A DNA stretch of 38,640 bases, taken from positions 1-38,640 of IMG/VR virus record IMGVR_UViG_3300036828_000180; one strand, written 5' to 3'. This stretch comes from a virus. A model generated the notes under the pieces. The model saw nothing but the letters and a program-made list of their open reading frames with translations, ran no database searches and was not told the DNA's origin. Both the position numbers and the translations under genes were made by a program. Below, in pieces: positions 1 to 38,640 of the stretch; positions within the stretch are counted from its first letter, which is position 1, and every line of letters begins with the position of its first letter.

Positions 1-1339
1 CAGGGCTTAGCTTGTTCTCGAATGCGAACGCCCCATGGAAATTATCCTTTGTAAATCCGGTGTCGTTCTCGTATTGGCGTTGCAGCGCGCCAAGCCGGCC
101 AGCCATTAGGCGTTGTAATCCGTCGAGCAGATCGGCCATCTGGGCAGGAGAATTCCTTGCGGCATCCAGATTTTTCCTCATAACGTCTCGGTCTTGCTCT
201 GCTAGCACCCCTCCGGTTACCGCCCTCCCTATCTCAAGTGATACGAATTGCCCCAATGCATTTGTCGTGGTCGGAGCAGGTTGGCCGAACTGCTGCTTGA
301 ACCAGTTCGACATGCTATTCAGCTTTTGAACATCGCCATTGCTCAAGGCTTGGATAGCGTCCTTAAATACATCGACATGCTGAACGACAGTATCAAGTGA
401 CCTGACTTCATTGCCCTGCGTACCCGACGCCCCAAATCTTTTCATCGCATCGACGACTTCTGGGTATCTGGCCTCCTGATAGTCCGGGTTCTTTTCCATG
501 ACGCGCGCCATAATTTGATTGCCGCCCACTGATCTGGCGGCATTGCCTGACAGCGGCGCCCGTTGATACTTTGAAATCGCATCTGCATTCGTTTCTACGT
601 CTTCTTTAGGCAGAGATTTCGCGGTGGCTATATTGTACCTTAACTCAGTCTCAGTTGCCTTCTGCCCGGCGGTCATGTATTTGAATTGTGGATCTGCGGC
701 GACGTCCGCTGCAATGCCACGGCGAAGCGCATCCTCCGATCCGGCTTGCGGCAGCCCCAGCAGCTTGTTGGTAATCGCTTGTCGTGAGCGGTCCATATCG
801 GACGGCGCCGCTGTGCCGGCGGCGGCTGGCGCTGCGCCTGCATCGGTCGCTGTCCCAGGCACATTCGCAGCTGCGGTCGTGGCCGGCGTCGAGCCGCCAC
901 CGCCCGCGGTAGTCGTGTCAGCCGGCAGATTGCCAGTCGCCGGCAGGATGTTAAAGGCTCGCAACATCTTCATTTCCGGCGTGTCGGCACCGAGCGTCAT
1001 CCGCGCCCGCTCCATCTCGGCAGCGACCTGCGCCGCGGCGGTTCTGGCCCCAACGTCAGCCGCGTATTTCGACGAGCCGGCCTGCATGCCGGCCGTTTGC
1101 AGTTGCGTGCCGGTCTCCAGCTGCGTCCGCTGCAACGCGCCAGCTTGCTGCGCTGCAAGCTGGCTGGCCGCGAACGGCTGGCTGACGTTCTGCTCACGGG
1201 CAGTCGCGAGTTGATCGGCAAGCCGCGTCTGCTGATCGAGTAGCGCCGCCTTTTGCATCTGAAGGCCGATGGTGCCGGCATATTCCGCCATGCCGGCGCC
1301 CATGGTGCTGAGGCCATTGAGAAAACTGAAACCAGCCAT
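1..1339 (-). CDS. Large internal virion (ejection-type) protein, 3' end outside window
   Basis: An open frame of at least 446 codons begins at the ATG complementary to 1337-1339 and stays open to base 1, so the C-terminus lies beyond the window. A clear AGGAGCG ribosome site precedes the start. The N-terminus (MAGFSFLNGLSTMGAGMAEY) is followed by a long Gln/Ala-rich helical stretch and then a Thr/Ala/Gly linker. The far part contains a conserved-looking block (GNEVRSLDTVVQHVD, NALGQFVSLEIGRAVTGG, then MAGRLGALQRQYE) that I recognise from podovirus internal or ejection proteins often annotated as hypothetical virion proteins. It is the last gene visible in the leftward operon, after the transglycosylase. 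The role in the ejected channel is inferred from family pattern and context. Confidence 0.75.
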   Translation of the reverse strand, partial: MAGFSFLNGLSTMGAGMAEYAGTIGLQMQKAALLDQQTRLADQLATAREQNVSQPFAASQLAAQQAGALQRTQLETGTQLQTAGMQAGSSKYAADVGARTAAAQVAAEMERARMTLGADTPEMKMLRAFNILPATGNLPADTTTAGGGGSTPATTAAANVPGTATDAGAAPAAAGTAAPSDMDRSRQAITNKLLGLPQAGSEDALRRGIAADVAADPQFKYMTAGQKATETELRYNIATAKSLPKEDVETNADAISKYQRAPLSGNAARSVGGNQIMARVMEKNPDYQEARYPEVVDAMKRFGASGTQGNEVRSLDTVVQHVDVFKDAIQALSNGDVQKLNSMSNWFKQQFGQPAPTTTNALGQFVSLEIGRAVTGGVLAEQDRDVMRKNLDAARNSPAQMADLLDGLQRLMAGRLGALQRQYENDTGFTKDNFHGAFAFENKLSP

Positions 1340-1348
1340 CAGGCGCTC

Positions 1349-1534
1349 CTATCCGGTTCGTCCGGCCATGTATCGATCCCAGGTCGCGATCGGGACCAAC
1401 CCGTAAGGCGTCAGAGTGTAGCCAGGAGGCACTGGCTGTTCCGGCTCGGCTGGGGTCGCCGCCGGCGGTCGGATCGGCAGCGGGTATGTCTCACCCGCCG
1501 GTATCGTTGAATGCCACTGAGCGACCACGCCCAT
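1349..1534 (-). CDS. Small proline-rich hypothetical protein
   Basis: A 61-residue protein starting MGVVAQWHSTIPAGETYPLP, with a Pro/Glu/Ala-rich middle and ending YMAGRTG. Its start lies 44 bases inside the 3' end of the transglycosylase gene in another frame, and it ends 9 bases before the ATG of the next virion gene, so it fills an otherwise empty gap. The upstream GAGCGG is only a weak ribosome site. I do not recognise a domain; the C-terminal PYGLVPIATWDRYMA looks ordered. It is either a small accessory protein of the ejection module or a chance frame. Confidence 0.5.
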   Translation of the reverse strand: MGVVAQWHSTIPAGETYPLPIRPPAATPAEPEQPVPPGYTLTPYGLVPIATWDRYMAGRTG

Positions 1535-2165
1535 CTGGTCCGCTCGCCATGTAGCGCCGGACGTTCGCGACGTAGTTCGGATCTCCGCCCTGGCCCAGAC
1601 CGTTGTACGCGCGCAAAGCCGCATCGAGCACCTTCGGATTGCTGAAATCGGCGTTCGGTCCAGCGCGAGCCCGCAGGTAGTCCGCCGCGAAATTGATGCC
1701 GACGCTGGGGTCATGCAGCGTTGCCGGATCGATGCCGGCCAGTCCGAACCCTGGATTGCGGGCGGTCGATGGCAGGATCTGATGCAGCCCGATTTCCCCT
1801 GAATTGCCGATGACGTCGTTGCGGAAGCCGCTCTCCTGCTTGGCTTGAGCGAGCAGCACGTCGATCGGGATGCCGGTGCGCTTCGCCGCGGCGGCGTAGA
1901 TCGGCAGCAGGTCGGGCGGTACTCCGGCCACGGCCGTCTTGGCGGGCGCCCCTTCCGCGGCCGGCGTGGCCGTGCCCACGGCGGGCGTGGACTCTGGTGA
2001 CGGTGCTGGGCCGCTGTTCAGCAGCGGGGCGCGCAGACGCTCTCCGGTGGCGGCGTCCTGCTGGGCCATAGCCCAGGCGCGCGCCAGTCCAGTCAGCGAC
2101 TGCCCAAGCCCGGAAAGCCCCCCCCGGTTCTGCTCAGGATCAGGAATTCCGTTCAAGATTGACAC
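1491..2165 (-). CDS. Lytic transglycosylase (SLT-like) virion protein
   Basis: A 224-residue protein with a GTG start preceded by AAGGGAAATC, a good ribosome site. Residues 1-80 are a low-complexity Ala/Pro leader. From about 82 to 200 there is an SLT-type lysozyme-like domain: LLAQAKQESGF carries the expected catalytic Glu at 111, followed by GEIGLHQILPSTA and a terminal ADYLRAR...ALRAYNGLG block. These match the E-S, GLMQ-like and AYN motifs of family 1 transglycosylases, with His in place of the usual Met. It probably cleaves peptidoglycan during genome ejection. It has no signal peptide, and it sits among internal virion proteins, which favours a virion-borne enzyme over an endolysin. Confidence 0.88.
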   Translation of the reverse strand: MSILNGIPDPEQNRGGLSGLGQSLTGLARAWAMAQQDAATGERLRAPLLNSGPAPSPESTPAVGTATPAAEGAPAKTAVAGVPPDLLPIYAAAAKRTGIPIDVLLAQAKQESGFRNDVIGNSGEIGLHQILPSTARNPGFGLAGIDPATLHDPSVGINFAADYLRARAGPNADFSNPKVLDAALRAYNGLGQGGDPNYVANVRRYMASGPDGRGRSVAFNDTGG

Positions 2166-2173
2166 GATTTCCC

Positions 2174-2202
2174 TTGCATGTATGCCTGGTAAGCACTATA
2201 TA
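2174..2202 (+). promoter_or_regulatory. Candidate promoter of the plus-strand cassette
   Basis: TTGCAT (2174-2179) and TATATA (2197-2202) are separated by 17 bases. A second TTGACA at 2159-2164 lacks a good partner hexamer. The TATATA ends only 6 bases before the ATG at 2209, and no ribosome site precedes that ATG, so a leaderless transcript is possible. The segment GCACTATATATGC is an imperfect palindrome that a ribbon-helix-helix protein could bind. The region also lies just upstream of the divergent transglycosylase gene (start 2165). Visual call only. Confidence 0.4.
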
Positions 2203-2208
2203 TGCGGT

Positions 2209-2397
2209 ATGAACAAGCAAACGCCCCGAGTGATCATCGTGATCCCCGCAGACCTGCTAGCCCGTGTGGACGAATACCGCTTCGCGGCTAGGCGTGAATC
2301 CCGCTCGGAAGCGGTGCGAGAACTACTGACGGTCGCGCTCGATCAGCACGACAAACAAACCGGAGCCTCGCGGATCAGGGGCGGAGACAGCAGATGA
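2209..2397 (+). CDS. Ribbon-helix-helix (CopG/Arc-like) DNA-binding protein
   Basis: A 62-residue protein. Residues 7-45 read as a ribbon-helix-helix fold: a short strand (RVIIVIPADL), helix 1 (LARVDEYRFAA), a turn (RRESRSE) and helix 2 (AVRELLTVAL). The RSEAVRELL pattern is typical of CopG-type repressors, in which a dimer inserts a two-stranded sheet into the major groove. It is the first gene of a plus-strand cassette facing the minus-strand virion operon and starts next to a possible palindromic operator, so it may autoregulate. Its stop overlaps the next ATG (ATGA). The frame is open further upstream, but that part is antisense to the transglycosylase and is not convincing as coding sequence. 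Confidence 0.75.
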   Translation: MNKQTPRVIIVIPADLLARVDEYRFAARRESRSEAVRELLTVALDQHDKQTGASRIRGGDSR

Positions 2398-2717
2398 CCA
2401 ACCATCCGAACCGCAATCGCCGCATTTGGCATGACGGCAGCAGAGTATGCCTACGTGACGTGGACGACATGGGCGAGCAGATCATTCGTCAATTCTGGGT
2501 TCCACCGAGCGGCGGGTATGTCCGTGAAGTGGACGCTGATCATCCCGGCACGCTCGGCCAACAGGTTACAGCGCAGCTCGGCACCCGTGGATACACGCTC
2601 ACTTCCGACCCCGACAGGCTGCTTGATTTGATCCGCCGCGAGTATCGCGCCCGGTGTGCAGCCGAGCGGCGCGAGAACGAACGATGGAATGGCTTCTATC
2701 CGACCCGAAAGGAGTAG
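2394..2717 (+). CDS. Hypothetical protein, second gene of plus-strand cassette
   Basis: A 107-residue protein whose ATG overlaps the stop of the ribbon-helix-helix gene (ATGA), so translation is probably coupled. It is rich in Arg, Asp and Glu (MTNHPNRNRRIWHDGSRV at the start, RREYRARCAAERRENERW near the end) with no signal peptide or membrane segment. I do not recognise a family. Gene order points to a cytoplasmic protein expressed together with the regulator. Confidence 0.6.
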   Translation: MTNHPNRNRRIWHDGSRVCLRDVDDMGEQIIRQFWVPPSGGYVREVDADHPGTLGQQVTAQLGTRGYTLTSDPDRLLDLIRREYRARCAAERRENERWNGFYPTRKE

Positions 2718-2721
2718 TGAA

Positions 2722-3012
2722 ATGACCACCACAATGATGAGCACCGAGTTTGTCGTCATGACATCCAACGCGAAGATGCCAACGAGCGTCCGCAGCCGGT
2801 ACATCAATGTGGCGGTCTGCGAGGTTGAGCGCGGCGTCTATCCGAAGATGATATCGGAGCGCGCCCGAGGCATGGTACGGATCGTGAAGCAATGGGCGCC
2901 AGCCCATGTCGGTACGACCGAGCGCAGCGCGTCGGCTCATGCGATTGCGGAAGCCAACAAGCTGTGCGCCGAGCTGAATTCTGGGATGGCACCCATACAG
3001 CCTGAGCGATAG
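2722..3012 (+). CDS. Hypothetical protein, third gene of plus-strand cassette
   Basis: A 96-residue protein. The ATG at 2722 is preceded by GAAAGGAGTAGTGAA, a strong ribosome site, which favours it over an in-frame upstream start. It begins MTTTMMSTEFVVMTSNAKMP and contains a basic middle (SVRSRYINVAVCEVERG) and a helical C-terminal half. No family is recognised. Five bases separate it from the upstream gene and ten from the downstream lipoprotein gene, so it is in the same unit. Confidence 0.6.
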   Translation: MTTTMMSTEFVVMTSNAKMPTSVRSRYINVAVCEVERGVYPKMISERARGMVRIVKQWAPAHVGTTERSASAHAIAEANKLCAELNSGMAPIQPER

Positions 3013-3021
3013 GAGCGTGAC

Positions 3022-3315
3022 ATGAAAAGGTTCATCATCACCGCAGCGATGGCACTGGCCATCGTCGGGTGTACATCATCTGAGCCCGACCTAGCCGTCT
3101 GCACTAATGTCGAGCCGTGGCAAGCCTATAGTGCATGCGTACACGCACAGTACGCCCGACAAGAACAAGAGAACAATGACGCGGCAGCCATGGTACTGTT
3201 GGGCGGCACGGCGTTCCTGAACGGCTGGAACACCTCCCGTTATCAGCAGCAGCAGCAGCTGCGGACGACGACATGCCAGCCAATCGGCATGGGCCCTATG
3301 TTGTCGTGCTACTGA
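3022..3315 (+). CDS. Small lipoprotein
   Basis: A 97-residue protein with TAGGAGCGTGAC before its ATG. Residues 1-17 form a lipoprotein signal peptide: basic MKR, hydrophobic FIITAAMALAIVG, then Cys17 as the lipidation site in the lipobox IVGC. The mature part has several Cys (CTNVEPWQAYSACVHAQY and TTCQPIGMGPMLSCY) that could pair in the periplasm, a short hydrophobic AAMVLLGGTAFL segment and a poly-Gln run (five Gln). It does not look like an Rz1 spanin, which is much more Pro-rich and usually nested in Rz. A membrane-attached host-modifying or superinfection function is possible, but nothing in the sequence proves it. Confidence 0.72.
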   Translation: MKRFIITAAMALAIVGCTSSEPDLAVCTNVEPWQAYSACVHAQYARQEQENNDAAAMVLLGGTAFLNGWNTSRYQQQQQLRTTTCQPIGMGPMLSCY

Positions 3316-3348
3316 CCGACAACCGACATGCAACTAGGAGAACGTGAC

Positions 3349-3612
3349 ATGCGTAGCTTTACAGTAGCATTCGCGGCCATCGTCCTGAGCACAACCGCAG
3401 CGATGGCCCAGTATCCGCTCGGTGGACAGCCGGCTTATCGCGGCTATGCACCACCGGCCGGCACCTACTACATGCCGCCGCCGTCGCCGCAGCTGGCGCC
3501 CGACGGTACATGGGTCGGTGGAACGCCGCATATCGCGCCGGACGGCACCTGGGTCGGTGGAACGCCGATGATAGCGCCCAATGGCAAGTGGGTCGGCGTG
3601 CCTGAAAGGTAG
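3349..3612 (+). CDS. Secreted protein with 13-residue tandem repeats
   Basis: An 87-residue protein. The ATG at 3349 has AGGAGAACGTGAC in front of it and is preferred over one 21 bases upstream. Residues 1-20 are a Sec signal peptide ending AMA, followed by a Tyr/Pro/Gly-rich segment and then 2.6 copies of a 13-residue unit, APDGTWVGGTPHI, APDGTWVGGTPMI and APNGKWVG. The Trp/Gly repeat resembles short surface or cell-wall-facing repeats, but I cannot name a family. It ends the plus-strand cassette, one base from the convergent stop of the next virion gene, and no terminator is visible between them. Confidence 0.7.
   Translation: MRSFTVAFAAIVLSTTAAMAQYPLGGQPAYRGYAPPAGTYYMPPPSPQLAPDGTWVGGTPHIAPDGTWVGGTPMIAPNGKWVGVPER
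3496..3597 (+). repeat. 39-bp coding tandem repeat
   Basis: Two full copies (3496-3534 and 3535-3573) and one partial copy (3574-3597) of a 39-base unit that starts GCGCCC/GCGCCG, followed by GACGG. The two full copies encode 13 residues that differ at a single position. Confidence 0.85.
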
Positions 3613-3613
3613 G

Positions 3614-4231
3614 TCATCCCCGGCCTCCAGGTCTCGTGGCCGCTGGCGCTGGCGTCGGTGCTGGACCGCCCGGCATCGGCATCGGCTGCAGGCTCATCGG
3701 ATGCCTCACCAGACCCGCCTTGACGTTGATCGCATGCATGGCGACGGGATTCTGAACGATCTGATTCATCCGGCCGCTTAGCTGCCCGATCATCTGCGTA
3801 GTTATCCCGAGACGATGGAAAATCTCGTTCGTGTAGGTCGTCGTGGCGCGATCCAGTTCCGGCTCGGCGACCTGGGCTATCTTGGCCCGGTCGATGAAGT
3901 CTAGCCCGTGCAGCATCAGCGTGATACCCGCCGGCACCATTGCCTTGATTGGCATGATCCCGCGGGCTTGCTGCCGCATGATCATCACCAGAGCCGCTGC
4001 ACTGCGCGCACAATCCCCGATCGGGTCACGGCTGGTTTTCAGCTTGGCCATAAAAGAGTTCGGCCCGTTTTGAAGCGCGATATGCAGACCGGCCACGACT
4101 ATCTTCTGATAGTCTATCTTCACCTGCTGATCGGCGATATTAGCCTCGATTTTCGCCTCAGTCTGGGCGAGAAGCGGATTCGTCAGGCTGCTAGCAGACG
4201 CCTCCGGCTGTGCGTTGATCATGCCACTCAT
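3614..4231 (-). CDS. Probable internal virion protein
   Basis: A 205-residue protein, ATG preceded by GAAAGG. It begins MSGMINAQPEASASSLTNPL, is largely helical (residues 25-150, with EAKIEANIADQQVKIDYQK near the start and ARGIMPIKAMVPAGITLMLHGLD in the middle), and ends in a Pro/Ala/Gly-rich tail (PMPMPGGPAPTPAPAATRPGG). There is no signal peptide. Composition and position, between Ala-rich virion proteins and the ejection module, suggest an internal virion protein; the family is not recognised. Its stop almost touches the convergent stop of the plus-strand cassette. Confidence 0.65.
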   Translation of the reverse strand: MSGMINAQPEASASSLTNPLLAQTEAKIEANIADQQVKIDYQKIVVAGLHIALQNGPNSFMAKLKTSRDPIGDCARSAAALVMIMRQQARGIMPIKAMVPAGITLMLHGLDFIDRAKIAQVAEPELDRATTTYTNEIFHRLGITTQMIGQLSGRMNQIVQNPVAMHAINVKAGLVRHPMSLQPMPMPGGPAPTPAPAATRPGGRG

Positions 4232-4253
4232 CGGTAAGCCTTTCGTCCCCTGC

Positions 4254-5444
4254 TCACGCCGGGGCCGGTGTGATTGGCAGGAATGTAGATGGAGCCTGGT
4301 TGATTAGGCCGAATTGTCCTTGAGATAGGATCGGCTGCGGCGTGCCGGTCACCTGGGGCAGCGTGGCAACCGCCTTGGGCTGCGCCATGTTTGACCGTTG
4401 CTGGTTAGTCAGATTGGCTATCGCCTGGTTCGCGGCGGCCTGCGCATTGGCTGCGTTCGCTTGCGCTGGCGTCAACTGATTTCCCGCGCCCTGCAAAAAC
4501 GATCCTGCCGTCTGTAACAGCCCCAGACCCAGAATGGGATTCTGGCCGACATATTTCACGATGCTGTCGAGAGTGTTGCCGATTCCAGCGCCTCCTGTCA
4601 CCGGTGCCGTACCGACCGTGGTGTCGCCAACACCGCCGGCGATGCCCATCGCGTTTAGATTTTGCGTAGCGCTGGTCGTCAGTGGGCTCGCTGCCGTCGT
4701 GCCAGGTCCGGTCGGAAACGGCACGCCAGTCCCCGTCGCCGCCAGGTTTCCTGTTCCGGTCGCCGTTCCCGCTCCAGATAAATCCCATGTTCCACCAGTG
4801 CCACCTGCGACCTGCTGTGACGCCGTGCCGAACAAGTTGAGATCGCCCGCCGCTGGCGTCGCGCTCTGGGCTAGTGTCGCTGCTGGATTGGCAGCGCTCG
4901 CGGCCACGCCGGACAATCCTGTGGCCGTGGTGTCCGCGCCGGCGCCGATGCCCGCCGCCTCCAGGTTCGCTGTTGCCCCTGATGTCAGATCGGCGCCGAG
5001 CGCGGCCCCAGGAGAAACGCCCGCCGCCTCGCCAGCCAGTGACCCGACGACGTCCGGCGCCGCACCTGCCACTCCGGCACCGACCTCTGCACCCGCTGTT
5101 ATGCCAGCCGCTTCGAGGTTCCCGGAAGCCGCGGCCGTGGCAGCCGCGCCAGCTTCTCCAGCGGCAGCCGCGCCAGCTTCTCCAGCGGCGGCCCCACCGC
5201 CCGCTTCGCCAGCTGATGCAGCAGCTCCGACCCCCAGCGCCCCGCCTCCAAGCGCCGCACTCGCCAACGCACCCACGCCGCCGACGACGGTGAGCCCGAA
5301 GCCGATCTTTGACAAAGTCTTGTTTTTCGTCACCGCGCCGACCACGCCGAGCACGGCGCCGACAACCGCGACCCCCTCCAGGACAGTGGTTACGGATACG
5401 GCAACAGCGGCAACAGTAGCTACTGCGGCAGCGACGAGGCCCAT
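4254..5444 (-). CDS. Ala/Gly-rich internal virion protein with N-terminal hydrophobic segments
   Basis: A 396-residue protein with GAAGGAAGCACGCGC before its ATG. Residues 1-68 are strongly hydrophobic: two or three candidate membrane-spanning stretches (VAAAVATVAAVAVSVTTVL, VAVVGAVLGVVGAV and GFGLTVVGGVGALASAALGG). Residues 70-300 are almost pure Ala/Gly/Thr with short repeats (AAAGEAG copies; NLEAAGI seen twice). The C-terminus has a Gln/Asn/Ala coiled region (AQANAANAQAAANQAIANL). Such proteins are common among podovirus ejection proteins, where they may insert into the host envelope. The start overlaps the 3' end of the sulfotransferase-GNAT gene by 25 bases. Confidence 0.7.
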   Translation of the reverse strand: MGLVAAAVATVAAVAVSVTTVLEGVAVVGAVLGVVGAVTKNKTLSKIGFGLTVVGGVGALASAALGGGALGVGAAASAGEAGGGAAAGEAGAAAAGEAGAAATAAASGNLEAAGITAGAEVGAGVAGAAPDVVGSLAGEAAGVSPGAALGADLTSGATANLEAAGIGAGADTTATGLSGVAASAANPAATLAQSATPAAGDLNLFGTASQQVAGGTGGTWDLSGAGTATGTGNLAATGTGVPFPTGPGTTAASPLTTSATQNLNAMGIAGGVGDTTVGTAPVTGGAGIGNTLDSIVKYVGQNPILGLGLLQTAGSFLQGAGNQLTPAQANAANAQAAANQAIANLTNQQRSNMAQPKAVATLPQVTGTPQPILSQGQFGLINQAPSTFLPITPAPA

Positions 5445-6523
5445 GCGCGTGCTTCCTTCAACTCCAGCAGATAGAGATTCCCCGCTGGCTCAAATCCCAG
5501 CCTGCGGTAGACGGTGCCAAGTCGTGGCCCTGATCCGCGCGTGCCGGCCCGGCCGATCACGGCTGCCACGCCCTTGCGGCACAGTGCTTCGATCGACGCC
5601 CGTTGCAACTTCATGCCCAAACCTGGGACATCAGGCCGTGCGAAGAACGGCAAATGGTGCGCCTCCATAACGTCTTGAGCGTCAAGGCTCGGGCCGATGA
5701 TGGTCACGAGATAGCCAAACAGAGCGCCATTGCAGCGGGCCGTCATGACCTGCAACGCTCCGACGTTATCAAGACGCCGCAGCATCGAATGATTCTTGAG
5801 CCTCCAGTCTTCGATATCCTGCCCGGTAGCCGCCATGTGCTCGCGGAACAGCGGCGCGGCATCGGCATACCAACGGTCGAATTGCTCATCCTGGAAGGTG
5901 AAGCCCTCCCACGTCTCCGGACGCTCGATCGGTGCCATATCCGCGAGAATGCGGTGCTTCGCGGCGCGCGCCAGCTTTTCGAGCTGTGGCAGGTAGGCCC
6001 GACAATATCTGACCTGCGCGGCAAGGTCCCCTGAGATCCGCTCCGCCTGTCGCCACGCCCACCAGACCGGATCGTGATCGTACGGCAGGCAGTGCTCGAA
6101 CAGCCGGACGCAACCGCGCTCGGTCGCGAGTTCGCCATAGTCCAGACGCAGCACGCCTGGCACGCGCGCTTCAATCTGGTCTAGCTTGTGATCGAGGGCC
6201 ATCAGCGTCGTGCGCATCACCGCCCGGTCGCATGCAGGGATAACGCGGACCACACTGGCGAGCACAGCAGCGACAGAGCGCCGTATGGTGACGATCCGCA
6301 TGTCCGGCCACTCGCGCACGATCAACCGCCAGAATGGCGCGGCCGCCGTCTCCACGGTTCCCACGCAAGGCTGTCGATACCACGCGCGGCAGTCATCGAG
6401 CGATCTGCAATGCTGCAGTTCGTCGTGGCCACAGTGGTAATCACCGTAGCTCAAGAATTTCGAAATCCAGTATGTCCGGCTCCTTGGCAGCGCCAGCACG
6501 ATGAAGGGGCGGTCGGCCATCAT
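5420..6523 (-). CDS. Sulfotransferase-like / GNAT acetyltransferase-like fusion
   Basis: A 367-residue, two-domain protein. Residues 5-24 (FIVLALPRSRTYWISKFL) look like the PAPS-binding 5'-phosphosulfate loop of sulfotransferases, followed by a region with VTIRRSVAAVLASVVRV (about 78-94), which resembles the 3'-phosphate loop (RxxxxVxxS type). From about 250 a GNAT-like domain follows: a strand pair (GALQVMTARCNGALFGYLVTI, beginning at about 255), a helix (GLGMKLQRASIEALCRKGV, 301-319), and an acetyl-CoA-type loop and strand ending VYRRLGFEPAGNLYLLEL. GNAT proteins like this second domain occur beside virion genes in other phages; the fused sulfotransferase is unusual. Possible substrates are surface sugars or virion proteins. 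Its ATG overlaps the preceding stop. Confidence 0.72.
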   Translation of the reverse strand: MMADRPFIVLALPRSRTYWISKFLSYGDYHCGHDELQHCRSLDDCRAWYRQPCVGTVETAAAPFWRLIVREWPDMRIVTIRRSVAAVLASVVRVIPACDRAVMRTTLMALDHKLDQIEARVPGVLRLDYGELATERGCVRLFEHCLPYDHDPVWWAWRQAERISGDLAAQVRYCRAYLPQLEKLARAAKHRILADMAPIERPETWEGFTFQDEQFDRWYADAAPLFREHMAATGQDIEDWRLKNHSMLRRLDNVGALQVMTARCNGALFGYLVTIIGPSLDAQDVMEAHHLPFFARPDVPGLGMKLQRASIEALCRKGVAAVIGRAGTRGSGPRLGTVYRRLGFEPAGNLYLLELKEARAWASSLPQ

Positions 6524-7893
6524 GCGAACTGCAAGTTTGTGTTAGCGTATACGTTCGACGCAATCTGCTCCAATGACTGTAGACCCGCATTCAGACTAGC
6601 CACTCCATCATTCAGCGCCGCTGCCTGCTGATCATGCGATAGGTCCTTATTGGTGATGATGTTCGATAGGTTGCTGAGCGCCTGATTGTAGAGTGTGGCC
6701 GCGCCCTGCGAGGTCTGGAGCAGCGTTTTGTTGGCGTTCGTGATGTTCTGAATCTGCATGTTGATCGCGCCGTTTGTCTGAATGTTCGCGAGGCTGCCTT
6801 GGTTCTGCAAATTCTGTACCGTTATCTTGTTGGCGTTATCCAGAGCCGCTATGGCCTGCGCCGATTGCGTCTGCTGCTGCGCCACAGAAAGCGCCGTGTT
6901 CCCCTGGATTTGCGCGATCTGCTGCGCTGATGCGTTGTTCACTGCGGCGAGCGCCGCCGTTGCCTGCGCCGAGCGCTGCTGCACCGTCAATTGCGTGTTG
7001 GAGCTCAGATCTCCGAGATACTTCTGCATAGAGGTCTGCAGGCCGGTGACTGCGAGATTCGTCGCGTCCTGCTTGTCCTGGATCGAAAGATTTGTGGAGG
7101 CATTCAGATGCGCGATCAGTTGCGCCGATGCTGTAGATTTATCCTCGATCGACAATTGAGTGTTGGCATTCAGCTGCGCGACGAATTGCTGCGTAGCCGA
7201 TTGTTTGTCCTGGATCGATAGCTGCGTGTTGGCATTAAGGTTCGCGATGAACTGTTGCGATGCATTATTTACCGCGGCGAGGTCCTTCGCCCCGGCAAGC
7301 TGTTGCGCGACCTGCATCGATTGGTTGGTCGCAGCGGCGTTGCTCTGATTGACCGCCGTCCCGAGTTGAGCATTTGCCAATGCCGCGGCGTTCTGCGCCG
7401 TCACCGTGTTGGTCATCGCCTGGTTGTAGACATTCGCGTCTGCCGTCGCGATCGGCGTGGCGGCGGAATAGAGCGCCGACTGCCCCGCCGTGACGCCCAT
7501 GCTGGAGTTGATCAGCCCCCTTTGATTCATAATATTCCTAGCGTTCGCCTCGGCCTGCTGCATAAGCGGCGAGCCTGACGCTATAATATTTGAAATCTGG
7601 CCGGAGACCGTCTGGTCAGGCTTGACGGTGAACGGGTTGGCGGTGGCGGTCGCGGCGGTGGCCTGTGCCGGCGTGTAGGGCGTCACAGAGGCCCCGCCGA
7701 CGGTCTGCGGTGTTGTGGCAGGGGTAGCCCCGGCCGGCGCTCCAGGAGCCGCTGTGGCGGTCTGGGGGGCGGTATTTATCAATCCGGTCGGCGCCGGCAC
7801 CGCAAGCGGGTTCGGCACACCCGGCATGCCCGGCGGTGGGATAGGCGGCGGGACGGTGGGAGCGTTGATCCCCGGTTGCAAAGAGCCCGACAT
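6520..7893 (-). CDS. Internal virion protein with 22-residue repeats
   Basis: A 457-residue protein. Residues 1-95 are Pro/Ala/Thr-rich; 100-165 contain a conserved-looking block (NQRGLINSSMGVTAGQSAL) that I recognise from podovirus internal virion proteins. From residue 210 three near-identical 22-residue units follow (LNANTQLSIQDKQ, LNANTQLSIEDKS, LNASTNLSIQDKQ), then degenerate copies to about 360, all predicted to be helical and Gln/Asn-rich. There is no signal peptide. The long repeat rod and the position before other ejection proteins suggest that it is packaged and injected. The exact function is unknown. Confidence 0.75.
   Translation of the reverse strand: MSGSLQPGINAPTVPPPIPPPGMPGVPNPLAVPAPTGLINTAPQTATAAPGAPAGATPATTPQTVGGASVTPYTPAQATAATATANPFTVKPDQTVSGQISNIIASGSPLMQQAEANARNIMNQRGLINSSMGVTAGQSALYSAATPIATADANVYNQAMTNTVTAQNAAALANAQLGTAVNQSNAAATNQSMQVAQQLAGAKDLAAVNNASQQFIANLNANTQLSIQDKQSATQQFVAQLNANTQLSIEDKSTASAQLIAHLNASTNLSIQDKQDATNLAVTGLQTSMQKYLGDLSSNTQLTVQQRSAQATAALAAVNNASAQQIAQIQGNTALSVAQQQTQSAQAIAALDNANKITVQNLQNQGSLANIQTNGAINMQIQNITNANKTLLQTSQGAATLYNQALSNLSNIITNKDLSHDQQAAALNDGVASLNAGLQSLEQIASNVYANTNLQFA
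7069..7266 (-). repeat. 66-bp coding tandem repeat, three units
   Basis: Three consecutive 66-base units encode the 22-residue repeats at residues 210-275 of the internal virion protein; further, more diverged units lie downstream in the gene. Confidence 0.75.
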
Positions 7894-7973
7894 TATAGGA
7901 TACTCTGCGGGCTGACACCGCGCTGTAACGCGATGCCAACCCTAACCATCATAGCTAGGTAAGTAGCACATAG

Positions 7974-8468
7974 ATGGCTGCCCATAAGAATACCCCGGAA
8001 AACTTTTGGAGCAAGGTCAGGATTAGCCAGCCAGACGAGTGCTGGCCGTGGCTCGCAGGCAGTAACAAGGGTGGATACGGGAAGATAAAGTGGCATAGCG
8101 TTGATTACGGAGCGCATCGGATTGCATACGAGCTTGCGAATGGAGAAACCCTCGGACGAGGCGTAAGAGGTTACAGTCCGAGCGCCATTTGCGTCTTGCA
8201 CAGTTGCGATAATCGTCTTTGCTGTAACCCGGCTCATCTCTGGCTCGGCACAGCCCTTGACAATGTTCGAGACCGCCACTCCAAAAACAGAACACGCACA
8301 CCACAAGGTAGCGCCCATGGCCACGCAAAACTGACTGAGGCTGATATTCCGAAAATTAGAACGTGCTTTACAGCTGGCAATACTCAACTGCGAATCGCAG
8401 AAGCTTTCGGCGTTTCCGAGGGAACAATAAACGATATCAAAAGAGGCATTACGTGGCGTCATGTTTGA
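7974..8468 (+). CDS. HNH homing-type endonuclease
   Basis: A 164-residue protein on the strand opposite to the virion genes. An N-terminal module (ECWPWLAGSNKGGYG, then AHRIAYELANG) precedes an HNH core at 74-93, VLHSCDNRLCCNPAHLWLGT, with His76, Asn85 and His88 as likely metal or catalytic residues. The C-terminus (about 115-164) contains a DNA-binding helix-turn-helix (LRIAEAFGVSEGTINDIKRG), as in phage intron-type nucleases. AGGTAAG lies 13 bases before the ATG. It fills the gap between the tail-fibre gene (stop at 8474) and the next virion gene, so it is a free-standing selfish endonuclease by layout. Confidence 0.88.
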   Translation: MAAHKNTPENFWSKVRISQPDECWPWLAGSNKGGYGKIKWHSVDYGAHRIAYELANGETLGRGVRGYSPSAICVLHSCDNRLCCNPAHLWLGTALDNVRDRHSKNRTRTPQGSAHGHAKLTEADIPKIRTCFTAGNTQLRIAEAFGVSEGTINDIKRGITWRHV

Positions 8469-8473
8469 GCCGC

Positions 8474-10321
8474 TCATGTGCCGCGCGCCTCTAGCGCCGC
8501 GATGCGACCCAATGCCACTTGCAGAGCCTTGGTCAGAAATGCCAGATCTGGATTGTGATCTCTCACTAGCTTATGCGAATCCATGGCGTAACCATCGCCT
8601 TTGGCATAGCGCTCATCTTCCGATGGCACCTGTGCAACCGCTATGTGACGACCTCGAGAAATATCCTCCTGGGCCACGAAGCCGGCCGTTTGTTTTCCGT
8701 CCATGACGAAGTGCCGTGGCCGTCCGTTGATTACCCAATCGAGCGCCTCTTGATCGGAGACGTCGCGGATCTCGGTCTTCGCGCGCTCATCCGACATTGC
8801 ATAGTATGCAAACGCGACAACCACTCTGGCACAATTCAGCGAAAAGTTCACAGGGCCAGTAGAACCTAATCCGACCCCAGTCGAAGCTAGGTATGCGGCA
8901 CCACTCACCGAGCCCACCGTTGATCCACTGATCGTCACACTTCCGCTGAAGCCCCCACTCGTGGCGCCGATCGGCCCGGAGAAGTTGCCGCCGGACCTCG
9001 GCATATAGGTCGACAAGACATCGGCACTTTTCGCAAAACCGGACGGGAAATTTGTGCTCGGAATAGCGCCCAGGTCGAGACCGGCCACTTGACACTTCAG
9101 AGCTAGCCCCGACCAGCCGATATAGAGCTTGGACGTGGTCTGATCGGTGCCGCCGCCCTGCTGGATCGGGGTGAACCCGAGCGCATCCTGCTTGCCATTA
9201 AGGGCGTCTCCAATCTGCGCTGCGGTCTGAAAGCCCGATGGATTGCTCGCAGGATATAGCGACAGGTCCGTGGGATGCGTGTGGTCACCCCTGGAGTATC
9301 GAAGCGATACCCCCGGCACGCCGGATCCGTCCATCAGTGGCGCGGCGTTCGACGCCTGTCCTGCAACAAAGGCAGTTGTCGCAATAGAGTTGGTGGAGTC
9401 GTCTGTTACTCTGGTGGGTGCGGTAGGATTTCCGGTCAGTGCCGGCGAGGAAATCACCGAGATCAGGTTGCCGGCGACCTGGATGTTTGCGCCCCCGGTC
9501 AGCGACGTCGCCGAGTTCATCTGTGAAAACGTGATGGCCGTTGTCCCGACCGTCACGGCTCCTGTCGGATTGCACAGCCAATTCGTATTGGCGTTGGTGC
9601 CGCCACCGGAGTGTATCGGCACGAACGCGCCGGTGAACTCCGCCGCTTGATCCATGCTGGTATGGCGTGTCAGCACGTAGGCCACGCCAGCAGTTCCGGC
9701 CGTCGTCACGGTGTATAGGCCGTTGTTCGCCTGCGCTGATTCGTTCTTGACGAGCACCACATTATTAAGCGCTAGAGCGATGCCGTCGACCGTAAGTATT
9801 CCGACACCAGTAGCAGTCAGGGTAGCGCCGACTCCTGCGGTACCATTGGCATAATTGTTCGCCGGCAGGGCCGTGGTGGTCGCGGCGTCAGCGGTAGGCT
9901 TGATCTGCATCCCGGTGCCAAGGCCGTCCACGTAATTCTTGGTTGCTGCATCGGTGGCTGCTGCCGGGGTCGCTAGGTTGGTGATCTTGTTGTTGCCCAT
10001 CGAAAAGTCGCCGGTCGGCGTCGCCAGTTGCTCCGGCCGTGTGGTCAGGACGAATGCAGTGGTTGCTATCTGTGTCCCAGAGACACCGTTCTCCGAAGTC
10101 GGGGCAGTTGGGATCCCGGTAAGATGCGGCGACGCAAGGGGCGCAAGCAAAGCCTCTGCCGCGAGTGCGCGCGCATTCTCTGTCGTTGCTCCGCTGCCGA
10201 TTATGCCCTCAACCGCGTCGAACGCAGCCTGCAGACTCGTGAACTCGCCGCGTACCAGCGCCGACAATCCCTTGGAGTGGGAAGCGGGGTTGCCGCTTGG
10301 CGTATAGTATTGATTGGTCAC
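8474..10321 (-). CDS. Tail fibre with C-terminal S74 chaperone domain
   Basis: A 615-residue protein with a GTG start after AAGGAGACCAACTC, a strong ribosome site. Residues 1-130 include fibre-type repeats (SPHLTGIPTAPT, IATTAFV). A Gly/Thr/Asn-rich shaft follows, with a second SPALTGNPTAPT/IATTAFV copy near 295-325. The C-terminal 106 residues begin SDERAKTEIRDV (Ser510, Lys515), the dyad and motif of the peptidase S74 intramolecular chaperone, which helps trimerise the fibre and then cleaves itself off before Ser510. The chaperone ends in a helical FLTKALQVALGRIAALEA. This is probably a receptor-binding fibre next to the tailspike. Confidence 0.87.
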   Translation of the reverse strand: MTNQYYTPSGNPASHSKGLSALVRGEFTSLQAAFDAVEGIIGSGATTENARALAAEALLAPLASPHLTGIPTAPTSENGVSGTQIATTAFVLTTRPEQLATPTGDFSMGNNKITNLATPAAATDAATKNYVDGLGTGMQIKPTADAATTTALPANNYANGTAGVGATLTATGVGILTVDGIALALNNVVLVKNESAQANNGLYTVTTAGTAGVAYVLTRHTSMDQAAEFTGAFVPIHSGGGTNANTNWLCNPTGAVTVGTTAITFSQMNSATSLTGGANIQVAGNLISVISSPALTGNPTAPTRVTDDSTNSIATTAFVAGQASNAAPLMDGSGVPGVSLRYSRGDHTHPTDLSLYPASNPSGFQTAAQIGDALNGKQDALGFTPIQQGGGTDQTTSKLYIGWSGLALKCQVAGLDLGAIPSTNFPSGFAKSADVLSTYMPRSGGNFSGPIGATSGGFSGSVTISGSTVGSVSGAAYLASTGVGLGSTGPVNFSLNCARVVVAFAYYAMSDERAKTEIRDVSDQEALDWVINGRPRHFVMDGKQTAGFVAQEDISRGRHIAVAQVPSEDERYAKGDGYAMDSHKLVRDHNPDLAFLTKALQVALGRIAALEARGT

Positions 10322-10333
10322 GAGTTGGTCTCC

Positions 10334-12652
10334 TTAGACGCGCATCCCGCGCCGCAGACTGTAGTGATGAATGATGCTGTTGATCGTATAAGACGCGATA
10401 TAGTTGGTTCCCGATGCGACAGTGACTCGCACGTTCTCGGCCGTGCCGGTCTCATCAACATCGGTCGGAAACAACCCGCTGCCATCCCACGTGAATTCGT
10501 CCCACGCGAAGTCGTCCCAGAATGGCATCTCGCCAATGTTGAGCGTCGCTGTCACGTCGGGCAGCTGTGCGATCTGGTTGGAGTTGTAGCCCAACTGATA
10601 TCCGTACTGGATCTGCGCGTAGTTATCGCCCTGCACCTCGATTGATGCGGCGCGGAACCGCTTCAGGATGCGTGGCGACTTGATTGCATCCCATGCCGTC
10701 TGGAAATAGGCATCGATAGCCTTTCCGTCGAAGCTGGTGCCGCGGTCGAGTTGATAGACAAAGCCGCTCATGCTGCCGGCATATGTCGCCTCGTCGTCTG
10801 TAGTGAGCTTCGTATTGTCAACGCAGGTCATGGTATCTGGGAATAGCGCCAGCCCGGCACCGAGGTATTGCTGGTTCAGCACCGTGCAGTAGAGCGCATA
10901 GCCGTCGCCGAAGAACAGCCGATACTGCGACCTCTCGCGGCTAACCGAGGAGGCAACCAGATTGCCGCGCTCGCGGGCGATGAATGGCAGGATGTTCTTG
11001 GTCAGCGTGGTCGGGAGAAAGTTGCCCCAGTTCAGCGTGGTCTTCAACGTCACCACACCGAGGTCATCAAGAAAGAACGTGTCGAACAGGTTCTGGATGC
11101 TGTACGGCACCGCCCCGATCCCTGTATTGAACGCAACGAAGTTGAAGGTATCCGGCGATGTGCCATAAAGGAACGCAGAGTTATTGTGCAGAAACACACC
11201 AAGCGTCGCTGTGGTCTGGCTACCTGGCAGCGTGATCATGCCGGTGACGGTGTCGCCTGTCGCGATCTCTCCGGCACCGTCCACCGCTGACCACTTGAAC
11301 GGGTTGCCGGCCGCGCAAAAGAACAGCGAGGCAGCCTCCGCGAGAAATAGGAAGTTCTTGTGGTACGCGATGTGCAACGGGTGATCTGCAACCAATCCGG
11401 TGTCGATCGGCGCCAGCGTCTCGCCATCGAACTCGAATGCCTTGTTGACGCCATCGCAGCCATAGATGCGGCGGGTGATCAACTGGCCGGAGAAATTGCA
11501 CTTGACGAATTCGAACCGGCCGCCAGCCACCATGCTGATTGGTTTCTGCACGTCCGACAGCGTCACCGCAGCACCGCTGGTCGTGGTAGCCGCGCCGGCC
11601 GCGAAATTTCCGCCGGCTGGCGCGGTGACGACGAACTGGCCGACCGCGGTCCCTGTCCATGCGCCGGATTGCCACATCACCCGCTTGATCGTCGCCGTCA
11701 CCCCGCCTTGCGTCAGGGTGTCGCCATCGAGCGGCACCGCAGTGCCGCCTGCGGTGAATGCCACGGTGTTGAAGTACGGTACCAGCACCCATCCGAGCGG
11801 GCTGGCGCGATAGAGCCGCGCCACGAGCCCGTCATTGTCAGCACGAAAGGCAAAGAGTTTGTCAACGCCATCATATGCCATAGAGACGACGCCAAGCACG
11901 GGGCCGACGCCAGGCACAGCGCTGATCCGCGCGCGATAGACATCAGCGGCGGCTGCGACGTAGACCGCATCGGTCTGCGAATCGACAGGGAACATCTGCG
12001 GCGTCGCATTCCCAAGCACGCCGAATCCTGTCAAAACAGCCGGAAGCGTCTGTGTGATCAACTCGGCGCCAATAGGCCCACCCCCAGGCAATAACCCGAT
12101 CTGCGCTGGAGGGTTTGTGACGATCGGCGCGCGCGCGTCCCCCAGCAGTAGTTGGCTTGTCTCATCGAACTGCCCAGCGACCTGCGTCAGCACGAGATAG
12201 GGAACAGGCGACGGGACGACGGCAGCAATCAGTCCTGATGAGCCAGTTGCTGGCTGCGAAACAACCTGACCGATGCTAGGTCGCCCAGAGATCGTCTTAG
12301 AAGCCGACTCGAAGTCAGGCCCGAAATCGCTGTCGAAATCGGCCGGCTGTGTGAACCCGACCGGATCGCCAAGCACGCCGCCGCCAGTGATAACTTGCAC
12401 GATGGTGTAACTCGCCGTGGATGGCGATGGATGACCGTCGGTTCGCTCGTAGCCGGCAATGCGCGTGTATCCGCCGAACTGCGCCACCTCAAAGTTGAGC
12501 ACATCATGCAGCGCGCCAGGCGGAAGCCGCAGCGGCGGCGTGGTGAGGTCAAGGCCACCGGGGAACGTCTGGCCCTGCGGATTTGTCCCATGGCCCAGCT
12601 GCGTCTGAGTGTATTTGACCTGCGGCCATTGCTGTTTTGCGACGGCGTTCAT
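10334..12652 (-). CDS. Tail nozzle / stabilisation-type structural protein
   Basis: A 772-residue protein starting MNAVAKQQWPQVKY; the ATG at 12652 lies 4 bases after the tailspike stop and is preferred over an in-frame start inside the tailspike gene. The N-terminal block GGLDLTTPP (32-40), then NFEV and GGYTRIAGYERTDG (to about 73), recurs in podovirus proteins that occupy the tail-tube or nozzle slot. The rest is beta-rich, as expected for a propeller-like tail protein, with DPF-like loops (MPFWDDFAWDEFTWDGSG) near the C-terminus. The nozzle assignment is inferred from the N-terminal pattern, size and position between tailspike and fibre; it may instead be a general stabilisation protein. 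Confidence 0.62.
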   Translation of the reverse strand: MNAVAKQQWPQVKYTQTQLGHGTNPQGQTFPGGLDLTTPPLRLPPGALHDVLNFEVAQFGGYTRIAGYERTDGHPSPSTASYTIVQVITGGGVLGDPVGFTQPADFDSDFGPDFESASKTISGRPSIGQVVSQPATGSSGLIAAVVPSPVPYLVLTQVAGQFDETSQLLLGDARAPIVTNPPAQIGLLPGGGPIGAELITQTLPAVLTGFGVLGNATPQMFPVDSQTDAVYVAAAADVYRARISAVPGVGPVLGVVSMAYDGVDKLFAFRADNDGLVARLYRASPLGWVLVPYFNTVAFTAGGTAVPLDGDTLTQGGVTATIKRVMWQSGAWTGTAVGQFVVTAPAGGNFAAGAATTTSGAAVTLSDVQKPISMVAGGRFEFVKCNFSGQLITRRIYGCDGVNKAFEFDGETLAPIDTGLVADHPLHIAYHKNFLFLAEAASLFFCAAGNPFKWSAVDGAGEIATGDTVTGMITLPGSQTTATLGVFLHNNSAFLYGTSPDTFNFVAFNTGIGAVPYSIQNLFDTFFLDDLGVVTLKTTLNWGNFLPTTLTKNILPFIARERGNLVASSVSRERSQYRLFFGDGYALYCTVLNQQYLGAGLALFPDTMTCVDNTKLTTDDEATYAGSMSGFVYQLDRGTSFDGKAIDAYFQTAWDAIKSPRILKRFRAASIEVQGDNYAQIQYGYQLGYNSNQIAQLPDVTATLNIGEMPFWDDFAWDEFTWDGSGLFPTDVDETGTAENVRVTVASGTNYIASYTINSIIHHYSLRRGMRV

Positions 12653-12656
12653 CGGC

Positions 12657-14696
12657 TTACCACTGCCACGGCCGCAGCGATATGGTGACCGGCTGGCCAT
12701 CGGTCGTGTTCGGATAGCTCGTACACATACCGACAACCGGCGTCGTCACGTCATTCGGCCCCGTTGCCGCGACCACGCGCCCGCTCGCCGCCGTCCTGAC
12801 CGCCGCGCCACGATTGATCGTGCCGCTGGCGATACCGTTCACGCGCCCCCGCGTTGCGACGATGATGTTGTTGTTGCCGACGCTCTGCCATGAGGCCATG
12901 CATACGCCGAGCGGATATTCCGTGGCCGATCCGGTGCTGAGAAGGCCCTGGTTATAGGCTTGACAGACGAAACTGCCGGCGACGAATGTGTTACCAGCGC
13001 CCCAGACTGGACCTCCCTCCCAGTTAAACGAAATTAGCCTCATGCCATCGTTGCCGCCGGAGAAGAACGGCAAATTGGCGCTGTTACAATTGGATATGAG
13101 TTGGTCGATGTCTCCCTGGATCGAGCAATTAGACATATTCTGCACGCTCCAGAGTCCAGTCGCGCCCGGTGTCCACAACCCCCCGACGCCGAGTTCCTTA
13201 ATGTGGAAATCGATCGTGAGCCAGGCTTGTATCATCGAGCTTTGATCCATGCCCGCCAGTTTGGCGGTGGGATACCAAGGCCCGAATTGCGGGCGCACCA
13301 TGGTCGTGTTCGCGATAATAACTGTATGATTGCCAATCCCTGGCCGGTCATCCCCGATCGCGGCATTGCCGGGAAGCTCGAACTGCGGCTCAATCAGATA
13401 GCAGTTATCGAACAGTATCGCATTGTCCGGATTTCCGTTGTTCGTTTCCTTGTATGCACAATAGGGGGATGCGCCGAACAACGGCTTATTGAATTGTATT
13501 TTGAGGATCGCTGCCTTATGCGAAGCAGCAATGGCGGCCATCGCGCACGGCCCGAGTATCCACTTGTCTAGAACCTGATCGCCGTAGAGACCCATATTGA
13601 TTTCGTCCCAATAGGCCCCATAGTAACAATTCACGCACTGGACGCGGCTAAGTTGCGCCTGATCGCCAACCATGGCGATACCGGCATAGAATCCGTTTAT
13701 CATCACATCATCGACTTTGCGCCGCGCCGCCCAGCCGATTCCGGAAAGATTGCAATTCTTGACGCCATAGGTCCATGACTGGCCAGGTCCGTGCATGGTA
13801 AACCCCCGGAACCACCCGGCACTGCCGTTCCCGGCTGTTCGGTTGGCACAACTGATAGCGAATGCACCGTTCGCCGTCGTTCCGTGATCGGTAGACCACC
13901 TGAGCCGCACGCATTCCGAGCCGGCGCCGACGAGGCTCACGCCACCGCGTCCATCCCGCTCGGTCTGATCGGGAAACTGGGAGATGAGCTGATCGAACTC
14001 ATATGCTCCGGGAGGTAACATCACCGCGCCGCCACCGGCCGCCGTCGCTGCCCCCTTGGCGGCTTCAATGGCCAGCCAGTCTATCTCATTTGTCGTAGCA
14101 GTAATAGCTGCAACACCCGTTAATGTGCGCCACTGTGCCGCTGTAAAACCGGAAGTGTTTGTTCCATTCCAGGCTGTTATACTTGACAACGGATGGCTGG
14201 CGCCATCGCCGATCGAGCCAAATTCGGTGATGCGGAACAGCGACGTCCGAACGCCGACATAAGCTTTCATCTGATCCAAGGTGAGCGATCCGCCCGTCCC
14301 GGCCGGCAACGCTGCGAACTCCGCAGACAACGCGCCGAACTGGGTAGACAGGTCGCCGAACTGCGCCGAAATAGTGCCGTATTGCGCTGAAAGGTCATTG
14401 AGTTGCCCTGCGGTGACGGTGAAGAAAACCGTGGCAGAGCCGGACAGGTTAATCTTCGCTCCGCCGAGCGATGACGCTTCGACCGTATCGCGACTGAAGC
14501 TCCCGGAATTGAATGTGCCGCGGCCGGTCTCCCAGGCGGACGTGCCATCGATCGCGGTATATCCGCTGCTGTCGCCGTTCAGAAAGCCGGCGAGCGGCGG
14601 TGTCTGATAGCCGGCAAGCGCGGCACCGACCGCGATCGTGTCAGTTCCTGTCGTGACCGTATGAAACCAGACGCGATCGCTGTACTTGATGCTCAT
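12657..14696 (-). CDS. Tailspike, parallel beta-helix type
   Basis: A 679-residue protein; its ATG overlaps the adaptor stop (ATGA). Residues 1-95 form a virion-attachment-like domain (RVWFHTVTTGTDTIAVGAAL, WETGRGTFNSGSFSRDTV). Residues 99-130 hold four heptads (LSAQYGT, ISAQFGD, LSTQFGA, LSAEFAA) that should make a trimeric coiled coil. EFGSIGDGA (158-166) is the usual entry to a pectate-lyase-like beta-helix, and the following 400 residues have the short strands and Asn/Gly turns of that fold. The C-terminus is a small beta domain ending VTISLRPWQW. It probably binds or degrades a surface polysaccharide; catalytic residues cannot be assigned by eye. Confidence 0.82.
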   Translation of the reverse strand: MSIKYSDRVWFHTVTTGTDTIAVGAALAGYQTPPLAGFLNGDSSGYTAIDGTSAWETGRGTFNSGSFSRDTVEASSLGGAKINLSGSATVFFTVTAGQLNDLSAQYGTISAQFGDLSTQFGALSAEFAALPAGTGGSLTLDQMKAYVGVRTSLFRITEFGSIGDGASHPLSSITAWNGTNTSGFTAAQWRTLTGVAAITATTNEIDWLAIEAAKGAATAAGGGAVMLPPGAYEFDQLISQFPDQTERDGRGGVSLVGAGSECVRLRWSTDHGTTANGAFAISCANRTAGNGSAGWFRGFTMHGPGQSWTYGVKNCNLSGIGWAARRKVDDVMINGFYAGIAMVGDQAQLSRVQCVNCYYGAYWDEINMGLYGDQVLDKWILGPCAMAAIAASHKAAILKIQFNKPLFGASPYCAYKETNNGNPDNAILFDNCYLIEPQFELPGNAAIGDDRPGIGNHTVIIANTTMVRPQFGPWYPTAKLAGMDQSSMIQAWLTIDFHIKELGVGGLWTPGATGLWSVQNMSNCSIQGDIDQLISNCNSANLPFFSGGNDGMRLISFNWEGGPVWGAGNTFVAGSFVCQAYNQGLLSTGSATEYPLGVCMASWQSVGNNNIIVATRGRVNGIASGTINRGAAVRTAASGRVVAATGPNDVTTPVVGMCTSYPNTTDGQPVTISLRPWQW

Positions 14697-15406
14697 GCTA
14701 AACTTCCGCCAAATGTAACGCGTGGGGCACGAAGGGCTTGAAGCTGAGCATACATGCCGGCGTTTTCCTCCGACCCTCGCTCCCACACCTCGGGCGCACT
14801 CTCGTACCGCCCATATTTCAACATTGTCCGATACACGATCAGCATGTGGAAGCGCGACGGCATGCCGGCCGGCACATCCATGTCATTCACCATCTGCGAC
14901 GGCGCGACGAAGTAGTCGCCTGTCACGGTGTACTGATCGTTCGGCGGAGGGCCGAGATTGAGCGAGTTGTCCGGCCCGACCGCAATGGCGACTGGCCGCG
15001 TCTGCACCATCCGCATCGCGCCGTACATGTAGCTGTCGCGCCATGAGTCAAACGGGATGTCGGTGAGGTAGGTCTCCGCCCGGAAGCCGACTGACGTCGG
15101 GAACACGCGGAACGTCCCCCGGTCCCATTTGCCGAAAACCGGCTCCAGGTCATCGCCGAGCGGATAACTCGCCTGACCTGCGGTCGTCGGGAACTCAATG
15201 CCGGACCCGAGCAGGTTGGAAGCGCGCATCCACCCCCAGTCGTCGTGGTCACACTGAATATCCGTCCAACCGTCGTTTATCCAATTTATTATACGCCCCA
15301 AACTGCCAGTTGCTCCGACTACAGTAGGCAGAGCCGCTTGGATGGCTGAGCCGCTCGCGACACCGCATTCCACGGCAGCCCGCCTCGCCAACTCTAAGAA
15401 AGTCAT
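14693..15406 (-). CDS. Head-tail adaptor-like protein
   Basis: A 237-residue protein; its ATG overlaps the stop of the Ala-rich gene (ATGA). The N-terminus (MTFLELARRAAVECGVASG, then VVGATGSLGRIINWINDGWT) is a pattern I recognise from podovirus adaptor proteins that sit between portal and tail. Further blocks are DDWGWMRASNLL, the strand-rich centre YPLGDDLEPVFGKWDRGTF, and a C-terminal helix MLIVYRTMLKYGRYESAPEV. It is followed by tailspike and nozzle-like genes, consistent with a neck or adaptor role. Confidence 0.68.
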   Translation of the reverse strand: MTFLELARRAAVECGVASGSAIQAALPTVVGATGSLGRIINWINDGWTDIQCDHDDWGWMRASNLLGSGIEFPTTAGQASYPLGDDLEPVFGKWDRGTFRVFPTSVGFRAETYLTDIPFDSWRDSYMYGAMRMVQTRPVAIAVGPDNSLNLGPPPNDQYTVTGDYFVAPSQMVNDMDVPAGMPSRFHMLIVYRTMLKYGRYESAPEVWERGSEENAGMYAQLQALRAPRVTFGGSLA

Positions 15407-17781
15407 GCCGGCTCCAGTTCCTTTGTTTCCCGCACGTCAATCGTTGCGTCGCGATCATCGCCGCCTGGCCTGACATGAATTGACGTGCGGCGAGCAATTC
15501 CGTTGTCGTGACCGATACCGATCGAGGAACCTGCCGCCATACCTGTCCTGACCCCAATCGTTGCGCTACGCAGCGCGTGTGGTCCGACCCCAATCGCTGT
15601 GCCAGCGGGATGTGGTCCCCCGAGACCAATCGTCTTTGGGACGGGGGCGACATGCTTGACAGAGGCATCGGCGCCGAATGTCGCGCGGGCCGCGAATGTC
15701 GCGACGCCGATCAGGCCCGGTATGGCAGTGCCGGTGAAGTTGACCAGCGGGCCAAAGGTGGCAGATGCCGGGATCGGCGGCACCGAGACGATTGGGTCGG
15801 CACCGAAACTCGCGGATGCTGCCAGTATGGCCTGCGCTGCCAGCCCGGCATCGGCTGTGGCCGACAGGACAACAGCCGCCGTCAACGTGGCCGATGCGGC
15901 CGCCTTCTGCGTGGCGCTGCCGGTCAGCGTCGCGGCTGGCGCGACAGCGGCGAATGCCGCCGCTTTCTCCCTTGCAGTGGCCGAGATCCCAGCAGCGGCT
16001 GCAAGTGCCGCTGCGGCTGCCGACTTTGTGCGCGCCGTGGCGGAGAACGCGGCGCTCGCCGCGATCGTGGCTGATGCGGGGACCTTCCCCTTGATTTGAG
16101 CATCGGCGCCGAAGGTTGGAACGGCGGCCAGCGTCGCGGTCGCGGCAAGTTCGGCGGCGGCGGTTGGAGTGAAGCCAGCCGTAGCGGCAAACACCGCAGT
16201 TGCCGGGATGGCATGGACAGGCGCCGCGGTAATTGTGGCGGACGCGGGCAGCGTTGCACTGGCTGTGAGTTCCGCTAGCGCGGTTGGCGTCAGCGTGGCA
16301 GACGGGGCAAGCGTCGCCGTCGCGGCTAGGATCTGTTTCGCATCGGCGGCCAGCGTTGCCGCGGGTGCGAGGGCGGCGGTTGCCGCCACCCCTTGCGCGG
16401 CCGTACCGGCGAGCGTTGCGCCTGCCGCGAGCGTGGCCGACGCCATGACGGCACGGACCGGCGTGGAGGTCAGCGTGACGCCGGCGGCCAGTGTTGCGGT
16501 GGCTGCCAGGTCGGCAGTTGCGGTCGGCGCCAAGGTTGCCCCGGCCGCGAGAATCGCAGTGACAGGAACCGCTCGGACTGGCGTCGAGGTCAGTGTGGCG
16601 GCAGCTGGCAGTGTTGCAGATGCAACGAGTTCGGCTGTTGCGGTCTGGGTCAGTGTCGCAGCAGCAGCCAGCGTCGCGGTAACCGGGACAGCGCGGACCG
16701 GCGTCGAGGTCAGGGTGGCCGCAGCCGCGAGCGTGGCGGTTGCCGCTGCTTTCTGTGTGGCCGTGCCGGCGAACGTCGCGGCGGCATCGAACTCGGCGCC
16801 GTCGTCGTAGGAATTGCCGCCGGCGGTTTGCGGCGTGGCATCGGCGCCGAAGCTCGGCACCGCAGCGAACGTCGCCGATGCGCCTAACTTGGCGTCAGCG
16901 TCGGGAACAAAGCCAACAGCAGCCGACAGAGTCGCGCTACCCGCGGCGGCCCGAACCGGCGTCGACACCAGGGTTGCAGCAGCCGGGAGCGTCGCGCTGA
17001 CAACGAACTTCGCATCGGCGTCGGGAATGAAGCCAGCAGCGGCAGCAAGCGTCGCGGTGACAGGGACGGCCCGGACTGGCGTCGAGGTTAGAGCGGCCGC
17101 AGCGGCGAGTGTTGCCGCGCCCAGCAACTTCGCGTCAGCGTCGGCGCTAAAAGTCGCGGTCGCCGGCAGGCTTGCCGTAGCAACCAGGATGGCATCGGCG
17201 TCGGCACTGAAGCCGGCGCTGACATCGAACTCGGCACCATCGGAATATTGGGTGCCACCGCCGGCCTGCCTTGTCGCATCGGCGCCGAATGTTGCAGCGG
17301 CCCCAAATGTAGCTGTCGGCGGTACTGGCCCTGTTGTTGGATCGCTGGTCAGTTGCCAGCTACTGCTGCCGGTCTCCCAGTAATACCAATAGAAACTGGT
17401 ATTTTCGTGATAGACTACGTGATTCCAGTAGACGGCCTTGGCGACATTCGCCGAATTGCCTGGGTCCACACCGTTAAGGATCATCTTGCCGTCGGCGGAG
17501 ACGGTCCAGATATTCCCGAGGCTATCGGTGATCGATCCGGTTGGCCCGGTCAGCGTGGTATTGTTCGGCGATTCGACAATCGCCAGGACAGCGCGGACTG
17601 GTGTGGCGCCGAACGTCGGGTTGACATCGAGCTCTGCGGCTCTGGCAGCGAGAATTACCCTGGCGGTCGGGGTCAGCGTAGCGGCGGCCGAGAGCGTCGA
17701 CCTGCCAAGAAGTTTGGCACGTGCAGTGGGGGTTAGATGGGCGGCCGGCGCCAGCGTGGCGCCCCCATTTAAGTTAGCCAC
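15403..17781 (-). CDS. Ala/Thr-rich repeat structural protein with a lectin-like insert
   Basis: A 792-residue protein with a GTG start after GAGGGGAACAGCAG. Residues 1-70 and 155-720 consist of a degenerate repeat of about 20 residues, alternating ATLAAAATLTPTA and STPVRAVP-type segments, which should form regular beta strands or a fibrous stack. Interrupting the first repeats, residues 77-152 form a compact module (GSITDSLGNIWTVSADGKM, AKAVYWNHVVYHENTSF, YWYYWE) that resembles small carbohydrate-binding modules seen in secreted bacterial proteins. The last 70 residues switch to a different repeat (TIGVR, SIGIG, TSIHVR). It is probably a long tail-associated fibre or surface-adhesion protein. 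The repeat and composition are seen; the function is inferred. Confidence 0.65.
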   Translation of the reverse strand: MANLNGGATLAPAAHLTPTARAKLLGRSTLSAAATLTPTARVILAARAAELDVNPTFGATPVRAVLAIVESPNNTTLTGPTGSITDSLGNIWTVSADGKMILNGVDPGNSANVAKAVYWNHVVYHENTSFYWYYWETGSSSWQLTSDPTTGPVPPTATFGAAATFGADATRQAGGGTQYSDGAEFDVSAGFSADADAILVATASLPATATFSADADAKLLGAATLAAAAALTSTPVRAVPVTATLAAAAGFIPDADAKFVVSATLPAAATLVSTPVRAAAGSATLSAAVGFVPDADAKLGASATFAAVPSFGADATPQTAGGNSYDDGAEFDAAATFAGTATQKAAATATLAAAATLTSTPVRAVPVTATLAAAATLTQTATAELVASATLPAAATLTSTPVRAVPVTAILAAGATLAPTATADLAATATLAAGVTLTSTPVRAVMASATLAAGATLAGTAAQGVAATAALAPAATLAADAKQILAATATLAPSATLTPTALAELTASATLPASATITAAPVHAIPATAVFAATAGFTPTAAAELAATATLAAVPTFGADAQIKGKVPASATIAASAAFSATARTKSAAAAALAAAAGISATAREKAAAFAAVAPAATLTGSATQKAAASATLTAAVVLSATADAGLAAQAILAASASFGADPIVSVPPIPASATFGPLVNFTGTAIPGLIGVATFAARATFGADASVKHVAPVPKTIGLGGPHPAGTAIGVGPHALRSATIGVRTGMAAGSSIGIGHDNGIARRTSIHVRPGGDDRDATIDVRETKELEPA
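15622..17319 (-). repeat. Degenerate ~60-bp coding repeat array
   Basis: Within the Ala/Thr-rich gene, units of roughly 20 codons recur many times; the segment encoding TSTPVRAVPVTATLAAAA is especially well conserved (several copies between about 16550 and 17090). Array edges are approximate. Confidence 0.65.
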
Positions 17782-17830
17782 CTGCTGTTCCCCTCTGCCG
17801 CACTAGTTCAGGCGCGGCTACACCGGCAGA

Positions 17831-18226
17831 TCACCCCATGGTGGCGACAATGGACCCCGCGGCGAACAGCAGGTAATCGCCGACGCCCAGCGAGCGGGCG
17901 GTTGCGAGCAGCCCGAACAGCATCATGTTGCCGCCGGTCGCCGCGCTGGTATCCCACAACTGGAGCCCGGAGAACTGCGCCGCTCCGGAGTTCGGACCCA
18001 TGCTGAAGGCATTGGTGTTCGAGCACGATCCGGCGGCGTTGGCGACCGAGAACCCGACGGCGGCGCGGTTCATGCCGCTGCCGGTCGCGAGTTCGGACGC
18101 GGCGGTCGGCGTCGGCGAGCCGAGCGACAGACCGATCGCCCACGATGTCGGGCGCGTCGGTGCTGTGGTGGTCGTGAGATACCAGTTGTTCAGCGAGTTG
18201 TAGAACGGGCTACCGACTGCGGCCAT
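17831..18226 (-). CDS. Small tail-associated structural protein
   Basis: A 131-residue protein with AAGGAGACACGCAA before its ATG. The pattern NNWYLTTTTAPTRPTSWAIG, a middle MNRAAVGFSVANAAGS with GLQLWDTSAATGGNMMLFG, and a C-terminal GDYLLFAAGSIVATMG matches a small beta-sandwich family often found next to phage tail-fibre genes (start of a strand, Gly-Asn hinge, then a final GD..xFAAGxL strand). I cannot give the family name with certainty. It lies between the glycosyltransferase fusion and the repeat protein. Confidence 0.6.
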   Translation of the reverse strand: MAAVGSPFYNSLNNWYLTTTTAPTRPTSWAIGLSLGSPTPTAASELATGSGMNRAAVGFSVANAAGSCSNTNAFSMGPNSGAAQFSGLQLWDTSAATGGNMMLFGLLATARSLGVGDYLLFAAGSIVATMG

Positions 18227-18238
18227 TTGCGTGTCTCC

Positions 18239-19942
18239 TTACAGGGCGAGCGCCCTGCGCGCTTCGTCAACGATGCTTTCGACTGGGATGCTGCTGATGC
18301 AGCCTGCATAAGTGCCATCAACCGGGGTTGAGCATTCATTGATCGAAGGCAACAGTTTATGACAGGGCCAGCACGGAACCTTATCCTGATCCGGGGGGAT
18401 CATTGAGACGGTATTCCGCCAGTACTTGGTGATGTTCGTCGGGCTCGCGTGCGAATGCAGCAGAATTTTCGGCACCGGCTCCATGGATGCCGCCCACGCC
18501 AGGCCGCTATCCGGCGCAATCAGCAAATCGACCGATTGAGCCATGGTGCATTGCCGACGAATGCCCCATTCGAATTTCGGATTGATCTTGGGTTCGATCA
18601 GCCTGCCATCCTGCTGCATGATTAAGTCGTGCTTTCCGGGGATTGCGATCTGCACCCCGTCGATATCCCCGTTCTGCCGCTTGACGTGGTCGGCGATCGC
18701 CTGCGCCAACTCGCGGTCCGTCGGGCCGCCCATCAGGAACACCGTCGCGTCCAACTCGCGGATCAGCCGCGAGATGAGAAGGCCGGAATGCGGATACACC
18801 TTGTCCACGCGCGTGCCCGAGACGTGCCAGCCGATGATCTTCTTGCCGCGGCCGAACTTCTGCCGCATTGCCTGCGCATCGTCGCGTTCCGCCTCGGTCG
18901 GAAAGAACAGCGAGTGGCCGAACTCAGGGCGCACGCAAGTGAAGGCATGCGCGACCTCAAGATAGCTGTATCGGCAGATCCAGCGGCGGGCCTCGTCGGG
19001 AAGTTCAAAATAGGTCTGGTGCGGCTGGAACGCCTGGAACGCCTCCATGCTGTGCGATAGGTGAACGGTATGCGCGTAGCCATGGCGCCGGACGCGCCAC
19101 CATTCCGCCAGGTCGCCGGGGATGGGATGCTGGATGATCGACAACTTGGCGATCGAGGGGTTGTTCTCGAAAACCACGTGATGCGGTGCGGCCGCGATCA
19201 CCTCGACGTTGTATTCCTCGGCCAGCAACGGCAGTGCGCTCGCCACCACACAGTTGTCGCCGACGCCGCCAAAACGGCACACCAGGGCCCAAGGTTTATC
19301 TGGATCATAAATGACGGGCCGGATCGGCTTCGGCGCCGGTTTTGTGCCCTTCGGCATGAGCACCAGATAACCTTCGTGCTGTAGCACCTTCTGGACCTGG
19401 TGCGTCTCGCCGACGGCATCGGTGACGAAATCGATGGTCCGCTTGGCCGGAATGAGCGTCCGCAGCGGACCCTGGATGTTGCCGTGCTCCCACTCATCAT
19501 CCAGGTAGATCCGCAGGTCGTCGGCAATGATCACGTCGCGCCGGGCGGGCCGGTTCTCGGCGATGATGCGCAGTTCCTCGGCGAGCGGCAGCCGCACCTC
19601 GTCGTCCGGCTCATCGTCGAAGGCCCGCAAGCCGAAGTCCGCGCCGGGGAAGTGGGCATCCAAAAAGAAAAGTATCGGTTCATCTTCCGGCAGGGCGTGG
19701 CACTTTGCCAGGAGGAAATCGGCTGAAGCTCGGCATTCTATGCTGATGCGATGGTCGCCCGCGAACACGTCGGAGACCTCTTCCGCTAGCGCCCGCTCGA
19801 TCTCGCAGGAATGGATGCTCTCGAAGCCGAAGCGGGCGGCGTGCTCGACGCCTGCGCCTCTGCCCGTGCCGGTCTCGACGAAGTGCTTGATGCCGCAGGT
19901 GCCGATGATACGCGCGAGATCGAATGTCGCGATATTGCCCAC
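18239..19942 (-). CDS. SAM methyltransferase-like / GT9 glycosyltransferase-like fusion
   Basis: A 567-residue protein; GTG start three bases after the upstream stop. Residues 15-165 resemble a class I SAM methyltransferase: HFVETGTGRGAG (motif I, 20-31), IHSCEIE (acidic strand 2), LFFLDAHFPGAD (91-102) and DVIIADDLRIY (136-146). From about 215 a glycosyltransferase family 9 (heptosyltransferase-like) domain follows: WALVCRFGGVGDNCVVASAL (N-terminal Gly-rich loop, 218-237), IIGWHVSGTRVDKVYPHSGL (369-388), and MAQSVDLLIAPDSGLAWAAS (467-486) with PKILLHSHASPTN for nucleotide-sugar binding. The C-terminus has five Cys (from CWPCHKLL to GCISS) that may bind a metal. It could glycosylate a host glycan or a virion protein. 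Confidence 0.75.
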   Translation of the reverse strand: MGNIATFDLARIIGTCGIKHFVETGTGRGAGVEHAARFGFESIHSCEIERALAEEVSDVFAGDHRISIECRASADFLLAKCHALPEDEPILFFLDAHFPGADFGLRAFDDEPDDEVRLPLAEELRIIAENRPARRDVIIADDLRIYLDDEWEHGNIQGPLRTLIPAKRTIDFVTDAVGETHQVQKVLQHEGYLVLMPKGTKPAPKPIRPVIYDPDKPWALVCRFGGVGDNCVVASALPLLAEEYNVEVIAAAPHHVVFENNPSIAKLSIIQHPIPGDLAEWWRVRRHGYAHTVHLSHSMEAFQAFQPHQTYFELPDEARRWICRYSYLEVAHAFTCVRPEFGHSLFFPTEAERDDAQAMRQKFGRGKKIIGWHVSGTRVDKVYPHSGLLISRLIRELDATVFLMGGPTDRELAQAIADHVKRQNGDIDGVQIAIPGKHDLIMQQDGRLIEPKINPKFEWGIRRQCTMAQSVDLLIAPDSGLAWAASMEPVPKILLHSHASPTNITKYWRNTVSMIPPDQDKVPCWPCHKLLPSINECSTPVDGTYAGCISSIPVESIVDEARRALAL

Positions 19943-19944
19943 GA

Positions 19945-20217
19945 TTACTCGCCCCGCAACGCCCGTGCGAACGCCTCCTCCTTGCCATAGCGCTCGATCT
20001 CTGCCGCCGTTACGTGGATCGGGTCCGCCGCAAAGTGGAACTGCGGCCCCATTGCTGCCTGCGGTTGCTGCTCGGCAGGCTGCGCTCTGCCGTCGGCAAT
20101 GAGCGCTGCAACGTGATCGGGGCTCTCGACGTCGAGGTATTGCCCAGGGTCGGCAGTATGGACGGTGGTATCGTCAGGAAGCGTGTATCCGAACTCGCGC
20201 AGGACAAGCAGCATCAT
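19945..20217 (-). CDS. Small hypothetical virion-region protein
   Basis: A 90-residue protein with GGAGATATCC before its ATG. It starts MMLLVLREFGYTLPDDTTVH, has a Gln/Ala/Pro middle, and ends in a charged helix (ERYGKEEAFARALRGE). No signal peptide is obvious despite the hydrophobic first residues. The stop lies two bases before the GTG of the methyltransferase-glycosyltransferase gene, so it is probably translated together with it. Function unknown. Confidence 0.6.
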   Translation of the reverse strand: MMLLVLREFGYTLPDDTTVHTADPGQYLDVESPDHVAALIADGRAQPAEQQPQAAMGPQFHFAADPIHVTAAEIERYGKEEAFARALRGE

Positions 20218-20261
20218 GACTTTGGATATCTCCTAATTCGTAGTTACAAGTGCTACCCCCA

Positions 20262-21110
20262 TTAGGACGAAATACGTCGGATCGTCCAGAAATCAGCCGC
20301 CAAGTTGGCGTCAGTCGCATAGCTATAGGGCATCCAGAAGTAGCCGCTATCCTGCACGGTCGGTCCCCACGAATTCGCTATCTCCAGCGCTCCTACCGAT
20401 CCGTCCGGCATCTTGCGCGTGTCGTCATAGCCGACGCAGGTTATCGCGTGCCATCCCTCCTGTTGATCATTCGGCCCAGGCATCGGCAGGTCGACGACAG
20501 GATTGCCATCGGCGCCATAAATCGAGCTATAGACCGCGAAGCCGAACATGAACGGGAAACCATCAGCGATGCAGCCTCGCATCTGCCAAAGGTTGCACAT
20601 CAGCCGGGAGTAGACGATGGAGCGATGTCGGGAAGCATCGGTATAAGCCGTGCGGGGTGGCAGCATTACCTCTGCCGAAGCAGATGGGAACACGCCTTGG
20701 TCGTCTGCTGGTGCGATCACATAGGGCCACAGGATTTCGGAACAAACACCCTGCCGCGACAGGGTTCTGACAACATCACGCAACTCTGCTCCGGCATCGT
20801 ACGGTATGGTGCGTTCGATCGCACGCACATCATAGTACAGAAACAAACGAGACGGCATCCAATCAGGAGACTCGCCGGACTTTCGACGCACGAACTGCAC
20901 AAGTCGCGCCGTCGCATTTGCTGCGCAACTCCCGATCTCTCCCTGGTCATAAATAGGTGGATTGGACAGAGAGTTGCGCAAACTCAAGGTGGCCGGCAGC
21001 CCGGCCTTCAGCAGCCTGTGCGGTGCCGCATAAACGAAGTCTCGGCTCTCCCCGATAGAATCGCGACGCCATCCGAGGTAATGGCCCTTAGAAGTGACGC
21101 GCTGATGCAT
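20262..21110 (-). CDS. Papain-fold (C1) cysteine peptidase-like protein
   Basis: A 282-residue protein with AGGGAATGGGTTAA before its ATG. The catalytic set of papain-like proteases can be seen: Gln56 and Cys62 in IYDQGEIGSCAANATA, His221 in GWHAITCVGYDD and Asn246 in IANSWG. All four residues of the classic site are therefore present. There is no signal peptide and little room for a propeptide (about 50 residues). It lies between small exported proteins and tail genes. Possible roles are processing of a virion protein or cleavage of a host protein after ejection; these are inference. Confidence 0.85.
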   Translation of the reverse strand: MHQRVTSKGHYLGWRRDSIGESRDFVYAAPHRLLKAGLPATLSLRNSLSNPPIYDQGEIGSCAANATARLVQFVRRKSGESPDWMPSRLFLYYDVRAIERTIPYDAGAELRDVVRTLSRQGVCSEILWPYVIAPADDQGVFPSASAEVMLPPRTAYTDASRHRSIVYSRLMCNLWQMRGCIADGFPFMFGFAVYSSIYGADGNPVVDLPMPGPNDQQEGWHAITCVGYDDTRKMPDGSVGALEIANSWGPTVQDSGYFWMPYSYATDANLAADFWTIRRISS

Positions 21111-21129
21111 TTAACCCATTCCCTGACGG

Positions 21130-21282
21130 TCACGGACCAGGTACTGACGGGAAGCCGTGCCGGACGCTTGATACGATCTGCGACGGGCCACCTTGCCGAG
21201 ACCCAAGAGTCTGTTTCGGTCCGGCAAACGCAGGCGCTATCGCCAGCATCACCACAATGAGCAGCAACAAGCGAACGATCAT
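21130..21282 (-). CDS. Tiny exported protein
   Basis: A 50-residue frame that starts with an ATGA overlap at the stop of the upstream exported protein. Residues 1-20 (MIVRLLLLIVVMLAIAPAFA) are a textbook Sec signal peptide with an AFA cleavage site, leaving about 30 polar Gly/Pro/Ser residues. It ends 19 bases before the protease start. It was found by reading the gap; coupling and the signal peptide support it. Function unknown. Confidence 0.6.
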   Translation of the reverse strand: MIVRLLLLIVVMLAIAPAFAGPKQTLGSRQGGPSQIVSSVRHGFPSVPGP

Positions 21283-21671
21283 TCCTTGTAACCCTCACCT
21301 GCGAAGCCGTGAGCGCTGTCTGAGCTGACCACCGACACAGGCAAGCCGCTCGGTGCAAGGTTGAAGCTGGCGCCAGCCGCGATGCAGATCAGAGATCCGG
21401 CGCTGACTGTGCCGGAGGCCACGGCCCCTGCCTCATTGATGCAAAGCGGTTGCGCCGATCCAGTCGGATTGAGCAGCCAGCCGCCCGCGGTGCGGTTGCC
21501 AGCATTCAGCGCCGTAACCGCAACGCCGCCGGTCGTTACGCTCGCCACATCCAGCGGTACGATCACCACCACTCCCGGAACGGTCACCGTCGCAGCGCTA
21601 GCCGGCACGACTTGCACCAGCAGAAACCACGATGCCACCAGCGCAAGGCACGTCAGGATGATGCGGATCAT
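21279..21671 (-). CDS. Exported protein with signal peptide
   Basis: A 130-residue protein with AAGGACCATGCC before its ATG. Residues 1-27 form a signal peptide (MIRIILTCLALVASWFLLVQ...ASA) and the mature part is Val/Ala/Gly-rich and beta-like, ending SDSAHGFAGEGYKE, with two Cys (LCINEA, LICIAAG) that could form a disulfide. The mid-section (AGNRTAGGWLLNPTGSAQPL) resembles a small beta-sandwich. It is unusual to find an exported protein here among capsid and tail genes. Confidence 0.65.
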   Translation of the reverse strand: MIRIILTCLALVASWFLLVQVVPASAATVTVPGVVVIVPLDVASVTTGGVAVTALNAGNRTAGGWLLNPTGSAQPLCINEAGAVASGTVSAGSLICIAAGASFNLAPSGLPVSVVSSDSAHGFAGEGYKE

Positions 21672-21681
21672 GGCATGGTCC

Positions 21682-22182
21682 TTAATAATTTCTCCGGCGG
21701 CATTCCGTCGCCCAGGCAGCGCCCTTTGGATTGCGGTCCTCCAGGATGCTCAAGCTGGTCGCCGGCGTGGTATAGCGGTCGATGACGTTGTTCGGCCGCT
21801 CGCTGTCCGGATCTAGGATCTTGTTGTGCACGCTATCGGTCTTGGCGCGTAGAATGACCTCAAGCACCTTGCGCTTGATGGTCAGAACCTGCCCGACCGG
21901 CAACCAGCCAAGCTCCCGCCAGCGATCGTTGAGGAGGATTTCGGCTGGCTTTCCGTTGACGCAGTAGTACTGCGAGCCGGCCGCGTTCTTCTCCGCACTC
22001 GGTTCTAGGCGGATCGTGACCGGCTCCTCCATCATCGCTAGGTCGGCGAGATAGTCGGCGTTCGCGATACGCTCGCCGATCACCACGTCGCCGTCGTAGG
22101 TAGAAGGATCGAGCACCGGCGGCTTTTGCTCGACCTCCTCCATCTGCTCGCTGTGCAGCTCAGCGCCGAGCTTCAGTGCCAT
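21682..22182 (-). CDS. Virion-region hypothetical protein
   Basis: A 166-residue protein with CGGAGCGACCA before its ATG. It begins MALKLGAELHSEQMEEVEQK and has a mixed alpha/beta core (VTIRLEPSAEKNAAGSQYYC, ILLNDRWRELGWLPVGQVLT). Genes of this length and position just after the capsid decoration genes are usual in podoviruses, but the exact family is not recognised; it may be a neck or connector accessory protein. Confidence 0.6.
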   Translation of the reverse strand: MALKLGAELHSEQMEEVEQKPPVLDPSTYDGDVVIGERIANADYLADLAMMEEPVTIRLEPSAEKNAAGSQYYCVNGKPAEILLNDRWRELGWLPVGQVLTIKRKVLEVILRAKTDSVHNKILDPDSERPNNVIDRYTTPATSLSILEDRNPKGAAWATECRRRNY

Positions 22183-22288
22183 TGGTCGCTCCGATGTTTG
22201 GAAAGAGGTGTCCCGACTGCACGGCGCGGAGCGCTCGGGACCACACGCACCCTAGCGGGATAGAGAAACCGCCCGCGCCGCGAGCTGA

Positions 22289-22792
22289 TCACGCGATTTG
22301 TGGCCTGTTCGGCAGTTGGCACACGTTCTGGAACGTCGTGCAGGAGACGCCCGACGCGGCCCATGCGCCCGCACCTGGCGTCCACGCCGCGGCCGACGGC
22401 GCTGTCCGCACGATGGTATAGGCGAGCGGGCAGAAGTCGTTCGGCAGGTCGGGGAACTGCGGCGCCTTGATGAAGGCACCCACAGTCGTTGTCACCCCGG
22501 TAGCCGTCGGGATGATCGGCCCCTGGCACATGGCGATCGCACCAGCAAAGGTCTGCCCGAGCACCAAGACGCAACAGTTGTTCGGCGCCACGGCATTGAA
22601 CGCAGCACTGGTAGCGGCGTCCGTGGTCGGTGTCGCGGTATTGGTTTGTGCGCCAAGCGTCGTGGCAAACTTGCCGTTGATGACGCATGTCGTGGTGACC
22701 GTCGTGGTGTAGGTCGAGGTCGTGCCAGCCACCATCGCGGCGCTCACTTGGTTCTGCGTGATGCCGCAGTTGAAGTTCAGATTGTCAGCCAT
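22289..22792 (-). CDS. Capsid-associated / decoration-like protein
   Basis: A 167-residue protein with AGGAACACCACA before its ATG. The N-terminus (MADNLNFNCGITQNQVSAAM) and the Thr-rich first half lead to PNDFCPLAYTIVRTAPSA and TTFQNVCQLP. The pattern of Pro, Leu-Pro, a hydrophobic strand and a Gly/Ser-Gly loop parallels the neighbouring 166-residue gene, so the two may be distant relatives. It has seven Cys, unusual for a cytoplasmic virion protein. A minor capsid or decoration role is inferred from its position two genes after the major capsid gene. Confidence 0.6.
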   Translation of the reverse strand: MADNLNFNCGITQNQVSAAMVAGTTSTYTTTVTTTCVINGKFATTLGAQTNTATPTTDAATSAAFNAVAPNNCCVLVLGQTFAGAIAMCQGPIIPTATGVTTTVGAFIKAPQFPDLPNDFCPLAYTIVRTAPSAAAWTPGAGAWAASGVSCTTFQNVCQLPNRPQIA

Positions 22793-22807
22793 TGTGGTGT
22801 TCCTTCC

Positions 22808-23308
22808 TCAGAGCAGCACGGTGGGATCGAACGGACCCACGGGGCTGACATAGACTGTGGTCGCCGTGTCGAGCGGCGTGGTGTTGCCGGTGAAAGCGCT
22901 GGCGTAGGTGATGATCAGGAAGCCAACCAGCGCCTTGTTCCTGGGGAACTGCGGCCAGCCGACGGCACCGAGCGTCGCCCCAGGCGTGCCGCCGAGCGCC
23001 GTGACAACGCTGCCGCTGTCAATGAAGAAACAGGCCACGGTGTATTGCCCGGACGTGAAGTTGATCCCGGTCAGTGCCGGCATGTCGGTGCCGGCCGCGA
23101 TCGTCACAAGACTACCGTTGGCAACGCCGTAGTACGCAGCAGCGCCCGTCTTGGCGAGCACTCCGCCACCGGCCTTGATGACAAGCCCGGCTGTCACCAA
23201 AGGCATCGACGAATACCGATCGGCGAGCGCTTCAAGAATTCGCCGCAGTGCATTTGCATCGCGGGCATCAGACAGGCCCCCGAGATAGCGGGTAACTGTG
23301 TCAAGCAT
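22808..23308 (-). CDS. Capsid-associated protein, first gene after the capsid gene
   Basis: A 166-residue protein with AGAGGAGAATTCCA before its ATG, a very strong ribosome site. It has an N-terminal helical part (MLDTVTRYLGGLSDARDANA) followed by a beta-rich domain: GLVIKAGGGVLAKTGAAAYY, then FFIDSGSVVT, then NKALVGFLIITYASAFTGNT and a terminal PVGPFDP. Such proteins are common directly after N4-gp56-type capsid genes, so a decoration or head-completion role is likely but unproven. Confidence 0.62.
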   Translation of the reverse strand: MLDTVTRYLGGLSDARDANALRRILEALADRYSSMPLVTAGLVIKAGGGVLAKTGAAAYYGVANGSLVTIAAGTDMPALTGINFTSGQYTVACFFIDSGSVVTALGGTPGATLGAVGWPQFPRNKALVGFLIITYASAFTGNTTPLDTATTVYVSPVGPFDPTVLL

Positions 23309-23332
23309 TGGAATTCTCCTCTACCTGACCAA

Positions 23333-24403
23333 TCACGACAGTATCTTGGAGCCGACATAACCAACGGCCATCCACCCAGGGTTCTCGATCATGACCGCCT
23401 TCCACCAAATGGTTCCGGCGTAGCCACGCTGGCCGAGAGGATCGCTCTTGGACTTCTCGCCAGGCGCCATGAACGTGGGATTCAGACTGTCCTTGCCGCG
23501 TAGCGCGATCTGCCCCCAGGCATCCTGTGCAGCCACGATGAACGGATAGACGTCGATGTTGGACGCGCTGGTCGTGTAGAGCCCGGTCGAGCCGATCGCC
23601 GCGCCACCGTCCTGGATCGAGGGAAGATCCGGCGATGTGATGAACCGGAAGCGCTCGCACTTGCCGATTTCGTTCGCGATCGGGGTGCCGCTCGCATACG
23701 CCTCTGCCGGCACGAAGTTTGGCAGATCGCGGATATCTGGCTCCAGGTCGGTGTGGCAGTAGACGGTATAACCCTCCGCCACCGGGTCGGTGCCGAAGTC
23801 CTGCGACGCCTTCAGCACCTTGTTGACGGGCTTCCCGTGGTTGGCCTGTAGGCCCTTGGCGATCTTGCGCACCAGACCGAGCGTCAACCCGCCGTTGGTG
23901 GTGAGGATCGATGTTCCGGCGCCGCCGTAGTAGACGTTCGTGCAAGCGCGCAGCGCGCCCCAGACGATCATTTCGTTGACCAGGTTTACTCGTTCCCCGA
24001 TCTGCTCGATCATGGCCTTGGGGATGTCGTCTTCGTACAGGTCGTAGGTCTTGTCTGTGAAGCCGTATAGACAGCCGTATTGCTGCACGACCACGGTGAT
24101 ATCGAGCGGCACGATGCTGTCGGGCGGCGGGGTGACGCCTTCCTGAATTTGGTGCGCCTGGGCGAGCACGTTGCCGCGGTCGCCGGTGCCGGCCGCAAAG
24201 AACTGGTTCTGCGTGGCCGCGGTAGTCGCGGCGGCGCCGTATGGGAGCCACTTTCTGGCGACGTACGTGTCGCTGTTGTTGCGCGGCATGGGGATCTGCC
24301 GGCCGGTCTTGCCGAGCACCTCCAGCGGCACGGCGTGGGCGAGGATTTCGCCTTTGTATTTCGCAAGTCGGCCCGGAGTCAGGGCGAAGTTTTGCATAGC
24401 CAT
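23333..24403 (-). CDS. Major capsid protein, N4-gp56 family
   Basis: A 356-residue protein starting MAMQNFALTPGRLAKYKGEI, with AGGACCACGAAC before its ATG. The layout fits the N4-gp56 capsid family: an N-terminal arm, IPMPRNNSDTYVARKWLPYG, a loop VTPPPDSIVPLDITVVVQQY followed by GFTDKTYDLYEDD, and a large C-terminal domain ending MIENPGWMAVGYVGSKILS. The helical YEDDIPKAMIEQIGERVNLV is the usual spine-helix position. It should be the main shell protein. An apparent longer frame overlaps it, but the SD position, start and motifs support this frame. Confidence 0.88.
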   Translation of the reverse strand: MAMQNFALTPGRLAKYKGEILAHAVPLEVLGKTGRQIPMPRNNSDTYVARKWLPYGAAATTAATQNQFFAAGTGDRGNVLAQAHQIQEGVTPPPDSIVPLDITVVVQQYGCLYGFTDKTYDLYEDDIPKAMIEQIGERVNLVNEMIVWGALRACTNVYYGGAGTSILTTNGGLTLGLVRKIAKGLQANHGKPVNKVLKASQDFGTDPVAEGYTVYCHTDLEPDIRDLPNFVPAEAYASGTPIANEIGKCERFRFITSPDLPSIQDGGAAIGSTGLYTTSASNIDVYPFIVAAQDAWGQIALRGKDSLNPTFMAPGEKSKSDPLGQRGYAGTIWWKAVMIENPGWMAVGYVGSKILS

Positions 24404-24423
24404 GTTCGTGGTCCTGTGATGTT

Positions 24424-24456
24424 GACGGTTTTGAGGAGTGGTGGGTAGAAACCGTC
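24424..24456. other. 8-bp hairpin upstream of the capsid gene
   Basis: GACGGTTT (24424-24431) and AAACCGTC (24449-24456) form a perfect 8-bp stem around a 17-base loop in the 128-base gap between scaffold and capsid genes. There is no clear T-run after it on the minus strand, so it does not look like a simple terminator; an mRNA-processing or stabilising 5' stem is a possible role. The rest of the gap holds nothing else I can name. Confidence 0.4.
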
Positions 24457-24531
24457 GTCACAGGGCGGCGGTGATAGGCCAGACCGCGCGAGGCGCAGCC
24501 AGGTCGTCGTGGTTAGGTCAGTCGGTGGGTA

Positions 24532-25377
24532 TCAGCGCGACCGGAAGCCGGCCGCGAATTGCGCGTCTTCGTCGTTCTGGTTGTTGGTGCCGGCCACCGC
24601 ATTCGATCCACGGGGCTGCACGGCCGCCCGGATGCGCTCGGCCCGCGCGTCAGCCTGTGGCGTCGTCGCTGGCGCCGCCGGCTTCCCGCTCGCCGCAGCC
24701 TTGGTCTCGCGCTCGAATGTCCGTATGGCTCGATCGATCACCAGCGCAGAGTCGGCGTTGTTGATCTTCTCCTGATATTCTGGCGACTTGCCAGCGAGCC
24801 ACTTTCGGAACGGATGCTCTGGATCGGGCGTTTCCTTGCTTGCATCGACCGCCCCGGTGAGGTTACGCCAGTTCGGCCAAACGCCATCAAGAGTCTCGAT
24901 CTCCCGCCTCGCCACGTAGGCTTGCATCATGGTCTGGATCCTGTTGTCGTCGATGGCGGCAACAGGCTGTTCAGTGCCATGACTGCCGACTTTTACCCCA
25001 GCCATGGCGGCGCGTAACTGCTTGGCCAACTCTGGGAAGTCGCGGTCCAACTCGGCGAACGCGCCGTCGGATATCTCTACCTTTCCGCCGCGTTGGATAT
25101 CGTTCACCAGCTTTTGGATATTGCCGATGGTCCCGAACGCCTTGGAGAACTGGGCGTCGTAGCTTGCCGTGCGTGCCGCGGCAGCGCGTACTTCCTCCCA
25201 GTCCTTCTTGGTGATCTGGGCGTACTCCGGCGCGGCCTCGCCGTCAGCCCGTGGGGTTTCCGCGGGCGCTGGCTTGGCCTCCGGTGTCGCTGGCTTGCCG
25301 CTGAAGCCGGAGCCGAATTCCGCATCGGCTTCCCGTGCCTCGGCCTCGACCGTTGCGGTATCGTCGTCTGGTAGCAT
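24532..25377 (-). CDS. Capsid scaffold protein
   Basis: A 281-residue protein with AGAGGAAACCCAGCAC before its ATG, immediately upstream of the major capsid gene, the normal place for a scaffold. It is highly charged, with an acidic N-terminus (MLPDDDTATVEAEAREADAE), Pro/Ala/Glu stretches at 25-55, a helical centre (ITKKDWEEVRAAAARTASY, KAFGTIGNIQKLVNDIQRGG) and a basic C-terminus ending AQFAAGFRSR. An FxxGF motif occurs twice, at FGSGF (21-25) and FAAGF. Composition, size and gene order fit a scaffold; no sequence family is claimed. Confidence 0.75.
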   Translation of the reverse strand: MLPDDDTATVEAEAREADAEFGSGFSGKPATPEAKPAPAETPRADGEAAPEYAQITKKDWEEVRAAAARTASYDAQFSKAFGTIGNIQKLVNDIQRGGKVEISDGAFAELDRDFPELAKQLRAAMAGVKVGSHGTEQPVAAIDDNRIQTMMQAYVARREIETLDGVWPNWRNLTGAVDASKETPDPEHPFRKWLAGKSPEYQEKINNADSALVIDRAIRTFERETKAAASGKPAAPATTPQADARAERIRAAVQPRGSNAVAGTNNQNDEDAQFAAGFRSR

Positions 25378-25428
25378 GTGCTGGGTTTCCTCTGGCAGCC
25401 GCCTTGCGGTGGCTGGTAGCCATGCCGG

Positions 25429-25635
25429 TCAGTCGATCACTGGCCGGTCAGCATCGAGCGCGATGAGGCGCTTCAATGTTAGGATCTCCCCGCGGAGTGC
25501 CGCGGTGTCGCGCTCGGATTGGGCTAGGTAGTCGTTGCGCAGGCGCGCTGCCGCCAGCCGTTCCTCGAAATGGGCCTTGAGCCGCAGCCATAGGGCGCTG
25601 GCCTTGTCGTTCTCGGTGAGAGTGAAGTCGGTCAC
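25429..25635 (-). CDS. Small coiled-coil phage protein
   Basis: A 68-residue protein with a GTG start. It is almost all helix: DKASALWLRLKAHFEERLAA and ARLRNDYLAQSERDTAALRG, ending in LTLKRLIALDADRPVID. I recognise this pattern (helical, TENDxxSALWLRLKAHxE-like) from small proteins next to scaffold genes in podoviruses. Function unknown, possibly structural. Confidence 0.65.
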   Translation of the reverse strand: MTDFTLTENDKASALWLRLKAHFEERLAAARLRNDYLAQSERDTAALRGEILTLKRLIALDADRPVID

Positions 25636-25648
25636 CTCGACAGCTTGA

Positions 25649-25879
25649 TCATTTTACCACCGACATGCTTTTCGGCCGCCGTTTCGGCAGCGCTTCGTCG
25701 CTCGTCTGATGGTAGGTCCTCTCGGCCAGCCAACTTTCGCAATCGCTCAGGCGATACGCGATGCGGCGAGGCCCCATGCGAACATACGCTGGGCCCTGCC
25801 CCTTGTTGCGCCACCGCAGCGCCGTGCGCATCGGCACTCCATAACGCTCACAAAACTGCTCTTGGGTCAGATAGGTCAC
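25649..25879 (-). CDS. AlpA/excisionase-like HTH protein
   Basis: A 76-residue protein with a GTG start that overlaps the stop of the membrane gene (GTGA). Residues 2-54 form a winged-helix or MerR-like HTH: YLTQEQFCERYGVPMRTALR, WRNKGQGPAYVRMGPRR, then YRLSDCESWLAERT. This is the usual AlpA/excisionase arrangement, with the recognition helix around MRTALRWR. The C-terminal tail is basic (PKRRPKS). It is odd to find a DNA-binding regulator in the middle of head genes; it may regulate late transcription or DNA handling. Confidence 0.78.
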   Translation of the reverse strand: MTYLTQEQFCERYGVPMRTALRWRNKGQGPAYVRMGPRRIAYRLSDCESWLAERTYHQTSDEALPKRRPKSMSVVK

Positions 25880-26073
25880 CGCACCGGCCCATACCACGGA
25901 TGCACTCCCGCCAGCGGCAGCAGCCATTGGAGCAGCACCAGCAGGAACACCAGCAACAGGATCAGCTGCGCGATCAGCGGGAATGGCGGCGGCAGCGGCA
26001 GAAGCGTCACGATGTAGTACGCCACCCCGAACACCAGGACCAGCACAAGCAGGCCGATTAGGAGGCTGATCAT
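25876..26073 (-). CDS. Small two-TM membrane protein, holin-like
   Basis: A 65-residue protein; its ATG overlaps the stop of the coiled-coil gene (ATGA). Residues 1-25 (MISLLIGLLVLVLVFGVAYYI) and 36-58 (LIAQLILLLVFLLVLLQWLL) are membrane spans separated by a Pro-rich turn (LLPLPPPFP). Short two-span proteins of this kind are candidate holins, but similar ones are common in head modules with unknown function. No lysis genes lie beside it, so holin function is only a possibility. Confidence 0.7.
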   Translation of the reverse strand: MISLLIGLLVLVLVFGVAYYIVTLLPLPPPFPLIAQLILLLVFLLVLLQWLLPLAGVHPWYGPVR

Positions 26074-26618
26074 CCCAGGAACACCCCATCCCCGCCGCGC
26101 AGCGCACGCGCCGGGAAAGCCTGATTCTGCTCGTTCATCTGCGCCTGCGTCTCCATTTCTGTCGTCTGAGGCAGAGACATGACATTCGCCTTTCGCATAG
26201 CTTCGGCGAGTAATCCTCTGGCGTGAGCGAACTGCAACATGCGCAGAAATCCATCGCTGGAAACAGAGCACAGCATGTTCTCGTCAGAAAGCTCGTCCAA
26301 AGTCTTTGTCATAGGAACATCACTGTCCTTGGCGCTAGCCTGAGTGCCACGCAGCTCGTCTAGCTTTGCCTGTAACGCATCGATCAGTGTATCCCGTCGC
26401 TCGTCGTTCGCCACCCAAATCTTGTTCGGCTCGATGGTCCACTTGCCGTCCTCTGGGCGGAAGGCACTCTGGTTGCGCAACTCATCCAGCTTCGCCTGGA
26501 GCGCATCGATCAGGTCCGCCCGCGCTTCCGCACAGTTGCGCAACGTCTGGATCTCGGCGCGTGCCTCATACAACTTGCGGCTCAGACTGGCGATGTGATC
26601 GGCTGCCTTCTCGCTCAT
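26070..26618 (-). CDS. Coiled-coil protein carrying a portal-like segment
   Basis: A 182-residue protein; its ATG overlaps the portal stop (ATGA). It is mostly helical. A 13-residue segment, LIDALQAKLDELR, occurs at 36-48 and again at 78-90. Between them, residues 49-73 (NQSAFRPEDGKWTIEPNKIW followed by VANDE) closely match portal residues 513-537 (DQSAIRPADESWTVTPDKIW), in protein and in the underlying DNA. The first 35 and last 90 residues are unlike the portal. The gene may have gained a portal fragment by recombination. Function unknown; its place directly after the portal suggests a head-vertex role. Confidence 0.7.
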   Translation of the reverse strand: MSEKAADHIASLSRKLYEARAEIQTLRNCAEARADLIDALQAKLDELRNQSAFRPEDGKWTIEPNKIWVANDERRDTLIDALQAKLDELRGTQASAKDSDVPMTKTLDELSDENMLCSVSSDGFLRMLQFAHARGLLAEAMRKANVMSLPQTTEMETQAQMNEQNQAFPARALRGGDGVFLG

Positions 26619-29206
26619 TGCGCTGGTCCTGTTACCTGGGTAAACGCCTGCCCATTAGCAGCTCGGCCCGGTGCCTGAACAGGTGGCTTTAGCATCTGCT
26701 GCGCCGCGATCTCGCGCCTGTGCTTCCGATCTCCAGCAGCGTTGTTGACCGCGTTCAACTCCCGCTCGGTGTTCAGCTGCATAGCGGTCTTGGCCAACGC
26801 CGTCTTTGCCTGATCGAGCGACATGCGGTGCTTGTTTGCGTAGTCGAGCAAGGCCAAATCGTGCCGCGTCTGTAATTCGTGCAGCCGGATCGTGGCGTCC
26901 ATATGATCGGCCTGCTGGTCGGCCGCGATCTTGCCGCCCTCAAGCTGCTGCGCGGCGGCGGCAACCTGCGCCTCGGCCTGCGTGCTCTGCTGGTCCGCGC
27001 TCTGCTTCATGACGCCCAACTTAATCTGGGTATCAGCATTGATCTTGGCAGCAGTAACTTGCGGCGCCTCGGGCGGCGGAGCAGCGTCCAGCTTCTCTTG
27101 CTCCTCCTTGGAATACGCGATGTCGTCCGGGTCCAGCCGCTTCGACTTCAGGAACAGCTTGGCCCACCGCTTCGGATCGAGGCCATAGAGCGGATTGGCC
27201 ACGACGCCAGCCATCTGCGCGATGGACTGATCCTGGATGGCGCGCTCGACCAGCGCAATGGAACCGTGCGCATCGATCTGGAATTCGCCCTTCTCCTCAT
27301 TCGGCACGTCGGTATCGAGCAGCAGCCATTCGTAATACTGCCGCACCACCGGCTCGGTGATATAGTCATCGAACGCATAGCCGATCGAGCGCAGCAGTTG
27401 GTTCGCGTTGTTGTTCTGGAGTTGCGCGGCCCCGAACGTGTCCGGCGTCGTGGCGCCGGACTGCCCCTGCGTGATTAGCGGAATGGAGGTCGTCTCCTCC
27501 GCGAACCGCTCGCCCAGCTGGATGATCTGCATCAGCTGCTCTGTGACGTTCGGGATCTGGATCGCCATCATGGCCTGGCGCACGTCCGCCGGTCCGTCGT
27601 TCGTCTTGAACCAAATCTTGTCCGGCGTGACGGTCCATGATTCATCCGCCGGGCGGATGGCGCTCTGGTCAATGACCAACTGGCTGCCAGCCGATTTACC
27701 TGCATTGTTGAGCAGCGCCCGCAATGCCGCGTTGGTGACCTTCTGTGGCGTGCGCATCTGCTCGGCGACGCCGACGCCAGCCCAGTGCTGCGCCCGGCGC
27801 TGCCAGGGCATGCTGTGATACGGGAAATTGCCGCTATCGAGAGGGTTAAGCGCGGCGCGCACGACCGAGTCATTGATCAGCGTGACGATGGCATGCATCG
27901 GGTCCGGCCCGTCATCGGTAGACTGCGCCGGAGCCTTGCCAGATGCCTGGTCGATCGCCAGCATTTCGTCCTTGGTCAGCGTGCCATAGAAGTACCAGAC
28001 CTCGAACCGGCCCTTGGTGGCCTTGGCGTCGCTACGCCGGCCGTCGCTCTCGCTGTTGATTTTGTTCGGCCCTTCCTCCATCACCTTGTCGATCGCATCG
28101 GCAATGTATCCGTCGAGCTTCCGCAATTCGCGAACCTGGCGCGCGCTCATGTGGTCGCGCTCGAACACGAAATCGCCGTCGTGAATGTTCTCCCCGCAAG
28201 CGGGGTCCGGGAAGATGTTCCACGGGTCGACCCACACCGCAGCGGGGACGATGTTCTCCCGGATCTCCAGGTTGATGCCGCCGCCCTTTGCCTCGGTGAT
28301 CGCCATAACCTTCTTGCTCTTGGGCACGGGAGCCTTGAGCACGCCTACGCCGATACGGGCCGCATCCGCGATCACCTTGCGGATCTCGGCGCGATACTGC
28401 GTCTGCTCCATCCAGTCGTAGATGCGCTGTTCGGCGGCCTTGGCCTTTTTTCGAGCCATCTCGATCTTCTCGACCGCCACATCCTTGACGGTGAGAGGGA
28501 CGCGCGGCGGTTCCGCAGGCGCTGGCGCAGGCGCAGACGCCGCACCGGCCGGTGAGGGAACCGGTGCGGCGCCCGGCATAGCCGGCGGCATGGCTGCGGC
28601 ACCGGCCTGCGGGGGCGTGGGAGGCGCTAGGGCGGCTTGTGGCGGCTGGGCCGGCATCGGAGCGGGAGCAGCCGCGGGCGCTGCTGGTACCGGCTCCCCG
28701 GGTCGCGCTGGACGCGTCAGCGGCACGCCAAGGTCGCTGTGCACGACCTGGCTCTCATCCTCGGATGCCTGCAGCAGCTCCGGAACCGGCATTTCGCTGA
28801 AGCTGAACGCCTTGTCGTCGGCGGGCAGGAGGATCTCGGTCAACTTGGCCACGCCGGCGTCCACGTAGCGCGACGTCAACCGCAGGTAGACCGTGGATTT
28901 GTGGTCGGTCTCGCGCGGGCCGCGCCCGGTATCGACCGGGCCTTCGCTCGACATCGGCTTGGACCAGCGGGCATTGGCGAATTCGTGGCGGTTGAGGGCG
29001 TCCACGCCAAGGTACGCCTCCTCCGCCTCGCGCCAGACGTCCTCGATGCCGGAGCTCGATCGGGCGCCCTTGGCCTCCTCGCGCCGAGCGGCGATTTGCA
29101 CGCCGATGGCGGACAGCACCTCCGGCGGGGCCGGGACATGCGGGCGCAGCGCCGCGCGCACGTCGGGCGGCAGACCGAGCAAATTGTCGGAGGTGGAACT
29201 GCTCAT
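26615..29206 (-). CDS. Portal protein (P22-like)
   Basis: An 863-residue protein; its ATG overlaps the stop of the sigma-like gene (ATGA). After a short N-terminus the fold follows P22-like portal order: RRYxx-like YVDAGVAKLTEILLPADD (114-131), a long Pro/Ala-rich insert (about 164-236), MEQTQYRAEIRKVIADAARI (266-285), IVPAAVWVDPWNIFPDP (319-335) and the conserved PNVTEQLMQIIQLGERFAEE crown region (552-571). A helical C-terminal barrel with many Gln/Ala residues runs to the end. Size and motifs fit a dodecameric vertex portal. The large Pro/Ala insert is not a usual feature and may be a disordered loop. Confidence 0.88.
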   Translation of the reverse strand: MSSSTSDNLLGLPPDVRAALRPHVPAPPEVLSAIGVQIAARREEAKGARSSSGIEDVWREAEEAYLGVDALNRHEFANARWSKPMSSEGPVDTGRGPRETDHKSTVYLRLTSRYVDAGVAKLTEILLPADDKAFSFSEMPVPELLQASEDESQVVHSDLGVPLTRPARPGEPVPAAPAAAPAPMPAQPPQAALAPPTPPQAGAAAMPPAMPGAAPVPSPAGAASAPAPAPAEPPRVPLTVKDVAVEKIEMARKKAKAAEQRIYDWMEQTQYRAEIRKVIADAARIGVGVLKAPVPKSKKVMAITEAKGGGINLEIRENIVPAAVWVDPWNIFPDPACGENIHDGDFVFERDHMSARQVRELRKLDGYIADAIDKVMEEGPNKINSESDGRRSDAKATKGRFEVWYFYGTLTKDEMLAIDQASGKAPAQSTDDGPDPMHAIVTLINDSVVRAALNPLDSGNFPYHSMPWQRRAQHWAGVGVAEQMRTPQKVTNAALRALLNNAGKSAGSQLVIDQSAIRPADESWTVTPDKIWFKTNDGPADVRQAMMAIQIPNVTEQLMQIIQLGERFAEETTSIPLITQGQSGATTPDTFGAAQLQNNNANQLLRSIGYAFDDYITEPVVRQYYEWLLLDTDVPNEEKGEFQIDAHGSIALVERAIQDQSIAQMAGVVANPLYGLDPKRWAKLFLKSKRLDPDDIAYSKEEQEKLDAAPPPEAPQVTAAKINADTQIKLGVMKQSADQQSTQAEAQVAAAAQQLEGGKIAADQQADHMDATIRLHELQTRHDLALLDYANKHRMSLDQAKTALAKTAMQLNTERELNAVNNAAGDRKHRREIAAQQMLKPPVQAPGRAANGQAFTQVTGPAQ

Positions 29207-29985
29207 ATCGGGTCCCAGGTGATATCGAGGCGCGTTTCCGACGCGGCCCCGACGGCTAGCGCCCGGACAGCGGCATATTCATTGGTGACCATGGCGCCAT
29301 ACATTCCGGGCGGAATCGGCATTGGCCATTTGGACAGCCGGACCGAAGCCGAATCCGGCATGGCCTCCCGCATAATTCGAACGGCATTCCGTACCGAACC
29401 GTGGCCGAAGTAGTCGAAGGTATAGGTGGTGAACATCGCCCCGAGTGTCTCGCTGCCTTCCTCGGTTGGGTTCAGAAGCGCCATGAACGCATCAAGCGCG
29501 ATAAAGGCAACACGATTAAGGATAGTCTCGGAATGATCCGGGTGCTCGATGAACTCCGGCTTAGGTGTCGGTGGCGGTGGCGGTGGCGGCGGTGCAGCAG
29601 GCCGCTTCGTCTCCCGCTCGTGCTGCAGGATCCCAGACACTACCGCGTAGTCAGCATCAAACGCCCATCTGCGACGCTCCTCGCGCAGCGCAATGAGGCC
29701 GCGCATGTGGCGGAGAAATGCGGCGCGATCGAACCCGACTGGCAGGCTGTCGTTTTGTGAGACCTGTTGAGGCTCTGCCAACGCCACCCGCAGCCGCCGC
29801 TCAGCCCTATCTAAAATCTGGCCGATGCGCGCGCTGCAAAGACCGCGCAACGCACCAGATTCTTTAAACGTCCGGCCATACCGGCAACAATCCCGGATGA
29901 TCTGCCGCTCGCGCGGATCTAGCCTGGTCGCTAGCGCCCGCTTAACGTCGAGGCGCCGAATAAGGTCATCCTCGACGCTGTTCAC
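29203..29985 (-). CDS. Sigma-region-4-like protein with a C-terminal domain
   Basis: A 260-residue protein; GTG start overlapping the upstream stop (GTGA). Residues 22-68 (LDPRERQIIRDCCRYGRTF, then LRGLCSARIGQILDRAERRL) read like sigma-70 region 4: LxxRE, a conserved turn, and a recognition-like helix SARIGQILDRAERRLR. A helical stretch follows, then a Pro run of eight (132-139) encoded by a GGTGGC repeat, and a C-terminal domain (145-260) with TILNRVAFIALDAFMALLNP and GSVRNAVRIMREAMPDSASV. No region 2 is seen. It may be a late-gene transcription regulator or a virion protein that reused the HTH. Confidence 0.62.
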   Translation of the reverse strand: MNSVEDDLIRRLDVKRALATRLDPRERQIIRDCCRYGRTFKESGALRGLCSARIGQILDRAERRLRVALAEPQQVSQNDSLPVGFDRAAFLRHMRGLIALREERRRWAFDADYAVVSGILQHERETKRPAAPPPPPPPPTPKPEFIEHPDHSETILNRVAFIALDAFMALLNPTEEGSETLGAMFTTYTFDYFGHGSVRNAVRIMREAMPDSASVRLSKWPMPIPPGMYGAMVTNEYAAVRALAVGAASETRLDITWDPI

Positions 29986-30329
29986 GCAACTTCCGCAAGC
30001 CGGATCGCATCATCGAACAGACGCACGACGCGCTGCTGCGTCCGGTAGTACTCATCGTTATAATGATATACCGCGGAAGCGCGTCCCTTGAACTGTTTCT
30101 GCGCGCTCTCCGGCAGCGCAGGATAGACATAGTCCACGAGCAACCGCGTGGCCTCGCGCGCATCCCAATCGGTGGCAGCCAGCAGCCAGCCAATGACACA
30201 ATGCGCTGGCTCGTCGGCCAACCCAAGCTCGTGCTGGGTCCAGCCCTCATGGCCGGCAATCCCGTCCCGCGCCAGCTTCAACCTAACCAGATCAGTCAAC
30301 AGTTGCTCGGGCAGACAATCAAACGGCAT
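29982..30329 (-). CDS. Hypothetical phage protein
   Basis: A 115-residue protein with GCGGAGATTGTC before its ATG. It is helical and carries HELGLADEPAHCVIGWLLAA (52-70) and PESAQKQFKGRASAVYHYND. The HCVIGWLLAATD part resembles a small phage family often annotated DUF6197, but I cannot be sure. It overlaps the upstream gene by 11 bases and ends with a GTGA junction into the sigma-like gene, so all are in one operon. Confidence 0.6.
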   Translation of the reverse strand: MPFDCLPEQLLTDLVRLKLARDGIAGHEGWTQHELGLADEPAHCVIGWLLAATDWDAREATRLLVDYVYPALPESAQKQFKGRASAVYHYNDEYYRTQQRVVRLFDDAIRLAEVA

Positions 30330-30534
30330 GACAATCTCCGCTCATGGGTTCTATGGCACTGCGCTGATCTGGATTCTCGTGTGTCAGTGGATATAGGTGA
30401 GCAATGCCTGCATCTTGCAAGGCCGCGACAAGCAGCCCGTGCTCATGTGCGACTCGCAGTTGATGGCGGAATTGATCGAGTTTGATCGTTGCTATGTCAA
30501 TTTCCAGCATAAACTGGTCGATAGACTTGCCCAT
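30319..30534 (-). CDS. Small helical hypothetical protein
   Basis: A 71-residue protein with GGGGAAAGC directly before its ATG. It starts MGKSIDQFMLEIDIATIKLD and is helical, with HLYPLTHENPDQRSAIEPM toward its end. It overlaps the 86-residue gene upstream by 38 bases and the next gene by 11. Such overlaps, together with the good ribosome site, favour this start over longer in-frame ones. Function unknown. Confidence 0.58.
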   Translation of the reverse strand: MGKSIDQFMLEIDIATIKLDQFRHQLRVAHEHGLLVAALQDAGIAHLYPLTHENPDQRSAIEPMSGDCHAV

Positions 30535-30757
30535 GCTTTCCCCAATTTTCTGCCCACGCGGTAATTTCGTGCAAGCCGGCCGTATCAACGATGCGCAACG
30601 CGCGGCCGGACTCCATGATGATCCACGTTCCTTGCCACCAACCGATTTCAACGTCACGAGTTGATCGATACGATCTCGTCGCTCGGTAACTTTCAGTAGC
30701 ATCGACAGTGCGAGCAATCCGGTCGCCTATCAGGTCGGTAATCGCGATCTGTCTCAT
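30497..30757 (-). CDS. Small hypothetical protein
   Basis: An 86-residue protein; its ATG overlaps the stop of the ADP-ribosyltransferase-like gene (ATGA), with AGGAAAGCCA just before. It is Arg-rich at first (DLIGDRIARTVDATESYRAT), has a Trp-rich middle (IGWWQGTWIIMES) and ends GQVYRPVYAGN. No family is recognised. It could be a small beta-barrel protein; no function is claimed. Confidence 0.6.
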   Translation of the reverse strand: MRQIAITDLIGDRIARTVDATESYRATRSYRSTRDVEIGWWQGTWIIMESGRALRIVDTAGLHEITAWAENWGKHGQVYRPVYAGN

Positions 30758-32304
30758 TGGCTTTCCTGTGCCGAGCCGCCCATTGCGGCTGGGATGGCGG
30801 ATGACGTGGCGAACGCGGGCACGGCATACTTGCGGACGATGCGCATGATGGACGGGTCGAACACGACGTAATTGCTGGTGCCTTCGCCCGCGCGGCGCGA
30901 ACCGGCGTCCAGGTATTTGATGCCGGGTACGCCGGCTTCGCGGAGCGCGGCGGATGCTGCCTGTGGATCGTTGTGGAACGAGGAAAGCTCGCGATACAGT
31001 TCATTCCCGCGCGCAGACCCCACGACGTTAGGATCGTAACCAGTAGATATCAGTGCCTGCTGCACCTGCGGGCTCTGCTCTGACAGCGGCTTGTCCCAGT
31101 CGAGGAAGTGCTGCGGGTCGGCCGCTATCTCTACTTCATACATCCGGCCTGGACTACGGGGCGCCTCTCGCAAAATACGCTGAGCCTCTGCCGCTGCCGC
31201 ATCACGCTGCGCCGAAAGCGCGTCAATCTTAGGTCGGTATATAGCCTCTACATCCGGGTGGAACTTTATCCCTACATCAGCCCAGTCCTTGTTGGTCCGC
31301 GTTCCGAGCCTTTGGCTCTCGGACATTGCCGAGTTTTGCAACCCGTTGATTGCTCGCTGAAGCTCAACGGCCTCGTCGTCTGCCTTTATAAAAGCAGCCG
31401 TATTTGTGGCAGGCAGTCTGCCCACAGCCCGATATGACTTCGCCACTGCCTCCTGCTCCGCCACATACAACCCATGCCCGTACTGCTGCGCGCCCTCGCC
31501 GGTGCCGATCTGGCTGGCATCGAACGCATCGAAGTCGTGCGGGCTGCCATGGAACGCGCGGATCATCGGCGTGGCAGGAGCAACCGGCATCAGCGCGGAC
31601 GGCCCGTCGTCCATCTTCTGGTATGTCGCAACCGGCGTCGCGTTTCTGATGAGCGCTTCACCGACGTCATCCCCGCCGCCAGCGTAATCCCCCTTCACTA
31701 GAGTAACGTGCTGCCCAGGATAATAATGGTATGGCTTTCCGTAAGGTGCGACACCGGCGTCAGACAGCGCCCTTTCAACCGCCGCGCGGTTATCACCATA
31801 AATGCCAACCGTCGATGTTCCACCTAAGACCTGATCGGTAGGCTTGCCATCGTCCCAAACCCGACTTGGCGGCAGAACCCCCTTACTAAGATCGATCGGA
31901 TCATCGGTGACACGTATGCCCCATTGTGAGTTAGGATCAGACGAAACATGATCCAAAATGTGCTGCACAGGGTCCATACGACCCATACTAGCACGCCCCA
32001 ATATCCCTGGCGTATCCTTCGGCGCCGTGCTGGCGAGCGCCACGCCCTGCGCGACCTGCATCGCGGCATCGCGCGCCCCTGCTGGTGTCGGAGCCCCTCG
32101 TGCTTCGTCCCACATCCCGCGCTGTGCCGACTCTGCCCGCTGTGCTGCGACCCAATCGGCCAGCGCATGTGCGTTGTAGGAGTACGCATCGGCCAGCGTC
32201 GGGGCGCCTCCACGCAACGGGTCGCCGTTCAGCAGCGATGTGTTGCCGCGCAGGCTGGGCGGATCGTCTGCGGCGCGCGGTGCGTCATTGATCAGCGATG
32301 GCAT
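30754..32304 (-). CDS. ADP-ribosyltransferase-like (ART-PolyVal type) protein
   Basis: A 516-residue protein; the ATG at 32304 follows the upstream stop by two bases and is preferred over an in-frame upstream start. Residues 1-240 are a helical, Ala/Pro-rich region. From about 248 a PARP-like ART fold appears: IRAFHGSPHDFDAFDASQIG (His-Gly-Ser strand, 248-267), GEGAQQYGHGLYVAEQE (269-285; GHGLY is the H-Y site), a long helix, and a C-terminal GIKYLDAGSRRAGEGTSN with NYVVFDPSIMRIV. I recognise this as the ART domain of phage polyvalent proteins. If active it would transfer ADP-ribose to a host or phage protein; the third catalytic residue cannot be placed by eye. Confidence 0.76.
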   Translation of the reverse strand: MPSLINDAPRAADDPPSLRGNTSLLNGDPLRGGAPTLADAYSYNAHALADWVAAQRAESAQRGMWDEARGAPTPAGARDAAMQVAQGVALASTAPKDTPGILGRASMGRMDPVQHILDHVSSDPNSQWGIRVTDDPIDLSKGVLPPSRVWDDGKPTDQVLGGTSTVGIYGDNRAAVERALSDAGVAPYGKPYHYYPGQHVTLVKGDYAGGGDDVGEALIRNATPVATYQKMDDGPSALMPVAPATPMIRAFHGSPHDFDAFDASQIGTGEGAQQYGHGLYVAEQEAVAKSYRAVGRLPATNTAAFIKADDEAVELQRAINGLQNSAMSESQRLGTRTNKDWADVGIKFHPDVEAIYRPKIDALSAQRDAAAAEAQRILREAPRSPGRMYEVEIAADPQHFLDWDKPLSEQSPQVQQALISTGYDPNVVGSARGNELYRELSSFHNDPQAASAALREAGVPGIKYLDAGSRRAGEGTSNYVVFDPSIMRIVRKYAVPAFATSSAIPAAMGGSAQESQ

Positions 32305-32306
32305 CG

Positions 32307-32531
32307 TTACCCACGGTGCGCTCCGCCAGCGAGGCCGCAGAAGCCGCTGTCCTTCTCGCCCATGCTCCGCCGCCACGCCATGCATTGATCCGCGATGCAG
32401 TGCGTCTGATGCCGTATCGACGCCTCACGCGCGATGTCGTGGGGGATGCGGTTCACGCTCACCCCGTTCCAGTTAACGCGGCTGAACGGGCACCATTTTG
32501 ACTTGGCCTCTTGTTCAGACATGATGGTCAT
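32307..32531 (-). CDS. Small Cys-rich phage protein
   Basis: A 74-residue protein. The ATG at 32531 has GGGGTGAG seven bases upstream; a GTG at 32543 overlapping the terL stop and an ATG at 32522 are other options. Cys residues lie in KWCPFSRVNWNG, HCIADQCMAWRR and GFCGLAG, forming a possible zinc site. Small proteins with the pattern CPF...CI.xxCMAW...CGLAG occur widely in tailed phages next to packaging genes. Function unknown. Confidence 0.68.
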   Translation of the reverse strand: MTIMSEQEAKSKWCPFSRVNWNGVSVNRIPHDIAREASIRHQTHCIADQCMAWRRSMGEKDSGFCGLAGGAHRG

Positions 32532-32539
32532 ACGACTGC

Positions 32540-33907
32540 TCACCCCAGCATGCCGACCCCGCGAATGCTCTCGCGGAACGCCGGCACCTTCGGCATCGGC
32601 TGATCGTCGATCTCGCGCGCTCCCATGGCCAGAGTTCGGAATGCGTCGGCATCATCTGACGCCCAGTCGTGCAACGGCGCAGCGGACCACACCTGACGCG
32701 CTTCGTTCCATTCGCGGCGATAGGAGCGCAGGCTTTTCAACCCTGCGGCGCAACGCTCGGCATCAAACCAGCACATTGGCAGCACCAGCATAACGGCGTT
32801 GATGCCATCTTTCACCGCACCAGGGCCAGACGGGACGGTGACGATGTTGCGCAATCCGAGGCTCTGCAATGTGGCGCGGCGGCTGCGGCCTGTGCCAAGC
32901 TCATCGACCTCCACGTCATGCGGAAGCAAATGCCTGGCGTACGTGTATGGCTTCTGCGCCAGCACGCGCACCGTATCGGGCAGACCGGAGCGGATATCCG
33001 AGAAGTGGTCGAAGATCCGCCACTGACCGGAGCGCGTAATCTGGGCAAACCACACGGACGTGGCATTGTCCATGCCGAGATCCCAGCCTGTCGTGACGGG
33101 CAGCCTTGGATCATATGGCACTGTGGTAATGCGGCCCTCGGACTCGGCCTCCTGCATCAGCTTGCCGTAGTAGCTTCCCGAGTTCGGCGCCTCGAAGCTA
33201 CACATCATCTCCTGGTCGAACTCCTCGGGCGTCATTTCCTGACGCAGCCGGGCGATCGCCTTGTCTGACAGGGTGTTGGTCATCGTGCAGTCCAGGAAGT
33301 AGGAGCTGTAGTCCGGCGAGATTTTAGCGTGGTCATAGGCCGCCCTAAGCAACCCATGACCTTTCGGTGTGCCGCTGCGCACCAACGTGCCGTCGCGATC
33401 GGCAAGCATCGGCTCGATCACCAGCGGCACCATTTTAGCGGGTGTGTCGTCGTATTCGTCAACGATACACTCATCTGCATAGCCGCCGCGCCACTTATCC
33501 GGATCGTCCGCGCCGCCGCATTGATAGACGCCGCCATTGGGCAGGGTGATGGCCATGTCGGATCGTCGCACAATAGCGCCTGGGATCGACTGAGCGGCAA
33601 GCATGACCTGATCCCACAAGCCGGTGCGTTTCCACGTCACATTGTAGGGAAGGATATGCACGACACGCGGCAGCAGCTTGCTCTCTATGAGGCCGCGTTT
33701 GATGCCGCGCCACATGAGGCCGATGGACTTGCCGGCGCGGCGATGCACGACGGCGACGATGCGCGGCGATGGATCGTCAATCAGCGGTCTCTGCCATGGG
33801 CGTGGGGAGAACGGCAGGACAATCCTTTGCTCTACTGTAGGAGCGGCGGCAGCCTTTCGTCGCTGTTCCTGGTAGTATCGTTCTCGATAGTAAGAGCGTT
33901 TGACCAT
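32540..33907 (-). CDS. terL: Terminase large subunit
   Basis: A 455-residue packaging motor. Walker A is VVHRRAGKSIG (53-63), Walker B is ECIVDEYDD (146-154), with the coupling residues in RSGTPKGHG (177-185). The C-terminal RNase-H-like nuclease has its acidic residues in TTGWDLGMDNA (272-282) and DWASDDADAFRT (414-425). It overlaps terS by 76 bases in another frame, and no internal start is better, so the long overlap seems real. It cuts and pumps DNA through the portal encoded downstream. Confidence 0.93.
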   Translation of the reverse strand: MVKRSYYRERYYQEQRRKAAAAPTVEQRIVLPFSPRPWQRPLIDDPSPRIVAVVHRRAGKSIGLMWRGIKRGLIESKLLPRVVHILPYNVTWKRTGLWDQVMLAAQSIPGAIVRRSDMAITLPNGGVYQCGGADDPDKWRGGYADECIVDEYDDTPAKMVPLVIEPMLADRDGTLVRSGTPKGHGLLRAAYDHAKISPDYSSYFLDCTMTNTLSDKAIARLRQEMTPEEFDQEMMCSFEAPNSGSYYGKLMQEAESEGRITTVPYDPRLPVTTGWDLGMDNATSVWFAQITRSGQWRIFDHFSDIRSGLPDTVRVLAQKPYTYARHLLPHDVEVDELGTGRSRRATLQSLGLRNIVTVPSGPGAVKDGINAVMLVLPMCWFDAERCAAGLKSLRSYRREWNEARQVWSAAPLHDWASDDADAFRTLAMGAREIDDQPMPKVPAFRESIRGVGMLG

Positions 33908-34281
33908 TCGTATTTCACGACAATCGGTGCATTCGGGTTGCCATTCACGGTCGCATCGACGTCGGCCTTGTCACGCTGTCCTAGCATTTGCTTGCCCAGC
34001 CATATCAGCATGGTGCTATCGCCGGTCTGCGCCTTCTGCCATTGCAGCCTGCGGAGCGTTGTTTTACCGAGTGCGCTGCCTTCCTGGTATGCTACCCCAA
34101 GGGCAGGTTCCAGCTCCATGCGGTGGTACATGGTCTCGACGGCAACGGCGCATGCAACCGCGAGTTCCTCGATCGTGCAGCCGATGCCGGCTAGACGACG
34201 CACCAGGTCCAGGTCGATCGGCTTGCGCGGGGCGCCGCCGTGCCCGGGGTCGGGGCCACGCTTGCCACTGAGCTTGCCCAT
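33832..34281 (-). CDS. terS: Terminase small subunit
   Basis: A 149-residue protein. The ATG at 34281 shares its first base with the stop of the upstream short frame (TAATG), giving strong coupling. Residues 21-50 (IDLDLVRRLAGIGCTIEELA, then VAVETMYHR) form the N-terminal HTH for DNA recognition, followed by a helical oligomerisation part, LGKTTLRRLQWQKAQTGDS. A conserved-looking MLIWLGKQMLGQRDK (103-117) is common to many phage small terminases. It lies directly before terL, as usual. Confidence 0.85.
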   Translation of the reverse strand: MGKLSGKRGPDPGHGGAPRKPIDLDLVRRLAGIGCTIEELAVACAVAVETMYHRMELEPALGVAYQEGSALGKTTLRRLQWQKAQTGDSTMLIWLGKQMLGQRDKADVDATVNGNPNAPIVVKYEWSNALTIENDTTRNSDERLPPLLQ

Positions 34282-34391
34282 TATGCCGCCTCTGCCGGCT
34301 GTGCGGCGCGCACGGCGGCGGTGTCGGCGAAGGTGCGGCCGGTGAGCGCGTGCGTTGCGGTAGCGCCGGCGAACGCCTGCCAGCGGAGCAC
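34281..34391 (-). pseudogene. Orphan copy of a methyltransferase C-terminus
   Basis: A 36-residue frame (GTG at 34391, stop TAA at 34281) reads VLRWQAFAGATATHALTGRT then FADTAAVRAAQ. This is clearly related to the C-terminal end of the upstream methyltransferase (IIRWQNFTGAEATLASTGQT, YAEVAA), but the DNA is much diverged. It lies between the zinc-ribbon gene and terS. It looks like the original 3' end of the methyltransferase gene, displaced when the zinc-ribbon gene was inserted. It may still be translated, since AAAAGGAGGG precedes it, and it could couple terS. Confidence 0.65.
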
Positions 34392-34393
34392 GG

Positions 34394-34885
34394 CTATCGG
34401 TGCGTCCCTCCTTTTGGCTCGGCGCGATCCCAAGCGCGGTGACATCGGACGCACAACCAACGCACCTCCAGCGGCTTTGTGTAGTCGCGGTGCGCCGCCT
34501 CGATGCGCCCGGCGTTGCCGCATTGGGTGCAGATGCGTGCTCGCCCCGCTGCCGCTGTGCGAACCTGCCGGGGCTTGCGTGGTTGCGCGCTGCGGTGCGC
34601 ATAGGCGCAAGCCGTCGAGCAGAAGCGCAGAAAGAGGTGGTCGATTGGCCCAAACCGCTGGCCGCAGTACTCGCAATTGCGGAAGGTCTGTGGCCTTGCT
34701 GCGTGACGGCAAGCCTCGGAACAGAACTGCTGCGAGCGGCTGCCGATGAACGCCGCGCCACACTGGCAGGTCCGGGATGTCAGGCCGTGGCATTGCTTGC
34801 ACCGAGCAGCGTAGACGCCTCGCTTGTCGATCCAGAACTCGCTGTATGGCTTGAATTCGTCGCAATATCGGCACTGTTTCGACAC
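34394..34885 (-). CDS. Zinc-ribbon HNH-like putative endonuclease
   Basis: A 163-residue protein with a GTG start and GGAAGTGG nearby; a longer in-frame start inside the methyltransferase seems less likely. It has many Cys pairs: CRYC (5, 8), CKQC (29, 32), CQCG (40, 42), CSEAC (55, 59), CEYC (71, 74), CSTAC (89, 93), CTQC (119, 122) and CVRC (145, 148). The last part, IEAAHRDYTKPLEVRWLC with CVRCHRAWD, is the His-Asp/His-Cys pattern of HNH-type phage endonucleases (His132). It sits between two versions of a methyltransferase C-terminus, as expected for a mobile endonuclease. Confidence 0.7.
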   Translation of the reverse strand: MSKQCRYCDEFKPYSEFWIDKRGVYAARCKQCHGLTSRTCQCGAAFIGSRSQQFCSEACRHAARPQTFRNCEYCGQRFGPIDHLFLRFCSTACAYAHRSAQPRKPRQVRTAAAGRARICTQCGNAGRIEAAHRDYTKPLEVRWLCVRCHRAWDRAEPKGGTHR

Positions 34886-36135
34886 GCCGCCACTTCCGCA
34901 TAGGTCTGGCCGGTGCTCGCAAGTGTCGCCTCGGCTCCCGTGAAGTTCTGCCATCTGATTATGCCGCAGTCAACATAATTGGGCGATATCTCGATGGCGT
35001 GGCAGGCGCGTCCGGTCATCTCCGCGGCAATGATGGTGGTGCCGGAGCCGACGAACGGATCATAGACGGCCTGCCCGGCGCTGGAGTTGTTCTCGATCGG
35101 TCGACGCATGCACTCGACGGGCTTCTGGGCGGAGTGGCCGGTTTCGGATTTCACCGGCTTATCGATGTTCCAAACTGTCGTCTGCTTGCGATCACCTTGC
35201 CAGTGCGCGGTGTTGCGCACAGCGTACCAGCACGGCTCATGCTGGACGTGGTAATTGCCGCGCCCGATCGGGAAATGTGACTTGGCCCAGATGATTTGCA
35301 TTCGGACATCAAAGCCGGCAGCGACGAGTGCATTGAAGTGATCGACCTGCATGGCACCCGGCGGGTGCCATGCATAGACGACATCCCCGGGAAACAGCAG
35401 CCACGCATCGCGCCAGTCCGCGCGTTTGTCGTTCTGCACGACCCCTATGGCGCGAGCGCCATAGGGTTTTCCGTTCGCTCGATCGGCGCGATTGCGCCAG
35501 TCTGGATCGTAATCCACCCCATATGGCGGATCGGTGACCATGAGGTGGGGCTTCACGCCGCCGAGGCAGAGCGACACATCCACCTCTGACGTTGCATCGC
35601 CGCACACCAGCCGATGCCGCCCCAGCAGCCACACATCGCCAAGCCGCGACACGGGCTCGGCCGGCGTCTCTGGCACGTCATCGGGATCAGTGAGGCCCCC
35701 GGTGCGATCGGCGAGGATCGAGGCAAGTTCGTCATCGCTGAAGCCGATGAGCGACAGGTCGAAGTCGGCCGCGCCGAGTTCGCCCAGCTCCAGCGCGAGC
35801 AACTCCGCGTCCCAGCCTGCGGTCAGCGCGAGTTGGTTGTCGGCGATCACCAGCGCCCGCTTCTGCTCTGCCGATAGCCCGGTGAGCGTGATGGTGGGCA
35901 CCTCTGCCATGCCGAGCTTCTGCGCGGCGGCCAGGCGTCCGTGGCCTGCGATGATGCCGCTGTGCTCATCGATCAAAATTGGATTTGTCCATCCGAAAGC
36001 GGCGATCGAGCGGGCGATCTGCTCAACCTGGGCGGGCGAGTGGGTGCGCGGATTACGCGCGGCAGGACGTATCGCGGATAGCGACATGTATAAAATTGCG
36101 AGACGGTTTAACCTTTCAGACAAGTAGTGCCTCAC
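34780..36135 (-). CDS. ParB-like / DNA (adenine or cytosine-N4) methyltransferase fusion
   Basis: A 451-residue protein. Residues 19-100 are ParB/Srx-like (NPRTHSPAQVEQIARSIAAF, HSGIIAGHGRLAAAQ, ALVIADN). From about 165 a beta-class amino-methyltransferase follows: TDPPYGVDYD (201-210; DPPY motif) first, later YDPFVGSGTTIIAAE (358-372; FxGxG motif). This order is typical of phage-borne orphan methylases. GTG at 36135 overlaps the upstream stop; an ATG at 36087 has no better ribosome site. The last ~40 residues after TYAEVAA are foreign-looking (Ser/Thr-rich) and overlap the zinc-ribbon gene. It may protect phage DNA from host restriction. Confidence 0.87.
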   Translation of the reverse strand: MRHYLSERLNRLAILYMSLSAIRPAARNPRTHSPAQVEQIARSIAAFGWTNPILIDEHSGIIAGHGRLAAAQKLGMAEVPTITLTGLSAEQKRALVIADNQLALTAGWDAELLALELGELGAADFDLSLIGFSDDELASILADRTGGLTDPDDVPETPAEPVSRLGDVWLLGRHRLVCGDATSEVDVSLCLGGVKPHLMVTDPPYGVDYDPDWRNRADRANGKPYGARAIGVVQNDKRADWRDAWLLFPGDVVYAWHPPGAMQVDHFNALVAAGFDVRMQIIWAKSHFPIGRGNYHVQHEPCWYAVRNTAHWQGDRKQTTVWNIDKPVKSETGHSAQKPVECMRRPIENNSSAGQAVYDPFVGSGTTIIAAEMTGRACHAIEISPNYVDCGIIRWQNFTGAEATLASTGQTYAEVAACRNSADIATNSSHTASSGSTSEASTLLGASNATA

Positions 36136-36290
36136 GCTTCGCGCTGTGGTTGTGGCTCGCGCTCGATCGGGCTGCCGTCGTCATCCAGTCCGAGTTCGGT
36201 GAGCACGAGAGCGGCGAGACCTTCATCGGTCCATCCGCCGACCAGGCGGGCGGTGCGGAACAGCTCGGCGAGGCGATCGAGCGCATTCAT
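36132..36290 (-). CDS. Small hypothetical protein
   Basis: A 52-residue protein with GGGGATGAC right before its ATG. It starts MNALDRLAELFRTARLVGGW and ends acidic then basic (DDDGSPIEREPQPQREA). The first residues (MNALDRLAE) resemble those of the 47-residue gene before it (MNALERIALAE), suggesting a duplicated start region. It overlaps the methyltransferase start. No function is known. Confidence 0.6.
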   Translation of the reverse strand: MNALDRLAELFRTARLVGGWTDEGLAALVLTELGLDDDGSPIEREPQPQREA

Positions 36291-36291
36291 G

Positions 36292-36327
36292 TCATCCCCG
36301 ATTGATGAGGCCGCGGCCGATGCGGTT
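36292..36327 (-). repeat. 36-bp direct repeat, copy A
   Basis: A 36-base stretch identical to 36743-36778. It covers the end of the 47-residue gene (NRIGRGLINRG and stop). Confidence 0.9.
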
Positions 36328-36435
36328 GGGCAGTTTCGCCAGCGTCTCGATGGAGGGCGGCTCCCATAGAAGTGCAAGCAATTTGATTTCGTCTTCACTG
36401 ACCTCGGCCAGGGCAATGCGTTCGAGTGCGTTCAT
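36292..36435 (-). CDS. Small hypothetical protein with a duplicated C-terminus
   Basis: A 47-residue protein; its ATG overlaps the stop of the 104-residue gene (ATGA). It begins MNALERIALAEVSEDEIKLL and ends LPNRIGRGLINRG, exactly like the 57-residue protein two genes upstream. The 36-base DNA copy is perfect. It may have arisen by recombination between the two ends. Function unknown. Confidence 0.58.
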   Translation of the reverse strand: MNALERIALAEVSEDEIKLLALLWEPPSIETLAKLPNRIGRGLINRG

Positions 36436-36746
36436 GTGCGGGAAAGAGCCCGCCGCGCTAACGCGATCAAATCAATCGATCCGTCCACTACCACGATATG
36501 GCGCCCATCATCCCCCGCACCACCGCCCTTGAGCCTGAGACCACGGCCTTCCCATTGATTGGACAGCTCGTCGTAGAGCGCCACGGCCAAACGGCGTTCG
36601 TCGTTTGTGCGAGGGGCAGTGGCGTATGACAGACCGAGCCTGATCTGCTCGTCGACATGATCGATATCTGACGCTCGTTTGCGTGCCATGAAGCGCTCTA
36701 ATACGTCCACTCTGCGCTTAAGCGAGCTGCCAATGAGCATACTCAT
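36432..36746 (-). CDS. Small hypothetical protein
   Basis: A 104-residue protein; its ATG overlaps the stop of the preceding gene (ATGA). It has a basic helical N-terminus (LIGSSLKRRVDVLERFMARK), a middle TNDERRLAVALYDELSNQWE and an acidic GDDGRHIVVVDGSIDLIALA end. No family is recognised; it could be a small regulator, but nothing proves it. Confidence 0.6.
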   Translation of the reverse strand: MSMLIGSSLKRRVDVLERFMARKRASDIDHVDEQIRLGLSYATAPRTNDERRLAVALYDELSNQWEGRGLRLKGGGAGDDGRHIVVVDGSIDLIALARRALSRT

Positions 36747-36778
36747 CCCCGATTGATGAGGCCGCGGCCGATGCGGTT
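36743..36778 (-). repeat. 36-bp direct repeat, copy B
   Basis: Identical to 36292-36327; forms the end of the 57-residue gene. With one mismatch, similarity extends to 42 bases. Confidence 0.9.
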
Positions 36779-36916
36779 TGGCAGCTTGCGCTTGCCGGCT
36801 TTCTTGTCGGCGGAGGCGAATTCGCGGCCGACAGACTGCGGCACTCCGCCATAGCCGCCCTTGGTGTGGGCTGCGATGTTCATCAGCTTTTTCTGCTGCA
36901 TGGATTTGCTAGGCAC
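36743..36916 (-). CDS. Small basic PSKS-type phage protein
   Basis: A 57-residue protein with a GTG start overlapping the 3' end of the LAGLIDADG gene; TAAGG lies about 11 bases upstream. It reads PSKSMQQKKLMNIAAHTKGG, then VPQSVGREFASADKKAG and LPNRIGRGLINRG. Small basic proteins starting MPSKS with a VPQ.VG.EF..AD segment are common in tailed phages; function is unknown. The neighbouring 37394 gene also has an MPSKS start. Confidence 0.68.
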   Translation of the reverse strand: MPSKSMQQKKLMNIAAHTKGGYGGVPQSVGREFASADKKAGKRKLPNRIGRGLINRG

Positions 36917-37397
36917 GTTTTGCAGCCTTAAGTTCTAAGATCATGGCACGTTTTTCCTGTATCATATCAGTAGGTTGCATGATACCGCGCGGCTGGTTGA
37001 ACTTCGATCGGAAGGACAAGGCAATCGCTATTTGTGGCTTTTTGATAATGCAATATGGCTCCAGCACCCGCATGAAATACTCTGCATTGGCGCCAGTTAG
37101 GCGCCACACATATCCTTGCTGCCAATGATCTTTCCCGAACGACTTCTTCCCGCATCTTCCTCCAACGGTATCTGTCAGCCATTGTATTATCGGCCAGTAT
37201 GTGTTGGCGATCTGCACTTGGAAGTGGAATGCTGGCCGCACTCCAAACCCGGCACGAGGAATGCCTATCTCGTAAATACCGATACTGCCTTCGCCGTCGA
37301 AAAGCCCTGCGACATAAGAGAGTTGCAGTTCGGTAAGCCGGTCTATGAGTTCCGCAGTCCTTTTATTGATAAAAGGTCTGTCGGTCTTCTTCGTCAT
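36909..37397 (-). CDS. LAGLIDADG homing endonuclease
   Basis: A 162-residue protein; its ATG overlaps the stop of the small gene upstream (ATGA). The hallmark YVAGLFDGEGSIGI lies at 28-41, with the catalytic acidic residue in DGEGS. A beta-rich part with FHFQVQIANTYWP and WLTDTVGGRCGKKSF follows, then a helical C-terminus. One LAGLIDADG motif only, so it would act as a homodimer. No intron or intein splice elements are visible around it, so it seems free-standing, between two genes with MPSKS starts. Confidence 0.82.
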   Translation of the reverse strand: MTKKTDRPFINKRTAELIDRLTELQLSYVAGLFDGEGSIGIYEIGIPRAGFGVRPAFHFQVQIANTYWPIIQWLTDTVGGRCGKKSFGKDHWQQGYVWRLTGANAEYFMRVLEPYCIIKKPQIAIALSFRSKFNQPRGIMQPTDMIQEKRAMILELKAAKRA

Positions 37398-37552
37398 CTG
37401 TTGATCAATCCATGATATTCACGAAATGATAGCACAGGACTTACCTGTTTCACAGCCTTCCGCACGGCCTTCTTTCGCTTGGGCGACTTGGACGGCATGG
37501 GCCGGTTTCCTGTGGTTTTACCGATGCGGGGCGGTGGAACTGTGGTTGCCAT
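37394..37552 (-). CDS. Small basic protein with MPSKS motif
   Basis: A 52-residue frame from the ATG at 37552, MATTVPPPRIGKTTGNRP followed by MPSKSPKRKKAVRKAVKQ; a shorter start at 37498 has the better ribosome site (AGGAAACC) and would give 34 residues. Its first 18 residues are Pro/Thr-rich and the next are Lys/Arg-rich. The C-terminal VSPVLSFREYHGLINR is unlike typical members and may have been altered where the LAGLIDADG gene begins. It may be a truncated paralogue of the 57-residue gene downstream. Confidence 0.52.
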   Translation of the reverse strand: MATTVPPPRIGKTTGNRPMPSKSPKRKKAVRKAVKQVSPVLSFREYHGLINR

Positions 37553-37773
37553 GATTGAATTCCGTCACGCGCGATAATTGTTTGTCCGTGATCTGTTCAC
37601 CGTCCGATAATCAGTATTTGCGGACTGCTGGCTAGGGACTGGGCGGCGGCATCGGATCATGCTGCTATCACGTGACAGCGGCATCGCGTCACGATATGAT
37701 ACCTGTGCTAGGTAGACTCAACCGCATCGCTTTGTGAGAGGAGCGATGCGGTTCTTTTGTGGTGACATCAGCA
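37553..37773. other. Intergenic region, candidate operon control segment
   Basis: 221 bases with no convincing gene. It holds the 12-bp hairpin at 37720-37758 and an imperfect inverted repeat near 37668-37698 (ATCACGTGAC and GTCACGAT). On the minus strand TTGAGT followed by a TATCAT-like hexamer is seen about 14 bases away, which is too short for a good promoter. The location, upstream of the methyltransferase-terminase run, is a plausible place for transcription control. Confidence 0.4.
37720..37758 (+). terminator. Strong hairpin with T-run on the plus strand
   Basis: AACCGCATCGCT (37720-37731) and AGCGATGCGGTT (37742-37753) make a perfect 12-bp stem with a 10-base loop, followed on the plus strand by CTTTT. 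This is the form of an intrinsic terminator for rightward transcription, although no plus-strand gene lies nearby. On the minus strand it lies 20 bases after the stop of the 78-residue gene but lacks a T-run, so it could be bidirectional only in part. Confidence 0.6.
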
Positions 37774-37800
37774 TCACCTACTGCTGGGCGGGTATTTCTG
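37773..37800 (-). repeat. 28-bp direct repeat, copy A
   Basis: 28 bases identical to 38017-38044; contains the last codons of the 78-residue gene (QKYPPSSR and stop). Confidence 0.9.
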
Positions 37801-38010
37801 TGCGGCGGGCGTCGGCTCGCGTGGGCCGGTAGGGGAGACGACTGAACTTACCGACTCCATGCGCCTAACGAGTTCCATCGCTCGATAGATCGCTGCGGCA
37901 ATCTCTTCGACGGTCTCAAATCGAGTGTCAGCACACAAGAAGGCAGCGCCTCCCTCTTCTATCATCCTTGGCGTCACCTCTATTTCATCCTGCGCCGGCC
38001 TGTCACCCAC
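37774..38010 (-). CDS. Small hypothetical protein, C-terminus shared with its neighbour
   Basis: A 78-residue protein with a GTG start at 38010, seven bases after AGGTGA, the end of the neighbouring gene acting as ribosome site. It reads VGDRPAQDEIEVTPRMIEEG, then CADTRFETVEEIAAAIYRAM, and ends QKYPPSSR. The body is acidic and helical, and unlike the neighbour. The C-terminal eight residues are the same as in the 168-residue gene because the DNA is a perfect 28-base repeat. Confidence 0.65.
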   Translation of the reverse strand: MGDRPAQDEIEVTPRMIEEGGAAFLCADTRFETVEEIAAAIYRAMELVRRMESVSSVVSPTGPREPTPAAQKYPPSSR

Positions 38011-38016
38011 AACACT

Positions 38017-38044
38017 ATCACCTACTGCTGGGCGGGTATTTCTG
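38017..38044 (-). repeat. 28-bp direct repeat, copy B
   Basis: Identical to 37773-37800; holds the end of the 168-residue gene. Confidence 0.9.
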
Positions 38045-38524
38045 GCTGATGGGGGTAGCCTCGCGCGGTGCTGCGAAGCCTGCGGCGAACTGGTCCTGTG
38101 CCCCGCCTGGGCTGCTAGCCTCCGACTGGCGCATGATGTCCATGGCGAGCTTGAGCGCCTCTCCGATCGAGGCTGCGGGCTGTCCCTGGGGCTGCGGTTC
38201 GGCGGCTTCAGCGGCGCCCCCGTTACCCATGCCGCCTCCCATACCGGCAGGTCCGCCTGCGGGCTGAGCACCGGCCGGTCCCATGGCGTCGGTGTCTGCC
38301 TCGCTCATATCGGCGCCGCCGCCTTCGGCCTCGCCCTGATCGCTCTCGGGTTCGTCGCCGGCGTAGACGGTGTATCCGCCGTCTGGTGCGCGGCAGATGG
38401 TGCAGACCACGTTGTCGTCGGTGTCGGCATCTGGTTCTGGTCCGGCACCAGACCCGGCCATAGGTCCGGCGCCGGCCATGGGATCTGGCGGGGGCGTTGC
38501 GGCGGCGGCTGGGTTGAGTGCCAT
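38018..38524 (-). CDS. Low-complexity acidic protein with scaffold-like FAAGF motif
   Basis: A 168-residue protein; the ATG at 38524 has AGGAAGGCTAACCACC in front and is preferred over a longer in-frame start. It is Ala/Gly/Pro-rich with a short ordered part, NVVCTICRAPDGGYTVYAGD (38-57), that holds a CxxC pair, and a helical ALKLAMDIMRQSEASS (123-138). FAAGF (146-150) recalls the FxxGF at both ends of the scaffold protein, and the C-terminus QKYPPSSR is shared with the 78-residue gene. Function unknown; perhaps an assembly accessory protein. Confidence 0.62.
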   Translation of the reverse strand: MALNPAAAATPPPDPMAGAGPMAGSGAGPEPDADTDDNVVCTICRAPDGGYTVYAGDEPESDQGEAEGGGADMSEADTDAMGPAGAQPAGGPAGMGGGMGNGGAAEAAEPQPQGQPAASIGEALKLAMDIMRQSEASSPGGAQDQFAAGFAAPREATPISQKYPPSSR

Positions 38525-38558
38525 GGTGGTTAGCCTTCCTGGGTTGGCGCGTTGGGGT

Positions 38559-38640
38559 CTAGTCGGTGAATGCCACGATTTGGATAAAGCCGACCCCCAT
38601 CGCGAACCCGCCTGCCACGGCGGCGATGAGCGCAACCAAG
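38559..38640 (-). CDS. C-terminal end of a small membrane protein (partial)
   Basis: The last 26 codons of a frame entering from the right: LVALIAAVAGGFAMGVGFIQ then IVAFTD and stop. Residues 1-20 of the visible part are hydrophobic, so it probably ends with a membrane span. The stop is 34 bases before the ATG of the 168-residue gene. Confidence 0.45.
   Translation of the reverse strand, partial: LVALIAAVAGGFAMGVGFIQIVAFTD

Follow-up and report, generated by a model that had tools for sequence, protein, structure and literature searches.

A putative homing cassette that replaces the 3′ end of a phage DNA methyltransferase gene

Homing genes are usually pictured as residents of introns, inteins or the gaps between genes, or as insertions that split the gene they enter. 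The nearest precedents of the phage cassette described here, in which a second 3′ end of a DNA methyltransferase (MTase) gene accompanies an HNH-like gene, are fungal mitochondrial gene hybrids and the element of phage ShiLan. In fungal mitochondria, mobile ORFs form hybrid genes in Allomyces (atp6), Glomus sp. (atp6, atp9, cox2 and nad3), Rhizopus (atp9) and Mortierella (cox2) (PMC3630166). As in the phage cassette, the inserted unit comprises a foreign C-terminal coding end and an endonuclease gene, and the native end remains downstream and is closer to uninserted relatives than the inserted end is (PMC3630166). The fungal ORFs differ in residing in mitochondria, in respiratory-chain genes, and in encoding LAGLIDADG or GIY-YIG nucleases in the Glomus-type cases (PMC3630166), whereas the phage cassette belongs to an HNH-like zinc-ribbon family, has the MTase as its one target gene and shows altered target codons across a comparative set. 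The phage family gave only HNH-like PHROG matches, with no relation to the LAGLIDADG or GIY-YIG nucleases of the mitochondrial elements.

Mycobacteriophage methylases can contain the ShiLan domain, an out-of-frame HNH insertion (PMC11855218, PMC9957025) that opens with 11 residues similar to the 11 that follow its site (PMC11855218). Unlike the phage MTase cassette, it lies at an internal site, the insert is read through from end to end in the methylase frame, and no complete replacement tail with a stop is present. We rejected the ShiLan element (JN020143, locus L440, gp65) as a member of the same family: its HNH protein is of another class (best domain 13 bits against the family HMM), and blastp detects no relation of its methylase to the MTase studied here (E 0.02). 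In T4-like phages, free-standing HNH (mob) endonuclease genes are likewise inserted in phage genes and are passed on at high frequency in mixed infections, but where mobE and mobA have inserted, the product of the host gene is divided between two polypeptides and no replacement end is supplied (PMC2988022). Engineered home-and-rescue and cleave-and-rescue drives, which are synthetic nuclease systems in insects, share a logic with the cassette in that an important gene is targeted and what is destroyed is supplied again as a recoded copy that escapes cutting (PMC7968924, PMC7951863); they are unrelated to it by descent. Searches of the open-access literature yielded no description of HNH cassettes that replace the tail of a phage MTase.

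The window, the whole stretch of DNA analysed, is a 38,640-nt IMG/VR virus record. The genes for the MTase, the HNH-like protein, a second MTase C-terminus, terS and terL follow one another, all on the minus strand, with these features:

34983–36087, minus strand: native body of a ParB-N6/N4 DNA methyltransferase (MTase), delimited by DNA similarity to the HNH-free relative L007, which ends at 34982
34780–34982, minus strand: 'rescue' tail of the MTase, a foreign replacement reading ...CGIIRWQNFTGAEATLASTGQTYAEVAA and then about 34 more codons and the stop, assigned from tail DNA identities
34400–34982, minus strand: whole inserted cassette (rescue tail and HNH gene), about 580 nt, from comparison with L007
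34394–34885, minus strand: zinc-ribbon HNH-like gene, probable homing endonuclease, from a phrog_2340 match, family alignment and structure model
34281–34403, minus strand: stranded native MTase tail (IAVLRWQAFAGATATHALTGRTFADTAAVRAAQPAEAA, then stop), from its DNA, 87% identical to the tail of L007
33832–34281, minus strand: terS, terminase small subunit (phrog_309, 1e-4; synteny with L007, L008 and L011)
32540–33907, minus strand: terL, terminase large subunit (phrog_2, 2.5e-20)

The MTase starts at 36087 and comprises a ParB-like N-terminus and an N6_N4_Mtase domain, with the catalytic motifs DPPY and DPFVGSGTT both intact. A preliminary description of this DNA had the gene stop right after YAEVAA; the frame in fact continues for about 34 codons to a stop at 34780–34782, and these extra codons overlap the HNH gene in another frame. 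For the HNH-like gene, alignment to family members makes the GTG at 34885 the likely start (MSKQCRYC...), an alternative ATG at 34954, within the tail, also being possible. Its eight Cys-x(1-3)-Cys pairs and HNH-like end are present as first described, as is the coupling of the second C-terminus to terS, where the stop of the stranded tail overlaps the terS start in TAATG (34283–34279). Other genes in the window include a second homing-type gene near the MTase (36909–37397, minus strand), which is LAGLIDADG-like (phrog_5046, 8e-22; weak Pfam LAGLIDADG_1 match), and an HNH_3 endonuclease-like gene at 7974–8468 on the plus strand (Pfam PF13392, 5e-10), most genes of the window being on the other strand. 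Downstream of terL, a minus-strand gene at 30754–32385 matches phrog_873 and has an ADP-ribosyltransferase-like domain (ART-PolyVal 3e-5, below the cut-off).

The claim that the 3′ end of the MTase gene is present twice around the zinc-ribbon gene was borne out by an HMM built from the tails of 79 relatives. Searched against the window, it found exactly two tails, the first (IIRWQNFTGAEATLASTGQTYAEVAA) at 34873–34977 with 49.9 bits (E 2e-13) and the second (VLRWQAFAGATATHALTGRTFADTAA) at 34299–34397 with 41.4 bits (E 9e-11). As the third-ranked match reached only 8 bits, the doubled tail is not a matter of chance. The two are 58% identical to each other in protein and 59% in DNA. Among 80 relatives of the MTase that were retrieved, L007 has an MTase 75% identical to that of the window and no zinc-ribbon gene, and its single tail, VTILRWQAFTGQTATHALTGRNFADTAAERAPQPAEAA followed by the stop, runs into terS. 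It is the stranded window copy that corresponds to this lone tail, at 87% DNA identity over 78 nt and 85% protein identity, compared with 56% (78 nt) and 58% for the tail attached to the MTase. The proposal that the terS-adjacent copy is the original C-terminus and that the mobile gene brought its own is supported by these values. By BLASTN, similarity between the window and L007 runs up to 34982 and returns at 34388 (about 34399 in a local alignment), so that approximately 580 nt of rescue tail and HNH gene took the place of about 13–22 nt of the uninserted gene, at codons for EISPxYCD/VTILRW. A tree of tail-less MTase bodies groups the window with L007 and L011, both HNH-free (SH-aLRT 99). 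A search for a close donor of the rescue tail turned up only distant tails. Judged by these identities, the MTase gene is a hybrid of a native body and a foreign end, with its native tail stranded downstream.

The window and L007 form one of three filled/empty pairs at one fixed site. In the second, L094 and the HNH-free L281, the MTase bodies are 98% identical over 428 aa and the tails 40%, the cassette of L094 standing in for the entire tail and stop of L281; in the third, L091 and L360, the bodies are 87% identical and the tails 37%. DNA similarity returns on both sides of the insert in these latter two pairs, which are independent instances of the tail switch. To detect further stranded tails, we searched the 300 nt that follow each HNH gene with an HMM of 189 HNH-free tails. 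A stranded tail lay directly behind the HNH gene in at least 15 distinct loci (16–34 bits), usually in frame with that gene, whereas controls scored at most 2.7 bits apart from L171. At 47 bits, L171 looked like an HNH-free locus with a second tail, and was discarded as a single MTase read in two frames; the HNH-free loci had no second tail behind the MTase. The junction is nearly constant, with ...WDKxxPKxxT followed by VIVxRWexFTG, and is likewise seen in L096, L100 and L102. Fainter leftovers of the native tail occur elsewhere (e.g., KRYAKFIGK in L198 and L199), and in several lineages, L091 and L094 among them, little or none of the native tail is left, so that not every cassette has a stranded tail behind it. 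At L055 (4733–5556), a family-less ORF of 260 aa lies between MTase and terS and is followed by a leftover tail end, IETERRLVDAA. We did not count it as a second cassette case, since it carries no recognised nuclease; the spot between MTase and terS may take other cargo.

To place the HNH-like gene in a family, we collected its relatives by alignment-based scans of IMG/VR and GTDB genomes, ranked solely by HNH similarity; the window protein alone as a query (P0002) found little in IMG/VR, and alignments A1 and A2 were used instead. All 37 distinct HNH genes of at least 100 bits, which are the full-length relatives, were located at MTase loci, 36 of them directly behind an MTase tail; the MTases that carry them are down to about 30% alike. 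The sole exception, L104 (3210–3883), resembles the L091 locus but has lost an internal segment, in a deletion that fuses the MTase start to the HNH end and may be either real or an assembly product. Weaker matches (60–100 bits) shared similarity mainly in the HNH domain, and none of their 78 loci lay behind an MTase tail. On these searches, the window gene appears as a member of a family almost confined to the MTase-tail position. One family member lies with its MTase in the complete chromosome of Planctomycetes bacterium SV_7m_r (L248), presumably in a prophage. Plasmids yielded no match, and among the matches listed, named phages had only HNH-domain-level relatives of the window nuclease. 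One of these distant relatives, in Bacillus phage Bobb (L088), sits between two annotated DNA polymerase pieces, likely a split polymerase gene.

Within the family, the HNH gene has spread independently of MTase phylogeny. The tree of MTase bodies requires at least 14 changes between presence and absence of the gene, gains and losses not being distinguished, and well-supported branches force at least nine of these changes. HNH identity and MTase-body identity are almost uncorrelated (Spearman 0.16), and the same cassette occurs on bodies only 42–58% identical: L210 and L217 have tails 94% and HNH proteins 97% identical on bodies 42% identical, and L174 and L092 have tails 97% and HNH proteins 90% identical on bodies 58% identical. 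The comparisons indicate that tail and HNH gene move as a unit, into one insertion site in many phages. Besides the 3′ HNH cassette, L092 and L093 appear to have an intein-like insert in mid-MTase with GIY-YIG-like features, as read from its sequence.

HNH-linked tails also differ from free ones at particular target positions, which we numbered from the E (position 0) of ExDPxYCDVIVxRWQxFT. By raw counts, in which cassettes may share ancestry, Cys occupies position 10 in 13 of 33 HNH-linked tails and in none of 189 free tails, and Q or E occupies position 14 in 9/33 and 178/189, respectively. Raw counts within the L094 clade run the same way, with Cys at position 10 in 7/11 HNH-linked and 0/44 free tails, and Q or E at position 14 in 2/11 and 42/44. 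Stranded tails, by comparison, had E or Q at position 14 in 15 of 15 cases. Position 13 behaves otherwise: its Trp does not discriminate within the L094 clade, where free MTases also have RY or RF, and we abandoned an RW-to-RY change as a universal mark of immunity. The changes at positions 10 and 14 form the pattern that a cut-resistant rescue copy should show.

As for the HNH-like protein itself, that of the window matches the endonuclease family phrog_2340 (9e-17), and its L091 relative also matches phrog_1271, an HNH endonuclease (2e-14). Residues C119, C122, H132, C145, C148 and H149 are invariant in 32 family members; in the HNH-like zinc core a Trp is invariant as well as His and Cys, and the middle Asn of the canonical HNH motif is not kept as Asn. 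An AlphaFold model (pLDDT 88) has a C-terminal strand-strand-helix. Against the PDB, Foldseek returned nothing significant with this model (best E 0.21; HNH nuclease Cap5 at E 1.0, probability 0.66). With the sequence, Pfam gave only sub-threshold zinc-finger matches, NCBIfam gave nothing, and a search of solved structures gave a single zinc-finger match (E 0.06). The PHROG matches and motifs point to a likely, though putative, zinc-ribbon HNH nuclease.

Taken as a whole, the region at 34400–34982 is most likely a homing cassette, in which a recoded MTase 3′ end is joined to an HNH-like endonuclease gene. In a co-infected cell, the HNH protein would cut an MTase gene that lacks the insert, at the conserved codons that encode ExxPxYCD/VIVxRWxxFTG, and repair of the break off the cassette-bearing gene would copy the cassette in. 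The cassette's own tail would complete the MTase, so that the host gene is not destroyed. Altered target codons would protect the rescue tail from cutting, and the HNH gene, by interrupting the site, would protect the old one. No longer translated as MTase, the old tail would still provide the sequence immediately upstream of terS, and may often be kept for that reason. Cutting, repair copying, immunity and expression are the inferred parts of this reading, as is homing rather than passive insertion.

Of the other explanations, ordinary mosaic recombination deserves the most attention, and we consider it unlikely. Recombination through a conserved motif would swap the MTase tail together with an HNH-like neighbour that is not the driver and does other work, e.g., DNA binding or help in packaging. 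Homing is argued here from sequence comparison, many HNH-like genes adjoin phage packaging genes, and the family-less gene at L055 indicates that insertions at this spot need not carry a nuclease. Set against this are the near-complete restriction of the family to one point (36/37), the constant junction, the scattered presence on the MTase tree, and changes at target positions in rescue tails that the stranded tails lack. Homing would be expected to leave all of these features and neutral shuffling would not, which is why we favour homing.

Two homologous tails flanking the insert would also result if a gene had inserted and the MTase 3′ end had been duplicated locally around it, the copies then diverging and nothing foreign entering; this is highly improbable. 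Divergence of one copy would have to be extreme to leave the stranded tail at 87% and the other at 56% DNA identity to L007, and on these values we rejected duplication as largely refuted. Bodies 98% identical with tails at 40% (L094 and L281), and near-identical tails found together with the same HNH gene on different MTase bodies, speak against it as well. Least probable is a spliced, intron- or intein-like element whose removal would join the stranded tail to the MTase: phage methylases do carry inteins, and the L092 MTase has an intein-like insert elsewhere, but here a complete tail already precedes the insert and leaves the MTase complete without splicing, the HNH frame differs from the MTase frame while the stranded tail is often in frame with the HNH gene, and an intron at the locus was rejected on an Rfam scan of the region that gave no intron match.

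Dozens of phages have related cassettes at this very spot, which suggests a natural "cut and repair" selfish element. With somewhat less assurance, though still as the probable reading, we propose that recoded MTase tail and zinc-ribbon HNH gene together constitute a widespread, undescribed phage family that acts as a natural home-and-rescue drive and has been gained or lost many times; its predicted action is to cut the MTase 3′ end where conservation is highest and to swap in a functional, cut-resistant tail. The 11-residue similarity of the ShiLan insertion, so far unexplained, may find its explanation here, as an abbreviated form of the same target copying. Hybrid MTase tails in phage genomes can stem from mobile cassettes and call for corresponding caution. 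Filled/empty pairs, repeated insertions and altered target codons document the family in phages, which puts resistance and rescue within reach of straightforward plasmid or phage crosses. The HNH cassette family appears to rebuild the gene that it breaks, at a conserved site that is hard to mutate, thereby following the logic on which engineered home-and-rescue gene drives are built.
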